Shown: piece by piece, positions 1 to 64,000 of the stretch
Layout: each line of letters opens with the position of its first letter
How positions within the stretch are numbered: position 1 is the stretch's first letter
From: Pseudomonas oryzae
GTDB lineage: Bacteria; Pseudomonadota; Gammaproteobacteria; Pseudomonadales; Pseudomonadaceae
NCBI RefSeq assembly: GCF_900104805.1
Contig: NZ_LT629751.1
Location: 2,709,001 to 2,773,000, forward strand
Reading direction: 5' to 3'
DNA: 64,000 bases
Program-made: the position numbers and the translations under genes
The notes under the pieces: model-generated
Seen by the model: the letters and a program-made list of their open reading frames with translations, nothing else
What the model was told of the DNA's origin: nothing
The model's database searches: none

Positions 1-995
1 CAGACGCAGGCTTCGTCCGGCCCGATCGGCACCAGCAGGAAGGCCGCGCACTGCCCCGACCGGGTCCGGGAGCTGGCGAACAGCAGGCGCGCGCCCGGCG
101 TCAGCTGCCCCTGGCGCGGGTCGCCCGCCTCGGCTGGCAGGCTGCCGGGCTCCAGCACGAGGAAATTGTCCGCCGCGCTGCCCGCCTGCGGATTCAGCTC
201 CGCGATCGGCCGGCCGATCTCGCGCTCGATGCGAAACAGCTGCAGCGGCTCGGACGACGCCTCGAGCAGCGCCTCGCGCCCCTCGATGAGGGCGCGCAGC
301 CAGTCTTCCAGACGGCCGAGGTCGGGAGTATCCGAGTTCGGCGGCGGGCAGGTGTCCAAGGTCAGGGCTTCGACCGCGAAGCGACTGGCGGTGAAGGCGC
401 AGTAAGTGCCGGAATTCAGGCTGCGCAGCAGCAGCGCCTGCAAGCCCGAGCGCTGCAGCCAGGCGATCTGCTCGCGGGTCGGCGCAGCGCCGCCGGCGGG
501 CCACAGGGCGAAGCGCTCCACGCGCGATGAGCGCCGCGTGGTGTGCAGGTCGAAATGCAGCCGGCGACGCTGGGGGCGGGCGAAGAACAGCTCGGCCTGC
601 AGCTCCAGTTCCACCGAGCGCAGGGCTTCCGGGCCGCTGACCGCCGGCTGCTGGCCGCCGAACAGGCGATTGAGGTCGTAGCCGACGCAGCGCACGCCGG
701 CGCGCAGGGCGGCGGGATTGCCCAGCACCAGCAGCAGGCGCACGGCCGGCTGCAGGCGGCAGGAAGCGATGTCGTGGAGGAGGTGCTCGAGCAGCTCGAC
801 CGGCGCGACCTCGTCACCGTGCAGGCCGGCCGACAACAGCAGATCGATGCCCAGGTCGCACCCGGCGGGCGGGTCGACCTCCAGCACCCCGTCGGTCCGC
901 CACTGCAGGCGTGCACCGGAGGCACACAGCTGGATCTTTTCCGACGGCTCGCGCCCGGTGAGGGTCAGCTCGAGCAGTTTGCCCAAGGCAAGCAT
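1..995 (-). CDS. astE: Succinylglutamate desuccinylase, 3' end at window edge
   Basis: Last enzyme of the arginine succinyltransferase pathway: hydrolyses N-succinylglutamate to glutamate and succinate, a zinc-dependent cytoplasmic reaction. The reverse-strand reading frame starts MLALGKLLELTL and stays open for 331 codons to the first base of the window. Visible zinc-site motifs are GLHGDE (about residue 58) and HFDLHTT (about residue 150), as in the AstE/aspartoacylase family. The two bases left at the edge read TG, so the stop (TGA) may lie exactly at the boundary; family length is about 330, so it is essentially complete. It is the last gene of the aru cluster here. Confidence 0.9.
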   Translation of the reverse strand, partial: MLALGKLLELTLTGREPSEKIQLCASGARLQWRTDGVLEVDPPAGCDLGIDLLLSAGLHGDEVAPVELLEHLLHDIASCRLQPAVRLLLVLGNPAALRAGVRCVGYDLNRLFGGQQPAVSGPEALRSVELELQAELFFARPQRRRLHFDLHTTRRSSRVERFALWPAGGAAPTREQIAWLQRSGLQALLLRSLNSGTYCAFTASRFAVEALTLDTCPPPNSDTPDLGRLEDWLRALIEGREALLEASSEPLQLFRIEREIGRPIAELNPQAGSAADNFLVLEPGSLPAEAGDPRQGQLTPGARLLFASSRTRSGQCAAFLLVPIGPDEACV

Positions 996-1060
996 GAGGC
1001 GCACTCCCTACGGCAGGCAGTCCACCCAAGCATAGCCGCCGCTACCGGGCAGCGAGCGAC

Positions 1061-1360
1061 TCAGTGTTGATGGCCGCAGCCGCAGTCGGCGCCATGCTCG
1101 TGGTCATGCTCGTTCTCGAGCGCCTCGGCCGCTTCCAGCTCGACGCTCAGCGACACCTGGTTGACCGCCTGGGGGCGCACCACCAGCAGCGGGATCTCGG
1201 CCTCGCCCTCGAGCGACTCGGCGTAGATGGTCACCCCGCCCATGCCATCGGCCTCGAACCACAGCTCGCGGCCTTCGAGGCGCACGGCAACCCGCGCACT
1301 GTGGGTTTCCCGGCGTTCGCCGTGGGCATCTTCAAGGATCAGGGGCAGGCTTTCGCTCAT
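1061..1360 (-). CDS. Small conserved protein of the aru cluster with His/Cys-rich tail
   Basis: A 99-residue protein of unknown function between aruG and aruE. P. aeruginosa has an uncharacterised small gene in the same position next to aruE (PA0900, from memory). The N-terminal 75 residues look like a compact beta-rich domain. The C-terminus is His/Cys/Glu-rich (ENEHDHEHGADCGCGHQH), which suggests metal binding, possibly Zn or Ni; AstE is a zinc enzyme, so metal delivery is a conceivable but untested role. Start chosen at ATG (MSESLPL). Normally astD and astB lie upstream of this gene; here only 79 bp separate it from aruG. Confidence 0.7.
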   Translation of the reverse strand: MSESLPLILEDAHGERRETHSARVAVRLEGRELWFEADGMGGVTIYAESLEGEAEIPLLVVRPQAVNQVSLSVELEAAEALENEHDHEHGADCGCGHQH

Positions 1361-1439
1361 GGAAAAGGACTCGCTCGACTGGCAGAAATGGATAAACGAC
1401 GTTCAGCTTAAGGATTTGCAGCGCCGCGTCCAGTGCCCG

Positions 1440-2468
1440 TCAGCGCCCGCCGGCCTGGGCGTACAGCGGCACGGCACGCACCTGGGCGCCGGCATTCAGA
1501 CGCAGGCGCCGCGCGGTGACGGCATCCACCACCAGCGCGCCGGAGACCGCCCGCGCCTGACCGACGGTGATCCGGCAGTCCTCGCGCTTGCGGTTGTGGA
1601 TAAGGAACTGCGGCGCCTCGTCGCCGGGGGTGCCGATCGCCAGCACCAGTGTCTGGCTGTCGCGCACCGCACGGATGCTGCCGGTCTCGCACTCCAGGGC
1701 AGCGCCACCATCGAAGATGTCGATGTAGCCCTGATAGGTGAAGCCCTCGGCGCGCAGCATGGTCAGCGCCGGCTCGGTTTCACGGTGCACGCGACCGATC
1801 GCCGCCCGCGCCTCCTCGGAGAGGAAGCAGGTGTACAGCGGAAACTTGGGCATCAGCTCGGCGATGAACGCCTTGTTGCCCACGCCGGTGAGGTAGTCGG
1901 CCTGGGAGAATTCCATCTTGAAGAAATGCCGGCCCAAGCTTTCCCAGAACGGCGCCCGGCCATCGTCGTCGGAGATGCCACGCATCTCGGCGATCACCTT
2001 GTCGCCGAACAGCTCGCGGAACTCGGCGATGAACAGGAAGCGCGCCTTGGACAACAGCCGGCCGGTCAAGCCACTGTGACGGTAGTCGGCGCTGAGGAAC
2101 AGCGAACAGACCTCGGTGTTGCCGGTCAGGTCGTTGGCCAGGAACAGGGTCGGCACCTGGCGGTGGATGCCCAGCTGACGCGAGGCGCACACGGTCAGGC
2201 CGACGCGGAAGTTGTACCAGGGCTCGCGCAGGCCGACGGCGCCGTTCATCGCAGAAATGCCGACCACTTCGCCGGCGTCGGTCTCCAGCACGAACAGATA
2301 ATCGGCGTCGGCGCGCTCGGCCTCGCCATGGAAGGACTTCTCGGCACAGACCACCCGCTGGGCCAGGCGCTCTTCGCTGGCCGGCAGCGAGGTGAGGCCG
2401 GCGCCGGTGCGGCGCGCCAGGGCGATCAGTGCGGGCAGGTCGCTGCTGCGCACGGGGCGAACGATCAT
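1440..2468 (-). CDS. aruG: Arginine/ornithine N-succinyltransferase subunit beta
   Basis: First step of arginine succinyltransferase degradation: transfers succinyl from succinyl-CoA to the alpha-amino group of arginine or ornithine. In Pseudomonas the enzyme is a heteromer of AruF and AruG. The 342-residue product opens MIVRPVRSSDLPALIALA, the GNAT-type N-terminus of the AstA family, and is clearly paralogous to the gene just upstream (shared GVTSLP/GLTSLP, FDGG, GREP-type motifs along the length). A GGAGGA ribosome site precedes the ATG. Subunit assignment follows order in P. aeruginosa (aruC-aruF-aruG). Confidence 0.9.
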   Translation of the reverse strand: MIVRPVRSSDLPALIALARRTGAGLTSLPASEERLAQRVVCAEKSFHGEAERADADYLFVLETDAGEVVGISAMNGAVGLREPWYNFRVGLTVCASRQLGIHRQVPTLFLANDLTGNTEVCSLFLSADYRHSGLTGRLLSKARFLFIAEFRELFGDKVIAEMRGISDDDGRAPFWESLGRHFFKMEFSQADYLTGVGNKAFIAELMPKFPLYTCFLSEEARAAIGRVHRETEPALTMLRAEGFTYQGYIDIFDGGAALECETGSIRAVRDSQTLVLAIGTPGDEAPQFLIHNRKREDCRITVGQARAVSGALVVDAVTARRLRLNAGAQVRAVPLYAQAGGR

Positions 2469-2562
2469 AGGTCCTCCGAGTAGCCGCGCCCAGCGCGCGG
2501 CAAGCCATCCACGGGCGTCCTCGGCCGCCCGCCAGCCGGCCGCTGCGGGCCGTCAATCTTGT

Positions 2563-3579
2563 TCATAGCGCCACCACGCGCACGCTGCCACCCTCGCCGA
2601 CGCCGAGCGCCTCGGCTGCCGCCGGCGGCAGGGTCAGCGGCTGGCCGGGCTCCCAGTCCAGCGCGACGATCAGGGCGCGAAAATCCTGCACCTGCTCGTT
2701 GGCCACCAGGAAGGCCTGGCCACCATCGACGGGCGCGCCGAGGCGCACCACCGCCCGGCGACTCTGGGCGATCGATGCGATGCTCGCCGTGCGCGCATGC
2801 AGGGTCGGACCGCCGTCGAAGATGTCGACGTAGTGCTCGCTCTCGAAGCCCTCGCGCATCAGGATGTCGAACAGCGCCTGGGCACGCGGATGCACCTGGC
2901 CGATCGCCTCCTGGGCGCTGTCGGGCAACAGGGGCACGTAGATCGGGTAGCTCGGCATCAGCTCGGCGAGCATGGTACGGCTGTTCATTCCGCACAGCCG
3001 TTCGGCTTCGGCATAGCTGATACCGAGGAAGTTGCGGCCGACGGCATCCCAGAACGGCGCATTGCCGTCCTCGTCGCTGTAGCCGACCACCTCGTCCACC
3101 ATGGCGTCGGCGAAACGTTCGGGGTGGCTGGCGACGAACAGTAGGCGGCCACGCGAGTTGAGCTCGGCCCACTGGGTATTCTCCAGCTCGGGCTGGATGT
3201 AGAAGCTGGTCAGCTGGCTGTTGCCGGTCAGGTCGTGGCACAGCGACAGCACGTGGATCCGGTTGTGTATCTGCAACTGACGCGAGGCGTGCACGAAGGT
3301 CTCGTTGCGGAAGCTGTAGAACGGTTCGGAAAAACCGGCGGTCGCCACTATCGCCGAGCAACCGAGCAGCCGGCCGCTGGCGGTATCCTCGAGAACGAAG
3401 AAGTAGCTCTCCTCGCCGTTGTAGCTGACCTCCGCGGCGAACGACGCCTCGGACACGCGGATCTTCTCCGCCAGGCGCTCGCCATCGTCCGGCAGCGAGG
3501 TGACACCGATGGGACTGTCCGCCGCCAGCCGCTGGACTTCGGGCAGATCGCCCATCCGGGCGGGGCGCATGATCAGCAT
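2563..3579 (-). CDS. aruF: Arginine/ornithine N-succinyltransferase subunit alpha
   Basis: Alpha subunit of the heteromeric arginine/ornithine succinyltransferase. The 338-residue protein begins MLIMRPARMGDL, then DSPIGVTSLPDDGERLAEKI, typical of AruF. A GTG three codons further upstream would also be in frame, but GAGGAG sits at ideal distance from the ATG at 3579, and 338 residues matches the family length. It lies 32 bp downstream of aruC and 94 bp upstream of aruG, consistent with one transcript. Confidence 0.92.
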   Translation of the reverse strand: MLIMRPARMGDLPEVQRLAADSPIGVTSLPDDGERLAEKIRVSEASFAAEVSYNGEESYFFVLEDTASGRLLGCSAIVATAGFSEPFYSFRNETFVHASRQLQIHNRIHVLSLCHDLTGNSQLTSFYIQPELENTQWAELNSRGRLLFVASHPERFADAMVDEVVGYSDEDGNAPFWDAVGRNFLGISYAEAERLCGMNSRTMLAELMPSYPIYVPLLPDSAQEAIGQVHPRAQALFDILMREGFESEHYVDIFDGGPTLHARTASIASIAQSRRAVVRLGAPVDGGQAFLVANEQVQDFRALIVALDWEPGQPLTLPPAAAEALGVGEGGSVRVVAL

Positions 3580-3611
3580 CGGTGTCACTCCTCGTAGACG
3601 GATATCGGCGG

Positions 3612-4853
<1,242 letters not shown>

Positions 4854-4903
4854 CTAAAAGGATTGAACTGCAAGGGATTGTAGAGACAACGGCCGGATCG
4901 GCA

Positions 4904-4919
4904 TTGCAGGCATGCGACA
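4904..4919 (-). promoter_or_regulatory. Candidate ArgR half-site upstream of aruC
   Basis: On the minus strand the sequence reads TGTCGC, eight bases, AA, which fits the Pseudomonas ArgR half-site consensus TGTCGC-N8-AA. It lies about 72 bp upstream of the aruC start, in the 211-bp gap between argR and aruC. A weaker partial match (TGCCGC) lies about one operator period upstream. AruC-type operons are arginine/ArgR-induced in P. aeruginosa, so this is the likely activation site; binding is inferred. Confidence 0.45.
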
Positions 4920-5043
4920 ACTTCGTACAGCCAGCGGCACCACTCCGGGAAAGGAACCACGCCGACGGGCTGGCGGGCGTGGAAAATGCGCAGTGTATAG
5001 GCTCAGCGCCGCCCGCTCAAAGTCCGCCATGGGGCAAGCCCGC

Positions 5044-6021
5044 TCAGCCCTGCTCGACCGGCCCGAGCGCCGCCCCCGCACCCAGCGTGGCGCCGCGGCG
5101 CAGGTTGCGGTCCTCGCGCGGGGTGACGCCGAAGAAGTTGCGGTAGGCGCTGGAAAAGTGCGGCCCGGACGAGAAGCCACAGGACAGGCCGATCTGGATG
5201 ATCGAGGTACTGGTCTGCTGCAGCAGTTGCCGGGCACGATTCAGGCGCAGCTCCAGGTAGTACTGGCTGGGCACCCGGCTGAGGTACTGCTTGAAGATCC
5301 GCTCCAGCTGGCGACGCGACACGCAGACGTGCTGGGCGATCTCGTCGGTGGTCAGCGGCTCCTCGATGTTGGCCTCCATCAGCAGTACCGCCTGGGTCAG
5401 CTTGGGATGGCTGGCGCCCAGGCGATTGCGCAGCGGCACGCGCTGGCGCTCGCTGCCCTCGCGGATGCGCTCGAGCACCAGCTCCTCGGCGATCGCCGCC
5501 GCCAGATCGCTGCCATGATCGCGGGCGAGCATCTCGAGCAGCATGTCCAGCACCGCGAGGCCGCCGCAGGTGGTCAGGCGATCACGATCCCACTCGAACA
5601 GCTGGCTGGTGGCGGTCACCTGGGCGAACTGCTCGCTGAAGTCGTCCTGCCAACGCCAGTGCAGCGCCACCCGGTAACCATCCAGCAGACCGAGCTGGGC
5701 CAGCGGATACAGGCCCGCGCCGACGGCGGCGAGCAGGGTGTCCTGCTGCGCGACCTGGCGCAGTGCCGCAGCCAGCTCGGGCGCCAGCTCGGGCGGCTCC
5801 TCGGCGAGCAGGAACAGGCGCCCGCCCCCCGCGAGACTCCCGGCCCAGGGCTGTCCGGGCAGCGGCCAAGCGCCCTCGCGCGGCGCCTCGGCCTGCAGGA
5901 AGCCGATCTCGTAGCGCGCCTCCGGATGCAGGCGAGCCGCCAGCTGCAGGACCTCGTCGATCAGGGACAGGGTGAGCGGACGCACGTCCGGCCAGTAGAG
6001 AAATGCGAGATGTGAAGTCAT
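5044..6021 (-). CDS. argR: Arginine-responsive AraC-family regulator with GATase1-like sensor domain
   Basis: Pseudomonas ArgR, 325 residues, unrelated to the enterobacterial ArgR repressor. Residues about 5-190 form a class-I glutamine-amidotransferase-like ligand domain (HLAFLYWPDVRPLTLSLIDE); residues about 215-310 hold the AraC double helix-turn-helix (DEIAQHVCVSRRQLERIF and IIQIGLSCGFSSGPHFSSAY). It activates arginine uptake and aru genes in response to arginine. It is transcribed toward aruC. The aotJQMOP arginine transport genes that precede argR in P. aeruginosa are not upstream here; a divergent unrelated gene is. Confidence 0.9.
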   Translation of the reverse strand: MTSHLAFLYWPDVRPLTLSLIDEVLQLAARLHPEARYEIGFLQAEAPREGAWPLPGQPWAGSLAGGGRLFLLAEEPPELAPELAAALRQVAQQDTLLAAVGAGLYPLAQLGLLDGYRVALHWRWQDDFSEQFAQVTATSQLFEWDRDRLTTCGGLAVLDMLLEMLARDHGSDLAAAIAEELVLERIREGSERQRVPLRNRLGASHPKLTQAVLLMEANIEEPLTTDEIAQHVCVSRRQLERIFKQYLSRVPSQYYLELRLNRARQLLQQTSTSIIQIGLSCGFSSGPHFSSAYRNFFGVTPREDRNLRRGATLGAGAALGPVEQG

Positions 6022-6126
6022 GGGCGGCAGTGTGGCCGGATTGCGGGCACAAGGCTAGGCAGGGGCGATGGACGAGCCGGCAATTTAACCGGAAGCCGCG
6101 AAAAATGCACCAAAAAAGGGCATTAG

Positions 6127-6137
6127 CCCCCCCCCCC
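6127..6137. repeat. Homopolymeric C11 tract
   Basis: Eleven consecutive C residues in the 215-bp divergent intergenic region between argR and the YdjM-like gene, about 100 bp from each start. Such tracts slip during replication and can also be sequencing length errors. It is outside any coding sequence. Confidence 0.8.
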
Positions 6138-6236
6138 TCAAGGGCGCCGCGCGGAAATCTCCGGCGGCAATTTTGCCGGCTCCGGCGCCGCCCGACGCGC
6201 CTAGAATGGGGCGTTCGCCATCACGAGGGACCACCG

Positions 6237-7322
6237 TTGGATTCGCTGACCCAGGCCCTGCTCGGCGCCAGCCTGCAGGGCGCCCTGCTCGGCCGCTGGC
6301 AGGGGCGCAAGGCGCTGCTGTATGGCGCCACCCTGGCCACCCTGCCCGACCTCGACGTGCTGATCGACTACGGCGACGCCGTGGCCAACATGACCCAGCA
6401 CCGCGGCTTCAGCCACTCGCTGTTCGTGCTGGCCGGCGTCAGCCTGCTGCTGACCTGGCTGCTGCGGCGCTGGCGCCCCCATCCGGGCTACTCGGGGCGC
6501 CGCCTGCTGACCTGCATCGGCCTGATCCTGTTCACCCACGTGCTGCTGGATGCCTTCACCAGCTACGGCACCCAGCTCCTCTGGCCGCTGCCCACCCCGC
6601 CGGTGACCTGGTCGACCATCTTCATCATCGACCCGCTGTACAGCCTGCCGCTGCTCCTCGCCGTGCTCGCCGGCCTGGCCAGCGGACGCGAGCGCCTGCT
6701 GCAGCGCGGCAGCATCCTGGCCCTGCTGCTGTCGAGCCTGTACCTGGGCTTCACCGTGGCCGGCAAGCAGATGGCCGAGCAGCGCGTCGGCGCCGAACTG
6801 GCGCGCCAGGGCATCGCCGCCGAGGCACTGTTCAGCGCGCCGACGCCGTTCAACAGTCTGCTGTGGCGGGTGGTGGCCCTCGACGGCAGCCACTACCACG
6901 AAGCGCTGGTCGGCTGGCTCGATCCGCGACCGCCGCAACTGCACCGCATCGAGCGCGGCAGCGCGCTGGCCTCCGCCCTGACCGCTTCGCCGCAGCATCG
7001 GCGCCTGCTCTGGTTCACCGGCGGCTTCCTGCGCTACGACCAGCTGGGCGATCAGCTGGTGGTCACCGACCTGCGCATGGGCATGACCGGCCTGCACCCG
7101 TTCCGCTTCGCCCTGGCCGAGCGCCGCGGCGACGCCTGGCAGGCACTGCCGACCAGCCGGCGCTGGAACGCCGAGCGCGGCAGCCTGCGGCACCTGCACA
7201 GCCTGTGGCAGCGCATCTGGCCGCCGCACCCGGAAATCCCGCTACTGGTCTGGGCCGGCGAGCTGCGCCAGGCCCAAACGCAAACGCCGCGTCAGTCTGC
7301 GGCCCATCAGGGCTTCGACTGA
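6237..7322 (+). CDS. YdjM-family membrane-bound metal-dependent hydrolase
   Basis: Integral membrane protein of 361 residues beginning with TTG (TTG-GAT-TCG, protein start MDSLTQALLGASLQGALLG); GAGGGA sits six bases upstream, and no ATG fits the conserved start. Conserved family motifs: LPDLDVLIDY and HRGFSHS (about residues 58-64), the putative metal-binding Asp/His set of the LexA-regulated YdjM/DUF457 family. About five hydrophobic segments lie in residues 60-180; the C-terminal half is hydrophilic. The substrate of this family is not established. A TAGAAT -10-like element lies at 6202. Monocistronic, convergent with mqo. Confidence 0.8.
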   Translation: MDSLTQALLGASLQGALLGRWQGRKALLYGATLATLPDLDVLIDYGDAVANMTQHRGFSHSLFVLAGVSLLLTWLLRRWRPHPGYSGRRLLTCIGLILFTHVLLDAFTSYGTQLLWPLPTPPVTWSTIFIIDPLYSLPLLLAVLAGLASGRERLLQRGSILALLLSSLYLGFTVAGKQMAEQRVGAELARQGIAAEALFSAPTPFNSLLWRVVALDGSHYHEALVGWLDPRPPQLHRIERGSALASALTASPQHRRLLWFTGGFLRYDQLGDQLVVTDLRMGMTGLHPFRFALAERRGDAWQALPTSRRWNAERGSLRHLHSLWQRIWPPHPEIPLLVWAGELRQAQTQTPRQSAAHQGFD

Positions 7323-7338
7323 ACGCGGCGTTTGCCGC

Positions 7339-7362
7339 GCCCTTCGCCAGCCGGCGAAGGGC
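7339..7362. terminator. Hairpin between convergent YdjM-like gene and mqo
   Basis: Perfect 10-bp stem GCCCTTCGCC/GGCGAAGGGC with four-base loop in the 52-bp convergent gap. A second larger inverted repeat (12-bp arms at 7281-7292 and 7323-7334) spans the stop codon of the upstream gene. Neither has a strong T-run. Confidence 0.5.
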
Positions 7363-7374
7363 GGTGACCGCCGA

Positions 7375-8877
7375 TCAGCTCGGCTGCTGCAGCTCGAGCA
7401 CGTCGCTGGTGCGCGCACGCACGCGACGCAGCAGCTCGGCGTCCGTCTCCAGGGCCTTCTCGTCGGCCTCGAAGATCTTGCCCAGGCGCTCCTGCCAGGC
7501 GGCGCTCTTGTACTGCTCGGGGAAGCAGCGCTCGATCACCTCAAGCATGACCGAGACCGACACCGAGGCGCCCGGCGAAGCGCCCAGCAGCGCGGCGATG
7601 GTGCCGTCGGCCGCAGCGACGATCTCGGTGCCGAACTGCAGGATGCCGCCCTTCTTGGCGTCCTTCTTGATGATCTGCACGCGCTGACCGGCGATTTCCA
7701 GACGCCAGTCTTCCTTCTTCGCCGCCGGGAAGAACTTGCGCAGGGCTTCCAGACGCTGATCCTCGGACTGCAGCACTTCCTTGATCAGGTACTTGGTCAG
7801 ATCCATGTTGTCGCGCGCCACGGCCAGCATCGGGCCGAGGTTGTTGGGACGGATCGACAGCGGCAGGTCGAGGAAGGAACCCTGCTTGAGGAACTTGGTG
7901 GAGAAGCCGGCGAAGGGTCCGAACAGCAGGGACTTGTTGCCGTCGACCACGCGGGTGTCCAAGTGCGGCACGGACATCGGCGGCGCACCGATATCGGCCT
8001 GGCTGTAGACCTTGGCCTGGTGCTGCTTGACGATTTCCGGGTTGTCGCAGCGCAGCCACTGGCCGCTGACCGGGAAGCCGCCGAAGCCCTTGCCTTCCTC
8101 GATGCCGGACTTCTGCAGCAGGGTCAGCGCCGCGCCGCCGGCGCCGAGGAACACGAAGCGCGCGACCAGCTCGCGGCTGCCGCCACGCGCCTTGTCGTCG
8201 ATGATCAGGCGCCAGCGGCCGTCGGCCTCGCGGCGCAGATCGGTGATCTTCTGGTTGTAGGCAACCTGGCAGCCTTCGCTGTTTTCCAGGTGCTTGAGGA
8301 GCTTCTGGGTCAGCGCGCCGAAGTTGACGTCGGTGCCGCCCATGGCGCGGGTCGCGGCCAGCGGCTCGTCGGTGGTGCGGCCCTGCATCAGCAGCGGCGC
8401 CCACTGGCCGATGGTCTCGCGATCCTCGGTGTATTCCATGTCATCGCTGAAGCAGTGATGCGACTTCAGGGCATCGAAACGCTTGCGCAGGTAGGAAACG
8501 CCCTTCTCACCGCGCACGAAGCTCATGTGCGGGACCGGGTTGATGAAGTCCTTGGGCGACTTGAAGTAGCCCTGCTCCACCAGGTAGGCCCAGAATTGCC
8601 GCGAGACTTCGAACATCGTGTTGATGTTCACCGCCTTGGCAATGTTGACCGAGCCATCCGGACCTTCCGGGGTGTAGTTCAGCTCGCACAGTGCAGCGTG
8701 GCCGGTTCCCGCGTTGTTCCACGGGAAGGAACTCTCCGCAGCCCCGGATTCCAGTTGCTCCAGGACTTCGATCTTGAGGCTCGGGTCGAGCTCTTTCAGC
8801 AGGACGGCCAGGGTTGCGCTCATGACGCCTGCCCCGACGAATACCAGATCCGGCTGCTCACTACCAGTTTGCATCAT
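7375..8877 (-). CDS. mqo: Malate:quinone oxidoreductase
   Basis: FAD-dependent peripheral membrane enzyme of 500 residues that oxidises malate to oxaloacetate and passes electrons directly to quinone, replacing or complementing NAD-malate dehydrogenase in Pseudomonas. N-terminal dinucleotide-binding motif [19 protein letters not shown] (residues about 12-31), then family-specific [22 protein letters not shown] and GALTQKL blocks, and C-terminal [16 protein letters not shown] precedes a double ATG (8877 or 8874 could initiate). The 425-bp upstream gap contains its promoter. Confidence 0.95.
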
Positions 8878-9302
8878 TCATGCTCCTGAGACACAGGTTT
8901 CGCATTTTACCTCGGATCGTCTACAGACGCGTACTGTAGTCCGTCCGACCAAGGTACTACACGCTCCCGGAATACCCCCCGGATAAGGGGGGCAGGCGAA
9001 GGCGGCGCAATGCTAACGGTGTGCGCCGCACAACGCCAGTAGCTCCTGGTGGTAAGGGCGAAAAAGTCTAGGACGGGCACTTGCCTGCAAAAACCGCCTG
9101 CTCGGGGCCGCGCCGGCTCTGCGGTAGGGCTAAGCGGCGACGCACTACAGCACGCGGAAAGGACAGTCTCCACGCCCGCGCGCCGGCGGCACGGATTGTC
9201 GACACTTGCCAGGATATGGGGCGACGACCGCGCCATGCGCCGCACAGGCTGCCGCGCCGTGGCTCTGCCCGGAGCGACAAAGCCCCGGGACAGAGCGCCC
9301 GT
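8878..9302. other. 425-bp intergenic region without a convincing gene
   Basis: Lies upstream of mqo and downstream of the ABM gene. It contains CTACAG/CTGTAG (8921-8926, 8934-8939) and CCCCCC/GGGGGG (8975-8980, 8987-8992) inverted repeats. Open frames on both strands have no recognisable protein features. Presumably holds the mqo promoter. Confidence 0.5.
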
Positions 9303-9608
9303 TCAGAGGACAGACTCGAACAGCTCGAGCTGCGGCGGCCCCAGGTAGATCTCGCGCGGGCTCTTGCCGGCGTTGGCGTGGGCCTTGCGGAACGACTCGG
9401 AATGGGTCCAGTCCTCGAAGGCCTGGGCGGAGGCCCACTCGGAATAGGAGGAGAACAGGGTGTACTCCTCGGTCTGCGGCCCCTGCAGCAGGTGGAAGCG
9501 CAGGAAGCCGGGCACCTCGTCGAGGTAGCTTTCGCGCTGGCGCCAGTGGGCGATGAAGGTTTCTTCGTGCCCGCGAGCGATCTTGAAGCGGTTCATGGCA
9601 AGGAACAT
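9303..9608 (-). CDS. Antibiotic biosynthesis monooxygenase (ABM) domain protein
   Basis: Single-domain ferredoxin-like protein of 101 residues: MFLAMNRFKIARGHEETFIAHWRQR opening, PGFLRFHLLQGP centre, then EWASAQAFEDWTHSESFRKAH. This is the ABM/HmoB-like fold found in quinol monooxygenases and in heme-degrading enzymes; the FLAMNRF start and WTHSESFRKAH helix resemble the heme-binding IsdG/HmoB branch. Substrate unproven. Stands 47 bp downstream of the ABC exporter gene, same strand, possibly cotranscribed. Confidence 0.75.
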   Translation of the reverse strand: MFLAMNRFKIARGHEETFIAHWRQRESYLDEVPGFLRFHLLQGPQTEEYTLFSSYSEWASAQAFEDWTHSESFRKAHANAGKSPREIYLGPPQLELFESVL

Positions 9609-9655
9609 GGGCGAAACTCCGCTGGTCGGAAAGCGGCCATTCTAGCCGCGGACGC

Positions 9656-11452
9656 TCAGTGCTGCAGGTGACCGTACAGCCGCGCGTACAGCCCGCCTTC
9701 GGCGATCAGCTGCTGATGGTCGCCCTGCTCGGCGATGCGCCCGCCGTCGAACACCAGCACGCGGTCGGCCTGTTTCACCGCGCTGAGGCGGTGGGCGATG
9801 ATCAGCGTGGTGCGGCCGGCGAGGAAGCGTCCCAAGGCCTGGTGCAGGGCGTACTCGGTGGCGGCGTCGAGCGCCGAGGTGGCCTCGTCGAGGATCACCA
9901 CCTTGGGCTCGGCGAGGATCATCCGGGCGATCGCCAGGCGCTGGCGCTGACCACCGGAGAGACGCACGCCGGAGCGACCGACCACGCTGTCCAGCCCCTG
10001 CGGCAGGGCGCGCACGCTATCGGCCAACTGGGCGATCTCCAGCGCCCGCCAGCAGGCGGCATCGTCGCGTTCGCGGCCCATGGTCAGGTTGGCGCGCACC
10101 GTGTCGTTGAACAGCGCCGGGTGCTGCAGCACCACCGCCACCTGCTCGCGCACCCGCTCCAGGCCGATCTCCTCGAGGCTGGCGCCGCCGAAGCGGATGC
10201 TGCCGGCCTGCGGGCTGTAGAGGCCGAGCAGCAGCTGCACCAGGGTGCTCTTGCCGCCGCCCGAGGCGCCGACGATGGCCACCTTCTCGCCGGGGGCGAT
10301 GGACAGGTCGAGGCCATCGAGCACCGGCTCGTCGCGGTAGGCGAAGCGCAGGCCGTGCACCTCTATGCCAACGCTGGCCTGCCCGGCGAACGGATCGACG
10401 CTGGCCGGATAGCGCGGTTCGTCGGCGCGGGCGAGCAGCTCGTTGATCCGGCTCAGCGCGCCGCCGGCGGCATAGTAGGCGTACTGCAGGCCGAGCAGCT
10501 GCTCGACCGGGCCGATCATGTACCAGAGGTAGCTGAACACCGCGAGCATCTGGCCGATCGACAGGTCGGAGAACAGCACGGTGAGCATGGCCGCCGCGCG
10601 GAACACATCGATGCCGAACTGGAACAGCAGGCCGCTGGCGCGGTTGGCCGCATCGCTCTTCCACAGCGAGGCCACCGCGTAGTCGCGCACCTCGCGGGCG
10701 CGCTGGCCGAGGCGGCCGAGGAAGAAGCCCTGGCGATTGCCGGCGCGCACCTCCTGGATCGCCTCCAGCGTCTCGCCGAGCGCCTGGGTGAAGCGCGCGG
10801 TGCTGTCGTTCTCCAGCTTCTTCAGGTGCTTGACCTTCTTGCCGAGCAGCACCGTGGCGTAGATCACCAGCGGATTGAACAGCAGGATCAGCAGCGCCAG
10901 CTGCCAGTGCATCCACAGCAGGATGGCCGCGGTGCCGGTCAGGGTCAGGATGGCCACCAGGAAACGACTGAGGGTCTCGCCGACGAACTTGTCGAGGGTA
11001 TCGAGATCGGTGACCAGATGGGCGGTCACGGTGCCGCTACCCAGACTCTCGTACTCGCCGAGGGAGATGCGCTTGAGCCGTTCGATCAGGCGCAGGCGCA
11101 GGCGGTAGACCACGTCCTTGGACAGCCCGGCGAACAGCCGGGCCTGCACCACGTTGAGCGCCAGCGCGGCGCCGCGCAGCAGCAGGGTGGTGAACAGGAT
11201 CAGGCCGATGTAGCCGCCGGCCTGCTGCCAGGCAGTCGGCAACAGGCGGTCCATCAGGCGCAGCGCGGCGTCGCCGTGGCCGAGCAACACCTCGTCGACC
11301 AGCAGCGGCAGCAGCAGCGGGATGGGCACGCTGCACAGGGTGGCCAGCACCGCCACCAGGTTGGCGGTCAGCAGTTCGCGCCGATGGCCCAGCGCCAGCC
11401 GGCGGATCTCCGCCCAGCCGAGGCGATCCGGCGCCGCGCCCGAATCAGGCAT
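9656..11452 (-). CDS. ABC exporter, fused membrane and ATPase domains
   Basis: 598-residue half-transporter of the MsbA/MDR type. Residues about 25-320 contain six membrane spans; residues about 340-598 form the nucleotide-binding domain with Walker A GASGGGKST, signature LSGGQRQRLAIAR, Walker B VVILDEATSALD and switch His in LIIAHRL. Substrate unknown; lipid or drug export is plausible. A homologous ABC gene lies near bolA and fumC2 in P. aeruginosa. The start overlaps the end of the DsbA-family gene by 8 bp, so the two are translationally linked. Confidence 0.88.
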   Translation of the reverse strand: MPDSGAAPDRLGWAEIRRLALGHRRELLTANLVAVLATLCSVPIPLLLPLLVDEVLLGHGDAALRLMDRLLPTAWQQAGGYIGLILFTTLLLRGAALALNVVQARLFAGLSKDVVYRLRLRLIERLKRISLGEYESLGSGTVTAHLVTDLDTLDKFVGETLSRFLVAILTLTGTAAILLWMHWQLALLILLFNPLVIYATVLLGKKVKHLKKLENDSTARFTQALGETLEAIQEVRAGNRQGFFLGRLGQRAREVRDYAVASLWKSDAANRASGLLFQFGIDVFRAAAMLTVLFSDLSIGQMLAVFSYLWYMIGPVEQLLGLQYAYYAAGGALSRINELLARADEPRYPASVDPFAGQASVGIEVHGLRFAYRDEPVLDGLDLSIAPGEKVAIVGASGGGKSTLVQLLLGLYSPQAGSIRFGGASLEEIGLERVREQVAVVLQHPALFNDTVRANLTMGRERDDAACWRALEIAQLADSVRALPQGLDSVVGRSGVRLSGGQRQRLAIARMILAEPKVVILDEATSALDAATEYALHQALGRFLAGRTTLIIAHRLSAVKQADRVLVFDGGRIAEQGDHQQLIAEGGLYARLYGHLQH

Positions 11453-12080
11453 GCGCCAGGTGCTCCAGCCAGCGCCCCAGCAGCGGCGCCAGCGCCTCCA
11501 GCGGCTGGTAGCCGTTGGTCAGCAGCGCCAGCTGGCCGTCACGCTCGGCGAGCAGGGTCGGAAAGCCGGCGATGCCGAGGTTCTGCGTCCGCCGGAAGTC
11601 GGCCTGGGTAGCCTCGCGCAGCGCGGCACTGTCGAAGGCCTCGGCAAACGCCTGGCGCGGCACGCCCGCGGCCTCGGCCAGCTCGACCAGCACGGCCGCC
11701 CGGCCGACATCACGCCCGTCCAGGTAGAAGGCCTGCTGGATGGCCTGCAGCAGCGGCCAGACCCGCGCGGGATCGAGCTCACGCACCGTGGCCAGGGCGC
11801 GGCAGGCCGGCTCGGTATCGTAGACGAAGCCCTCGGGCAGGGCGCCCTCGAAGCGGAAGGACTGGCCGGTGCGCGCGGTCACCGCTCGCCAGTGCTCGAG
11901 AATGTAGTCGCGCGTGACGCCATCCAGAGCCTGGCGGGTGCCGGCGCGCAGTCCGCCGACCAGCAGCTGCGCCTCGACCCCGGCGGCCCGCGCCTGCCCG
12001 GCCAGGGCGTCGAACACCGGCGCGAAGCCCCAGCACCAGGAGCACATGGGATCCATCACGTAGAGCAGGCGGGCGTTCAT
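11445..12080 (-). CDS. DsbA-family (FrnE-like) thioredoxin-fold protein
   Basis: 211 residues, no signal peptide, so cytoplasmic. N-terminal MDPMCSWCWGFAPVFDAL carries a CxxC redox pair (C13 and C16) in the DsbA/FrnE arrangement; the remainder is the helical insertion domain and C-terminal GIAGFPTLLAERDGQLALL with the cis-proline typical of thioredoxin folds. Likely a dithiol oxidoreductase or isomerase; partner unknown. Overlaps the ABC exporter gene downstream and follows bolA by 67 bp. Confidence 0.82.
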   Translation of the reverse strand: MNARLLYVMDPMCSWCWGFAPVFDALAGQARAAGVEAQLLVGGLRAGTRQALDGVTRDYILEHWRAVTARTGQSFRFEGALPEGFVYDTEPACRALATVRELDPARVWPLLQAIQQAFYLDGRDVGRAAVLVELAEAAGVPRQAFAEAFDSAALREATQADFRRTQNLGIAGFPTLLAERDGQLALLTNGYQPLEALAPLLGRWLEHLAHA

Positions 12081-12147
12081 CCGGGCTCCTCCGCACGGCG
12101 AGCGAACACAGCCGTGCCCCGGTGGCCGGGACGCGGCGCGACAGTGA

Positions 12148-12462
12148 TCAGTGGTGGTGATGGTCGTGCTTGCTGCCGCCCATGCAGGTCGGCGAAGCCG
12201 GGGCGACGCCCTGGGCGGCCCATTCCTCCGGCGTGTAGGTGTGCAGGGCCAGGGCGTGGAAGCTGCCCATCAGCTCGCCGAGGGTGGCGTAGACCTTCTG
12301 GTGGCGCTTGACCGCATTCAGCCCGGCGAACTGCGGGCTGACCACCACGGCCTTGAAGTGGCTTTCCTCGCCGCGACTGTGCATGTGGCTCTCGTTGAGG
12401 ACTTCGAGGTGCTGCGGCTCGAGGGCGGCCAGCGCCTGCTGGATCTGCTGCTGCTTGGACAT
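12148..12462 (-). CDS. bolA: BolA-family protein with poly-His tail
   Basis: 104 residues. Contains the BolA fold signature: HSRGEESHFKAVVVSPQFAGLNAVKRHQKVYATLGELM, including the conserved basic patch and the loop/His residues that bind Fe-S clusters together with monothiol glutaredoxin. Ends in SKHDHHHH, an unusual histidine run that could bind metal. Located divergently from fumC, as in P. aeruginosa around fumC2. Start ATG at 12462 (MSKQQQIQQAL). Confidence 0.88.
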   Translation of the reverse strand: MSKQQQIQQALAALEPQHLEVLNESHMHSRGEESHFKAVVVSPQFAGLNAVKRHQKVYATLGELMGSFHALALHTYTPEEWAAQGVAPASPTCMGGSKHDHHHH

Positions 12463-12632
12463 CGGTGTTCTCCGGCATGCGTGGGGCCGCCGACGGCGCC
12501 CCGTGATGGGCTCATTCTGCGCAGATCGCCCGAGCCGCTCAAGCGCAGGACTGTCGCAGCGGCGGGACGGACGGCCGCCCGGCCCCGGCGGCGCCGTCCT
12601 AGACTGGGGGAAAAACCTGCGGAGAGCGTGCG

Positions 12633-14027
<1,395 letters not shown>

Positions 14028-14030
14028 CCC

Positions 14031-14978
14031 TCAGGCCTGCGGACGCGCCTTGAGCAGGGCTGCCAGCGCCGAGCCACAGGCCACCAGCAACGCGCCGCCG
14101 TAGGCCAGGGCGTTGAGTTCCTCGGCCTGGACCTGGGCCGGCCACAGCCCGGCGGCCACGGCGACGGCCAGCAGGGTCACCAGCGGCGTCAGTGCCAGTG
14201 CCGCGCTGACCCGCGAGGCCTCCCAGTGCGCCAGCGCCTCGGCGAAGGCGCCGTAGGCCACCAGGGTATTCAGGCAGCAGCCGACCAGCAGCCACAGCTG
14301 CACATCGCTGAGGGCCAACAGCTGCAGTGGATGCGCCCAGGGGGTGAGCAGCAGCGCGCAGGCCAGGTAGATCGCCATCATGATCTGCGCCGAACTCCAC
14401 ACGGTGAGCAACTGCTTCTGCGCCAGCCCATAGAACACCCAGAGCAGCGCGGCGGCCAGCACGGTCAGCACGCCGATGGTGTAGCTGCCGAGCGAGCCGA
14501 ACAGCTCGTCCAGGCGCTGGTTGAAGAACAGGCCGAAACCGAGCAGCAGCACCAGCAGGCCGACCAGCTGGCCGCGGCTGAACGACTCGCGGAACACCAG
14601 CAGGCTGGCCAGCAGCAGCATGATCGGCGCGGTCTGGATCAGCAGCTGGGTGGTGCCGGCGCTGAGGCGCTCGAGGCCGAGCAGGTAGAGCACGTAGTTG
14701 GCGGTGAGGCCGAACACCGCCAGCACCAGCAGCCAGCGCCCGCCGCCCTTGAGCGGCCGCAGCGCCGGCAGACGCCGGCTGGCGCCGAGCCAGACGAGCA
14801 GGATCAGCCCCGAGCTGAGCAGGCGATACCAGGTCACGGTGACCGGATCCATCACCTGCAGGACCTGCTTGAGCATGATCGGCAACACGCCCCACAGCAG
14901 GGTGGTCACCAGGGAGAGGAACAGACCGAGCAGCCAGCGGCCGGAGGAGATGTGCATGGGCAGTACCGAAGCGGTCAA
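14031..14978 (-). CDS. DMT-superfamily (EamA) transporter
   Basis: 315-residue integral membrane protein with ten predicted helices in two EamA repeats (about residues 12-140 and 160-305), in the drug/metabolite transporter superfamily. N-terminal TLLWGVLPIMLKQVLQVMDPVTVTWYRLLSS is typical. Likely exports a small metabolite; no substrate can be assigned. Monocistronic, convergent with fumC. Confidence 0.85.
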   Translation of the reverse strand: MTASVLPMHISSGRWLLGLFLSLVTTLLWGVLPIMLKQVLQVMDPVTVTWYRLLSSGLILLVWLGASRRLPALRPLKGGGRWLLVLAVFGLTANYVLYLLGLERLSAGTTQLLIQTAPIMLLLASLLVFRESFSRGQLVGLLVLLLGFGLFFNQRLDELFGSLGSYTIGVLTVLAAALLWVFYGLAQKQLLTVWSSAQIMMAIYLACALLLTPWAHPLQLLALSDVQLWLLVGCCLNTLVAYGAFAEALAHWEASRVSAALALTPLVTLLAVAVAAGLWPAQVQAEELNALAYGGALLVACGSALAALLKARPQA

Positions 14979-15092
14979 AGGGCGATTCTAGACGCCACCG
15001 GGCCTGCCGTCAGCCACTGGTCGCATGCCCGAGCCGGCGGCAGCGCGGCGACTAGACTGAAACAGTCCATGCCACCTTTGGGAGAACGGCCC

Positions 15093-15320
15093 ATGTTCGT
15101 AAAACGCCAGCACGACTCGGCACCGGCCACCCACTACCGCAGCGACCGCATCAGCACCGTATGCGGCCAGTACTTTTTCGCCACGCGCGAGGGAACCCTG
15201 GAGGGGCCGTTCTTCACCCGCTTCGATGCCCAGCAGGCGGCCAACCGCTACGTCAACAACCTGATCAGCCTCGGCCAGGCCGCGCCCGCCAAGCCCATGC
15301 AGCCCCAGCGCGGTTACTGA
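15093..15320 (+). CDS. Small conserved protein, probable DUF6316 family
   Basis: 75-residue protein starting MFVKRQHDSAPATHYRSDR, preceded by GGGAGA. The middle (YFFATREGTLEGPFFTRFDAQQAANRYV) fits a family of small gammaproteobacterial proteins that I believe is DUF6316; the function is unknown. A longer in-frame extension upstream exists but has the composition of an antisense shadow of the EamA gene, so the ATG at 15093 is preferred. Confidence 0.7.
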   Translation: MFVKRQHDSAPATHYRSDRISTVCGQYFFATREGTLEGPFFTRFDAQQAANRYVNNLISLGQAAPAKPMQPQRGY

Positions 15321-15326
15321 GCCGGC

Positions 15327-15350
15327 GCCCGCCGCCCCCGGGCGGCGGGC
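15327..15350. terminator. GC-rich hairpin between convergent genes
   Basis: 11-bp perfect stem GCCCGCCGCCC/GGGCGGCGGGC with 2-base gap in the 32-bp space between the DUF6316 gene and pap. No T-run on either side, so termination strength is uncertain. Confidence 0.5.
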
Positions 15351-15352
15351 CG

Positions 15353-16843
15353 TCAGTGCTGTCGCGCGAAGGCCGCCTCGAGCGCTTCGTTGAGGGTGCG
15401 CAGCACCTTGACCCGGGCGAAGCGCTTGTCGTTGGCCTCGATCAGGGTCCAGGGCGCGATCTCGGTGCTAGTGCGATCGACCATGTCGTTGACCGCATCC
15501 ACGTACTGCGACCACTTCTCGCGATTGCGCCAGTCCTCCTCGGAGATCTTGAAGCGCTTGAAGGCGGTGGCCTCGCGCTCCTTGAAGCGTTCGAGCTGGG
15601 TCTGCTGGTCGATGGCCATCCAGAACTTGACCAGCACCAGCCCGGCGTCGGTCAACTGCTCCTCGAAATCGTTGATCTCGCCGTAGGCACGCAACCAGTC
15701 GGCCTGCGAGCAGAAGCCCTCGACCCGCTCGACCAGCACGCGCCCGTACCAGGAGCGGTCGAACATGGTGAAGTGGCCGCGCGCCGGGATGTGCCGCCAG
15801 AAGCGCCACAGATACGGCTGGGCCAGCTCCTCCTCGGTGGGCGCCGCCACCGGCACGATGCGGTACTGCCGCGGGTCCAGTGCGCCGGCCACGCGGCGGA
15901 TCGCCCCGCCCTTGCCGGCGGCGTCGTTGCCCTCGAACACCGCCACCAGCGAATGACGGCGCATGCGCTTGTCGCGCAGCAGGCGGGCGAGACGCGCCTG
16001 CTCGACCACCAGCTCGTGCTGGTAGGCCTCCTTGCCCAGGCTGCGGGTCATGTCCAGGCTGTCGACCAGGCCGCGGTTGTCGATGCTCGCCGCCACCGGT
16101 GCGGCGTGGGGCTGGCGCTTGGGCCGCTCCTTGAGCTGCAGCGCCGCCTGCAGGCCCTCGAGCAGGATGCGCCCGACGGTGAGACTGCGATAGCGCTCGT
16201 CGCTGCCCTCGACCACGTACCAGGGCGCATAGTCGCGGCTGGTGTGCCTGAGCACCCGCTCGCCGTAGCGCACGAAGCGGTCGTAGGTCTTCGACTGCTG
16301 CCAGTCCAGCGGGCTGATGCGCCAGCTGTGCAGCGGGTCGTCCTGCAGCGACTTGAGGCGGGCCTTCATCTGCTGCTTGGACAGATGGAACCAGAACTTG
16401 AAGATCAGCGCGCCCTCGTCGCAGAGCATGCGCTCGAAGCGCTCGGCGCTGTCGATGGCCTGGTCCAGCTGGGCGTCGTCGATGTGCCCGTGCACCCGCC
16501 CCTGGAGCATCTGGCTGTACCAGTTGCCGAAGAAGATCCCGGTACGCCCCTTGGGCGGCAGGCGCCGCCAGTAGCGCCAGTACGGCGGGCGCGCCAGCTC
16601 CTCGTCGGTCTGCTGGTCGAAGGTTTCCACCTGGATCAGCCGCGGGTCCATCCACTCGTTGAGCAGCTTGACCGTCTCGCCCTTGCCGGCACCCTCGATG
16701 CCGTTGAGCAGGACGATCAGTGGAAAACGGGCCTGCTGGCGCAACTCGAACTGCGCCTCCAGCAGCGCCTCGCGCAGGGCCGGCACGGCGGCGTCGTAGG
16801 CTTCCTTGTCGATCTGGTGACCGATCTCGGCGGACTCGAACAT
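15353..16843 (-). CDS. pap: Polyphosphate:AMP phosphotransferase (two-domain PPK2)
   Basis: 496 residues, start ATG at 16843 (MFESAEIGHQID) with GGAGAG upstream; longer frames are antisense to mnmC. Two tandem PPK2 domains: first with Walker A NGIEGAGKGET (about residue 45), second with EGNDAAGKGGAIRR (about residue 300), each followed by a WxRWxxxxPxxG-type block (RYWRRLPPKGRTGIFFGNWYS, RFWRHIPARGHFTMFDRSWY) carrying the lid and Walker B region. Length and architecture match class II PPK2 (PAP), which phosphorylates AMP to ADP using polyphosphate. Both P-loops look intact. Confidence 0.92.
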   Translation of the reverse strand: MFESAEIGHQIDKEAYDAAVPALREALLEAQFELRQQARFPLIVLLNGIEGAGKGETVKLLNEWMDPRLIQVETFDQQTDEELARPPYWRYWRRLPPKGRTGIFFGNWYSQMLQGRVHGHIDDAQLDQAIDSAERFERMLCDEGALIFKFWFHLSKQQMKARLKSLQDDPLHSWRISPLDWQQSKTYDRFVRYGERVLRHTSRDYAPWYVVEGSDERYRSLTVGRILLEGLQAALQLKERPKRQPHAAPVAASIDNRGLVDSLDMTRSLGKEAYQHELVVEQARLARLLRDKRMRRHSLVAVFEGNDAAGKGGAIRRVAGALDPRQYRIVPVAAPTEEELAQPYLWRFWRHIPARGHFTMFDRSWYGRVLVERVEGFCSQADWLRAYGEINDFEEQLTDAGLVLVKFWMAIDQQTQLERFKEREATAFKRFKISEEDWRNREKWSQYVDAVNDMVDRTSTEIAPWTLIEANDKRFARVKVLRTLNEALEAAFARQH

Positions 16844-16964
16844 AAGGGCTCTCCTTGCAGTATGCCGGCAGCCTAGCCGATCCGCGGCGCGCCCGCACCG
16901 GGCGGCGCAACCGCCGGCGGTGCGATCGGCTAGAATGGCGCGTCCTCCCATCGCCAGCCTCACC

Positions 16965-18926
16965 ATGACCGAACAAGCGCACGCCCAGCTCGACTGGGAC
17001 GAACAGGGCCAACCGCTGTCCCGCACCTTTGGCGACGTGTACTTCTCCCGCGCCAGTGGCCTCGAGGAGACCCGCCACGTGTTCCTCGCCCACAACCGGC
17101 TGGCCGAGCGCTTCGCCACCCTGCCGGCGGATGGCCGCCTGGTGATCGGCGAGACCGGCTTCGGCACCGGGCTGAACTTCCTCTGTGCCTGGCAGCTGTT
17201 CGAACAGACCGCGCAGGAGGGCGCGCGTCTGCACTTCGTCAGCGTCGAGAAGTACCCGCTGAGCCGCGCCGACCTCGCGCGCGCCCTGGACCTGTGGCCG
17301 GAACTGGCGCCATTCGCCACGCAGCTGTTGGCGCAGTACGTGGCGGTGCATCCGGGCTTCCAGCGTCTGGTGTTCGCCGGCGGGCGGGTGATCCTCACCC
17401 TGCTGGTGGGCGATGTCCTCGACTGCCTGCCGCAGCTGGACGCACGCATCGACGCCTGGTTCCTCGACGGCTTCTCGCCGGCGAAGAACCCGCAGATGTG
17501 GACGCCGGCGCTGTTCGCCCAGCTCGCCCGTCTGAGCGCCCCCGGCGCGACCCTGGCCACCTTCACCTGCGCCGGGTTCGTGCGCCGCGGCCTCAACGAG
17601 GCCGGTTTCGCCATGGCCAAGGTCGGCGGCTTCGGCCACAAGCGCGAGATGCTCGCCGGACACTTCCAGGGCAGCGCGCCGGCCCCCGGCAAGCCCTGGT
17701 ATGCCCGTCCGCCGCAGACGCCGGGCCCGCGCGCGGTGCTGGTGGTCGGCGGAGGCCTGGCCGGCTGCGCCACCGCGGCGAGCCTGGCCGCCCGCGGCTG
17801 GCAGGTGACCCTGCTCGAGCGGCATGCCGCGCTCGCCACGGAAGCCTCCGGCAATCCGCAGGGGGTGCTCTACCTCAAGCTGTCGGCGCACGGCACCGCG
17901 CTGTCGCAGCTGGTGGTCGGCGGCTTCGGCTACACCCGCCGGCAGCTTGCCCGCCTGCAGGACGGCCGCGACTGGAGCGCCTGCGGCGTGCTGCAGCTGG
18001 CCTTCGACGCCCGCGAAGCGGAACGCCAGGCGCGCCTGGCGAGCGCCTTCCCCAGCGACCTGCTGCGCCCGGTCGATGCCGCCGAAGCGGCGCAACTGGC
18101 CGGAGTGCCGCTGGAGCAGGGCGGCCTGTGGTTCGAGGAAGCCGGCTGGGTACACCCGCCGGCGCTGTGCCAGGCGCTGGTCGCCCATCCCCGCATCCGC
18201 GTGGTGACCGGCGCCGCGGCCTTCACGCTGCAGCGAGAAGACGGCCTGTGGCAGGCCCGCCAGGGCGATCGCCTGCTGGCCAGCGCGCCGGTCGCCGTGC
18301 TGTGCACCGCCAGCGAGGTGCTGCACTTCCCCGCCGCCGCCCATCTCAAGCTCAAGCGCATCCGCGGCCAGATCACCCGCCTGCCAGCCACCGCGAGCAG
18401 CCGCGCGCTGCGCAGCGTGCTGTGCGCCGAGGGCTACATCGCCCCGGTGCGCGCCGACGAGCACACCCTGGGGGCCAGCTTCAACTTCCAGCGCGACGAC
18501 CTGGAGCTGTCCGCCGCGGAGCATGCCGACAACCTCGGCATGCTGCGGCAGATATCCCCGCACCTCGCCGAGGCGCTGCACAGCGAGCGGCTCGACCCGC
18601 AGCACCTGCAGGGACGCGCGGCCTTCCGCAGCACCACACCGGACTATCTGCCGCTGATCGGCCCGCTGGTCGACGCGGCCGCGTTCAGCGCCGCCTACGT
18701 CGCCCTGGGCAAGGACGCGTCGCGGCGCATCGACACGCCGGCGCCCTGGCTGGAGGGGCTGTACGTCAACTGCGGCCACGGCTCGCGCGGCCTGATCAGC
18801 GCTCCGCTGGCCGGCGAGCTGCTGGCCGCCTGGCTGGACGACGAGCCGCTGCCCCTGCCCCGCGCGGTGGCCGAGGCCTGCCACCCCAGCCGCTTCCTGC
18901 TGCGCGAACTGATCCGCGGGCGCTGA
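16965..18926 (+). CDS. mnmC: Bifunctional tRNA mnm5s2U34 synthase
   Basis: 653 residues combining two enzymes for wobble uridine 34. The N-terminal half is the SAM methyltransferase (MnmC2/MnmD; IGETGFGTGLNFLCAW at about residue 60, DGFSPAKNPQMWT). The C-terminal half is the FAD oxidoreductase (MnmC1; VVGGGLAGCATAASLAARGW at about 260, GYIAPVRADEHTLGASF) that removes the carboxymethyl group of cmnm5s2U. Start chosen at MTEQAHAQLDWDEQG, the usual Pseudomonas N-terminus, 15 codons inside the longest frame. A TAGAAT -10-like element precedes it. Confidence 0.94.
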   Translation: MTEQAHAQLDWDEQGQPLSRTFGDVYFSRASGLEETRHVFLAHNRLAERFATLPADGRLVIGETGFGTGLNFLCAWQLFEQTAQEGARLHFVSVEKYPLSRADLARALDLWPELAPFATQLLAQYVAVHPGFQRLVFAGGRVILTLLVGDVLDCLPQLDARIDAWFLDGFSPAKNPQMWTPALFAQLARLSAPGATLATFTCAGFVRRGLNEAGFAMAKVGGFGHKREMLAGHFQGSAPAPGKPWYARPPQTPGPRAVLVVGGGLAGCATAASLAARGWQVTLLERHAALATEASGNPQGVLYLKLSAHGTALSQLVVGGFGYTRRQLARLQDGRDWSACGVLQLAFDAREAERQARLASAFPSDLLRPVDAAEAAQLAGVPLEQGGLWFEEAGWVHPPALCQALVAHPRIRVVTGAAAFTLQREDGLWQARQGDRLLASAPVAVLCTASEVLHFPAAAHLKLKRIRGQITRLPATASSRALRSVLCAEGYIAPVRADEHTLGASFNFQRDDLELSAAEHADNLGMLRQISPHLAEALHSERLDPQHLQGRAAFRSTTPDYLPLIGPLVDAAAFSAAYVALGKDASRRIDTPAPWLEGLYVNCGHGSRGLISAPLAGELLAAWLDDEPLPLPRAVAEACHPSRFLLRELIRGR

Positions 18927-19039
18927 GGCCGACAATCCGCGAAGCCGCACGTCGCAGCTGGCGGATCGGCGTATTGCATTTGCGCGGGCCGCTCAAGATA
19001 CTCCAGGGGGTACCCAGGAAGCCCACACAGGAGTCCCCC

Positions 19040-19597
19040 ATGCGCATCGCCACCCTTGCCCTGCTGATCGCCTTCGCCAGTCAGGCCAACGCCGCCGACA
19101 GCCAGCAGCTCGCCGCCGAGGGCGCCGCCCTGATCCCGCCGTTCCAGCAGCAGCTGCTGGCCACCGTCAAGGCCGCCATGCAGGAAGGCGGGCCGGCCAA
19201 GGCCGTCGAGGCCTGCCAGCTGCTGGCTCCGCAGATCACCGCCCAGCACAGCCAGGCCCCCTGGAAAGTCGGGCGCACGGCGCTTAAGCTGCGCAATCCG
19301 AACAACGCGCCGGATGCCTGGGAACGCCAGGTGCTGGAGCAGTTCGCCGCCCGCGCCGCCGCCGGCGAGCCGGTCGCCGACCTCAAGCATGCCGAAGTCG
19401 TCGATGGCGAGTTCCGTCTGATGAAGGCCATTCCCACCGGCGAGCCCTGCCTGGCCTGCCATGGCCAGAACATCAAGCCCGAGCTGGCCGCGGTGATCGA
19501 CCAACGCTATCCGCAGGATCAGGCCCGCGGCTTCGCTCTCGGCGAACTGCGTGGCGCCTTCACCCTGCGTCGCCCCCTGGAAACCCGGAATGAGTGA
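19040..19597 (+). CDS. Periplasmic c-type heme protein, DUF3365/Tll0287-like
   Basis: 185 residues. Signal peptide MRIATLALLIAFASQANAA (cleavage after about residue 19), then a helical sensor-like domain and one CLACH heme c attachment motif (about residue 141). This is the DUF3365 'c-type heme family' fold, proposed to sense redox or gas ligands; no enzymatic role is established. Its last bases overlap the start of the CsoR-family gene (ATGAGTGA), so heme protein and repressor are translationally coupled. Confidence 0.85.
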   Translation: MRIATLALLIAFASQANAADSQQLAAEGAALIPPFQQQLLATVKAAMQEGGPAKAVEACQLLAPQITAQHSQAPWKVGRTALKLRNPNNAPDAWERQVLEQFAARAAAGEPVADLKHAEVVDGEFRLMKAIPTGEPCLACHGQNIKPELAAVIDQRYPQDQARGFALGELRGAFTLRRPLETRNE

Positions 19598-19856
19598 AAC
19601 CCGCCAGAACCATCAGGACGCCATGCTCAAGCGTCTGGCCCGCATCGAGGGCCAGATACGCGGCCTGCAGGCGATGATTCGCCGCGGCGAGGACTGCGAG
19701 GCCGTCGCCCAGCAGTTCGCCGCGGCGCGCAAGGCCCTCGACCGCGCCTACCAGGAGCTGCTCGCCTGCCTGCTGGAGGAGGCGGTCCTCGACCCCGAGC
19801 AGGACAGCAGCGCTACCCTGGCACGGGTGCGCAGCATCTTCACCAAGTACACTTGA
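19590..19856 (+). CDS. CsoR/FrmR-family repressor with non-canonical sensor residues
   Basis: 88 residues, all-helical DUF156 fold: RLARIEGQIRGLQAMI and EDCEAVAQQFAAARKALDRAY. Family members repress metal or formaldehyde/sulfide resistance genes. The first ligand Cys is present (C36), but the positions corresponding to the canonical His and second Cys of CsoR (61 and 65) are Leu and Ala; instead a Cys sits at 60. It therefore cannot use the usual Cu(I) site unchanged and may sense thiol-reactive species. Overlaps the heme protein gene by 8 bp. The alignment is by eye. Confidence 0.82.
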   Translation: MSETRQNHQDAMLKRLARIEGQIRGLQAMIRRGEDCEAVAQQFAAARKALDRAYQELLACLLEEAVLDPEQDSSATLARVRSIFTKYT

Positions 19857-19915
19857 GGCATGGAAACTGACGGCAGCACGGACGCTGCGGTGTCCGATGA
19901 CCTGCCGAGATAGCC

Positions 19916-20149
19916 ATGCTGATTCCCCACGACCTGCTCGAAGCCGATACCCTGACCCGCCTGATCGAGGACTTCGTCACCCGCGACGGCACCGACAACG
20001 GCGACGAGACCCCACTGCACACCCGCGTCGAGCGGGTCCGCCACGCCCTCGCCCGCAACGAGGCGGTCATCGTCTTCGATCCCGACAGCCAGCAGTGCCA
20101 GCTGGCGCTGCGCCGCGACGTGCCGGCGGAGTGGCTGGCCAGCGACTGA
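19916..20149 (+). CDS. yheU: YheU family (UPF0270) protein
   Basis: 77 residues, MLIPHDLLEADTLTRLIEDF then REGT-like TRDGTDNG and ARNEAVIVFDPDSQQCQL, matching the small YheU/UPF0270 family. Its function is unknown. Follows the repressor gene by 59 bp on the same strand. Confidence 0.82.
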   Translation: MLIPHDLLEADTLTRLIEDFVTRDGTDNGDETPLHTRVERVRHALARNEAVIVFDPDSQQCQLALRRDVPAEWLASD

Positions 20150-20167
20150 AGCCCCTGCGCGCGGACT

Positions 20168-20596
20168 TCAGCCGCGCAAACCGCCCTCGTGCTCCCAGGC
20201 GCAGCGCATGCGCAGCACCCCTTCGCCGGGGTGATGGCAGCCCTGCTCGCTTTCCCAGCGGAAGGTATGGAAGCCGCGCAGCTCGGTGTCCAGGTGCACC
20301 ACCGCGCTGGACCAGTACAGCCGCCCAAGCAAGGTCTCGAACTGCCTGAGCCAGGCGGCCCACTCGTACTCCACCGCGCGGTAGCTGGCACCGAAATGGA
20401 TCACCTGGGTCTGGTACAGGCCATCGCCCGGGAAGCGGCAGAAGGAGAACATCTGCCGGCTGAGCAGCGACAGCGCGCCGATCTCCGGCAGCTCGTCCAG
20501 CACCCGCCGATTGTGCTGGCGCCGCGCGCGGTGCTCCTGCGGATCCCCCGAGGGGCAGTCGCGGATGCAGCCATAGACGATGGATTCCGGATCCAC
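20168..20596 (-). CDS. Conserved hypothetical protein
   Basis: 142 residues, soluble, no signal peptide or membrane segment. Aromatic and Cys/His content is high (YGCIRDCPSG near the N-terminus; EQGCHHPGEG and MRCAWEH near the C-terminus). The coding composition is normal and the frame is favoured over its opposite strand. I recognise no family. Convergent with yheU (18 bp) and not obviously linked to actP, from which a strong terminator separates it. Confidence 0.6.
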   Translation of the reverse strand: MDPESIVYGCIRDCPSGDPQEHRARRQHNRRVLDELPEIGALSLLSRQMFSFCRFPGDGLYQTQVIHFGASYRAVEYEWAAWLRQFETLLGRLYWSSAVVHLDTELRGFHTFRWESEQGCHHPGEGVLRMRCAWEHEGGLRG

Positions 20597-20697
20597 TCCG
20601 ACACTCTCCTGAAAACAGGCCCGCCTTCTATCACAGCGACCGACCGCTGGAAAGGAACTGCTCGCCAGTCTGCCCCGGGCAGTCCGCGCACAAACGA

Positions 20698-20727
20698 AAA
20701 GGGGGCAGCCCGCAGGCTGCCCCCTTT
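20698..20727. terminator. Rho-independent terminator of yjcH-actP
   Basis: 13-bp perfect stem AAAGGGGGCAGCC/GGCTGCCCCCTTT with CGCA loop; on the minus strand it ends in TTTTCG just after the actP stop. Confidence 0.85.
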
Positions 20728-20750
20728 CCGGTCACCGGATCCCGGATTGC

Positions 20751-22409
20751 TTAGTGCGCTACGGCACCAGTGGCACCCAGACCGGTCTGCGAACGCACGA
20801 ACTGCGGGAAGAAGCGCTCGCGCTCTTCGGCAGCCGACTTCGAACGGTCGGTGATCGAGAAGAACCACAGACCAGCGAAGGAGGCGATCATGGCGAACAG
20901 CGCCGGGTACTTGTACGGGAAGATGGCTTCCTTGAAGTGCAGGACGTCGACCCACACGGTCGGGCTGAGGATGGTCAGCAGCAGGGCAGTGATCAGGCCC
21001 AGCGCACCGCCGATCAGGGCACCGCGGGTGGTCAGGTTCTTCCAGTACATGGAGAGGAACAGGATCGGGAAGTTGCAGCTGGCAGCCACGGAGAAGGCCA
21101 GACCCACCATGAAGGCGATGTTCTGGTTCTCGAAGGCGATACCCAGCAGGATGGCCAGCACACCCAGAGCCAGAGTGGTGCGCTTGGTCACTTTCATTTC
21201 CTGCTCTTCGGTGGCCTTGCCCTGCTTGATCACGCAAGCGTACAGGTCGTGGGCCACGGCGGAGGCGCCAGCCAGAGCCAGACCGGCAACCACGGCCAGA
21301 ATGGTGGCGAAGGCGACCGCGGAGATGAAGCCGAGGAACAGGTTGCCGCCCACAGCCTTGGCCAGGTGGATGGCGACCATGTTGGTGCCGCCGACGATGG
21401 CGCCGGTAGCGTCCTTGAACTCCGCGTTGGTGCTGACCAGCAGGATCGCGCCGAAGCCGATGATGAAGGTCAGGATGTAGAAGTAGCCGATGAAGCCGGT
21501 AGCGTAGAACACGCTCTTGCGCGCTTCCTTGGCGTCGGACACGGTGAAGAAGCGCATCAGGATGTGCGGCAGACCAGCGGTACCGAACATCAGGGCCAGG
21601 CCCAGGGAGATCGCGGAGATCGGGTCGGAAACCAGACCGCCGGGAGCCATGATGGCTTCTTTCTTGGCGTGCAGGGCGACGGCATCGGTGAACAGCTTGC
21701 TGAAGTCGAAACCGACCGAGACCAGAACCATCAGGGCCATGAAGCTGGCGCCGGAGAGCAGCAGCACCGCCTTGATGATCTGCACCCAGGTGGTGGCCAG
21801 CATGCCGCCGAACATCACGTAGCAGACCATCAGCACGCCCACCAGGACCACCGCCACCATGTAGTCGAGACCGAACAGCAGCTGGATCAGCTTGCCGGCA
21901 CCGACCATCTGGGCGATCAGGTAGAAGGCCACCACGACCAGCGAGCCGAAGGCCGACAGGACGCGGATCGGAGTCTGGCCGAGGCGATAAGAGGCCACGT
22001 CGGAGAAGGTGAACTTGCCCAGGTTGCGCAGGCGCTCGGCCATCAGGAACAGGATCAGCGGCCAGCCGACCAGGAAGCCGATGGAGTAGATCAGGCCGTC
22101 GAAGCCGCTGGTGAACACCAGGGCGGAAATACCCAGGAAGGACGCCGCGGACATGTAGTCACCGGCGATCGCCAGGCCGTTCTGGAAACCGGTGATGCTG
22201 CCGCCGGCGGTGTAGTAGTCGGCGGTGGAGGTGTTGCGCTTGGCTGCCCACTTGGTGATGCCCATGGTGAACACGATGAACACCACGAACATGATGATGG
22301 CGGTCCAGTTGGTCGCCTGCTTCTGTACTTCGCCAGTCAGGGCTTCGCCCGCCAGCAGCATCGGGGATGCTGCCATCAGCGCGGCAGCGGTCAGGAAACG
22401 AGAGATCAT
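20751..22409 (-). CDS. actP: Cation/acetate symporter
   Basis: 552-residue sodium:solute symporter family member with about 13 membrane helices and an N-terminal signal-like segment ([24 protein letters not shown]). Contains [29 protein letters not shown] and [15 protein letters not shown], characteristic of ActP, which takes up acetate and other short carboxylates with cation. Its ATG overlaps the stop of yjcH (TAATG), so the two are translationally coupled. acs is not in the window. Confidence 0.93.
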
Positions 22410-22723
22410 TATTTCTGGGCCTCGTTGAGGATTTCCTGGGTGATACGGTCGAACTCGCCGTTGGCACGCTGCACATAGATGCCGGTCAGGATGAAGGACA
22501 GGAAGATCAGGCCCAGCCCCGCCGGGATACCCCAGGTAATGATGCTGCCTTCGCTCAGGGGGGTGCCCAGGAGCTTGGGATCGAACGCGATCACGAGGAT
22601 GAACGCATAGTAGGCAACCAGCATGATGATGGCCAAAAGCCAGGCGAAACGCCCGCGCTTGGCCACCAACTCCTGGAAGCGTGGGTTGGCATAGATCTGC
22701 CGATACACGTTTTCATTGTTCAT
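22409..22723 (-). CDS. yjcH: DUF485 inner membrane protein YjcH
   Basis: 104 residues with two hydrophobic helices (about 26-48 and 60-83). N-terminal [20 protein letters not shown] is the conserved DUF485 start. It always accompanies acetate/short-chain carboxylate symporters and is cotranscribed with actP; its exact role is unknown. Confidence 0.9.
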
Positions 22724-22878
22724 TGTTGGTCTCCACGTCAGTCGAGCCCCCCGAGGGCGGCATGGGGCGCTACTTTAGGGCCCCATCAGGTGAACGCCAG
22801 ACGACTTTAGTCGTGCCTGAAAGCCTTGATCTTGAGCGCTCGCGGCCTTGACAGAAAAAAATGGTGACAATTCGACCT

Positions 22879-22892
22879 TTGATTGAGATCAC
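22879..22892. promoter_or_regulatory. Candidate Anr/FNR box (one mismatch)
   Basis: TTGAT-TGAG-ATCAC, nine of ten positions of the FNR/Anr palindrome TTGAT-N4-ATCAA. It lies in the divergent region between yjcH (156 bp away) and the DUF2061 gene (104 bp upstream of its ATG). Oxygen-dependent regulation of either gene is inferred. Confidence 0.3.
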
Positions 22893-22995
22893 CTATTCGA
22901 GCTATCGAAGGCGGTTATTTCCCTCCTGCGGGTGCGTGGCCCATGCTTGCTCTCAAGCGATAACCACTCTCATCCCGCAAGCGAGGAGACGGGCC

Positions 22996-23220
22996 ATGCT
23001 CAAGACCATGACCTTCACCCTGATGCATTTCTGCATCGCCTTCAGCGTGGCCTACGCCCTGACCGGCAGCGTGACCGTCGGCGGCCTGCTGGCCATCGTG
23101 GAGCCGCTGTGCAATTCGGTCGGCTTCTTCCTGCACGAGAAGGCCTGGCAACGCGTCGAGCGCCGGCAGCCGAACGCTCGGGGCGCTGCGCGTCGGGGCT
23201 GGCAGCACCGGCACGCCTGA
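22996..23220 (+). CDS. DUF2061 small membrane protein
   Basis: 74 residues. MLKTMTFTLMHFCIAFSVAYALTG start, two hydrophobic helices, and the diagnostic EPLCNSVGFFLHEKAWQRV block of DUF2061. Function unknown. GAGGAGA precedes the ATG; a longer in-frame extension upstream lacks conserved features. Confidence 0.82.
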   Translation: MLKTMTFTLMHFCIAFSVAYALTGSVTVGGLLAIVEPLCNSVGFFLHEKAWQRVERRQPNARGAARRGWQHRHA

Positions 23221-23329
23221 GTACGATAGCCCCATCCTGGCGGCGCCTCGTTACAGAACATGCGCGCCTCTGGCGTGCCGACCAGACCCTCTTTAATATC
23301 CGCGGCTTCGCCTACCGACCCGTGCCGCC

Positions 23330-24916
23330 ATGAACGCCCCAACGCGCTCCCTGCCACTCTATTTTCTGCTCCTCCTGCTCACCCTGCTCGCCCTGGCCGG
23401 CCTCTGGTACGGTCTCGGCCGCGAACAGGCCCTGCCCGACCCGCAACTGGCCGACGGCAAGCTGCAATGCGCCTCCTACAGCCCGTTCGACCATGACCAG
23501 TCGCCCTTCAACAAGCCGCTGAACATCCGCCGCGAGCGTGTCGAGGCCGACGTCGCCCTGCTCGCCCAACGCTTCAACTGCCTGCGGACCTACTCGGTCA
23601 CCGGACTCGACTACCTGCCCGACCTGGCGCGCCAGCATGGCATCAAGCTGATGATCGGCGCCTGGGTCAGCCGCGCGCCCAAGGCGACCCGCCGCGAGAT
23701 CGAGCGGGTGATCCGCATGGCCAATGCCCACCCGGACGTGGTGAGTGCGGTGATCGTCGGCAACGAGGCCCTGCTGCGCCGGGAAATCACCGCCAAACGG
23801 CTGGCCGCGCTGATCGAGGAAGTGAAGGCGCGGGTCGAGCAGCCGGTGACCTATGCCGATGTCTGGGAGTTCTGGCTGCGCCATCCGGAAGTGGCGCCGG
23901 CCGTGGATTTCCTCACCATCCATCTGCTGCCCTACTGGGAAGACGACCCCACCGGCATCGATGCCGCCCTGGCCCAGGTCCGGCGCGTGCATGACGAGTT
24001 CGTGGCGAAGTATGCCCCCAAGCCGGTGTTCATCGGCGAAACCGGCTGGCCGAGCGAAGGCCGCCAGCGCGAGGATGCCGTGCCCAGCCGGGTCAACGAG
24101 GCGCGCTTCATCCGCGGCGTGATCGACATGGCCGAGCAGAATGGCTGGCAGTACAACCTGATCGAGGCCTTCGACCAGCCGTGGAAACGCATCAGCGAAG
24201 GCACCGTCGGCGGCTACTGGGGGCTGTTCGACGCCCAGCGCAACGACAAGGGCGTGCTGGCCGGCCCGGTATCCAACCTGCCCGACTGGCCGCGCTGGCT
24301 CGGCCTGAGCGCCCTGCTGCTGGCCGCCGGCCTGCTGCTGGGGGGCGCGCCGCGCGATGCGCGCAGCAGCTGGCAGCTGCCCCTGGCTGCCGGCATCGCC
24401 GCCGCCAGCCTGGCGCTGTGGACGCTGCAACTGCAGCTCGACAGCCGGCATGCCGGCGAATGGCTGTGGTTCGGCGCCCTGCTGCTGCTGAGCCTGCTCA
24501 GCGCCGCGCGCGGTCTGCTGCACCTCAACCCGCCGAGCGCCGGCTGGCGCGCGCCTGTCGCGGCCTGGCTGGACAGTCGCGCCACCACCCTGCTGGTGGC
24601 CACCGCCCTGGCCGGCGCCTGGCTGATGATGGCCCAGGTGTTCGATCCCCGCTATCGCAGCTTCCCGACCTTCGCCATGCTCCTGCCGGCGCTGAGCTTC
24701 TTCCTCTGGCCGGCACGCGGGCCGCGCGACGAACTGGGCCTGCTCGCGGTACTGATCGGCATCGGCCTGCCGATCATGCTCTGGCAGGAAACCCTGCTCA
24801 ATCTCCAGGCACTCGGCTGGGGGCTGGTCAGCCTGCTGCTGGTCGTGGTGCTGTGGCGCAGCCGCCAGCCGGCCAAGCAGACGGCCGCGCTGCCCGGCGA
24901 GCAGCAGGTCGCCTGA
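23330..24916 (+). CDS. GH17 membrane-anchored beta-glucan glucosyltransferase/hydrolase
   Basis: 528 residues. An N-terminal anchor helix (about 8-28) is followed by a GH17 domain (about 45-305) with the acid/base Glu in AVIVGNEALLRRE and the nucleophile Glu in VFIGETGWPSEG. About six to seven membrane helices (about 325-515) follow. Bacterial GH17 proteins of this architecture from Pseudomonas act as non-Leloir beta-1,3-glucan transferases, remodelling beta-glucan in the periplasm. No glucan synthase lies next to it, which is unusual. Substrate linkage is inferred. Confidence 0.82.
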   Translation: MNAPTRSLPLYFLLLLLTLLALAGLWYGLGREQALPDPQLADGKLQCASYSPFDHDQSPFNKPLNIRRERVEADVALLAQRFNCLRTYSVTGLDYLPDLARQHGIKLMIGAWVSRAPKATRREIERVIRMANAHPDVVSAVIVGNEALLRREITAKRLAALIEEVKARVEQPVTYADVWEFWLRHPEVAPAVDFLTIHLLPYWEDDPTGIDAALAQVRRVHDEFVAKYAPKPVFIGETGWPSEGRQREDAVPSRVNEARFIRGVIDMAEQNGWQYNLIEAFDQPWKRISEGTVGGYWGLFDAQRNDKGVLAGPVSNLPDWPRWLGLSALLLAAGLLLGGAPRDARSSWQLPLAAGIAAASLALWTLQLQLDSRHAGEWLWFGALLLLSLLSAARGLLHLNPPSAGWRAPVAAWLDSRATTLLVATALAGAWLMMAQVFDPRYRSFPTFAMLLPALSFFLWPARGPRDELGLLAVLIGIGLPIMLWQETLLNLQALGWGLVSLLLVVVLWRSRQPAKQTAALPGEQQVA

Positions 24917-25073
24917 AGCCACGCGCCGGCGCCTGACCTGCCCCCCTCGCGCGGGCGGACGCATCGTCGGCCCGTCCATCAAAGGGCGTATTGCCTGAGC
25001 GTTCGGCAGCTGCCTAAGCTGCTCGCTCATCAGAAGAAGAGGTCGTCACCAGGCGACCCGCAAGGAACGCCCC

Positions 25074-26261
25074 ATGTCCGCCATTCGCCCTGCCCTGCTG
25101 CCGGTGCTGCTCGCCGGTGCCGTGCTGCTGCTGACCGTCCATGCCCTCGGCCGCTTCTTCTACACGCCGTTGCTGCCCTGGCTGGTGGAGGATGGCCTGC
25201 TGTCCCTCAAACAGGGCGCCGACATCGCCAGCTGGAACTACCTCGGATACCTGATCGGCGCGCTGCTGGCGATTCGCTGGCACAGCATCGCGCAGATCCG
25301 CCGCAGCCTGCCCTGGGGACTGGCGCTGCACCTGCTCTCCACCCTGCTGCAGACCCAGGCCGCCGATGCCGACAGCCTGGCCGCGCTGCGCCTGATCAAC
25401 GGCATCGGCAACGGCCTGGTGTTCGTTCAGGCCCCGGCACTGATTCTCGAATGGCTGGCTCGCCACAACAGCGCCAGTGCCAGCGGCCTGGTCTACCTCG
25501 GCGTCGGCGCCGGTCTGCTGCTGTCCAGCGCCCTGGTCGGGCTCAGCGCCGACTGGCTGCACGGCCCGGCACGCTGGTGGCCGGCGGCACTGCTCAGCCT
25601 GCCACTGGCCTGGTGGGGGTGGCGGCAGCTGGCGCGCTTGGACACAGCGCAATCCACTCCGCCCAAGGACACCCGTGCCCCCGGCGGGCGCCTGCTGCAG
25701 CGCAGCAGCATGCCGCTGTTTCTCTCCTACACCGGCGCCGGCATGGGCTATATCCTGCCGATGACCTTCCTGCCGATGCTCGCCCGCCTGCAGGTCGAGC
25801 CCGGCAGCTTCCTGATCAGCGGCAGCTGGCTGGTCGTGGCCCTGGCCACCCTGGTCGGCCCCTGGCTGTGGAATCGGCTGGGCGCACTGCTCGGCGACAA
25901 GCGCGCCCTGCAGATCAACTATCTGGTGCAACTGACGGGCGTGCTGGCGGCCCTGCTGCTGCCCGGCGCCAGCGGCATCCTGATCTGCGCTCTGCTGGTC
26001 GGCGGCACCTTTCTCGGCACGGTGCTGCTGACCCAACGGCTCGGCCGCAGCCTGCAACCGCACCAGGGACCGCGCATCTCCGCGGCGCTGATCGCCCTCT
26101 ACAGCGTCACCCAACTGGCCGGCCCCTGGCTCACCAGCCAGTGGCTGGGCATGGGCGGCAGCCTGCACAGCGCCTTCTGGCTGGGCGCGGGGGCACTGCT
26201 GTGGGGACTGGCATGGACCTTCGCGACACCGGCTTCGCGGCCGGTGCCACCAAGGCCATGA
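25074..26261 (+). CDS. YbfB/YjiJ-family MFS transporter
   Basis: 395 residues, twelve predicted helices. The opening ALGRFFYTPLLPWLVEDGLLSLKQGADIASWNYLGYLIGALLA is diagnostic of the YbfB/YjiJ MFS branch (GRFxYTPLLP...ANYLGYLxGAL). Substrate unknown. AAGGAA lies seven bases before the ATG. Stands alone, convergent with the outer-membrane barrel gene. Confidence 0.87.
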   Translation: MSAIRPALLPVLLAGAVLLLTVHALGRFFYTPLLPWLVEDGLLSLKQGADIASWNYLGYLIGALLAIRWHSIAQIRRSLPWGLALHLLSTLLQTQAADADSLAALRLINGIGNGLVFVQAPALILEWLARHNSASASGLVYLGVGAGLLLSSALVGLSADWLHGPARWWPAALLSLPLAWWGWRQLARLDTAQSTPPKDTRAPGGRLLQRSSMPLFLSYTGAGMGYILPMTFLPMLARLQVEPGSFLISGSWLVVALATLVGPWLWNRLGALLGDKRALQINYLVQLTGVLAALLLPGASGILICALLVGGTFLGTVLLTQRLGRSLQPHQGPRISAALIALYSVTQLAGPWLTSQWLGMGGSLHSAFWLGAGALLWGLAWTFATPASRPVPPRP

Positions 26262-26335
26262 CGGAAAAAACCGAAGGGAAACCGAGCATCCGGACGGACG
26301 CCGGCCCATCAGGCCTCCGCCCGCACGCTTGAGTC

Positions 26336-26950
26336 TCAGAGGATGTCGTAGCGCAGGCCGAGCGACCAGAAGTCGATATCGGCATCGTCGCCGCCCAGGT
26401 CTTCGCCAACGTCCATGTAGCGCTCGAACTCGGCGACCACGCTGAACTGCGGGGCGAACTGCCAGGCAGCACCGACCGCCCAGGAACCCACGGTGTCGCT
26501 CTCGTCGTCGTCGGCCACGGCAACACCATTGAACTTGACCGAGGCGTCGCTTTCCAGCTGATGCCAGCCGGCCTTGGCGTAGAGGCTCAGGCCATAGTCG
26601 AACGGCAGACGGCCGACCAGGTTGCCGCCGAAGCCACTGATCTCCACATCGGCCTTGAGACTGTTCACGCCGTCAGAGGCCTTCAAGGTGTACTCGCCCA
26701 AATCGACCCAGGTGCCCTCGATGGCGAAGTAGCGGTTCAGCTGCAGGCCCAGGCCGAGCTTGTAGGCGGTATCCTCGTCATCCACCGAGGATGCTATCCC
26801 CGGACCGAACAGCTCGTCGTCCTGGTCGATCTCAGCCTGACCGACATTGCCGAACAGATAGACCCCGACCGAATCGTACTGGGCCAGCGCTGGCAGACTG
26901 GCAGCGGCAAACAGCAAGGCGGCCGCGACGCGGGAAGTTGCATGACGCAT
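26336..26950 (-). CDS. Small outer-membrane beta-barrel protein
   Basis: 204 residues. Signal peptide MRHATSRVAAALLFAAASLPALAQ, then alternating amphipathic strands typical of an eight-stranded OmpA-like/OmpW-like barrel (VGVYLFGNVGQAEI, YAKAGWHQL, GSWAVGAAWQF) and a terminal strand FWSLGLRYDIL. Strongly acidic loops. No periplasmic OmpA domain. Start chosen at ATG 26950, with GGAGAGA five bases upstream and immediately before the signal peptide. Role unknown: porin, adhesin or structural. Confidence 0.8.
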   Translation of the reverse strand: MRHATSRVAAALLFAAASLPALAQYDSVGVYLFGNVGQAEIDQDDELFGPGIASSVDDEDTAYKLGLGLQLNRYFAIEGTWVDLGEYTLKASDGVNSLKADVEISGFGGNLVGRLPFDYGLSLYAKAGWHQLESDASVKFNGVAVADDDESDTVGSWAVGAAWQFAPQFSVVAEFERYMDVGEDLGGDDADIDFWSLGLRYDIL

Positions 26951-27324
26951 GAGATCTCTCCTGACTCCGGTGACAGGCCATGACCACCGGCCCTGCACGC
27001 CGCGCAGCCACGCCCGTTGATCCACGAGTCGAACGCCCTGGCCAGGCACCCGCCCGCCAGGCGACTCGTCCAACTACCGCATAGCCAAGCCTAGACCGCA
27101 GCGCACAACCTGCAATACCGGTTGAGATCCGCGCGACAAGCGTATGTCCGACATGGGGAAGCATGCTCCGCGAATGCCAGGCTGGCCCACCCGCCAGCAA
27201 ACGACTCCTGCACCGCAACGGCTATCGACAGCCGGCCATGCGGGCCAGCCCCGCCGGAAGCGCCAAGCCCCTGATCGCTCAGGGCCCTGGCATGCAGGGA
27301 GCGACGACTCGCCGCGACCGTGCG
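26951..27324. other. 374-bp intergenic region
   Basis: Between the barrel gene promoter side and the 3' end of the polyamine-binding protein gene. A weak CCCTGA/TCAGGG hairpin at 27269-27284 could end the binding-protein transcript. No credible gene was seen. Confidence 0.5.
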
Positions 27325-28386
27325 TCAGTCCTTCTGCAACTGCGGCCAGAGTTCGCCGACCAGCTTTTCCACCTCGGGCTTGGGCTGCACGAAGCCGAAC
27401 ATCCCGGCGTTCAGCTGGGCAGCATGGAAGTCCTCGCCGCTGGTCTCGAGCAGTTGTCGGGCCCGGGTATTGGGCGTCTGGTAGTGGGTCACCCGGGCGA
27501 TCTGCGCGGCGACTTCCGGACGCAGCATGTAGCGGATGAAGGCCTTGGCCTCCTCCACATGCTGCGCCGACTTGGGAATGGCGAGGATATCGACGAATAC
27601 CAGGGTGCCCTCCTCCGGCACCAGATACTTCACCGGTTGCCCATTGGCCGCGGCCCCCAGGGCATCCCCGACCCAGGCCATGCTCACGCAGGTCTTGCCG
27701 GCATTGAGGTCTTCGATGTAACGCTCGCTGTCGACGTAGCGATAGCTCCGGCGCAGCTCGGTCAGCTCGTCGAACAGGCGCTGGGCATAGCCGGCGCTGA
27801 TGCCATCCAGACTGCGCCCGCGGTAGTTGGCCAGCAGGCTGATCACGTCGTTGGGCGAGTCGAGCAGGGTGACGCCGCAGCCGGACAGCTTGCGTACCAG
27901 CGTTTTGTCGAACACCAGCCCCCAGGTGTTCGGTACCGGCCCGCCCAGCGCCGCTTCGACCTGGGGCACGTTGACCGCCAGGCCGATGCTGCCCCACAGA
28001 TAGGGTACGCCGTAACTCCGTCCCGGGTCGGCAGCGCCCAGGCGACGCACGATCAGCGGCTCCATCGCCTCGTAGCCGGGCAGTTCGGCGGCAGCGAAGG
28101 GCTGCAGAAGCCCCTCGCCGACCAGCTTGCCGAAGTTGTCGGAAGACGGCACCACAACATCCAGCGCCTCCCCCTGCTTCAGCAGCTCGTAGACCTCACG
28201 GTCATCCTCGTAGGTGCGGTAGTTGACCTTGATGCCGGTTTCCTGGGTGAAGGCTTCCAGCGCCTGCGGATCGATATAGTCGTTCCAGTTGGCGACATTC
28301 AGCGTTTGCCCATGCGCGGCCGAAAGCGAGAACGCCAGTAGCGGCGCAGCGAGCCATTTGTTCTTGTACAAGAGAGAAGCTTCCAT
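27325..28386 (-). CDS. Orphan periplasmic polyamine-binding protein (PotF/SpuD-like)
   Basis: 353 residues. Signal peptide about 1-26 (ending SLSAAHGQ), then LNVANWNDYIDPQALEAFTQETGIKVNY, the standard start of PotD/PotF/SpuD spermidine/putrescine-binding proteins. VVPSSDNFGKLVGEGLLQ and YGVPYLWGSIGLAVN follow. No permease or ATPase genes adjoin it, so it must use components encoded elsewhere or act as a sensor input; the PAS-GGDEF gene is divergent to it. Start at ATG 28386. Confidence 0.87.
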   Translation of the reverse strand: MEASLLYKNKWLAAPLLAFSLSAAHGQTLNVANWNDYIDPQALEAFTQETGIKVNYRTYEDDREVYELLKQGEALDVVVPSSDNFGKLVGEGLLQPFAAAELPGYEAMEPLIVRRLGAADPGRSYGVPYLWGSIGLAVNVPQVEAALGGPVPNTWGLVFDKTLVRKLSGCGVTLLDSPNDVISLLANYRGRSLDGISAGYAQRLFDELTELRRSYRYVDSERYIEDLNAGKTCVSMAWVGDALGAAANGQPVKYLVPEEGTLVFVDILAIPKSAQHVEEAKAFIRYMLRPEVAAQIARVTHYQTPNTRARQLLETSGEDFHAAQLNAGMFGFVQPKPEVEKLVGELWPQLQKD

Positions 28387-28959
28387 TCTGCGTTGAGATG
28401 GTCCTGATCGCGACCAGAGCCCTCCCCCGGAAGCTAGGCACAGCCCGCGATCATCCCTGGATATGCACGATACTGCCATGCCAATCCGGCGCGCATGATA
28501 GCCGCAAACTTTGTCGGTTTTTTTGCTGCGCCACCCGATTGGCGACGATCGGAAGAGCGCCGACAGAACCATGGTCGCTCCCCCGAAAGGCCAGACGCGG
28601 AAGCCGGCGCGGAGATGCCGGGCGAACCAGGGGGGGCATGCCCACACGACCAGCCCGGCAGTGGCCAGCCGGACGCTCTTCGGGCCGCCGCGGCTTCCGT
28701 CCCTGCGATCGCGGGCAGGCCGCCGCGGTGCCGCCGAAAGAGCACACGACAAGTGCGTCGTGAAACACGCCACGCCCCGCAAATCTGTGTTTCAATGCAC
28801 AGAATTCGACACCTGCTGCCAGCGACGCTCCCGCGTCCCGGGTTTGTGCAGATCCGGGAGCCTTCGCGGCACGCATGATCGCTTGAGTTACTTGCCGCGC
28901 CGGCGGAGCGACATCACTCCGCCAGCGCAGAGCGCCTATCCGACTCGCCAAGTTGACGG
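28387..28959. other. 573-bp divergent intergenic region without a convincing gene
   Basis: Separates the polyamine-binding protein gene and the diguanylate cyclase gene. Frames of over 100 codons exist in several registers but have Arg/Pro/Gly-rich shadow-like composition. It presumably contains both promoters and long untranslated leaders. Confidence 0.5.
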
Positions 28960-30285
28960 ATGCTCATGGACCACACGGACAATCCTCCGCACGCGAAGAC
29001 CGACGCAGCAGCGCTCGCTGTCTCTCCATCCGTGCCCCTGGACGCTCACGACACCCTGTTCCAACTGGCCCTCGAGCAGTCGTTCAATTCGGTATTGCTG
29101 ACCGACGCGGAGCCCGGCCCGCACGGACCGCGGATCCTATATGCCAATCCGGCGTTCTGCCGCATGACCGGGTACCAGGCCGAGGAACTGATCGGCAGGA
29201 CCCCACGCCTGCTGCAAGGGCCGCAAACCAGTCCGGACGTCCTGCGGGAACTGAGCGCCTGCCTGCGCGATGGCCGCTACTTCCAGGGCTCGACCGTCAA
29301 CTATCGCAAGGATGGCAGCCCCTACACGGTCGAATGGAACATCTCGCCGGTACGCGACAAGGCCGGCGCCGTCACCCATTTCATCTCGGTGCAGCAGGAC
29401 GTCAGCGATCTGGTCGCCGCTCAGCGCTCGGCGCAACTGCTCGCCAACGCACTGAACGTGGCGCAGGATGCGATCTTCATCACCAGCGCCAGCGGGGTGA
29501 TCGAATTCGTCAACCAGGGGTTCGAGATGGTCACCGGCTATAGCGGCGCCGAGGCCCTGGGGCGCACCCCGGCCCTGCTCAGGTCGGGCGAGCATGGCGA
29601 GGACTTCTATCAGCGGCTGTGGCACAGCCTGCGTTCCGGCCAGTCCTTTCGCGCCACGGTGAGCAACCGCCACAAGGACGGCCACCTCATCCACTGCGAG
29701 GAAACCATCACCCCCGTGCATGACCGCCATGGCGCGGTGACCCACTTCGTCTGCATCGCCAAGGATCTCACGACGCGCATCCAGGCCGAACGAGAGCTGC
29801 GCGAGCAGGCCATGCTCGACGTCCTGACCGGCCTGCTCAACAGGCGTGCGGGCGAACTGGAGCTCGAGAAGGCCTACCTGGCGAGCTACGAAGGCGACAC
29901 GCCGTTCTGCGTGATGCTCGCCGACGTCGACCACTTCAAGGCCATCAACGACACTTGGGGACATTCGGCAGGCGATGCGATTCTCCAGAACGTCGCCCGC
30001 CTGCTGGGCGCCAGCGTCCGCGCCACCGACAGCGTGGTGCGCTGGGGCGGCGAAGAGTTCCTGATCGTGCTGCCCTACTGCGAACTGTCGGCAGCCGAGA
30101 AGCGGGCCGAGCACATCCGCGTCAGCATGGAGAGGATGCGGCAGCCGGAGGCCGGCCGCGTCACGCTATCCATCGGCGCGGCCCAGGTGGAGGACAACGA
30201 AACCCTGGCGGGACTGATCAACCGTGCGGACAAGGCCCTCTACCGGGCCAAGAAGGCCGGCCGCAACCGGGTCTGCTGCGCCTGA
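28960..30285 (+). CDS. PAS-PAS-GGDEF diguanylate cyclase
   Basis: 441 residues, soluble. Two PAS/PAC sensor units: residues about 28-155 (ILYANPAFCRMTGYQAEELIGR) and about 165-275 (GVIEFVNQGFEMVTGYSGAEALGR). The GGDEF domain spans about 280-441. Its catalytic motif is GGEEF (VRWGGEEFLIVLP), a competent variant, and the inhibitory site RxxD (RATD) stands five residues upstream, so c-di-GMP product inhibition is expected. LOV-like GRTPRLLQGPQTSP follows in PAS1 but without the flavin-binding NCRFL cysteine. Either of two close ATGs (28960, 28966) may initiate. Confidence 0.92.
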   Translation: MLMDHTDNPPHAKTDAAALAVSPSVPLDAHDTLFQLALEQSFNSVLLTDAEPGPHGPRILYANPAFCRMTGYQAEELIGRTPRLLQGPQTSPDVLRELSACLRDGRYFQGSTVNYRKDGSPYTVEWNISPVRDKAGAVTHFISVQQDVSDLVAAQRSAQLLANALNVAQDAIFITSASGVIEFVNQGFEMVTGYSGAEALGRTPALLRSGEHGEDFYQRLWHSLRSGQSFRATVSNRHKDGHLIHCEETITPVHDRHGAVTHFVCIAKDLTTRIQAERELREQAMLDVLTGLLNRRAGELELEKAYLASYEGDTPFCVMLADVDHFKAINDTWGHSAGDAILQNVARLLGASVRATDSVVRWGGEEFLIVLPYCELSAAEKRAEHIRVSMERMRQPEAGRVTLSIGAAQVEDNETLAGLINRADKALYRAKKAGRNRVCCA

Positions 30286-30517
30286 CGGCCGCCTGCTCCA
30301 GCGGCAGGAGGCCACGCGAAACGCCAGCGCCCGGGGATGCCGGGCGAGGTGGCATGCGTCAGCCCGTGAACAATCTGCTCCAGCGCCCGGGCTCAAGCAC
30401 TGCGGGCCATCCCCGCGCTTGGCGCTGCAGCTCATCCGCTGGCCGCAGCAGGGGCCATCCCGCGCGAGCACACTCAGCAGCAGGCCGAGATAGGCGGCTT
30501 TGACGCCCCCAGAAACG

Positions 30518-30545
30518 CCAAAGCCCCGGAGTTCCGGGGCTTTGG
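30518..30545 (-). terminator. Terminator downstream of tRNA-Ser
   Basis: 13-bp perfect stem CCAAAGCCCCGGA/TCCGGGGCTTTGG with two-base gap, eight bases beyond the tRNA CCA on the minus strand; the following run is GCGTTTCT. Confidence 0.65.
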
Positions 30546-30553
30546 CTGGGATA

Positions 30554-30643
30554 TGGCGGAGAGATAGGGATTTGAACCCTAGGTACCCTTGCGGATACAA
30601 CGGATTTCGAATCCGTCCCGTTCGACCACTCCGGCATCTCTCC
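30554..30643 (-). tRNA. tRNA-Ser (anticodon CGA)
   Basis: 90-nt class II tRNA with encoded CCA. Acceptor stem GGAGAGA/TCTCTCC, anticodon stem-loop ACGGA-TTCGAAA-TCCGT giving CGA, long variable arm (TGTATCCGCAAGGGTACC region) and T-arm TAGGGTTCAAATCCCTA. Reads serine UCG. Sits 97 bp downstream of purC, as in P. aeruginosa. Confidence 0.96.
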
Positions 30644-30740
30644 GAACAGGCGCGCATCATAGCAGCTCGGATCCGTTTGGCGAAGCCCCTGACGAGGATT
30701 TTTTCGCGTCGAATCAGTCGCTTGCGCGCCGGTACAGAAC

Positions 30741-31616
30741 TCAGACAGCCGACGTCAGGCGGATCAGCGCCTCGCGGTACTTGTCGGCGGTCTTCTGCGC
30801 CACCTCGGCCGGCACGGCCGGCGCCGGCGGCTGCTTGTTCCAGCCGGTGGACTCCAGCCAGTCGCGCACGAACTGTTTGTCGAAGCTCGGCGGGTTGCTG
30901 CCTTCGGCGTAACTGTCGGCCGGCCAGAAGCGGCTGGAGTCCGGGGTCAGCGCCTCGTCCATCAGGGTCAGGGTGCCGTCCTCGTCGAGACCGAACTCGA
31001 ACTTGGTGTCGGCGATGATGATGCCGCGGCTCGCCGCGTACTCGACCGCCGCACTGTACAGGGCGATGGCGGTGTCGCGCACCTTGGCCGCCAGCTCGGC
31101 GCCGACGATCTCCTCGCAACGGACGAAGGAGATGTTCTCGTCATGGTCGCCCACGGCGGCCTTGGTCGAGGGCGTGAAGATCGGCTGCGGCAGCTTGGAG
31201 GCTTCCTTCAGCCCTGCCGGCAGGGCGATGCCGCAGACGGTGCCGCTCTTCTGGTACTCCTTCCAGCCGGAGCCAACCAGGTAGCCGCGCACGATGGCCT
31301 CTACCGGCACCGGCTTGAGGCGCTTGGCCACCACCGCACGGCCTTCCACCAGCGGCAGCTCCTCGGCCGCCACCACGTCCTCGACCTTGTCGCCGGTGAA
31401 GTGATTGGGCACCACGTCCTTGAGCTTGTCGAACCAGAAGTTGGAGATGGCGGTGAGGATCTTGCCCTTCTCCGGAATCGGCTCGTCGAGGATGACGTCG
31501 AAGGCCGACAGACGATCGGTGGCCACCATCAGCATGCGCTTGTCGTCGATTTCGTAGAGGTCGCGAACCTTGCCCGAGTAGATCTTCTTCAGGCTCAGGG
31601 TGGTGGGAGTGGTCAT
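30741..31616 (-). CDS. purC: SAICAR synthase, long (Neisseria/yeast-type) form
   Basis: Purine biosynthesis: joins CAIR and aspartate with ATP to give SAICAR. The 291-residue product starts [23 protein letters not shown] and carries [40 protein letters not shown] and [15 protein letters not shown]. These are hallmarks of the long form (about 290-306 residues) known from yeast and betaproteobacteria, not of the 236-residue form usual for Pseudomonas purC. Genome position (bamC side, tRNA-Ser downstream) is the normal Pseudomonas purC locus. A terminator between bamC and purC indicates an independent transcript. Confidence 0.93.
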
Positions 31617-31646
31617 AGCGGCTTTTCCGTATCTGGCAAACAAAAC

Positions 31647-31670
31647 AGGCGAAACCCGGGGGTTTCGCCT
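31647..31670 (-). terminator. Terminator of dapA-bamC
   Basis: 11-bp perfect stem AGGCGAAACCC/GGGTTTCGCCT, followed on the minus strand by GTTTTGTTTG. Placed between bamC and purC. Confidence 0.75.
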
Positions 31671-31701
31671 ATCGCTGGGAGTGGCTGGGGCGCAGGTCCG
31701 C

Positions 31702-32412
31702 TCAGCCGAGGTGGTCCTGGATCAACTCCAGCACGCGGCGCGCGACGTCGGCCGGCGCCACCGTCTCGATGTTCTTGTCGACCGAGATCTGCACGCTGTC
31801 ACCGACGGCGGTCAGGCGCACCTGATAGCGCTCGGCGCGAGCCTCGACCTCCTCGGCATCCGGCTTGCCCCCCAGCAGACGGGAGAAGAAACCGGGCTCT
31901 TCTTCCGGCTTCTGCGCCGCCTCGGCGAGGTTGATGTAGTACACGCCCAGGCTGCGGTTCATGTCGTCGACGCGCACGTCGGCGTCCTGCAGGGCGCGGC
32001 CGACCGCCGACCAGGCACGGTCGAAGTCGGAAGTCAGGGTCAGCACCGGGTTGCCGCTGCCGTCGCTGTCCAGGCTGATGCGCTCGGGGGCATCGAAGCT
32101 GCGCTCGGAGAGCAGCGATACGCTGCCGCCCGCTTCGGCGCGGCCTACGTCGCCGGCTAGCAGCTTCTGCGGACGGGGTACTTCGTACTCACTGTCGGCC
32201 GCGGGGGTCGCCACCGCTGCCGGAACCGGCAGCAGCGGTTCGATGCGCCGCGCCTCGACATCCGCCGGCAGCTGCATCGGCGCCGTCTCGCGGGCGGTCA
32301 GATAGTCGCCGCTGCGATCACGGAAATACCCCTCTTCACCCCACAGCCAGCCGCATCCGCTGCTGGTGGCGAGGGTCAGGGCGAGCACGGAAAGTCCGGC
32401 CAGTCGCTTCAT
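31702..32412 (-). CDS. bamC: Outer membrane assembly lipoprotein BamC
   Basis: 236 residues. Signal peptide with lipobox (LATSSGC, mature Cys about residue 20), a disordered Pro/Glu-rich N-region ([16 protein letters not shown]) that in E. coli BamC binds BamD, and a helix-grip domain ([37 protein letters not shown]). Shorter than E. coli BamC (344), so the second helix-grip domain is present only in part. Member of the BAM complex inserting outer-membrane proteins. Lies 17 bp after dapA. Confidence 0.88.
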
Positions 32413-32429
32413 GCGTAATTCTCCGTCGA

Positions 32430-33308
32430 TCAGGCCAGCACGCCGGACTGGCGCATGGCCTCACGCAGCGGCTCCTGGCAGCCCTGGCTGAGCCAGGTCA
32501 GCGGCAGGCGAATGCCTTCGGGGATGAGGCCCATCTCGTGCAGGGCGAACTTCACCGGGATCGGGTTGGCTTCGCAGAACAGCGCCTTGTGCAACGGCAT
32601 CAGGCGATCGTTGATGGCCCGGGCCGAGTCGGCCTCGCCACGCATGGCCAGGGCGCACAGCTCGCTCATCGCGCGCGGGGCGACGTTGGCGGTCACCGAG
32701 ATGTTGCCCTTGGCGCCCATCAGCATCAGCTCGACCGCGGTGGCGTCGTCACCGGAGTAGACCAGGAAGCCGGAGGCGACCTTGTCCAGCACTTCCTTGC
32801 CGCGAATCAGATCACCGGTGGCTTCCTTGACGCCGATGATGTTCGGCACTTCGGAAAGGCGGGCGATGGTGTCGGCGAGCATGTCGCAGGCGGTACGACC
32901 CGGCACGTTGTAGAGGATCTGCGGGATGGCCACCGACTCGGCGATCTTGCGATGGTGCAGGTACAGGCCTTCCTGGGTCGGCTTGTTGTAGTACGGGGTC
33001 ACCAGCAGGCAGGCATCGGCGCCGGCCTCCTTGGCAGAAGCGGTCAGCTCGATGGCCTCGCGGGTGGAGTTGGCACCGGTACCGGCGATGACCGGAATGC
33101 GCCCGGCAACCTGCTTGACCACATGGCGGATGACCGACACGTGCTCTTCGACGTCGAGGGTCGCGGACTCACCCGTGGTGCCGACCGCGACTATGGCGTT
33201 GGTGCCTTCACGGAGATGAAAATCGACCAGCTGGGTCAGGCTGTCCCAATCCAGACGGCCTTCTGCATCCATGGGCGTGACCAGTGCCACCATACTGCCC
33301 GCAATCAT
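32430..33308 (-). CDS. dapA: 4-hydroxy-tetrahydrodipicolinate synthase
   Basis: 292-residue aldolase committing aspartate semialdehyde and pyruvate to lysine/diaminopimelate synthesis. Motifs: [14 protein letters not shown] (pyruvate-binding, about residue 43), [11 protein letters not shown] with catalytic Tyr (about 133), and Schiff-base Lys in GVKEATGDL (about 161). Start ATG 33308 ([13 protein letters not shown]). Divergent from gcvR, as in other pseudomonads. Confidence 0.95.
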
Positions 33309-33477
33309 GCAACCACTCCTGCCGCTATATAAAGAAAGGCGTAATGGTACTGTTGCCACCGACCTTGCACAAGCTGGCGCCCGCCGCCCGGGCATTCCCT
33401 CGGTCGGCGCTTTTCGCTACCCTTCCCGGCTTTGCCGGCAAGTCTCTGCCGCCACCTATTTGCACCAGGAATCCTGC

Positions 33478-34035
33478 ATGTCGACCCTTCCACCCCGTGA
33501 ACAGTTTCTCGTGATCAGCGCCCTGGGCACCTCGCCCATGGAGCTCACCAGCGTACTCTGTCGCGCCGCCCAGGAAAGCCGCTGCAACGTGATCAGCAGC
33601 CGCCTGACCCGTCATGGCGAATACAGCGCCCTGATCCTGCAGGTTTCCGGAAGCTGGGACGCCCTCGCCCGCCTCGAGGCCGGCCTGGCACCGCTGGCCA
33701 AGCGCCACAAGTTCAGCCTCAACGTGATCCGCAGCGGCGCCGCCGAGGAGCGTCCCAACGCCCTGCCCTACGTGGTCTACGTCAGCGCCGCCTACCGCCC
33801 GGACATCCTCGGCGAGCTGTGCCAGTTCTTCAGCGACCATCGCGTCGAACTGGAAAACCTCACCTGCGACACCTACCAGGCGCCGCAGACCGGCACCCTG
33901 CTGCTCAACGCCACCATCACCGTGACCCTGCCGCCGGGCACCCAGATCAGCTGGCTGCGCGACCAGTTCCTCGACTTCGCCGACGCCCTCAATCTCGACG
34001 CCCTGATCGAGCCCTGGCGCCCGCAGAACCCGTAA
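33478..34035 (+). CDS. gcvR: Glycine cleavage system transcriptional repressor GcvR-like
   Basis: 185 residues with two ACT domains (about 9-85 and 98-175); begins MSTLPPREQFLVISALG. ACT domains bind amino acids; in E. coli GcvR sequesters GcvA in absence of glycine. First gene of gcvR-bcp, 24 bp before bcp. The start follows the Pseudomonas convention. Confidence 0.87.
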   Translation: MSTLPPREQFLVISALGTSPMELTSVLCRAAQESRCNVISSRLTRHGEYSALILQVSGSWDALARLEAGLAPLAKRHKFSLNVIRSGAAEERPNALPYVVYVSAAYRPDILGELCQFFSDHRVELENLTCDTYQAPQTGTLLLNATITVTLPPGTQISWLRDQFLDFADALNLDALIEPWRPQNP

Positions 34036-34059
34036 GACCCGCCCCACAAGGAGTCCATC

Positions 34060-34533
34060 ATGCCGGTAGCCATCGATTCGCCTGTCGCCGACTTCCAGGT
34101 CCAGGCCACCAGTGGCCAGCAGGTCACCCTCAGCGCCCTGCGCGGCCAGCAGGTGGTGCTGTACTTCTACCCCAAGGACAGCACCCCCGGCTGCACCACC
34201 GAGGGCCAGAACTTCCGCGACCTGCACGGTGAGTTCGCCGCCGCCAACACGCTGATCTTCGGCGTATCGCGCGACGGCCTGAAGTCGCACGAGAACTTCA
34301 AGTGCAAGCAGGCCTTCCCCTTCGAGCTGATTTCCGACGCCGACGAGCAGCTGTGCCAGCTGTTCGACGTGATCAAGCTGAAGAAGCTGTATGGCAAGGA
34401 ATACCTGGGCATCGACCGCAGCACCTTCCTGATCGACAAGGACGGCGTGCTGCGCCAGGAATGGCGTGGAGTGAAGGTGCCGGGCCACGTCGAGGCCGTG
34501 CTGGACGCCGCCCGCGCGCTCAACGCCGGCTGA
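34060..34533 (+). CDS. bcp: Thiol peroxidase Bcp (peroxiredoxin Q family)
   Basis: 157 residues reducing peroxides with thioredoxin. Peroxidatic Cys45 in YPKDSTPGCTTEGQNF. The resolving Cys five residues later, found in E. coli Bcp, is Gln here, so resolution must use another Cys (NFKCKQ about 89, or EQLCQL) or an external thiol. GGAG ribosome site at good distance. Follows gcvR. Confidence 0.92.
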   Translation: MPVAIDSPVADFQVQATSGQQVTLSALRGQQVVLYFYPKDSTPGCTTEGQNFRDLHGEFAAANTLIFGVSRDGLKSHENFKCKQAFPFELISDADEQLCQLFDVIKLKKLYGKEYLGIDRSTFLIDKDGVLRQEWRGVKVPGHVEAVLDAARALNAG

Positions 34534-34554
34534 CCCGGCCCGAGGCCGGCCGCT

Positions 34555-34806
34555 TCAGGCCTTGCGCAGCCAGTAGCGGAAGCAGCCGGCCTCCTCCTCC
34601 TCGCGCAGCAGCTCATGGCCGGCCAGACGGGCGAAGGCGCGAAAATCGCGCTGCGAGCCGGCATCGGTAGCGATCACCTTGAGCACCGCGCCGCTGGGCA
34701 GCCGGTTGAGCTCCAGCTTGGCCTTGAGCAGCGGCAGCGGGCAGCTCAACCCGCTGGCATCCAGTTCGGCGTCATGCACCGGCGGCAGCGCGGCAGTATC
34801 GGTCAT
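34555..34806 (-). CDS. TusA/SirA-family sulfur carrier, PA1006-like
   Basis: 83 residues with the persulfide motif LSCPLPLLKAKLELN (Cys at about residue 22), ending GCFRYWLRKA. Position between bcp and bepA equals P. aeruginosa PA1006, a persulfide-carrying protein needed for molybdenum homeostasis and nitrate respiration. Function here is inferred from that synteny. Start set at ATG ACC GAT (34806). Confidence 0.85.
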   Translation of the reverse strand: MTDTAALPPVHDAELDASGLSCPLPLLKAKLELNRLPSGAVLKVIATDAGSQRDFRAFARLAGHELLREEEEAGCFRYWLRKA

Positions 34807-34913
34807 CGTCAGTCTCCGGCAAATGTCGCGCAGCATACCCAAGCCGGTGCGCGACTGGCCAGCCGAGCCCGCCAGCGGCTAGAGTAGACCTCCCGCCGTC
34901 ACGAGCCCCAGCG

Positions 34914-36344
34914 ATGAAGATCCTGCGCCCCACCCTGCTGACCCTGGCCTGCCTGCTCGCCGCGCCGGCCTTCGCCGACGACCTGCCCGAACTCGGCGAC
35001 GCCAGCTCCTCGATCGTCTCCCCCGATCAGGAATACCAGCTCGGTCGTGCCTGGCTCAACGTGCTGCGCGGCCAGGTGAAGAGCCTGCCCGATCCGCAGC
35101 TCGAGGACTTCATCGAGAGCAGCGTCTATCGCCTGGCGGAAACCAGTCAGCTGCAGGACCGCCGCCTGGTCTTCGTCCTTCTCGACAGCCCGCAGCTCAA
35201 TGCCTTCGCGGCCCCCGGCGGGGTCATCGGCGTGAATGCCGGCCTGTTCCTGCACGCCCAGACCGAGGCCGAGTACGCCTCGGTGCTCGCCCACGAACTG
35301 GCCCACCTGTCGCAGCGCCACTTCGCCCGCGGCCTCGAGGAGCAGAAGCGCATGCAGGTGCCGCTGATGGCAGCCATGCTCGCCGGCGTGGTCGCTGCCG
35401 CCGCGGGCGCCGGCGACGCCGGCATCGCCGCCATCGCCTCCAGCCAGGCGGCGGCCATCCAGGCACAGCGCAGCTTCTCGCGGCAGAACGAACAGGAGGC
35501 CGACCGCATCGGCATCCTCAACCTGCAGCAGGCAGGCTACGACCCGCAGGCCATGCCCAGCATGTTCGAACGACTGATGCGCCAGTACCGCTACAGCCGC
35601 GTGCCGCCGGAGTTCCTGCTGACCCACCCGCTGAGCGAGTCGCGGGTGGCCGACACCCGCAACCGCGCCGCGCAGTTCAGCGGCGGCAACACCGACAGCC
35701 TGCGCTATCAGCTGATGCGCGCACGCGTGCAACTGACCTACGAGAGCTCCCCCGGCCTGGCCGCCAAGCGCTTCCGCGCCCTGCTCGACGAGAACCCGCG
35801 CCTGGATGCCGCGCGCTACGGCCTGGCGCTGGCGTACATCAAGAGCGGCCAGTTGCCGAACGCCGCTACCACCCTGCAACCGCTGCTGGCCCAGGCACCC
35901 AACGACGTCACCTACAACCTCGCGCAGATCGAACTGGACATCGCCGGCAACCAGCTGGACGCCGCCGACCAGCGCCTGCAACGCCTGCTCGGTCTCTACC
36001 CCGGCAACTACCCGGCCCGCCAGCTGCGCAGCGAGCTGCTGATCAAGCAGGGCCGACCGGCGGAAGCGGAGAAGCTGCTCGACGCCCTGCTCAAGGAGCG
36101 TCCGCGCGATGCCGAGCTGTGGCGCCAGCAGGCGGAAACCCGCGGCCTGTCCGGCAACATCATCGGCGTGCACCAAGCGCGCGCCGAGTACTTCGCCCTG
36201 ACCGGCGACTACAAGCAGGCCCTGGAGCAGCTCGACTTCGCCCGCCGCCGCGCCAGCAGCAACTTCCAGCTGGCCGCACGCATCGACGCCCGCTACGGCG
36301 AACTGAAGGAAGAGCAGCGCATGGTCGAAAGCCTGCTCAGATGA
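34914..36344 (+). CDS. bepA: Periplasmic M48 metalloprotease BepA
   Basis: 476 residues. Signal peptide 1-22 (ending APAFADD), M48 peptidase domain with zinc motif HELAHLSQRH (about residue 127) and third ligand Glu in NEQEADRIG (about 194). C-terminal TPR repeats fill residues about 255-470. BepA degrades or matures misassembled LptD and other barrel proteins, so it complements the BamC gene nearby. A strong terminator follows. Confidence 0.92.
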   Translation: MKILRPTLLTLACLLAAPAFADDLPELGDASSSIVSPDQEYQLGRAWLNVLRGQVKSLPDPQLEDFIESSVYRLAETSQLQDRRLVFVLLDSPQLNAFAAPGGVIGVNAGLFLHAQTEAEYASVLAHELAHLSQRHFARGLEEQKRMQVPLMAAMLAGVVAAAAGAGDAGIAAIASSQAAAIQAQRSFSRQNEQEADRIGILNLQQAGYDPQAMPSMFERLMRQYRYSRVPPEFLLTHPLSESRVADTRNRAAQFSGGNTDSLRYQLMRARVQLTYESSPGLAAKRFRALLDENPRLDAARYGLALAYIKSGQLPNAATTLQPLLAQAPNDVTYNLAQIELDIAGNQLDAADQRLQRLLGLYPGNYPARQLRSELLIKQGRPAEAEKLLDALLKERPRDAELWRQQAETRGLSGNIIGVHQARAEYFALTGDYKQALEQLDFARRRASSNFQLAARIDARYGELKEEQRMVESLLR

Positions 36345-36353
36345 CCCCGAAAT

Positions 36354-36385
36354 GCACAAGGCCCGGCGATGACCGGGCCTTGTGC
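36354..36385. terminator. Bidirectional terminator between bepA and nadA
   Basis: 13-bp perfect stem GCACAAGGCCCGG/CCGGGCCTTGTGC with CGATGA loop, centred in the convergent gap. Confidence 0.8.
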
Positions 36386-36402
36386 TCTCTCTGGCGGCCG
36401 CC

Positions 36403-37461
36403 TCAGGCGTTGCCACCCTGCCGCAGGCGCGCCGCCTGGGTGAAGTCGAGCATGCGCTTGAGCGGCTTGACCGCCTTGGGGATCAACGCCGCGTCGACGT
36501 GGATCTCGTTGCTGCCCTGACGCAGGCAGTCGAGAGTGCGCTCCAGGGTGTTCATCGCCATCCACGGGCAATGCGCGCAGCTGCGGCAGGTCGCGCCCTG
36601 ACCGGCGGTCGGCGCCTCGATGAACGATTTGCCCGGACACAGCTGCTGCATCTTGTAGAGGATGCCGCGATCGGTGGCGACGATGAAGATCTGGTTGGGC
36701 AGGGTCTGCGCCGCCTTGATCAGCTGGCTGGTGGAGCCCACCGCGTCGGCCAGCTCGACCACCGACTCCGGCGACTCCGGGTGCACCAGCACCGCCGCCT
36801 CCGGATACAGCGCCTTGAGGTCCTGCAGCTGCTTGGCCTTGAACTCCTCGTGGACGATGCACGCGCCTTCCCAGAGCAGCATGTCGGCGCCGGTCTCGCG
36901 CTGGATGTAGCGGCCGAGGTGCTGGTCCGGCGCCCAGAGGATCTTCTCGCCGTTGTCCATCAGACTCTCGACGATCTCCAGCGCGCAGCTGGAAGTCACC
37001 ACCCAGTCGGCCCGCGCCTTCACCGCCGCCGAGGTGTTGGCGTAGACCACCACGGTGCGCTCGGGGTGCTGGTCGCAGAACGCCGAGAACTCCTCGACCG
37101 GGCAACCGAGATCCAGCGAGCAGGTCGCTTCCAGGGTCGGCATCAGGATGCGCTTTTCCGGATTGAGGATCTTCGCCGTCTCGCCCATGAAGCGCACGCC
37201 GGCGACCACGATGGTCGAGGCCGGGTGCTGACTGCCGAAGCGGGCCATCTCCAGCGAATCGGCCACGCAGCCGCCGGTTTCCTCGGCCAGCGCCTGGAGG
37301 ATCGGATCGGTGTAGTAGTGGGCGACCAGCACGGCGTCGCGCGCCTTGAGCTCGGCGGCGATGGCCTGGCGGTAATCGGCGATCTCCTGCGCGGTCAGCG
37401 CACGCGGCTGCTTGGCATCCAGATGGGCCTGCACCAGGAGTCGTTCGGAAATCTGCGTCAT
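36403..37461 (-). CDS. nadA: Quinolinate synthase
   Basis: 352 residues. Condenses iminoaspartate with dihydroxyacetone phosphate to quinolinate in NAD synthesis. The three Cys ligands of its 4Fe-4S cluster are visible: ETGGCVADS (about 101), TSSCALEIV (about 193) and the C-terminal [10 protein letters not shown] region (about 290). HYYTDP and MANTS-like [14 protein letters not shown] further support it. Two tRNA-Lys genes lie upstream. Confidence 0.95.
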
Positions 37462-37568
37462 GTTCGCTGCACCTGAAGGTTAGGGTGCGGGAACCGGAGT
37501 ATACACCCGTTCCAGAGCACCAGACGGGATAACAAGCGGGAGGTGGAACGGGGAAACGGCGGGGAAAG

Positions 37569-37643
37569 TGGTGGGTCGTGTAGGGGTCGAACCTACGACC
37601 AATTGGTTAAAAGCCAACTGCTCTACCACTGAGCTAACGACCC
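37569..37643 (-). tRNA. tRNA-Lys (anticodon TTT), copy 2
   Basis: 75 nt with encoded CCA. Acceptor GGGTCGT/ACGACCC, anticodon arm GTTGG-CTTTTAA-CCAAT, T-arm GTAGG-TTCGAAC-CCTAC. Identical to the copy 71 bp upstream. Confidence 0.97.
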
Positions 37644-37714
37644 GGTGAAATCTGTATCTTAGTACTTCACCCCGAGATGGCAAGCTTGCCGCTCTCTCGA
37701 GGCTTTTGAAAAAG

Positions 37715-37789
37715 TGGTGGGTCGTGTAGGGGTCGAACCTACGACCAATTGGTTAAAAGCCAACTGCTCTACCACTGAGCTAACGACCC
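37715..37789 (-). tRNA. tRNA-Lys (anticodon TTT), copy 1
   Basis: 75 nt with encoded CCA; identical to the second copy. Lies 56 bp downstream of queC, the same locus that in P. aeruginosa holds a tRNA-Lys used as attachment site by PAPI-1-type elements. No integrase or att duplication beyond the tRNA pair is visible here. Confidence 0.97.
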
Positions 37790-37845
37790 AACGCCTGCGC
37801 ATCATACTGATTTAATTCGGAATTTCAACTTTTTCCGAAAAAAAT

Positions 37846-38520
37846 TCAGGAATAGCGCGTCGGGTCCTCCACACCAGCGGCGCGAAAGCCCTCGGCGCGC
37901 AGGCGGCAGCTGTCGCAGCGGCCGCAGGCACGGCCCTCGCCGTCCGCCTGATAGCAGGACACTGTCAGGGCGAAATCCACGCCGCGGTCGATGCCCGCCC
38001 GGATGATCTCGGCCTTGGACAGATACTGCAGCGGCGCCCGGATGCGAAAACCCTCACCCTCGACACCAGCCCTGGTCGCCAGGTTGGCCAGGCGCTCGAA
38101 GGCATCGATGAACTCCGGACGGCAGTCGGGATAGCCCGAGTAGTCGACCGCGTTGACGCCGATGAAGATGTCGCTGGCACCCAGGACCTCGGCCCAGCCC
38201 AGCGCCAGGGAGAGGAACAGGGTGTTGCGCGCCGGCACGTAGGTCACCGGGATGCCCTCGCCCGGGGTCTCCGGCACCGCGATGCTGCTGTCGGTCAGGG
38301 CCGAGCCGCCGATGCCGTTGAGGTCGATACCGACCACCTTGTGCTCGACCGCGCCCAGCTGGCGCGCCACCCGCTCGGCGGCCTGCAACTCGGCGCGATG
38401 GCGCTGGCCGTAGTCGAAGCTCATGGTGTAGCAGGCGTAGCCCTCGGCGCGCGCCATCGCCAGCACGGTGGCGGAGTCGAGGCCGCCGGAAAGGAGGATG
38501 ACCGCTTTCTTGTCGCTCAT
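37846..38520 (-). CDS. queC: 7-cyano-7-deazaguanine (preQ0) synthase
   Basis: 224 residues. ATP-dependent conversion of 7-carboxy-7-deazaguanine to preQ0 for queuosine tRNA modification. PP-loop [15 protein letters not shown] (about residues 6-20), [14 protein letters not shown], and zinc cysteines [17 protein letters not shown] near the C-terminus. Starts three bases after queE stop, so they are cotranscribed. Confidence 0.95.
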
Positions 38521-38522
38521 GT

Positions 38523-39170
38523 TCAGTGCCCCGGCTCGTCGTTCCACAGGTACTTGTGCAGCTGCAGCTGCAGGCGCACCGGCAGGTTGTCGGCGATGAT
38601 CCACTCGGCCAGGGTGCGCGGCTGCAGCTGGTGATGGCTGGGCGACAGCAGCACCTCGCCAGCGCGCTGGTCGAGACGGTACTCGATGAGCTTGGACACC
38701 GCCCAGTCGTAGTCCTCGCGCGAGCAGATGACGAACTTGACCTGGTCGTTGCCGGTCAGCTCGGCCATGTTCTCGTAGCGGTTGCGACCGACCTCGCCCG
38801 AGCCCGGGGTCTTCAGATCGACCACCCGGCTGACCCGGGTGTCCACCGGGGCGATGTCCAGCGCGCCGCTGGTCTCCAGCGACACCTCGTAGCCGGCATC
38901 GCACAGCGCTTCAAGCAGCGGGATGCAGTTGGGCTGCGCCAGCGGCTCGCCGCCGGTCACGCAGACATGCCGCGGCCGGTAGTCGGCCACCCGGGCGAGG
39001 ATCGCCTCGAGGGTCATGATCTCGCCGCCGCTGAAGGCGTAGGCGGTATCGCAGTAGTCACAGCGCAGGGGACAGCCGGTCAGGCGCACGAACACGGTCG
39101 GCAGGCCGACGGTGCGCGCTTCCCCCTGCAGGGAAAAGAAGATTTCGGTGATTCGCAGAGTCTGGTTCAT
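38523..39170 (-). CDS. queE: 7-carboxy-7-deazaguanine synthase
   Basis: 215-residue radical SAM enzyme converting CPH4 to CDG. Cluster motif CPLRCDYC gives Cys33, Cys37, Cys40, the normal CX3CX2C spacing. [17 protein letters not shown] at the N-terminus and [13 protein letters not shown] for SAM binding. Upstream of queC in one transcript. Confidence 0.95.
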
Positions 39171-39249
39171 AAGCCACGGGCGTGATAGCGAAACAGGCTA
39201 TCCGCCTCCGTTGCAGAAAGTGGAAAAAGGCTGGCGAGTTTAACGAAAA

Positions 39250-39270
39250 AACCCGCGGCGGGCGCGGGTT
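39250..39270 (-). terminator. Terminator of the tol-pal-cpoB transcript
   Basis: Stem AACCCGCG/CGCGGGTT with five-base loop; on the minus strand it ends in six T residues, 23 bp after the cpoB stop. Confidence 0.85.
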
Positions 39271-39292
39271 CCTTCGTGACCGGCCGGACGAC

Positions 39293-40093
39293 TCAGGGCA
39301 GGCGGGCCAGATCGCGCTGGGCCAGCTGAGCGGCCGAAGTACCGGGGTACTGGGCGATCACCTGCTGGAGGATGCCCTTGGCCTTGGCCGTATTGCCGAG
39401 ACGCTGCTCGACGTCGGCGAGCTTGTACAGCGAGTCGGCGACCTTCTGGTGCTGCGGGTAGCTCTGGCTGACCTGGGCGAAGGCGCGGCCGGCGCCCTGC
39501 AGATCACCCTGGGCGAGCTTGACCTCGCCCAGCCAGTACTGGGCATTGCCGGAATACTGGCTGTTCGGATACTTGCGCAGGAATGCGCTGAAGGCCTGGT
39601 CGGCCTTGACGAAATCCTTCGCCTTGATCAGGTCGAAGGCGGCGTCGTAGAACAGCTTCTCCTTGGCCGGATCGCCAGACGCGCCGTTGGCGGCAGGCGC
39701 GGGCGCGGAGGCCGGGGCTTGCGCGGCACGGCTCGGTGCAGCGGCGGGCGCCAGTGGTGCCGGTGCCTGGGCGGCGGAGGAGAGACGGCTGTCCAGATCC
39801 TGGTAACGCTCGAGACTCTGCTGCTTGAGCTGCTGGATCTCGTACTGCTGCTCTTCGAGCGTGCCACGCAGGCGGGCGACCTCTTCCTGCAGCTGCTGCA
39901 GCTGCAGGAAGAGCTCCGCCTGGGGCGAGGCGGGCGCGGCCGTGGTGGCCACGCCGCCGGCGTAGACAGCTCCCGTCGCCCCGTAACCGGACGGCGGATA
40001 ACCGCTGCTACCTTCCATGACGGGCACCTGGGCCCAGGTCGAAAGCGGCGCGGCCAAGGCCAGCAGGGTCAGGAGACGGGGGTGCCTGCGCAT
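39293..40093 (-). CDS. cpoB: Cell division coordinator CpoB (YbgF)
   Basis: 266 residues. Signal peptide 1-21 (LSTWAQ), N-terminal trimerising coiled coil (about 55-100, LQLQQLQEEVARLRGTLEEQQYEIQQLKQQ region), Ala/Pro linker, and TPR repeats about 145-260 (KLFYDAAFDLIKAKDFVKA). Periplasmic; coordinates peptidoglycan synthesis with Tol-driven outer-membrane constriction. Last gene of the tol-pal cluster, 6 bp after pal. Confidence 0.93.
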   Translation of the reverse strand: MRRHPRLLTLLALAAPLSTWAQVPVMEGSSGYPPSGYGATGAVYAGGVATTAAPASPQAELFLQLQQLQEEVARLRGTLEEQQYEIQQLKQQSLERYQDLDSRLSSAAQAPAPLAPAAAPSRAAQAPASAPAPAANGASGDPAKEKLFYDAAFDLIKAKDFVKADQAFSAFLRKYPNSQYSGNAQYWLGEVKLAQGDLQGAGRAFAQVSQSYPQHQKVADSLYKLADVEQRLGNTAKAKGILQQVIAQYPGTSAAQLAQRDLARLP

Positions 40094-40099
40094 GACGTC

Positions 40100-40600
40100 T
40101 TACTTCTTCAGCTCGACGCGACGGTTCTGGGCCCAGCTCTCTTCGCTGCTGCCCATGGCCACCGGACGCTCTTCACCGTAGGACACCAGCTCCAGCTGAG
40201 CCGGGGACACGCCCTGCAGGACCAGGTAGCGCTGCACGGCCTTGGCACGACGCTCGCCCAGAGCCATGTTGTACTCGCGGGTGCCGCGCTCGTCAGCGTG
40301 GCCTTCCAGGACGACGCGAGCGCCGTTGGCCTGCAGGTCGCGAGCGTGAACGTCCAGAGCGCGCATGGCTTCCGGCTTCAGGTCGGAGCTGTCGTACTCG
40401 AAGTAGAAGGTGGTGATGGCGCGCAGAGCGGCTTCTTCGCTGCCCAGGCTACCGTCGACGGCACCGGCGTTGGCACCGTAGCCAGCGTTCGGGTCAACAG
40501 CACCTTCACCAGCGGCGTCGCCGCCCTTGGACGAACAACCCACTGCAACAGCCATGGCCAGAGCCAGAGCGGCGAACTTGCCGAATTTCAGCATTTCCAT
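40100..40600 (-). CDS. pal: Peptidoglycan-associated lipoprotein Pal/OprL
   Basis: 166 residues. Lipoprotein signal [22 protein letters not shown], lipobox Cys at about residue 22. OmpA-like peptidoglycan-binding domain about 58-160 ([40 protein letters not shown]). Binds peptidoglycan and TolB; highly abundant outer-membrane anchor. Confidence 0.96.
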
Positions 40601-40659
40601 CGTATTACTCCTAAAACCCCATAGGTAAGATCAAACACACAACAAAAGCGAGGCCGCCC

Positions 40660-41958
40660 TCAGTTCAGATAGGGGGACCAGGAAGGCTCGCGAATTTCGC
40701 CCTGGGCTGCGGGAATCGGGAGGCGCACGCGTCCGTTGGTGGACACGAGCATCAGCACGCCCCGACCCTGCTGACGGGTGGCGTAGATTAGCATGGTGCC
40801 ATTGGGCGCGACAGTGGGCGACTCGTCCAGACTGGTTTCCGAAAGCACGCGCAGGTTGCCGCGCTGCAGGTCCTGGGCGGCCACCTTGAACACGGTGAAA
40901 CCTTCCTGACGGTGCACCATCACCAGGGTCTTCTCGTCGGCGGAGAGTTTCGGGTTGGCGTTGTAGTTGCCGACGAAGGTGACCCGCTCGGCGGCACCGG
41001 AGGCGATGTTGGTCTTGTAGATCTGCGGCTTGCCGCCACGATCGGAGGTGAAGTAGATGGTCTGGCCATCCTTGCCCCAGAACGGTTCGGTGTCGATCGC
41101 CGGATTGTTGGTCACGCGGCGCACCTGGCGGCTGCCCATGTCCATCACGTAGATCTCCGGATTGCCGTCGCGCGACAGGGTGAAGGCCAGGCGGTTGCCG
41201 TCCGGCGACCAGGCCGGGGCACCGTTGAGACCTTCGAAGTTGGTGACCTGCTCGCGGCGGCCGGTGTCGATGTGCTGCACGAAGATGCGCGGGCGCTGCT
41301 GCTCGAAGGACACGTAGGCGATGCGGCGGCCGTCCGGCGCGTAGCTCGGCGAAACGATCGGCTCGCGCGACTGCAGCAGGGTCACCGCGCGGGCGCCATC
41401 GTAGTCGGCGCGCTGCAGGGTGTAGCGGGTGTTGTTGACCGAGAAGCGCTCGGCGGTGACGAACAGCAGCTTGGTGGAGAAGGCACCCTTGATGCCGGTG
41501 AGCTTCTCGAACGCCTGGTCGGCGATGTAGTGCGCCATGTCACGCAGCTGCGCGGTGCTGCCGCCGACGCTGCCGGCGAGCATCTGCTGCTCGGTGGTGA
41601 CGTTGAACAGCGCGTACTGGATCTGCAGCCCGGCACCGCCCGGCACCATGCTGCCGGTCAGCACGTACTGTGCGCCCAGGGCCTTCCAGTCGCGGTAGAT
41701 CACCTCGCTGGCCTGGCTCGGCAGGCTGATCATGTTCTGCCGCGGGATCGGCTCGAAGTAGCCGGAATTGCGCAGGTCCTTGCCGATGATGTCGGCCATG
41801 TCCTCGGGCAGCACGGCGCCCCCCTGCCAGCCGAACGGCACCACGGCGATCGGGATCGCGCGGTCGGTGCCGCTGGAGATGACCAGCGGGTCGGCCGCCT
41901 TCGCCACCCCGGCGAGCAGGGCCAGGCCCAGCAGGGCCACGCGGATCAGGATGTTCAC
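40660..41958 (-). CDS. tolB: Tol-Pal translocation protein TolB
   Basis: 432 residues starting at GTG, which overlaps the tolA stop as GTGA. Signal peptide about 1-22 (LAGVAKA), N-terminal alpha/beta domain ([11 protein letters not shown]), then a six-bladed beta-propeller with repeated SPDG-type motifs ([43 protein letters not shown]). Periplasmic, binds Pal and TolA. The longer upstream frame is antisense-free but lies inside tolA, so it is rejected. Confidence 0.95.
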
Positions 41959-42982
41959 AGGCTCAAGTCCTCCGGTTTGAAGATCACGCGACGCTGACGG
42001 TACAGCTTGTCGAAGGTCGCTCGGTCCAGTTGCTGCATTTCCGGTATGCGGCCGACGTTGCGCACCGCGGCTACCGCCGAATTGTCGAAGGCCGGGTCGC
42101 CGCTGGAGCGGCTGACGCTGGCGTTGCTGATGGTGCCGTCCGGCAGCATCTGGATCAGCACCTCGACGCTCATGCCGTTGCGCGCCGACGGCGGCCGGCG
42201 CCACTGCTGGCTGACCAGGCTGATGATCAGGTCGTCGAGGTTGCCGGCGACCTGATCGCCGACCGTATCGGCCAGGGCCTGCTGGTGCTGCACGTCGTCG
42301 GCGAGCAGCTCGGCCAGCGCGGCGGCCTTCTTGTCCTCCTGCGCCTTGCGGGCGTTATCGGCGGCGGCCTTTTTCTTCGCCTCCTCGGCGGCAGCCTTCT
42401 TCTTGGCCTCCTCGGCCGCTTTCTTCTTCGCCAGTTCTTCGGCGGCTTTCTTCTTCGCCGCCTCGGCCGCGGCCTTCTTCTTGGCTTCCTCTTCGGCAGC
42501 CTTCTTCTTCGCCGCCTCTTCGGCCGCTTTCTTCTTGGCGATGTCGGCCTGCTGCTTCTGCTCGGCGGCCTTCTTCTCGGCCTCCGCCTTGGCCTTGGCG
42601 GCCGCGGCTTCCTTCTGCTTCTGCGCTTCGGCGGCCTTGGCCTGCTCTGCCTTTCGAGCTTCTTCGGCCTTCTTTTGTTCCGCCGCCTTGGCCGCCGCGA
42701 TCTTCTGCTGCTCGACCTTCTTCTGCTCCATCTGCTCGGTTTCGTACTGCGGAGCGGCGGTCTTCTTGGCCTCGCCGGCGATGCGCTGGTTGGTCTGCAC
42801 CGTCGCCTGGCTCTGCGACTTCAGCTGGTAGAGGGTCGCCTGCACGATCGGCCGCGAAGGCGGCAACTCGGGAGTCATGGCGAAGCTGACGAACAGCGTG
42901 GCGAAGATCAGGACGTGCAGAGCCACGGCCCAGATGGTCGGCCAGAAATAGCTTTCCGAGGAGGAGCGCTCGTGCTGCTGCA

Positions 42983-42983
<1 letters not shown>
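41955..42983 (-). CDS. tolA: Cell envelope integrity protein TolA
   Basis: 342 residues. One N-terminal membrane helix (about 17-38). Long Ala/Lys/Glu-rich helical domain II (about 75-225, repeats like AKKKAAEE). Globular C-terminal domain III (about 235-342) contacts TolB and Pal. Uses proton-motive force through TolQ-TolR. The start overlaps the tolR stop by one base. The repeated lysine/alanine tract is low-complexity but typical. Confidence 0.95.
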
Positions 42984-43435
<452 letters not shown>

Positions 43436-43495
43436 GTCTTGATTCGAACCTGTCGGAAAAGCGGGTCCGGCGGCGCCGCGCCGCCGGGGACGGCA

Positions 43496-44191
43496 TCAAT
43501 CGTCGCTGGTGTGCACCTTGCGGTGCAGGATGGCCTGGAACTCGTCGGCGAAGGTGTAGTAGCGGCCGATCAGCATCTCGCCGCGGGCGGAGAAGCGGTT
43601 GTAGGCGATCACCGCGGGAATCGCGGCGAACAGGCCGATGGCGGTGGCGATCAGCGCCTCGGCGATGCCCGGCGCCACGGTGGCCAGGGTCGCCTGCTGC
43701 ACCTGGGCCAGGCCGCGGAACGAGTTCATGATGCCCCACACGGTGCCGAACAGGCCGATGTACGGACTGGTCGAGCCGACGGTGGCGAGGAACGGCAGGC
43801 TCTGCTCGAGCTTCTCCTCCTCGCGCGAGATGGCCACGCGCATGGCGCGGTTGACACCGTCCATCACCGCATCCGGGTCGACGCCCGGCTGCTGACGCAG
43901 ACGGGAGAACTCCTTGAACCCGGCGCGGAAGATCTGCTCGACGCCGGAATCCGGATCGGGGTTGCTGCCGGCCTGGCGGTACAGCTTGGACAGGTCGATG
44001 CCCGACCAGAAGCGCTCCTCGAAGCCATCCAGCCCCTTCTTGGCCGCGCGCAGCAGATTGCTGCGCTGGAAAATCATGATCCACGAAGTGACCGAAGCGG
44101 CGACCAGAATCAGCATGACCAGTTGCACCACGAAACTGGCATTGCTGATCAGGCTCCACATGGACATATGGTCAACGGCGTTGGCTTCCAC
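43496..44191 (-). CDS. tolQ: TolQ motor protein
   Basis: 231 residues of the ExbB/TolQ/MotA family, three membrane helices (about 16-36, 135-158, 170-195). Starts at GTG (VEANAVDHMSMWSLISN, with Met read at initiation), preceded by GGAG. Longer upstream frame overlaps ybgC and is rejected. Contains FLATVGSTSPYIGLFGTVWGIMNSF and AEALIATAIGLFAAIPAVIAYN, the ion-pathway helices. Confidence 0.95.
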   Translation of the reverse strand: MEANAVDHMSMWSLISNASFVVQLVMLILVAASVTSWIMIFQRSNLLRAAKKGLDGFEERFWSGIDLSKLYRQAGSNPDPDSGVEQIFRAGFKEFSRLRQQPGVDPDAVMDGVNRAMRVAISREEEKLEQSLPFLATVGSTSPYIGLFGTVWGIMNSFRGLAQVQQATLATVAPGIAEALIATAIGLFAAIPAVIAYNRFSARGEMLIGRYYTFADEFQAILHRKVHTSDD

Positions 44192-44193
44192 GC

Positions 44194-44637
44194 TTACTCT
44201 CCTGCAGGGATTTGTCCCGCGCCAGCGAAGGCTGCGCGCAGCGCTTCGGGCATGGCCCGGGGTTTGAAACTGTCGGCGCGCACACAGGCCACCGTGATCC
44301 GTCCTTCGCACAGCGGTGCGTCGTCTTCGAGTCGGCGAACCTGCTGGCGAAACACCAGACTGGCCCGGTTGAGCTCCTCGACTTCGGCGCTGACCACCAG
44401 TTCGTCGTCGAGCCGCGCCGGCGCCAGATAGCGCGCCTCGGCCGAATGCACGACGAACAGCAGGCCCTCCTCCGCCAGTTGCGACTGGGCGAAGCCCAGT
44501 GCACGCAACCGCTCGGTGCGGGCCCGCTCCATGAACTTGAGGTAGTTGACGTAATAGACTACGCCACCGGCATCGGTGTCCTCGTAATAGACCCGACAGC
44601 GGTGGGTGAACGGCTGGCTCTTGTTTTGCGCGCGCAT
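44194..44637 (-). CDS. ybgC: Tol-Pal-associated acyl-CoA thioesterase YbgC
   Basis: 147-residue hotdog-fold thioesterase. Catalytic Asp in [24 protein letters not shown], characteristic of the 4-hydroxybenzoyl-CoA thioesterase branch. Two bp upstream of tolQ; start of the tol cluster, downstream of ruvB. Confidence 0.93.
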
Positions 44638-44689
44638 ACTCTAGTCCCGGCTCCCCCAATTGCCAACGGCCGTGGCAACTATTTTTCCG

Positions 44690-45739
44690 TCATTCATCGG
44701 CGCCCGACAGCCCCGCCGCCGCGGTGTCGCCCAGCCGCCCCGGCACGTCGAGGCCGAAGTGCAGGTAGGCATGCCGGGTCACCACCCGTCCGCGCGGCGT
44801 GCGCATGATGTAGCCCTGCTGGATCAGGTAGGGCTCCAGCACGTCCTCGATGGTATGGCGCTCCTCGCCGATGGCCGCCGACAGGTTGTCGACGCCGACC
44901 GGGCCGCCGTCGAACTTGTCGATCATGGTCAGCAGCAGGCGGCGATCCTGATGGTCGAAGCCGTGAGCGTCTATGTCCAGCATGTCCAGCGCCCGGTCGG
45001 CGATCGCCCGGCTGATCGCGCCCTGGCCGCGCACCTCGGCGAAGTCGCGCACCCGGCGCAGCAGGCGATTGGCGATGCGCGGCGTGCCGCGCGCGCGGCG
45101 GGCGATCTCGTAGGCACCCTCGGCGTCGATCGGCAGGCCGAGAATGGCCGCCGAGCGAGCGACGATGGTCGCCAGATCGGCAATGCTGTAGAACTCCAGA
45201 CGCTGGACGATACCGAAGCGGTCACGCAGCGGATTGGTCAGCATGCCGGCGCGGGTGGTGGCGCCGATCAGGGTGAAGGGCGGCAGGTCGAGCTTGATCG
45301 AACGCGCCGCCGGACCCTCGCCGATCATGATGTCGAGCTGGTAGTCCTCCATCGCCGGATAGAGCACCTCCTCGACCACCGGCGACAGACGGTGGATCTC
45401 GTCGACGAACAGCACGTCGCCCGGCTCCAGGTTGGTCAGCAGCGCGGCCAGATCGCCCGGCCGCTCCAGCACCGGCCCCGAGGTGCTCTTGATCGACACG
45501 CCCATTTCCTGGGCGATGATGTTGGCCAGGGTGGTCTTGCCGAGACCGGGCGGGCCGAAGATCAGCGTGTGGTCGAGCGCCTCGCTGCGCCCGCGGGCGG
45601 CCTGGATGAACAGTTCCATCTGCTCGCGCACCACCGGCTGGCCGATGTACTCGGCCAGCTTGAGCGGGCGGATGGCGCGGTCCTGCTGCTCCTCGCGCTC
45701 GCGCGGGCTGGCGGTGACCAGGCGGTCGGCTTCAATCAT
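44690..45739 (-). CDS. ruvB: Holliday junction branch migration ATPase RuvB
   Basis: 349-residue AAA+ helicase ring. Walker [16 protein letters not shown] (about residue 60), Walker [12 protein letters not shown], sensor [18 protein letters not shown]. Third gene of ruvCAB. Confidence 0.97.
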
Positions 45740-45757
45740 CGGGCATCATCCACGGGT

Positions 45758-46363
45758 TCAGGCCATGCTCTTCAGGGCACGGCGGATCAGTTCTTCGCTG
45801 CTCAGACCGTCCTCGTCCGCCAGATTGACGGCGCGACTGGCTTCCGCCGGCTTGAAGCCCAGCGCCACCAGGGCGCTGACCGCATCGCTCTGTGCGCTTG
45901 AGACTGTTGCCGCGCGCGCAGGTTCCACCACCAGCGGGGCGATGGTCGGCATCGCCTCCCAGACCTGGAAGCGGTCCTTGAGCTCGACCAGCAGGCGCTC
46001 GGCGGTCTTCTTGCCGACCCCCGGCACCCGGGTCAGCGCCTTGGTATCGCCGGCCTGCACGCAGCGTACCAGCTCGTCCACCTCCAGCCCGGACATCAGC
46101 GCCAGGGCCAGCTTGGGACCGACACCATTGAGGCGGATCAGCTCGCGGAACAGCTCGCGCTCGCGCTTCTCGGCGAAGCCGTAGAGCAGGTGGGCATCCT
46201 CGCGCACCACCAGGTGGGTGTGCAGGGTCACCGGCTCGCCGACGGCGGGCAGACGATACAGGGTGGTCATCGGCACCTCCAGTTCGTAGCCGACCCCGCC
46301 GGCATCGACCAGCAGGTGCGGCGGCTGCTTCTCCGCCAGGGTACCGCGCAAACGTCCGATCAA
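45758..46363 (-). CDS. ruvA: Holliday junction DNA-binding protein RuvA
   Basis: 201 residues. Begins [32 protein letters not shown] (OB fold), then tandem HhH motifs ([33 protein letters not shown]), and C-terminal domain binding RuvB ([17 protein letters not shown]). Lies 18 bp from ruvB. Confidence 0.97.
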
Positions 46364-46380
46364 GATTGGTAGTCCTCAGG

Positions 46381-46905
46381 TTACAAGCGCAAGCGTCCGC
46401 CGCGCCGGCGAGCGCTGCCCAGGCCGTGGGGCAGCAGGCTCTGGCGGTGGTGGGCGTGACAGAGGGCGATGGCCAGGGCGTCGGAGGCGTCGATCTGCGG
46501 CTTCTGCAACAGGCCGAGCAGGTGCATGACCATCAGCTGCACCTGCTGCTTGTCGGCACTGCCGGTGCCGACCACGGCCTGCTTGACCTGGCTGGCGGTG
46601 TACTCGGCCACGCTCAGACCCTCCTCCACCGCCGCGACTATCGCCGCGCCGCGCGCCTGGCCGAGCTTCAGCGCCGAGTCGGCGTTGCGCGCCATGAACA
46701 CCTGCTCGATGCCGAGCATCACCGGACCGTGCTGGCGGATCACCTCGCGCACGCCGCGGTAGACCTTCTGCAGGCGCTCGGGCAGCGGGCCGTCACCGGT
46801 GCGGATGCAGCCGGAGGCGACGTACTCGCAGCCGCGCCCGGTGTCGCGCACCACGCCGTAGCCGGTGATGCGCGAACCGGGGTCGATGCCGAGGATCAGG
46901 GTCAT
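46381..46905 (-). CDS. ruvC: Crossover junction endonuclease RuvC
   Basis: 174 residues. Resolves Holliday junctions. Catalytic first Asp in [19 protein letters not shown] (D7), then Glu in [11 protein letters not shown], and C-terminal [15 protein letters not shown] with acidic residues. Precedes ruvA by 17 bp. Confidence 0.97.
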
Positions 46906-47066
46906 GCGGGGCTCATCCGAACGTGTCCGACGGCGCGGCCGGCGGCCTCACTGTCTATTTATCCAGCCGCGAGTATAGGCCGGGCGCCCCGCCCCGTCAC
47001 GCGCGGACGGACGGGGCGCCGCCGGAGCATGACGCCGCGCGCAAAACCCGGCGCCGGAAAAAACGA

Positions 47067-47094
47067 AGCCGGAAGAGGTCGCCCTCTTCCGGCT
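47067..47094 (-). terminator. Rho-independent terminator of yebC
   Basis: 12-bp perfect stem AGCCGGAAGAGG/CCTCTTCCGGCT with TCGC loop; on the minus strand it is followed by TCGTTTTTT. Confidence 0.9.
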
Positions 47095-47118
47095 GTCGAC
47101 GACAGGTAAACGCCGGGC

Positions 47119-47868
47119 TCAGCCCAGCTGTTCCATGATCTCGTCGGGGATCTCGGCGTTGTGGTAGACGTTCTGCACGTCGTCGAGGTCTTCCAGCATG
47201 TCGATCAGCTTGAGCACCTTCTGCGCGGTCTCCAGATCGGCGACCGGCGCGGTGATCGACGGGATCATCGCCACCTCGGCCTCGTCGCCCTTGAAGCCGG
47301 CGGCGGTCAGCGCCTCGTTGACCGACAGGAAGTCGGCGAAGCTGGTGTAGACCTCGACCGAACCGTCCTCCTCGGCGACCACGTCGTCGGCGCCGGCCTC
47401 CAGCGCCGCCTCCATCAGGGCGTCCTCGTCGACGCCCGGGGCGAAGCTGATCTGGCCCTTGCGGTCGAACATGTAGGCCACCGAGCCGTCGGTGCCGAGG
47501 TTGCCGCCGCACTTGCTGAAGGCATGGCGCACTTCGGCCGCGGTGCGGTTGCGGTTGTCGGTCATCGCCTCGATGATGATCGCCACGCCACTCGGCGCGT
47601 AGCCCTCGTAGCTCAGCTCGACCATGTTGTCGGCTTCGTTGGTGCCGGCACCGCGGGCGATGGCGCGCTCGATGACGTCACGCGACATGTTGGCAGTCAG
47701 GGCCTTGTCCACCGCCAGACGCAGGCGCGGGTTGTCAGCCGGGTTGCCGCCACCGTGCTTGGCCGCGACGGTCAGTTCGCGGATCAGCTTGGTGAAGATC
47801 TTGCCGCGCTTGGCGTCCTGACGTTCCTTGCGGTGCTTGATGTTGGCCCATTTGGAATGACCTGCCAT
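47119..47868 (-). CDS. yebC: YebC/PmpR-family protein
   Basis: 249 residues, [25 protein letters not shown] opening (family invariant). Classed as a transcriptional regulator; P. aeruginosa PmpR represses quorum-sensing genes, and other YebC proteins relieve ribosome stalling at prolines. Which role applies here cannot be read. Follows aspS, precedes ruvC, but terminators bound it on both sides. Confidence 0.95.
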
Positions 47869-47925
47869 GACTCTCTCCGTCGTGTTACTGGTGGATCTGG
47901 TACTTTTGCCGCGCCGAAACTGAAA

Positions 47926-47946
47926 GAGCCTGGCATGACCAGGCTC
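47926..47946 (-). terminator. Terminator of aspS
   Basis: 8-bp stem GAGCCTGG/CCAGGCTC with five-base loop, followed on the minus strand by TTTC. In the gap between aspS and yebC. Confidence 0.6.
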
Positions 47947-47958
47947 CTTGGCGGCGGC

Positions 47959-49734
47959 TTATTCGGCCTTGGGCTGCTCGCGCAGGCGGATGTTCAGTTC
48001 GCGCAGCTGCTTTGCATCGACCACGCCCGGCGCCTGGGTCATCACGCAGGCGGCGCTCTGGGTCTTCGGGAAGGCGATCACTTCGCGGATCGAGCTGGCG
48101 CCGGTCATCAGCATCACCAGGCGATCCAGACCGAAGGCCAGACCACCGTGCGGCGGCGCACCGAACTTCAGGGCGTCGAGCAGGAAGCCGAACTTCTCCT
48201 GCTGCTCCTCCTCGCTGATGCCGAGCACGCGGAACACCGCCTGCTGCATTTCCTTGCTGTGGATACGGATCGAGCCACCGCCCAGCTCGGTACCGTTGAG
48301 CACCATGTCGTAGGCGCGCGACAGCGCGGCGCCCGGATTGGCGAGCAGTTCTTCCGGCGAGCACTTCGGCGCGGTGAACGGGTGGTGCATGGCGGTCAGG
48401 CTGCCGTCGTCGTTCTCCTCGAACATCGGGAAGTCGACCACCCACAGCGGGGCCCATTCGCAGGTCAGCAGGTTGAGATCGTGACCCAGCTTGACGCGCA
48501 GGGCGCCGAGGGCTTCGGAAACGATCTTGGCCTTGTCGGCGCCGAAGAACACGATGTCGCCATCGACCGCGCCGACGCGATCCAGAATGACGTTGATGTT
48601 GTCCAGCGGGATGTTCTTGACGATCGGCGACTGCAGCCCCTCGACGCCCTTGGCGCGCTCGTTGACCTTGATGTAGGCCAGGCCCTTGGCGCCGTAGATG
48701 CCGACGAACTTGGTGTAGTCGTCGATCTGCTTGCGCGGCATGCTCGCGCCGCCCGGCACGCGCAGGGCGGTGACGCGGCACTTGGGATCGTTGGCCGGGC
48801 CGGCGAACACCTTGAACTCGACATCCTTGAGCTGGTCCTCGACGTCCACCAGTTCCAGCGGGATGCGCAGATCCGGCTTGTCCGAGCCGTAGCGGCGCAT
48901 GGCTTCGGCCAGGGTCATGTGCGGCAGCTCGCCGAACTCGACGTCCAGCACTTCCTTGAACAGGTTGCGGATCATGGTCTCGGTCAGACCCATGATGTCC
49001 TGCTCGTCGAGGAAGCTGGTCTCGATGTCGATCTGGGTGAATTCCGGCTGACGGTCGGCGCGCAGGTCCTCGTCGCGGAAGCACTTGGCGATCTGGTAGT
49101 AGCGGTCGAAGCCGGCGACCATCAAGAGCTGCTTGAACAGCTGCGGCGACTGCGGCAGGGCGAAGAAGCTGCCAGCGTGGGTGCGGCTCGGCACCAGGTA
49201 GTCGCGCGCGCCTTCCGGGGTGGCGCGGGTGAGGATCGGCGTCTCGACGTCGAGGAAGCCGTTGTCGTCCAGGTAGCGGCGGATGCTGCTGGTGATGCGC
49301 GAGCGCAGCTTCAGCTTGGCGGCCATCTCCGGGCGGCGCAGGTCGATGAAGCGGTAGCGCAGGCGGGTCTCCTCGCCGACGTCACTGTACTCGTCCAGCG
49401 GGAACGGCGGAGTTTCGGCCTGGTTCAGCACTTCCAGCTCGTAGCCGAGCACCTCGATGGCGCCGGACGCCATGTTCGGGTTGCGGGCGCCTTCCGGACG
49501 CAGGCGCACCTTGCCGGTGATCTTCACCACGTACTCGCTGCGCACGCGGTCGGCCTTGGCGAAGGTCTCGGCGCGATCCGGATCGAACACCACCTGGGCC
49601 AGGCCCTCGCGGTCGCGGATGTCGAGGAAGATCACGCCACCGTGGTCGCGACGGCGATGGACCCAGCCGCACAGGGTGACTTCCTGGCCGTCCAGGCTTT
49701 CGTTGAGTTGGCCGCAATAGTGGCTGCGCATCAT
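47959..49734 (-). CDS. aspS: Aspartyl-tRNA synthetase (non-discriminating type in Pseudomonas)
   Basis: 591 residues. Charges tRNA-Asp; in Pseudomonas the bacterial AspRS also misacylates tRNA-Asn for GatCAB. OB anticodon domain ([24 protein letters not shown]), class II motif 2 ([18 protein letters not shown]) and motif 3 ([15 protein letters not shown]). Start [14 protein letters not shown] longer frame adds about 100 residues of shadow-like sequence and is rejected. Confidence 0.96.
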
Positions 49735-49867
49735 GGTCGGTTCGCTTCTCGAAGGTCGGTCTTGAAATCCTGACGGCGGTCGCCGCGTGCTTGCCGCACG
49801 CCGGCCTGCCGCGGACGGCGCCACCCGCTGCGGGCGCACGCACGTCGTGCCGTGATAAAGGGCCGGG

Positions 49868-49873
49868 ATTATA
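49868..49873 (-). promoter_or_regulatory. Candidate -10 element of aspS
   Basis: Perfect TATAAT on the minus strand, 134 bp upstream of the aspS ATG, in the 386-bp divergent region with cntA. The -35 region at normal spacing is poor, so this is tentative. The rest of the region shows no gene. Confidence 0.35.
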
Positions 49874-50039
49874 GCCTGAAAAATCCACCCGGCGCAGCGC
49901 CCGTCCCGGCGCCGGCTTGCCGCCCCGCTCGCCGCTGACGGCCCACGCTGCCAGGCTTGCCGCCGGCCCGCACACCGTCCGTCCACCGGTGGCGACCAGG
50001 CCGGCGCAGCTGTTGCACAGCAGGGCGCGCTCATGCACA

Positions 50040-50065
50040 ATGTAAACCATAGGTTTATGTAAACC
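50040..50065. promoter_or_regulatory. cntA operator candidate: ATGTAAACC direct repeat
   Basis: ATGTAAACC occurs twice (50040-50048, 50057-50065), repeat period 17 bp, 56-81 bp before the cntA ATG. The first copy also forms an inverted repeat with GGTTTA (50052-50057). GTTAAC (50070) and GGTAACC (50081) follow. The same motif with the same period stands upstream of the BCCT gene. This suggests an island-specific regulator. Confidence 0.5.
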
Positions 50066-50120
50066 TTTAGTTAACAGTGTGGTAACCCAACAATAACAGC
50101 GCTGTGCTGAGGAGATAACG

Positions 50121-51239
50121 ATGAACGACTATGCCAAGCTGCCGGCCGACTTCTGCGCCAACCCCGACGAGGCCTACACCCTCCCGGCGTCCTACTACAC
50201 CTCCTCGGCGGTCTACGCGGCGGAAAAGGAAAACATCTTCGCCAAAAGCTGGATCTGCGTCGGCCACCGCAGCGAGGTCGCCGAGAACAACGCCTACATC
50301 ACCCGCGAGGTGATCGGCGAGAGCATCATCGTCGTGCGCGGTCGCGACGGCGTGCTGCGCGCCTTCTACAACGTCTGCCCGCACCGCGGCCACCAGCTGC
50401 TCAGCGGCGAGGGCAAGGCCAAGAACGTGATCACCTGCCCGTACCACGCCTGGACCTTCAAGCTCGACGGCGAGCTGGCCCACGCGCGCAACTGCGAGGC
50501 GGTGAGCAATTTCGACAAGGACAACTCCAGCTTGGTGTCCCTGCGCGTCGAGGAGTACGCCGGCTTCATCTTCATCAACATGGACAACGACGCCGGCAGC
50601 GTCGAGGAGCAGTTGCCAGGCTTCCAGCAGCGCCTGCGCGAGGCCTGCGCGGTGATCGACGACCTGCAGCTGGGCGCGCGCTTCGTCACCGAGACCCCGG
50701 CCAACTGGAAGTCGATCGTCGACAACTACCTGGAGTGCTACCACTGCGGCCCGGCCCACCCGGACTTCGCCGCCTCGGTGATGGTCGACCAGTACTGGCA
50801 CAGCCTGCACGGCAACTGGACCCTGCAGTTCGGCCACGCCAAGCCGTCCGAGCAGTCGTTCAAGTTCGACCCGGAACAGGGCGGCGCCTGCTTCCACGGC
50901 TTCTGGGCCTGGCCGTGCACCATGTTCAACGTGCCGCCGGGCGCCAACTTCATGACCGTGATCTACGAGTTCCCGGTCAGCGCCGAAGTGACCCTGCAGC
51001 ACTACGACATCTATTTCCTCAACAAGGAGCTGACCGAGGAGCAGCGCAAGCTGATCGACTGGTACCGCGACGTGTTCCGCCCCGAGGACCTGCGCCTGGT
51101 CGAGAGCGTGCAGAAGGGCCTCAAGTCGCGCGGCTACCGCGGTCAGGGCCGGATCATGACCGACAGCCAGCGCAGCGGCATCAGCGAGCACGGCATCGCG
51201 CACTTCCACAACCTGATCGCCCGCCAGCACCAGGCATGA
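50121..51239 (+). CDS. cntA: Carnitine monooxygenase, Rieske oxygenase subunit CntA
   Basis: 372 residues. Cleaves the C-N bond of L-carnitine to trimethylamine and malic semialdehyde, using O2 and electrons from CntB. Rieske 2Fe-2S ligands Cys86, His88, Cys106, His109 (NVCPHRGH...TCPYHAW). The mononuclear iron triad is His208, His213 and Asp323 (HCGPAH, EDLRLVESVQ). The bridging residue is Glu205 (NYLECYH), which replaces the usual Asp and is diagnostic of CntA/YeaW. Length and residue numbering match the characterised enzyme. First gene of cntA-aldH-cntB. GGAGAT precedes the ATG. Confidence 0.92.
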   Translation: MNDYAKLPADFCANPDEAYTLPASYYTSSAVYAAEKENIFAKSWICVGHRSEVAENNAYITREVIGESIIVVRGRDGVLRAFYNVCPHRGHQLLSGEGKAKNVITCPYHAWTFKLDGELAHARNCEAVSNFDKDNSSLVSLRVEEYAGFIFINMDNDAGSVEEQLPGFQQRLREACAVIDDLQLGARFVTETPANWKSIVDNYLECYHCGPAHPDFAASVMVDQYWHSLHGNWTLQFGHAKPSEQSFKFDPEQGGACFHGFWAWPCTMFNVPPGANFMTVIYEFPVSAEVTLQHYDIYFLNKELTEEQRKLIDWYRDVFRPEDLRLVESVQKGLKSRGYRGQGRIMTDSQRSGISEHGIAHFHNLIARQHQA

Positions 51240-51291
51240 GCCCGACGCGGCCGGCCAGCGCCGGCCGCCCCTGATTCAGTGGAGATACGCG

Positions 51292-52740
51292 ATGAACCTG
51301 AAAGACCCCAGCCTGCTGCGCCAGCAGTGCCTGATCGACGGCGCCTGGCATGACGCCGACGCGCGCGGCCTGGTCGCGGTGACGGATCCGGCCACCGGCG
51401 CGCAGATCGCCGCGGTGCCGGCGATGGGCGCGGCCGAGACCCGCCGCGCCATCGAGGCCGCCGACCAGGCCCTGCCGGCCTGGCGCGCGCTGACCGCCAA
51501 GGAGCGCGCCGCCGTGCTGCGCCGCTGGTTCGAGCTGATGCTCGAGCACGAGGACGACCTCGCCGCGCTGATGACCCTCGAGCAGGGCAAGCCGCTGGCC
51601 GAGGCGCGCGCCGAGATCCGCTACGCCGCCTCCTTCGTCGAGTGGTTCGCCGAGGAAGGCAAGCGCATCTACGGCGACGTGATCCCCTCGCCCAGCGCCG
51701 ACAAGCGCCTGCTGGTGATCAAGCAGCCGATCGGCGTGTGCGCCGCCATCACCCCGTGGAACTTCCCGGCGGCGATGATCACCCGCAAGGCCGCGCCGGC
51801 GCTGGCCGCCGGCTGCACCATGGTGGTCAAGCCGGCCAACGAGACGCCGCTGTCGGCGCTGGCGCTGGCCGAACTGGCGCAGCGCGCCGGCCTGCCCGCC
51901 GGCGTGCTCAACGTGGTCACCGGCCATGCCCAGGCGATCGGCGCCGAGCTGACCGGCCACCCGCAGGTGCGCAAGCTGACCTTCACCGGCTCCACCCCGG
52001 TCGGCAAGCTGCTGATGGCGCAGTGCGCCGAGACGATCAAGAAGGTCTCGCTGGAACTCGGCGGCAACGCGCCGTTCATCGTCTTCGACGACGCCGACCT
52101 CGACGCCGCGGTGGAAGGCGCCATCGTGGCCAAGTACCGCAACGCCGGACAGACCTGCGTGTGCGTCAACCGCCTGTTCGTCCACGAACGGGTCTACGAG
52201 CGCTTCCTCGCCGCCTTCGCCGCCCGCGTGCGCGATCTGCGAGTCGGCAACGGCTTCGCTGCCGACACGCAGATCGGCCCGCTGATCAGCGACAAGGCGG
52301 TCGGCAAGGTGCGCGAGCTGATCGGCGACGCCCTGGCCAAGGGCGCGCGGCTGGTCGAGGGCGGCCAGCCGCACGCCGCCGGCCCGCTGTTCTTCCAGCC
52401 GACCATCCTCGCCGACGTCGTCCCGGGCATGCAGCTGCTCGACGAGGAGATCTTCGGCCCGGTGACCCCGGTGGTGCGCTTCTCCAGCGACGCGGAAGTG
52501 GTGCGTCTGGCCAACGACACGCCGTACGGCCTGGCCGCCTACTTCTACAGCCGCGACGTCGGCCGCGTCTGGCGCATCGCCGAGCAGCTCGAGTACGGCA
52601 TGGTCGGCGTCAACACCGGCCTGATCTCCAACGAGGTCGCCCCGTTCGGCGGGGTCAAGGAATCCGGGCTTGGCCGCGAGGGATCGAAGTACGGCATCGA
52701 GGATTACCTCGAGATGAAATACCTGTGCCTGGCGGTTTGA
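51292..52740 (+). CDS. NAD(P)-dependent aldehyde dehydrogenase, candidate malic semialdehyde dehydrogenase
   Basis: 482 residues of the succinate-semialdehyde dehydrogenase (GabD-like) branch. Catalytic Cys in NAGQTCVCVNR (about residue 286), general base Glu in SLELGGNAPFIVFD (about 252), cofactor-binding FTGSTPVGKLL, and substrate signature ITPWNFPAAMITRK. Sandwiched between cntA and cntB, so oxidation of malic semialdehyde to malate is the natural role. GGAGA lies seven bases before ATG. Confidence 0.88.
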   Translation: MNLKDPSLLRQQCLIDGAWHDADARGLVAVTDPATGAQIAAVPAMGAAETRRAIEAADQALPAWRALTAKERAAVLRRWFELMLEHEDDLAALMTLEQGKPLAEARAEIRYAASFVEWFAEEGKRIYGDVIPSPSADKRLLVIKQPIGVCAAITPWNFPAAMITRKAAPALAAGCTMVVKPANETPLSALALAELAQRAGLPAGVLNVVTGHAQAIGAELTGHPQVRKLTFTGSTPVGKLLMAQCAETIKKVSLELGGNAPFIVFDDADLDAAVEGAIVAKYRNAGQTCVCVNRLFVHERVYERFLAAFAARVRDLRVGNGFAADTQIGPLISDKAVGKVRELIGDALAKGARLVEGGQPHAAGPLFFQPTILADVVPGMQLLDEEIFGPVTPVVRFSSDAEVVRLANDTPYGLAAYFYSRDVGRVWRIAEQLEYGMVGVNTGLISNEVAPFGGVKESGLGREGSKYGIEDYLEMKYLCLAV

Positions 52741-52769
52741 CGGGCCCCTGAGATGCCGAGGTAGCAGCA

Positions 52770-53735
52770 ATGTCCAGCAAATACGAAATGCTCAAGGTGC
52801 GGGTCACCGCCATCGAACAGGCCACCCCGCTGATCAAGCGCTTCACCCTGAGCGCCTGCGACGGCAGCGAGCTGCCCGCCTTCAGCGGCGGCAGCCACGT
52901 CATCGTGCGCATGCAGGAAGGCGAGCAGACCTACAGCAACGCCTACTCGCTGATGAGCGACCCGCGCGACCGCCGCAGCTACCAGCTCGGCGTGCGCCGC
53001 GAGGAGCAGTCCAAGGGCGGTTCGGCGTTTCTCCACGAGCAGGTCGAGGTGGGCAGCGAGCTGACCATCTCCACGCCGAACAACCTGTTCGCCCTCGACC
53101 CGGCGGCCGGGCATCACGTGCTGATCGCCGGCGGCATCGGCATCACCCCGTTCATGTCGCAGCTGCACGACCTGCGCGCCAGCGGCGCCTCCTTCGAGCT
53201 GCACTACGCCTGCCGCAGCCCGGAGCACACCGCGTTCCAGGGCGAGGTGTGCGACCTCGCCGGCGGCCACGCGCACTTCTACGCCGACAGCCTCGGCCAG
53301 CGTCTCGACCTCGCGGCGCTGGTCGCCGGCCTGGCCGCCGACGCCCACCTCTATGTCTGCGGCCCGCGGCCGCTGATCGAGGCGGTGCTCGACAGCGCCC
53401 GGCAGGCCGGCGTCGAGGAGGCGCGGGTGCACTGGGAACAGTTCGCCGCCGCGCCGGCCAGTGGAGCTGCCTTCACCGTGGTGCTGGCGCGCTCGGGGGT
53501 CGAGCTCCAGGTCGAGGAGAACGGCAGCATCCTCAAGGCCATCGAGCAGGCCAACGCGGCGCGCGTCGAGTGCCTGTGCCGCGAGGGTGTGTGCGGCACC
53601 TGCGAGACCGCCATCCTCGAGGGCGAGGCCGAGCACCACGACCAGTACCTCAGCGACGCCGAGAAGGCGGCGCAGAAGAGTCTGATGATCTGCGTGTCGC
53701 GCGCCCGCACGCCGCGCCTGGTGCTGGATCTGTAA
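52770..53735 (+). CDS. cntB: Carnitine monooxygenase reductase subunit CntB
   Basis: 321 residues. Flavin domain with RxYS-type YSNAYSLMSDP and NAD-binding HHVLIAGGIGITPFMSQL (about residues 110-130). C-terminal plant-type 2Fe-2S domain with Cys270, Cys275, Cys278 and Cys308 (CX4CX2CX29C). Transfers electrons from NAD(P)H to CntA. Third gene, 29 bp after the dehydrogenase gene. FNR/phthalate-dioxygenase-reductase family. Confidence 0.9.
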   Translation: MSSKYEMLKVRVTAIEQATPLIKRFTLSACDGSELPAFSGGSHVIVRMQEGEQTYSNAYSLMSDPRDRRSYQLGVRREEQSKGGSAFLHEQVEVGSELTISTPNNLFALDPAAGHHVLIAGGIGITPFMSQLHDLRASGASFELHYACRSPEHTAFQGEVCDLAGGHAHFYADSLGQRLDLAALVAGLAADAHLYVCGPRPLIEAVLDSARQAGVEEARVHWEQFAAAPASGAAFTVVLARSGVELQVEENGSILKAIEQANAARVECLCREGVCGTCETAILEGEAEHHDQYLSDAEKAAQKSLMICVSRARTPRLVLDL

Positions 53736-53777
53736 GGCTGCCCGGGTGGCGCCGTCCGGCGTCGCCCGTCCCCCCCC

Positions 53778-53797
53778 GGGGCCGCTCCGGCGGCCCC
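53778..53797 (+). terminator. Hairpin after cntB
   Basis: GGGGCCG/CGGCCCC stem with six-base loop in a very GC-rich stretch, followed by CCCTTCC. Weak as terminator; may only attenuate transcription into the regulator gene. Confidence 0.35.
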
Positions 53798-53946
53798 CCC
53801 TTCCCCGCCGGACGCCCTGTGTATAATCGCCGCCCACAGGCTCCCCGTCCCACCCCGCGTTCCATGCCGTGTCGACGCCCGCCCGGGAGCACCGACCATG
53901 ACCGCGCCGCCCGCAGCCGGCCGCGCGCCCAGCCCAAGGTTGTTCG

Positions 53947-55317
53947 ATGGACGCCAACAGCTTCGCCTTCCGTCTCAAGGAACTGCTCGAGCACAAGAAA
54001 CTGACCCTGCAGGCGGTCGCCAACCAGCTCGGTATCTCGCGTACCGCCGTGCACAAGTGGACCCGCGGCGGCGAGATCGACGACGACAACCTGCGCCGCC
54101 TGGCCGCCTTCCTGCAGGTCAACTGGATCTGGCTGCGCTACGGCGAGCAGGCCCAGCAGGACGCGCAGAACGCCGAGGCGGTGGTGCTGCCGATGACCGA
54201 CGTGCGGCGCAAGTACACCGCGGAAATCATGGAGAGCGAGGCGCGCATGAAGCTCGCCCAGGAGAACGCGCGCATCGTCACCTGGGAGTGGAACCTGATC
54301 ACCGACGAGGTGACCTACTCGAGCAACGTCGAGCAGGTGTACGGCTGGCACGTGTCGCGCAACGACGAGTTCTGGCCGCACGTCATCGCCGAGGACGCCG
54401 CCAACCTGCGCGCGGTCAGCGAGCGTTCGATCGCCACCGGCACCCCCTACGAGACCGACTTCCGCATCGTCACCCCCAGCGGCGAGATCCGCTGGATCGC
54501 CTCGCGCGCTACGCCGCTGCAGGACAGCGCCGGGCGCACGGTGAAGATGATCGGCATCAGCATGGACAACAGCGCGCGCAAGAGCGCCGAAGAGAGGCTG
54601 CGCGCCAGCGAGGAGCGCTTTCGCGCGATCTTCGAGCAGGCCTGCGGCGCCATGGCCTACGTCAGCCTCGACGGCCGCTGGCTGAAGATCAACCAGAGCC
54701 TGTGCCAGCTGCTCGGCTACTCGGCCGACGAGCTCGGCGGGCTGAGCATCCAGGCGCTGACCCACCCGGACGATCTGGACGGCAACCTCGAGCTGCTCGA
54801 GCGCCTCAAGGCCGGCGAGATCGCCATGTACGCACTGGACAAGCGCCTGCGCCACCGCGACGGCCACTACCTGTGGGTGCGGGTGAAGACCTCGCTGCAG
54901 CGCAGCGCCCAGGACGGCAGCCCCGAACAGCTGATCGCCCTGATCGAGGACATCGGCGCCGAGCGCGCCGAGCGCCAGGGCCTGCAGGCCCGCGCGCGCC
55001 TGCTGGAGCGCCTGTGCCGCAGCGAGGACAGCGGCGAGTGGCGCTTCGAGCGCGACAGCGGCCGCCTGCACTGCGATGCCACCTGCGCCCGCCTGCTCGG
55101 CCGGCGCAGCGCCGCCCGGCTGGACAACCTGGCCGCCCTGCTGCTGCAGCTGCAGGAACAGGACGCCGCGCAGCTGGAAGCCCTGGTGCGCGACGCCGGC
55201 AAGGGCTTCGCTCTCGCCTGCCATCTGGAGGACGGCGCCGGCCGCGTCGAGTTCCTCGCCGAGCCGCAGGATGACGGCCGGCAGCTGGTCGGCCTGCTGC
55301 GCCCGCTGCGGGACTGA
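53947..55317 (+). CDS. XRE-type HTH regulator with tandem PAS sensors
   Basis: 456 residues. N-terminal XRE helix-turn-helix about residues 5-60 (LTLQAVANQLGISRTAVHKWTRGGEIDDDNLRRLAAFL). A helical linker follows, then PAS/PAC 1 (about 95-205, WEWNLITDEVTYSSNVEQVYGW) and PAS/PAC 2 (about 218-340, DGRWLKINQSLCQLLGYSADELGG). A degenerate third PAS-like segment fills 350-456. No kinase, GGDEF or EAL domain. The combination implies a one-component regulator; position after cntB and before the convergent BCCT gene makes it a candidate controller of the island. Ligand unknown. Confidence 0.8.
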   Translation: MDANSFAFRLKELLEHKKLTLQAVANQLGISRTAVHKWTRGGEIDDDNLRRLAAFLQVNWIWLRYGEQAQQDAQNAEAVVLPMTDVRRKYTAEIMESEARMKLAQENARIVTWEWNLITDEVTYSSNVEQVYGWHVSRNDEFWPHVIAEDAANLRAVSERSIATGTPYETDFRIVTPSGEIRWIASRATPLQDSAGRTVKMIGISMDNSARKSAEERLRASEERFRAIFEQACGAMAYVSLDGRWLKINQSLCQLLGYSADELGGLSIQALTHPDDLDGNLELLERLKAGEIAMYALDKRLRHRDGHYLWVRVKTSLQRSAQDGSPEQLIALIEDIGAERAERQGLQARARLLERLCRSEDSGEWRFERDSGRLHCDATCARLLGRRSAARLDNLAALLLQLQEQDAAQLEALVRDAGKGFALACHLEDGAGRVEFLAEPQDDGRQLVGLLRPLRD

Positions 55318-55334
55318 AGGACAGCCACACCACC

Positions 55335-55370
55335 AAGCACAACGGGAGCCCTCGGGCTCCCGTTGTGCTT
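55335..55370. terminator. Bidirectional terminator between regulator and BCCT genes
   Basis: 17-bp perfect inverted repeat (arms 55335-55351 and 55354-55370, AAGCACAACGGGAGCCC type), two-base centre, in the convergent gap. Confidence 0.85.
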
Positions 55371-55384
55371 CAACGCGGCACGGT

Positions 55385-57043
55385 TCAGCGCAGGGCCGGC
55401 ACCGGCTGCACCACCAGGCCCGCATCCGGCTCGGGCGCGACCAGCGGAGCGGTGCGCTGGCGTACCACCTGCACCACGCCCCCCACCTCGCCCAGGCTGA
55501 CCACGCTGGGCGCCAGGCTGTCGCCGAAGTCTTCGCGCGCCCAGCGCACCAGCGACATGCCCATGATCAGCAGCACCGGCAGCATCGGCAGGGCCACCAG
55601 CAGGGTGGAGATCTGCACCGCCTTGAGGCCGCCCACCGACAGCAGGCCGACACCGACGAAGGCCAGCAGCACCGCCCACAGCACGCGGTTGTAGCGCGCC
55701 GGCTCCTCGTAGCCGGACAGCTCGCGGGTGCACACCGAAGCCAGGGTGTAAGCCGCCGAGTCGACGGTGGTGGCGAGGAACACGAAGCACAGCAGGGTGA
55801 ACAGCGGGATGATCACCTCCGACAGCGGCAGGGTCTTCAGCACGGCCACCACGGTGGCCGGAATGCCGCTGGAGTTGAGCACCTCGCGCAGGGCGGCGGC
55901 CTCGTTCAGCTCCAGATGGATGGCATAGCCGCCCCAGATGGCGAAGAACACCCAGCAGCCGATGCTGCCCCACAGCACACCGTTGAGCACCAGCTCGCGG
56001 ATGGTGCGCCCGCGCGAGATGCGCGCGACGAACAGCCCCATCATCGGCGCATAGGCGACCCACCAGGCCCAGTAGAACACCGTCCAGCTCTCCGGGAAGC
56101 CGCCCTTGGCCACCGGGTCGGTCCAGGTGTTGATGCGGAAGAAGTTGTCGGCGAACAGGCCCATGCTGTTGGTCCACAGCTTGAACAGGTAGGCGGTCGG
56201 ACCGACCAGCAGCACCAGCGCCAGCATCAGCAGGGCGAGCACCGCGTTGACGTTGGACAGGGTCTGGATGCCCTTGCTCAGGCCGTTCCACACGCTCCAG
56301 GCGATCATCGCCGTCCACAGCACCAGGATGCCCATCTGCAGCAGGAAGGTATCCTCGAGGCCGAACATCTCCTGGAACAGGGTGGACACCAGCGGCACCG
56401 ACAGCCCCAGCGAGGTGCCGACCGCACCGATGATCGAGAACATCACGATCACGTCGATCAGCTTGCCGACCCAGCCGTCGATACGGTTGCCCAGCACGCC
56501 GCGGCAGGCGTCGGACAGGCGCAGCGTCTTGCCCTTGCGCACATAGAGGAAATAGGCGATCGGCAGCGCCGGCAGCAGGTAGATCGCCCAGGGCACCACG
56601 CCCCAGTGGAACATCGGATACATCGCCGCCCACTCGGCGGCCTGGGTGGTGCCCTTGGCGATGCCCAGCGGCGGACCGTCGAGCATGTACAGCGGCTCGA
56701 CGAAGGCCCAGTTGCAGATGGAAATGCCGATGCCGGCGCAGAACAGCATGGTCAGCCAGGCCGGCTTGCTGAACTCCGGCTGCTCGTCGGCGGAACCGAG
56801 CTTGATGCGCCCGAGCGGGCCGTAGGCCAGCCAGAGCATGAACACGAAGCTGGTGATGCCGGTCAGCAGCAGCAGCCAGCCGAAGCTGCCCGTCACCCAG
56901 GCGAACAGGTCATTGACGATAGCCTTGCCGGCCTCGGGGAACAGGATCAGCGGGATGCTGGTCAGCAGGATCGCGGCGACCGAGGGCCAGAAGATCGCCG
57001 GCTCGATCACCTTGCGGGTGGACGTCAGGTTGTTGGAACTCAT
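55385..57043 (-). CDS. BCCT-family transporter, probable carnitine/betaine uptake
   Basis: 552 residues, twelve helices. BCCT signature around WAWWVAYAPMMGLFVARISRGRTIREL (about residue 320), including the aromatic substrate-box tryptophans; LSFWG-type VPWAIYLLPALPIAYFLYVRK upstream. The family imports quaternary amines with Na+ or H+ or by antiport. Location in the cnt island and a promoter motif shared with cntA favour carnitine, but choline or betaine cannot be excluded from sequence. Confidence 0.88.
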   Translation of the reverse strand: MSSNNLTSTRKVIEPAIFWPSVAAILLTSIPLILFPEAGKAIVNDLFAWVTGSFGWLLLLTGITSFVFMLWLAYGPLGRIKLGSADEQPEFSKPAWLTMLFCAGIGISICNWAFVEPLYMLDGPPLGIAKGTTQAAEWAAMYPMFHWGVVPWAIYLLPALPIAYFLYVRKGKTLRLSDACRGVLGNRIDGWVGKLIDVIVMFSIIGAVGTSLGLSVPLVSTLFQEMFGLEDTFLLQMGILVLWTAMIAWSVWNGLSKGIQTLSNVNAVLALLMLALVLLVGPTAYLFKLWTNSMGLFADNFFRINTWTDPVAKGGFPESWTVFYWAWWVAYAPMMGLFVARISRGRTIRELVLNGVLWGSIGCWVFFAIWGGYAIHLELNEAAALREVLNSSGIPATVVAVLKTLPLSEVIIPLFTLLCFVFLATTVDSAAYTLASVCTRELSGYEEPARYNRVLWAVLLAFVGVGLLSVGGLKAVQISTLLVALPMLPVLLIMGMSLVRWAREDFGDSLAPSVVSLGEVGGVVQVVRQRTAPLVAPEPDAGLVVQPVPALR

Positions 57044-57207
57044 CGCATATCACCTCACTGATGAGCCAGGGAACTCATCATCTGGTCTACTTGTTGTTAT
57101 TTACCTTCAGGCAACGCTTGGCTGGTTGTTGGAATACACCTCCTGAGTGGGTCGCGGGCGCTTACCCGATGAAAGGATCTTGGTTTGCCGACCAAAAAGA
57201 AACCGTC

Positions 57208-57233
57208 AGTTAACATTCACTGACGGTTAACAT
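57208..57233 (-). promoter_or_regulatory. BCCT operator candidate: ATGTTAACY direct repeat
   Basis: On the minus strand ATGTTAACC and ATGTTAACT recur with a 17-bp period (57225-57233 and 57208-57216), about 165-190 bp upstream of the BCCT start. CCGTCAG/CTGACGG (57203-57209, 57220-57226) forms an overlapping inverted repeat. Same motif and period as at cntA (8 of 9 bases in each copy). Confidence 0.5.
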
Positions 57234-57269
57234 TATGGGCATGCGCTTTCACAAAGCGCAACAGTCGCC

Positions 57270-57283
57270 TTGATCTGCATCAA
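57270..57283. promoter_or_regulatory. Perfect Anr/FNR box
   Basis: TTGAT-CTGC-ATCAA matches the FNR/Anr consensus TTGAT-N4-ATCAA at all ten positions. It is 227 bp upstream of the BCCT ATG and about 145 bp downstream of the oxidoreductase stop. Oxygen-dependent control would make sense next to an O2-requiring monooxygenase; activity is inferred. Confidence 0.5.
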
Positions 57284-57427
57284 ACCCTTCGTTCGCCCCG
57301 CGTGCATGGCGCACAGATCGTGAAAACGCCCGGCACGCGGCCGCTCGCGCGGCGCTGCCATCCCCTGCCGTGGCGCCGGCGCCGCGCAGCAGCCGACGAA
57401 TGGCGGTCTGCTGCGGTTCCCGCGCGC

Positions 57428-59389
57428 TTACAGCTGCCAGCCGACGCGCAGCCCCTCGTACACCGCCTCCTCGGCGGTGCGCGGGGTCAGGCAGTCGCCG
57501 ACCAGGTGTACTTCGTCGACCAGCTCGCGCAGGTCGGCGGCCAGCTCGTCCTGCGGCGCGTGGCCCAGACACAGCACCAAGGTGTCGATGCCCTCGAACA
57601 GCAGCGGCTCGCCGCTGGTGGTGTGCTGCATGTACACGGTGTCGCCGTCGCCGCCGTACAGCCGCGCGTAGGGGGTGACGGCGATCTGCAGGCGATGCAG
57701 CTCGGCGGCCAGGTTGTCGCGCACGTACAGCGGCAGAGTCTCGCCGGCGTGGGTGCCGTTGACCGCCAGCTGCACGTGGCTGCCCTCGCGCGCCAGCAGC
57801 TCGGCGATCCCCGGGCCGATCCAGTCGCAGCGCCAGTCGGCCACCAGCACGCGGGCGCCGACCTGCACCTCGCGGCGCAGCACCTGCCAGGCGTCGACCA
57901 CCTGGATACCGCCGTCGAGCACCAGATCGGGCACATAGGGTCGCGCGCCGCTGGCCAGTACCACAGCGTCCGGTCGCTCGGCCGTCACCAGATTGCGGTC
58001 GACGCGGGTGTTCTTCACCACCTCGACGCCGGCCAGTGCCAGCTCGCGCGCCAGGTTGGTGACGATGCCGCCGAACTCGGCGCGGCGCGGCAGTTGCTGG
58101 GCCAGCAGCGCCTGGCCGCCGAGCTGGGAACTCGCCTCGTAGAGGGTCACCGCATGGCCGCGTTGCGCCGCGGTGATGGCCGCCTTCATGCCGCCCGGGC
58201 CGCCGCCGACAACCATCACTCGCTTGCGCCGCGCCGCCAGCCGCAGCGTGCCGTAGACCAGCTCGCGACCGGTTTCCGGGTGCTGGATGCAGGAGATCGG
58301 GTAGCCGCGGTGGAAATGGCCGATGCACGCCTGGTTGCAGGCGATGCAGGCGCGGATGTCGTCCGGCCGGCCCTGCTCGGCCTTGGCCGGCATCTGCGGG
58401 TCGCAGATCAGCGCGCGGGTCATGCCGCACACGTCGGCCTGGCCGGCGGCCAGCACGGCCTCGGCCTCGTGCGGCTGGTTGATCCGCCCGGCGACGAACA
58501 CCGGGATGCCCAGCGCGCGGCGGAACGCCCCGGCGCCGGCGGCCAGGTAGGCGTTGACCACCGCCATCGGCGGCACGATGTGCACCGCGCCGCCCAGCGA
58601 GGCGGAGGTGCCGGCGATGACGTTGACGTAGTCGAGCAGCGGTTCGAGGCGCACGCAGGCTTCCAGCGTCTCGGCGGCGGTCAGCCCCTCCTCGTCGCGC
58701 TCGCCGCCACCGCTGATGCGCATGCCGATGACGAAGTCCTCGTCGGTGCAGGCGCGCATCTCGGCAAGCACCTCGCGCAGGAAGCGCAGCCGGCCGTCCA
58801 GCTCGCCGCCGTACTCGTCCTCGCGGCGATTGACCCGCGGGTTGAGGAACTGCGCCGGCAGGTAGCCGTGGCTGGCCACCAGCTCCACCCCGTCCAGCCC
58901 GGCAGCGCGCATGCGCCGCGCCGCCTGGCCATAGCCGGCGACGATCTCGCGGATCAGCGCGTGGTCGAGGGCGCGCGGCATCACGTGGAAACGCTCGTTG
59001 GGCGACACCGACGGCGCCCAGGCCACCGCCAGCAGGCCGTCGGCGCTTTCCATGATCTCCCGCCCCGGGTGGAAAAGCTGGGAGAACACCGTACAGCCGT
59101 GGGCGTGGCAGGCCTCGGCCAGGCGCCGGTAGCCGTCGATGCAGTCATCCTCGGTGGCCATCAGCATGTGCGAGGTGTAGCGGGCCGTCTCGTGCACGCC
59201 GGCCACCTGGGTGACGATCAGGCCGGCACCGCCGCGGGCGCGGGCCTCGTGGTAGGCCACCAGCGCGTCGTTGACCCGCCCATCGGTGGGCAGGGTGGTG
59301 TCGTGACCGGTGGACATGATGCGGTTCTTCAGGCGCGCGCCGCGAATCTGCAGCGGCGCGAACAGGTGGGGAAACAGCTGGGCGCTCAT
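57428..59389 (-). CDS. OYE/FAD oxidoreductase of the TMADH-dienoyl-CoA reductase superfamily
   Basis: 653 residues. N-terminal FMN barrel (about 5-340; SHGYLPAQFLNPRVNRREDEYGG), 4Fe-4S motif CIACNQACIGHF...SC (CX2CX3CX11C, about 345-365), and FAD/NAD half starting VMVVGGGPGGMKAAITAAQRG (about 385). Relatives demethylate trimethylamine, dimethylglycine or proline betaine or reduce enoyl-CoA. The Trp/Asp substrate-site segment of trimethylamine dehydrogenase is not conserved here, so the substrate is unknown. etfBA lies close by, consistent with ETF as acceptor. Start ATG 59389 with GGAGAA. Confidence 0.85.
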   Translation of the reverse strand: MSAQLFPHLFAPLQIRGARLKNRIMSTGHDTTLPTDGRVNDALVAYHEARARGGAGLIVTQVAGVHETARYTSHMLMATEDDCIDGYRRLAEACHAHGCTVFSQLFHPGREIMESADGLLAVAWAPSVSPNERFHVMPRALDHALIREIVAGYGQAARRMRAAGLDGVELVASHGYLPAQFLNPRVNRREDEYGGELDGRLRFLREVLAEMRACTDEDFVIGMRISGGGERDEEGLTAAETLEACVRLEPLLDYVNVIAGTSASLGGAVHIVPPMAVVNAYLAAGAGAFRRALGIPVFVAGRINQPHEAEAVLAAGQADVCGMTRALICDPQMPAKAEQGRPDDIRACIACNQACIGHFHRGYPISCIQHPETGRELVYGTLRLAARRKRVMVVGGGPGGMKAAITAAQRGHAVTLYEASSQLGGQALLAQQLPRRAEFGGIVTNLARELALAGVEVVKNTRVDRNLVTAERPDAVVLASGARPYVPDLVLDGGIQVVDAWQVLRREVQVGARVLVADWRCDWIGPGIAELLAREGSHVQLAVNGTHAGETLPLYVRDNLAAELHRLQIAVTPYARLYGGDGDTVYMQHTTSGEPLLFEGIDTLVLCLGHAPQDELAADLRELVDEVHLVGDCLTPRTAEEAVYEGLRVGWQL

Positions 59390-59450
59390 CGGGCGAGTTC
59401 TCCGGGCAGGGCGGCGGGACGGGGGCCCGCCGCGCAGGGATACGGCAGGT

Positions 59451-59804
59451 TCAGCCGCCGATCTGGCGGGTTTTCCAGTCGGCCGGATGCAGGGCATAGA
59501 ACACCGTGGCGCCCTCACCCTCGTAGACCAGCGGGGTATTGGCCGGAATCCACAGCACGTCACCCGGCGACGTATCGAATACCGCATCGCCGACGCGCAG
59601 GCGGAAGTTGCCCTCCAGGGTGACGATCAGCTCGTCGTAGAGCACCGTCCAGGCGATCGAGCAGCCGTCGAAGCGGGCGACCCCAGCGCCCATGCTCTGG
59701 CTCAGCTCCGGACCGACCAGTCGGCAGATCGACGCCTTGCTCGGATCATCGCCGTAGGCTTCGAAGGTACGGGCGGAGCGCGGGAAGTGGATGACCTCGG
59801 ACAT
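59451..59804 (-). CDS. EutQ-like cupin protein
   Basis: 117 residues. Single cupin: DGCSIAWTVLYDELIVTLEGNFRLRVGD and SPGDVLWIPANTPLVYEGE, resembling the ethanolamine-utilisation EutQ/DUF861 group. Possible metal ligands are scarce, so it may bind a small molecule rather than act as an oxygenase. Transcribed 61 bp before the oxidoreductase gene and divergently from etfB. Start ATG 59804. Confidence 0.8.
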   Translation of the reverse strand: MSEVIHFPRSARTFEAYGDDPSKASICRLVGPELSQSMGAGVARFDGCSIAWTVLYDELIVTLEGNFRLRVGDAVFDTSPGDVLWIPANTPLVYEGEGATVFYALHPADWKTRQIGG

Positions 59805-59871
59805 TTGTTGTTCTCCTGATTGTCTTCGGGCCGGGACGGCCGCCAACAGACATTACCCATAATTTTTCCTT

Positions 59872-59900
59872 TAGTAAAAAATTCTTTTGTTTTTTTACTA
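59872..59900. promoter_or_regulatory. 29-bp perfect inverted repeat between cupin and etfB
   Basis: TAGTAAAAAA, nine bases, TTTTTTACTA: arms 59872-59881 and 59891-59900 pair perfectly. It sits in a markedly AT-rich island in the 169-bp divergent region, 68 bp from the cupin start and 74 bp from etfB. Shape fits a dimeric repressor/activator operator controlling both units; the XRE-cupin regulator downstream of etfA is a candidate. Confidence 0.5.
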
Positions 59901-59973
59901 TCAGCCACTAGGATGCCTCGGCAGCCTGCGCCATGGCGCAGCCCGTTCCCGCACGCCCAAAGGAGAAAACAAC

Positions 59974-60723
59974 ATGAGGGTGCTGGTTTGTGTGAAACGC
60001 GTGATCGACTACAACGTCAAGGTCCGGGTCAAGGCGGACAACAGCGGCGTCGATCTGGCCAACGTCAAGATGGCGATGAACCCCTTCTGCGAGATCGCCG
60101 TGGAAGAAGCGGTGCGCCTCAAGGAAAAGGGTATCGCCTCTGAGGTGGTGGCGGTCTCGGTCGGCCCGAATGCCGCCCAGGAGCAGCTGCGCACCGCGCT
60201 GGCCCTCGGCGCCGACCGCGCCATCCTGGTCGAATCCAATGACGAGCTGGGCTCGCTGGCCGTGGCCAAGCTGCTCAAGGCGGTGGTCGACAAGGAACAG
60301 CCGAAGCTGGTGATCACCGGCAAGCAGGCCATCGACAGCGACAACAACCAGACCGGGCAGATGCTCGCCGCGCTGACCGGCTTCGCCCAGGGCACCTTCG
60401 CCTCCAAGGTCGAGGTGGCCGGCGACAAGGTCGACGTGACCCGCGAGATCGACGGCGGCCTGCAGACCGTTTCACTGAAGCTGCCGGCCATCGTCACCAC
60501 CGACCTGCGCCTCAACGAGCCGCGCTACGCCTCGCTGCCCAACATCATGAAGGCCAAGAAGAAGCCGCTGGAGACCGTCACTCCGGAGGCGCTGGGCGTG
60601 TCCACCGCCTCGACGGTGAAGGTGCTCAAGGTCGAGGCCCCGGCCGCGCGCAGCGCCGGGATCAAGGTCAAGTCGGTGGCCGAGCTGGTCGAGAAACTGC
60701 AGAACGAAGCGAAGGTGATCTGA
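59974..60723 (+). CDS. etfB: Electron transfer flavoprotein beta subunit
   Basis: 249 residues. [23 protein letters not shown] start, AMP-binding [23 protein letters not shown], signature [25 protein letters not shown]. Accepts electrons from flavin dehydrogenases and with EtfA delivers them to ETF-quinone oxidoreductase. AGGAGA lies eight bases before the ATG. May be an extra, island-specific ETF; the number of ETF pairs in the genome is not visible here. Confidence 0.95.
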
Positions 60724-60724
60724 G

Positions 60725-61660
60725 ATGGCAATCCTGGTAATCGCTGAACACAACAACAGTGCCCTGGCTGCCGCCACCCTCAATACCGTGGCCGCCGCCA
60801 GCCAGATCGGTGGCGACATCCATGTGCTGGTCGCCGGCCAAGGCTGCGGCGCGGTCGCCGAAGCCGCGGCCCAGGTCGCCGGCGTGGCCAAGGTGCTGCG
60901 CGCCGACGCCCCGGCCTACGCCCACCAGCTGCCGGAAAACCTCGCGCCGCTGATCGTCGAGCTGGCGCGCAACGGCTACAGCCACGTGCTGGCCCCGGCC
61001 ACCACCAACGGCAAGAACTACCTGCCGCGCGTCGCCGCGCTGCTCGACGTCGAGCAGATCTCCGAGATCGTCAAGGTGGTTTCCGCCGACACCTTCCAGC
61101 GGCCGATCTACGCCGGCAACGCCATCGCCACCGTGCAGTCTTCGGCCAGCGTCAAGGTCATCACCGTGCGCAGCACCGGCTTCGACGCCGTGGCGGGCGA
61201 GGGCGGCAGCGCGAGCATCGAGGTCATCGACGCCGCCTGCGATGCCGGTATCTCCAGCTTCGTCGGCGAGGAAATCGCCAAGTCCGAGCGCCCCGAACTG
61301 ACCGGCGCGAAGATTGTCGTCTCCGGCGGGCGCGGCATGCAGAACGGCGACAACTTCCAGTTGCTCTACGCGGTGGCCGACAAGCTCGGCGCCGCGGTGG
61401 GTGCCTCGCGCGCCGCCGTCGACGCCGGCTTCGTGCCCAACGACCTGCAGGTGGGGCAGACCGGCAAGATAGTCGCGCCGCAGCTGTACGTCGCCGTCGG
61501 CATTTCCGGTGCCATCCAGCACCTGGCCGGCATGAAGGATTCCAAGGTGATCGTGGCAATCAACAAGGACGAGGAAGCACCGATCTTCCAGGTCGCCGAC
61601 TACGGCCTGGTCGCCGACCTGTTCGAGGTGGTGCCGGAGTTCAGCCGCCAGCTTCCCTGA
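60725..61660 (+). CDS. etfA: Electron transfer flavoprotein alpha subunit
   Basis: 311 residues, ATG one base after the etfB stop. C-terminal FAD-binding signature [34 protein letters not shown] (about 258-292), and VVSGGRGMQ (about 199). Forms the heterodimer with EtfB. A hairpin follows. Confidence 0.95.
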
Positions 61661-61666
61661 CCCGCC

Positions 61667-61689
61667 ATGCGCCCCGCCACGGGGCGCAT
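61667..61689 (+). terminator. Hairpin after etfA
   Basis: 9-bp perfect stem ATGCGCCCC/GGGGCGCAT with five-base loop just after the etfA stop. No T-run. Confidence 0.5.
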
Positions 61690-61821
61690 CGCCCTGATGC
61701 CACTGCGGGCATTTCCCGCCATCCTCCGGGGCAGATGCGGTATCGTTGCAGCCAACACACCGATACCCGACCCGTCCCCCTGCTGGCCGTCAGCCCGCAG
61801 GGCAGAGAGCAAGGCCCGCGC

Positions 61822-62433
61822 ATGACCCACCCAACGCAAACCGACAACGAGGTGTCGGCGAACGCCGGCGACCTGGCCAACAGCCCCTTTCTCGGCGAAC
61901 GCATCCGCGGCCTGCGCAAGCGCCGCAAGATGACCCTGGTGCAGCTCGCCGAAAGCAGCAACCTCTCGCCGGGCTACATCAGCCAGGTGGAACGCAACCT
62001 GGCCTTTCCGTCGATCGCCGCCCTGGTCAACATCGCTCGCAGCCTGGGCGTGACCGTGCAGTGGTTCTTCGCCGGCGAGGAGCCGGTACCCAGCGAGGAG
62101 CGCGACTACGTGGTGCGGCGCAACAACCGCCTGCGCATCCAGTACGACCAGGGCATCGTCGACGAACTGCTGACGCCGAAGATGAACCTGCAGCTGGAGA
62201 TGCTCTACACCCGCATGCCACCCGGCGCGGAGAGCACCCAGAGCTACTCGCACGAGGGCGACGAGGTGGGCTTCGTGCTCAGCGGCCAGCTCGAGCTGTG
62301 GGTCGGCGAGCGCTACTTTCACCTGTTCGAGGGCGACAGCTGCGCCTTCTCGTCACGCGAGCCGCATCGCTACCGCAACCCGGGCAACAGCGAAACCATC
62401 GTGGTCTGGGCGATCAGCCCGCCGAGCTTCTGA
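61822..62433 (+). CDS. XRE-cupin transcriptional regulator
   Basis: 203 residues. XRE HTH about 24-80 (RIRGLRKRRKMTLVQLAESSNLSPGYISQVERN), then a C-terminal cupin sensor about 125-200 (HEGDEVGFVLSGQLELWVGERYFHLFEGDS). Similar to PuuR/PauR-type regulators of amine and polyamine catabolism. ATG 61822 chosen; longer frame has no conserved sequence. Likely regulates etfBA and/or the cupin-oxidoreductase unit. Ends before a bidirectional terminator. Confidence 0.87.
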   Translation: MTHPTQTDNEVSANAGDLANSPFLGERIRGLRKRRKMTLVQLAESSNLSPGYISQVERNLAFPSIAALVNIARSLGVTVQWFFAGEEPVPSEERDYVVRRNNRLRIQYDQGIVDELLTPKMNLQLEMLYTRMPPGAESTQSYSHEGDEVGFVLSGQLELWVGERYFHLFEGDSCAFSSREPHRYRNPGNSETIVVWAISPPSF

Positions 62434-62459
62434 AGCGGACTTCCTCAAACCCCGGATAC

Positions 62460-62491
62460 GCGAAGGCCGCGGTTTCACCCGCGGCCTTCGC
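62460..62491. terminator. Bidirectional terminator
   Basis: 13-bp perfect stem GCGAAGGCCGCGG/CCGCGGCCTTCGC, six-base loop, between the XRE-cupin gene and the convergent 42-residue ORF. Confidence 0.75.
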
Positions 62492-62496
62492 CTTGC

Positions 62497-62625
62497 TCAC
62501 TCGGTTGCCGCCTCCGCCGGCACCCTCCGCGCCGCATAGTCGCGCCGCACCACGGCGTGCGCCAGCAGCCCCATCAGGAAGACCGAAAGACCGTAACCGA
62601 TCGACAGCAGATATGCGCCCAGCAT
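62497..62625 (-). CDS. 42-residue single-pass membrane protein following the SSS symporter
   Basis: Short ORF MLGAYLLSIGYGLSVFLMGLLAHAVVRRDYAARR..., with one transmembrane helix (about 3-25) and a basic tail, topology probably N-out. GAGAGAGGTG lies upstream of the ATG and overlaps the symporter stop region; only 14 bp separate them. Small companions like this accompany other SSS transporters, so it is probably cotranslated and may be a transporter subunit. Below usual annotation size limits; not recognised by name. Confidence 0.5.
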   Translation of the reverse strand: MLGAYLLSIGYGLSVFLMGLLAHAVVRRDYAARRVPAEAATE

Positions 62626-62639
62626 GACGTTCACCTCTC

Positions 62640-64000
62640 TCAGGATTGTCCCAGCGCCTGGCTGTAGGGAATCGCGTAGTAGTTGATCAGCAGGGCGGCG
62701 ATCAGCACCCCACTGGCCATCATCAGCCGCGGCACCAGCAGGGTGCCGCCCACTGCGGCGTTATCGCACTCCTCGACCGGTGTCTGGCGGATGCGCGCGA
62801 GAAAGCTGCGCTCGGTATGGCTGACCGTACCGGCGCGACTGACCAGCAGGATGGTCAGCAGGCTGAGCACGCTGCCGATGATGAACGGATCCAGGTAGAC
62901 CGGCAGGCTGACCACACCGAACTTGCGCAGGAAGTTGGCGATGATGTTGGCGACGAAGCCAACCACGATGCCCCAGAAAGCGGCAGAGGCAGTGATGCGC
63001 TTGCTCCAGATGCTCATGAAGGCCACCGCGCCCCACGAGGAGGCGAACAGGGTGCCGGCGAAATAGGTGATCCACATGATCGCCGACGGCTTGATGAAGG
63101 CGATCGCCAGACTGACCAGGCCGGCCGCCAGCATCACCAGCCGGCTGTAGCGCAGCTTCTCGGCATCGCTGCCCTTGAGCTCGACGATGTCGTTGGTGGC
63201 GCTGAAACCGATCAGCGACAGGAAGGTGGAGCAGGACGACAGCGCCGCAGCCATGATGCCGACGATCAGAATGGTGCCCAGCCAGCCGGGCATGACGTTC
63301 ATCGCCGCCCAGATCACCGCCTTCTCCGGATTGTCGATGGCCGGGTTGAGCAGGTTGATCGCCGCACCCATCAGCATCAGGGCGATGTACAGCAGCATCA
63401 GGATCAGCCCGGACCAGCAGGCCGAGCGGATCACCACATGCTCGCTGCGCGCCATCAGGTAGCGACTGGTCTGCCACGGGCTGACCGCCACCACCCCGCC
63501 CCAGGCCACGCCGAGGATCAGCGCCCACACCAGCGAGCTGGCGTGCGAGGGCCAGTAGGCCTTGTCGCCCTCGAGGCCGTGCCAGGCGAGGATGCCCGGA
63601 CGCTGTTCGAAGGTCGCCAGCGCGGCCACGGTCTGCTGCATGCCGCCGGTGGCGTCGATCAGGTACCAGACGCCGAGGAAGGCCACCACGGTGAACACCA
63701 GGAACATCAGGGTATCGGTGAGCACCACCCCTTCCGACCCCGAATAGAGCGTGAACAGGGTGTAGCCGAGCCACACCAGCAGCAGCGCCTGCCAGTATTC
63801 AAGGCCGCCGATCTCGGAGATCAGCAGCGCAGCGCCCTGGGTAACCGCGATCAGGTAGGCGGTGATGCCGAGGATGGTGGTCAGCCCCGCGGCACACTGC
63901 ACCCGCCGCGAGGCGAAGCGCTTGCCGAAGTATTCGGGGATGGTCAGCGCCTGGCTGCGACGCACATAGCGGCCGAAGAACAGTGCACCGACCACGTACC
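62640..64000 (-). CDS. Sodium:solute symporter family transporter, N-terminus outside window
   Basis: The frame is open to the window end, leaving about 453 C-terminal residues with at least ten helices; the N-terminal ~80-100 residues are missing. Typical features: RSQALTIPEYFGKRFASRRVQ, GVAWGGVVAVSPWQTSRYLMAR and MAAALSSCSTFLSLIGFSATND (Na+-site helix). SSS family members carry amines, carboxylates or sugars; clustering with amine-catabolic genes suggests an amine or related substrate. Confidence 0.88.
   Translation of the reverse strand, partial: YVVGALFFGRYVRRSQALTIPEYFGKRFASRRVQCAAGLTTILGITAYLIAVTQGAALLISEIGGLEYWQALLLVWLGYTLFTLYSGSEGVVLTDTLMFLVFTVVAFLGVWYLIDATGGMQQTVAALATFEQRPGILAWHGLEGDKAYWPSHASSLVWALILGVAWGGVVAVSPWQTSRYLMARSEHVVIRSACWSGLILMLLYIALMLMGAAINLLNPAIDNPEKAVIWAAMNVMPGWLGTILIVGIMAAALSSCSTFLSLIGFSATNDIVELKGSDAEKLRYSRLVMLAAGLVSLAIAFIKPSAIMWITYFAGTLFASSWGAVAFMSIWSKRITASAAFWGIVVGFVANIIANFLRKFGVVSLPVYLDPFIIGSVLSLLTILLVSRAGTVSHTERSFLARIRQTPVEECDNAAVGGTLLVPRLMMASGVLIAALLINYYAIPYSQALGQS

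Follow-up and report, generated by a model that had tools for sequence, protein, structure and literature searches.

A probable acquired carnitine-utilisation island of Pseudomonas oryzae with a candidate XRE-PAS regulator and a tandem operator

The Pseudomonas oryzae DNA analysed here, a stretch of 64,000 nucleotides hereafter called the window, carries genes with which the host very probably imports carnitine and cleaves it to trimethylamine and an organic acid that it can use. We read it, with a probability of about 0.77, as an acquired carnitine-utilisation island combining uptake by a BCCT transporter, cleavage by CntA/CntB and a malate route, in which an XRE-PAS protein couples uptake and cleavage and a LysR protein acts separately. 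What is new is a tandem operator present exactly twice in the genome and its co-occurrence with XRE-PAS across cnt loci. The enzymes belong to a known kind, and a previously unstudied DNA-binding sensor protein appears to switch the genes; among the open-access matches listed, no XRE-PAS regulator of carnitine genes was found in titles or abstract openings.

The initial annotation described these genes as an island, which was borne out and can now be bounded. The part inside the window spans positions 49916-64000, with the left edge beside aspS at about 49,900-49,916, and the right end lies outside the window, at about 66,850-67,000 in its numbering. The site beside aspS was empty in all five cntA-less Stutzerimonas compared and, judged by this comparison, the carnitine stretch is a real island, which we read as horizontally acquired. 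No direct repeats longer than 9 bases were found at its edges.

The genes cntA (50121-51239, plus strand, 372 aa), for the oxygenase subunit of carnitine monooxygenase, a malic semialdehyde dehydrogenase gene of the succinate-semialdehyde dehydrogenase family (51292-52740, plus strand, 482 aa) and cntB, for the reductase subunit (52770-53735, plus strand, 321 aa), stand in the order first proposed, but the BCCT gene departs from that arrangement, being on the minus strand and convergent with the XRE-PAS gene. CntA is 74% identical to the CntA of A. baumannii, which it matched over residues 4-371 (E = 1.9e-200, 668.6 bits), against 112.6 bits for the next-best solved relative, and the GbcA model gave 163.6 bits, below its cut-off of 670. 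The diagnostic residues claimed earlier were all present, and the 17 of 17 that were checked keep the numbering of the A. baumannii protein: Cys86, His88, Cys106 and His109 of the Rieske centre, His208, His213 and Asp323, the bridging Glu205, and Tyr203, Cys206, Cys209, Tyr225, Phe258, Asn270, Tyr295, Tyr315 and Phe319 (roles as given in the parts of PMC7948474 and PMC10952381 cited here). The set covers the ligands of the Rieske centre and of Fe, the Cys206/Cys209 pair and residues of the pocket. On these matches the protein is very probably a carnitine monooxygenase of the group V Rieske type; it resembles known CntA more than it does GbcA, Stc2 or any other Rieske enzyme, and the trimethylamine-forming route that had been suggested is strongly supported at the sequence level. 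The semialdehyde dehydrogenase shares 290 of its 482 residues with the A. baumannii enzyme, keeps 7/7 checked residues and scores above the cut-off of the SSADH subfamily; its score with the model of the NADP-dependent succinate-semialdehyde dehydrogenase, 827.6, is just below the cut-off of 828, so that the checked residues do not tell malic from succinic semialdehyde. CntB is 56% identical to its A. baumannii counterpart over 322 columns.

Two further genes lie 0.7-2.8 kb beyond the window end (2773000), outside the view of the initial annotation. They are a LysR gene (genome positions 2773675-2774586, 64,675-65,586 in window numbering, minus strand) and a D-malate/tartrate dehydrogenase gene (2774687-2775766, 65,687-66,766 in window numbering, plus strand) whose product is 72% identical to that of A. 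baumannii. With them a complete route can be proposed, in which the BCCT transporter would bring carnitine in, CntB would pass electrons from NADH to CntA, and carnitine would be cleaved into trimethylamine and malic semialdehyde; the latter would be oxidised to (D-)malate by the semialdehyde dehydrogenase and then to pyruvate by the D-malate dehydrogenase encoded beyond the window end. The LysR protein, encoded divergently from this dehydrogenase, most likely serves D-malate oxidation and would govern this last step separately. A carnitine D-malate route of this kind has been published for A. baumannii (PMC11353897, in the part cited here).

Between the transporter gene and LysR lies a block that is not in Stutzerimonas stutzeri K1, as seen by sequence comparison with that strain (57284-64000 in the window, continuing to 64,670 in its numbering). 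It encodes an OYE-type flavoenzyme (about 57428-59389, minus strand), a EutQ-like cupin (59451-59846, minus strand), EtfB and EtfA (59974-60723 and 60725-61660, both plus strand), an XRE-cupin regulator (61822-62433, plus strand) and a sodium/solute symporter (from 62640, minus strand). Lying next to a likely source of trimethylamine, the OYE/ETF genes were considered as a trimethylamine dehydrogenase and rejected as part of the pathway on three grounds. The best solved relatives are NCR and 2,4-dienoyl-CoA reductase, at about 250 bits, with trimethylamine dehydrogenase behind them (160); the flavoenzyme has the cysteine spacing CxxCx3Cx11C, which is that of the reductases; and homologues at 68-72% occur in four relatives, three of them (G008, G009 and G015) without a close CntA and the fourth (G017) with the genes megabases from cntA. 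The block is probably a separate unit, outside the carnitine pathway.

The BCCT gene (55385-57043, minus strand, 552 aa) was present as claimed for the island's own transporter, but its tie to carnitine comes through the shared operator described below and not through orthology. Its product is of a subfamily unlike the transporter of the A. baumannii carnitine cluster (Aci01347 type), with 31% identity over 478 columns, too little for orthology. Neither does it belong to the CaiT family by score (442.4 bits, with a cut-off of 541), and in the alignment with CaiT, counted by hand, Asn replaces Arg262 whereas Met331 is kept, two residues with roles in the antiporter. The gene might import another compound, such as DMSP, choline or betaine, and be a mere neighbour of the carnitine genes; among solved proteins its product comes closest to DddT (478 bits), ahead of CaiT (306 bits), and this type of BCCT was found in just 1/80 cntA loci, 65 of the 80 having the A. 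baumannii type and 13 a cytosine-permease-like protein. Nevertheless, we consider this unlikely, because bcct bears one of the only two operator copies of the genome, the usual transporter of other loci also bears the operator (63/79 segments), bcct stays beside cntA in S. stutzeri K1 (91%) and the genome has just one further BCCT match at E <= 1e-60, located elsewhere and with 32% identity. Carnitine is the substrate that we infer.

The operator consists of tandem TGTWAAC half-sites. Operator 1 (50040-50064, plus strand), with half-sites ATGTAAAC at a period of 17 and 0 mismatches, is upstream of cntA, and a weaker overlapping match extends its region to 50077; operator 2 (57209-57233, minus strand), with half-sites ATGTTAAC and the same period and number of mismatches, is upstream of bcct. 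These are the two matches in the whole 4.64-Mb genome, in which the reversed pattern gave 0, and when up to 3 mismatches were allowed the window contained 3 matches, two of them overlapping, for 0.02 expected. A palindrome scan for operators was noisy. Consensus sigma-70 promoters were not found beside either operator. Positions 57201-57228, which overlap operator 2, can also be read as a terminator-like hairpin, so a second or other role for operator 2 is possible.

The distribution of the operator was followed in cntA loci, the 80 being the best 80 of 459 related stretches by match to this CntA, so that the association is measured near the query. An initial scan at period 17 gave 8/65 loci at one mismatch, and period 18 was then found in 50/65 and in 15/19 of the rest; the rule used across loci (at most 1 mismatch, period 17 or 18) was widened after seeing these data. 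By this rule the operator precedes cntA or the transporter in 58 of the 65 loci with a linked XRE-PAS gene (three of the other seven also lack it at 2 mismatches), in 15/15 loci with an unlinked one and in 0/4 in which no XRE-PAS was found, counts that treat related loci as if they were separate; for L112, L113 and L115 the absence of XRE-PAS refers to the fetched stretches. It lies upstream of cntA in 54/80 and of the transporter in 63/79, and upstream of the other cnt genes tested in 0. Matches occurred in 117/512 segments and in none of the segments of each of five shuffles.

The XRE-PAS regulator (53947-55317, plus strand, 456 aa), encoded by the fourth gene of the cntA run, has an HTH at about residues 1-66, PAS1 at about 98-210, PAS2 at about 219-340 and a C-terminal extension. 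The invariant columns of its alignment are all at or before residue 218, in the HTH, linker and PAS1, the count past residue 235 being lowered by one short row (L087). That operator-bearing genomes without a linked XRE-PAS hold the regulator elsewhere was set down as a prediction beforehand and was found in 15/15; all these copies are open over 342-361 residues, 13 are on a contig other than that of cntA, one is on the same contig about 270 kb away and one about 24 kb away. Around the unlinked copies of 10 of the 15 genomes there was no operator and no cnt gene, with weak LysR and hydrolase matches only, and the operator preceded the XRE-PAS gene itself in 0/65 loci. The L109 genome has neither operator nor XRE-PAS. 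Among 36 genomes, that of the window included, a high-identity XRE-PAS match with the HTH occurs in the same three that have a close CntA. The trees of the two proteins disagree in part, with CntA of the window grouping with Pseudomonas and XRE-PAS with L074, Neisseriaceae and Cupriavidus.

This joint occurrence of operator and regulator, in linked and unlinked loci and in their common absence from L109, points to XRE-PAS as the most likely regulator of carnitine uptake and cleavage. It is predicted to bind the tandem TGTWAAC sites ahead of cntA and bcct, coupling both functions as one two-promoter regulon. The position of the sites and the type of protein point to its probably being a repressor, which would be released once PAS1 senses carnitine or a product. 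Going further, and tentatively, since we rate this somewhat below an even chance, XRE-PAS could found a new family of one-component sensors for carnitine (or trimethylamine), in which PAS1 would bind the small molecule directly and release the tandem operator; the uptake and cleavage promoters would be a minimal regulon that recurs alongside cnt genes among Pseudomonas, Stutzerimonas, Burkholderiales, Neisseriaceae and Aeromonas, including cases in which the regulator gene is found elsewhere in the genome or an unrelated protein has replaced the transporter. The invariant Trp/Tyr of PAS1, considered as a quaternary-ammonium cage, were given no weight because PAS domains of this type usually have them.

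Another reading of the cluster is that it serves mainly gamma-butyrobetaine, or trims the osmoprotectant pool, rather than growth on carnitine. The A. baumannii CntA also accepts gamma-butyrobetaine (PMC7948474, in the part cited here), and clusters that lack the semialdehyde and/or D-malate dehydrogenase are argued, in the cited part of PMC11353897, to adjust carnitine levels; both dehydrogenases are present here, and we regard this reading as improbable. That the operator belongs instead to the LysR protein, as a CarR-like regulator with XRE-PAS a bystander or modulator, is very unlikely: LysR is within 10 kb in 71/80 loci and the cited part of PMC11353897 reports that A. baumannii CarR binds ahead of the carnitine operon, but the operator precedes 0/74 LysR and 0/70 D-malate dehydrogenase starts in the XRE-bearing sets, is absent from Acinetobacter, Psychrobacter and Klebsiella stretches with LysR, is present in loci without a nearby LysR (among them L074, L079, L080 and L082), and tracks XRE-PAS in 15/15 unlinked genomes, L109 lacking both although it also lacks a nearby LysR.

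The proposed island can be compared with known systems. As in the A. baumannii cluster (carR-mdh-bcct-hyd-cntA-msadh-cntB), the cntA-msadh-cntB order, the D-malate dehydrogenase, the LysR gene and the active-site residues are found, and cntA, msadh, cntB, BCCT, mdh and LysR lie together within about 17 kb, split by the extra block. The differences are the added XRE-PAS gene and tandem operators, the convergent BCCT of another subfamily and the separation of LysR/mdh by that block; the A. baumannii cluster also has hyd, for which the S. stutzeri K1 locus (L032) gave no match at the tblastn threshold used. In the yeaTUVWX-type cluster of E. coli/Klebsiella the oxygenase is about 73-74% identical to this CntA, and the fetched Klebsiella stretch also carries a reductase, BCCT, LysR and tartrate dehydrogenase but, unlike the island, neither XRE-PAS nor operator; the E. 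coli cluster is described without msadh in the cited part of PMC11353897. The XRE-PAS-bearing cnt loci of Pseudomonas, Cupriavidus and Paraburkholderia share the regulator and the tandem operators, which stand ahead of cntA, of the transporter or of both, and differ in the transporter, usually an A. baumannii-type BCCT or a cytosine-permease-like protein. One of these, locus L062 of Pseudomonas capeferrum WCS358, combines cntA and cntB with a BCCT of the A. baumannii type and an XRE-PAS gene linked to them.

In P. aeruginosa carnitine is likewise the food, with a caiX-cdh gene order and CdhR of the AraC type. Its route is a dehydrogenation under the activator CdhR (PMC5806209, in the part cited here). 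A search of the genome for cdhA homologues, proposed in the initial annotation, gave five matches to the L-carnitine dehydrogenase model NF005471, none above the cut-off (best 109 bits, with a cut-off of 414), so the P. aeruginosa route seems to be absent. Two BKACE (cdhC-like) genes at genome positions 1142884 and 1146105 were discarded as a cdh operon; their neighbours are a TauD-type dioxygenase, a quinone reductase and an MFS gene, and no CdhA-type dehydrogenase was among the ten frames scanned. The wiring had been called distinct, which stands with respect to CdhR, but an A. baumannii-type pair of LysR and D-malate dehydrogenase lies shortly beyond the window end, and cnt clusters that include an XRE-PAS gene are common among Pseudomonas and Burkholderiales. 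The trimethylamine-forming route is itself common, as 51 of the 80 cntA loci fetched have Pseudomonas in their titles, and a CntA-like gene, 73.8% similar, was noted earlier in a soil bacterium (PMC7118221, in the part cited here).

The conversion of carnitine into trimethylamine bears on the trimethylamine of the gut and of the environment, and the authors of PMC11353897 argue, in the part cited here, that the genomic context of cntA, beyond its mere presence, must be considered. A candidate regulator with a defined operator may make it possible to tell from the sequence whether a given cntA gene is under carnitine control, and the same operator would show which transporter belongs to a cntA gene, as for the swapped BCCT of this island.

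The genome is a single contig of 4.64 Mb, in which the window occupies positions 2709001–2773000, and all the genes named in the initial annotation were present at the coordinates assigned to them. The best solved relative of the cntA product (50,121–51,239, forward strand) was the carnitine monooxygenase of A. baumannii, over residues 4–371 (E = 1.9e-200), and the next other solved Rieske enzyme reached 112.6 bits. Both CntA proteins share 74% identity, and the diagnostic residues attributed to CntA were confirmed, as 17 of the 17 checked are retained with identical numbering; their roles are those described in PMC7948474 and PMC10952381. The dehydrogenase shares 290 of its 482 residues with the malic semialdehyde dehydrogenase of A. 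baumannii and retains 7/7 checked residues, with roles described in PMC11353897. As it scored 827.6 bits against the NADP-dependent succinate-semialdehyde dehydrogenase model (cut-off 828), sequence alone does not fix whether its substrate is malic or succinic semialdehyde. CntB is 56% identical to its A. baumannii counterpart.

In A. baumannii, carnitine is converted through malic semialdehyde and D-malate into pyruvate, as outlined in PMC11353897. The best matches in the genome to the D-malate dehydrogenase (72%) and the LysR regulator (45%) of that cluster lie together 0.7–2.8 kb past the window end; family models assigned the former to tartrate dehydrogenase, over the cut-off, and the latter to a TtdR-like protein, below it (369.5 vs 398). 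Counting these two genes, the published route is complete on paper. A search for cdhA homologues elsewhere, proposed in the initial annotation, gave no L-carnitine dehydrogenase over the model cut-off in the genome, and the glycine betaine monooxygenase GbcA was over its own (786.8 vs 670), so that the genome apparently lacks a step joining carnitine to betaine.

A survey of one genome per species found 459 stretches encoding a relative, of which the best 80, selected by closeness to the window CntA, were kept, kin loci each being counted as separate. Neighbors were counted within 10 kb at fixed identity thresholds, some loci being cut by contig ends. Close to cntA were found cntB (80/80), LysR (71/80), D-malate dehydrogenase (67/80), the A. 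baumannii-type BCCT (65/80), XRE-PAS (64/80), the dehydrogenase (61/80), a cytosine-permease-like protein (13/80), the A. baumannii-type hydrolase (2/80) and the BCCT type of the window (1/80). Since these arrangements recur and 51 of the 80 record titles carry the name Pseudomonas, the predicted trimethylamine route is not rare in this genus. A 1982 title on carnitine assimilation by P. putida, cited in reference lists, points to early biochemical work on this route. In the 19 loci lacking a nearby semialdehyde dehydrogenase (L033–L037, L041–L043, L046, L051, L053, L055, L062, L079, L080, L082, L086, L087, and L109), a relative elsewhere in the genome may do its job. Locus L042, titled Pantoea sp. 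Cy-639, resembles the Pseudomonas ones (83% to the window CntA) and may be misnamed. In addition, the related genome G017 encodes, besides an 80% CntA, a second Rieske oxygenase (G017:C1:3256941-3257999; 42% to CntA), possibly another quaternary-amine oxygenase.

Reading of the upstream regions revealed a putative tandem operator before cntA, ATGTAAACC-N8-ATGTAAAC, and another before the BCCT gene (bcct, 55,385–57,043), ATGTTAACC-N8-ATGTTAAC. The pattern TGTWAACY-N10/11-GTWAAC, which covers both, matched the genome exactly twice, at these two places, with 0.02 matches expected in the window, and the reversed control gave none in the whole genome. Across loci, the same tandem, allowing a single mismatch and a period of either 17 or 18 (a rule widened after a first look at the data), was present in 117/512 segments vs 0/512 in each of five shuffles. 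XRE-PAS is linked to cntA in 65 loci, 64 of them from the best 80 and the other being plasmid locus L114; 58 of these carried the tandem, and 62 did so when two mismatches were allowed. The proportion was 15/15 for loci with XRE-PAS elsewhere in the genome and 0/4 where no XRE-PAS was found (L109, L112, L113, and L115). The operator preceded cntA in 39/65 linked and 15/15 unlinked loci and the transporter in 52/64 and 11/15, respectively, about 37–210 bases from the gene start (81 and 190 in the window), and was found in no locus before the dehydrogenase, cntB, XRE-PAS, LysR, D-malate dehydrogenase or hydrolase genes. In locus L026, the LysR/D-malate dehydrogenase divergon (L026:6588-6687) shows by eye a separate dyad, GGCAGATTATCTATCGATCTATGCC, which may be a LysR site.

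A question set beforehand was whether XRE-PAS lies elsewhere in the 15 genomes that have the operator but no linked copy; it does in all 15, at 65–69% identity. These copies are all open for 342–361 residues, and the stops, counted in five of them, are located at the protein's end. The operator-less L109 genome gave no XRE-PAS at E ≤ 1e-40. Among 36 genomes, our own included, a high-identity match reaching the HTH appeared only in the three with a close CntA, the remaining matches being weaker and mostly partial PAS. Trees of CntA (85 rows) and HTH+PAS1 (66 rows) concur on many groups, among those listed Burkholderia/Paraburkholderia, Neisseriaceae with Cupriavidus and Massilia, and the window with S. 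stutzeri K1. They conflict in that the window CntA groups with Pseudomonas (98/95) and its XRE-PAS (53,947–55,317, forward strand) with Neisseriaceae, Cupriavidus and locus L074 (99/91), a hint that the regulator was exchanged.

The window BCCT is closer to DddT (478 bits) than to CaiT (306 bits), is 31% identical to the A. baumannii carnitine transporter and, unlike CaiT, does not align an Arg262, a residue with a functional role in that protein. We predict that it imports carnitine mainly because its gene bears one of the two operators. In 14 Burkholderia/Paraburkholderia loci (L089, L092–L095, L098, L101, L103, L106–L108, L110, L111, and L114) the BCCT beside cntA is replaced by a protein annotated in L114 as cytosine permease, which we take to be of family NCS1. 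In 11 of the 14, its gene bears the operator with no more than one mismatch, which makes the protein a candidate carnitine transporter from an unexpected family.

The description of the locus as an island held, as an empty site was observed in 5/5 cntA-less Stutzerimonas compared (G001, G002, G004, G006, and G007; G005, also cntA-less, was left out). These genomes align with the window to about 49,900–49,916, beside aspS, and resume at about 66,850–67,000, with about 70–830 bases between both flanks. Only one of seven other Stutzerimonas genomes, S. stutzeri K1, has a close cntA (98%), at the same site adjoining aspS and in the uninterrupted order cntA, dehydrogenase, cntB, XRE-PAS, BCCT, LysR, D-malate dehydrogenase. 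In contrast to K1, our genome has a 7.4-kb block separating BCCT from LysR (57,284–64,670, extending outside the window beyond 64,000), either gained here or lost in K1. It encodes an OYE-type flavoenzyme, an EutQ-like cupin, an ETF pair, an XRE-cupin regulator and a sodium symporter, and looks independent of carnitine. Its OYE and XRE-cupin genes also occur together in related genomes G008, G015, and G017.

Finally, all the invariant columns in a 28-sequence XRE-PAS alignment fall at or before residue 218, that is, in the HTH, linker and PAS1, and for this reason PAS1 would be the domain sensing the signal; the second PAS is variable and is missing in L087. Repressors are frequent among XRE-type proteins that have paired sites. 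However, the search for a consensus promoter at the operator sites gave none, and site 2, before bcct, overlaps a terminator-like hairpin, so that the odds in favor of repression over activation are a guess of about two to one. Absence of the operator before the tested D-malate dehydrogenase and LysR genes suggests a division of labor, in which XRE-PAS would control uptake and cleavage, and LysR the D-malate step. For A. baumannii, PMC11353897 reports that a single LysR, CarR, binds ahead of the operon.
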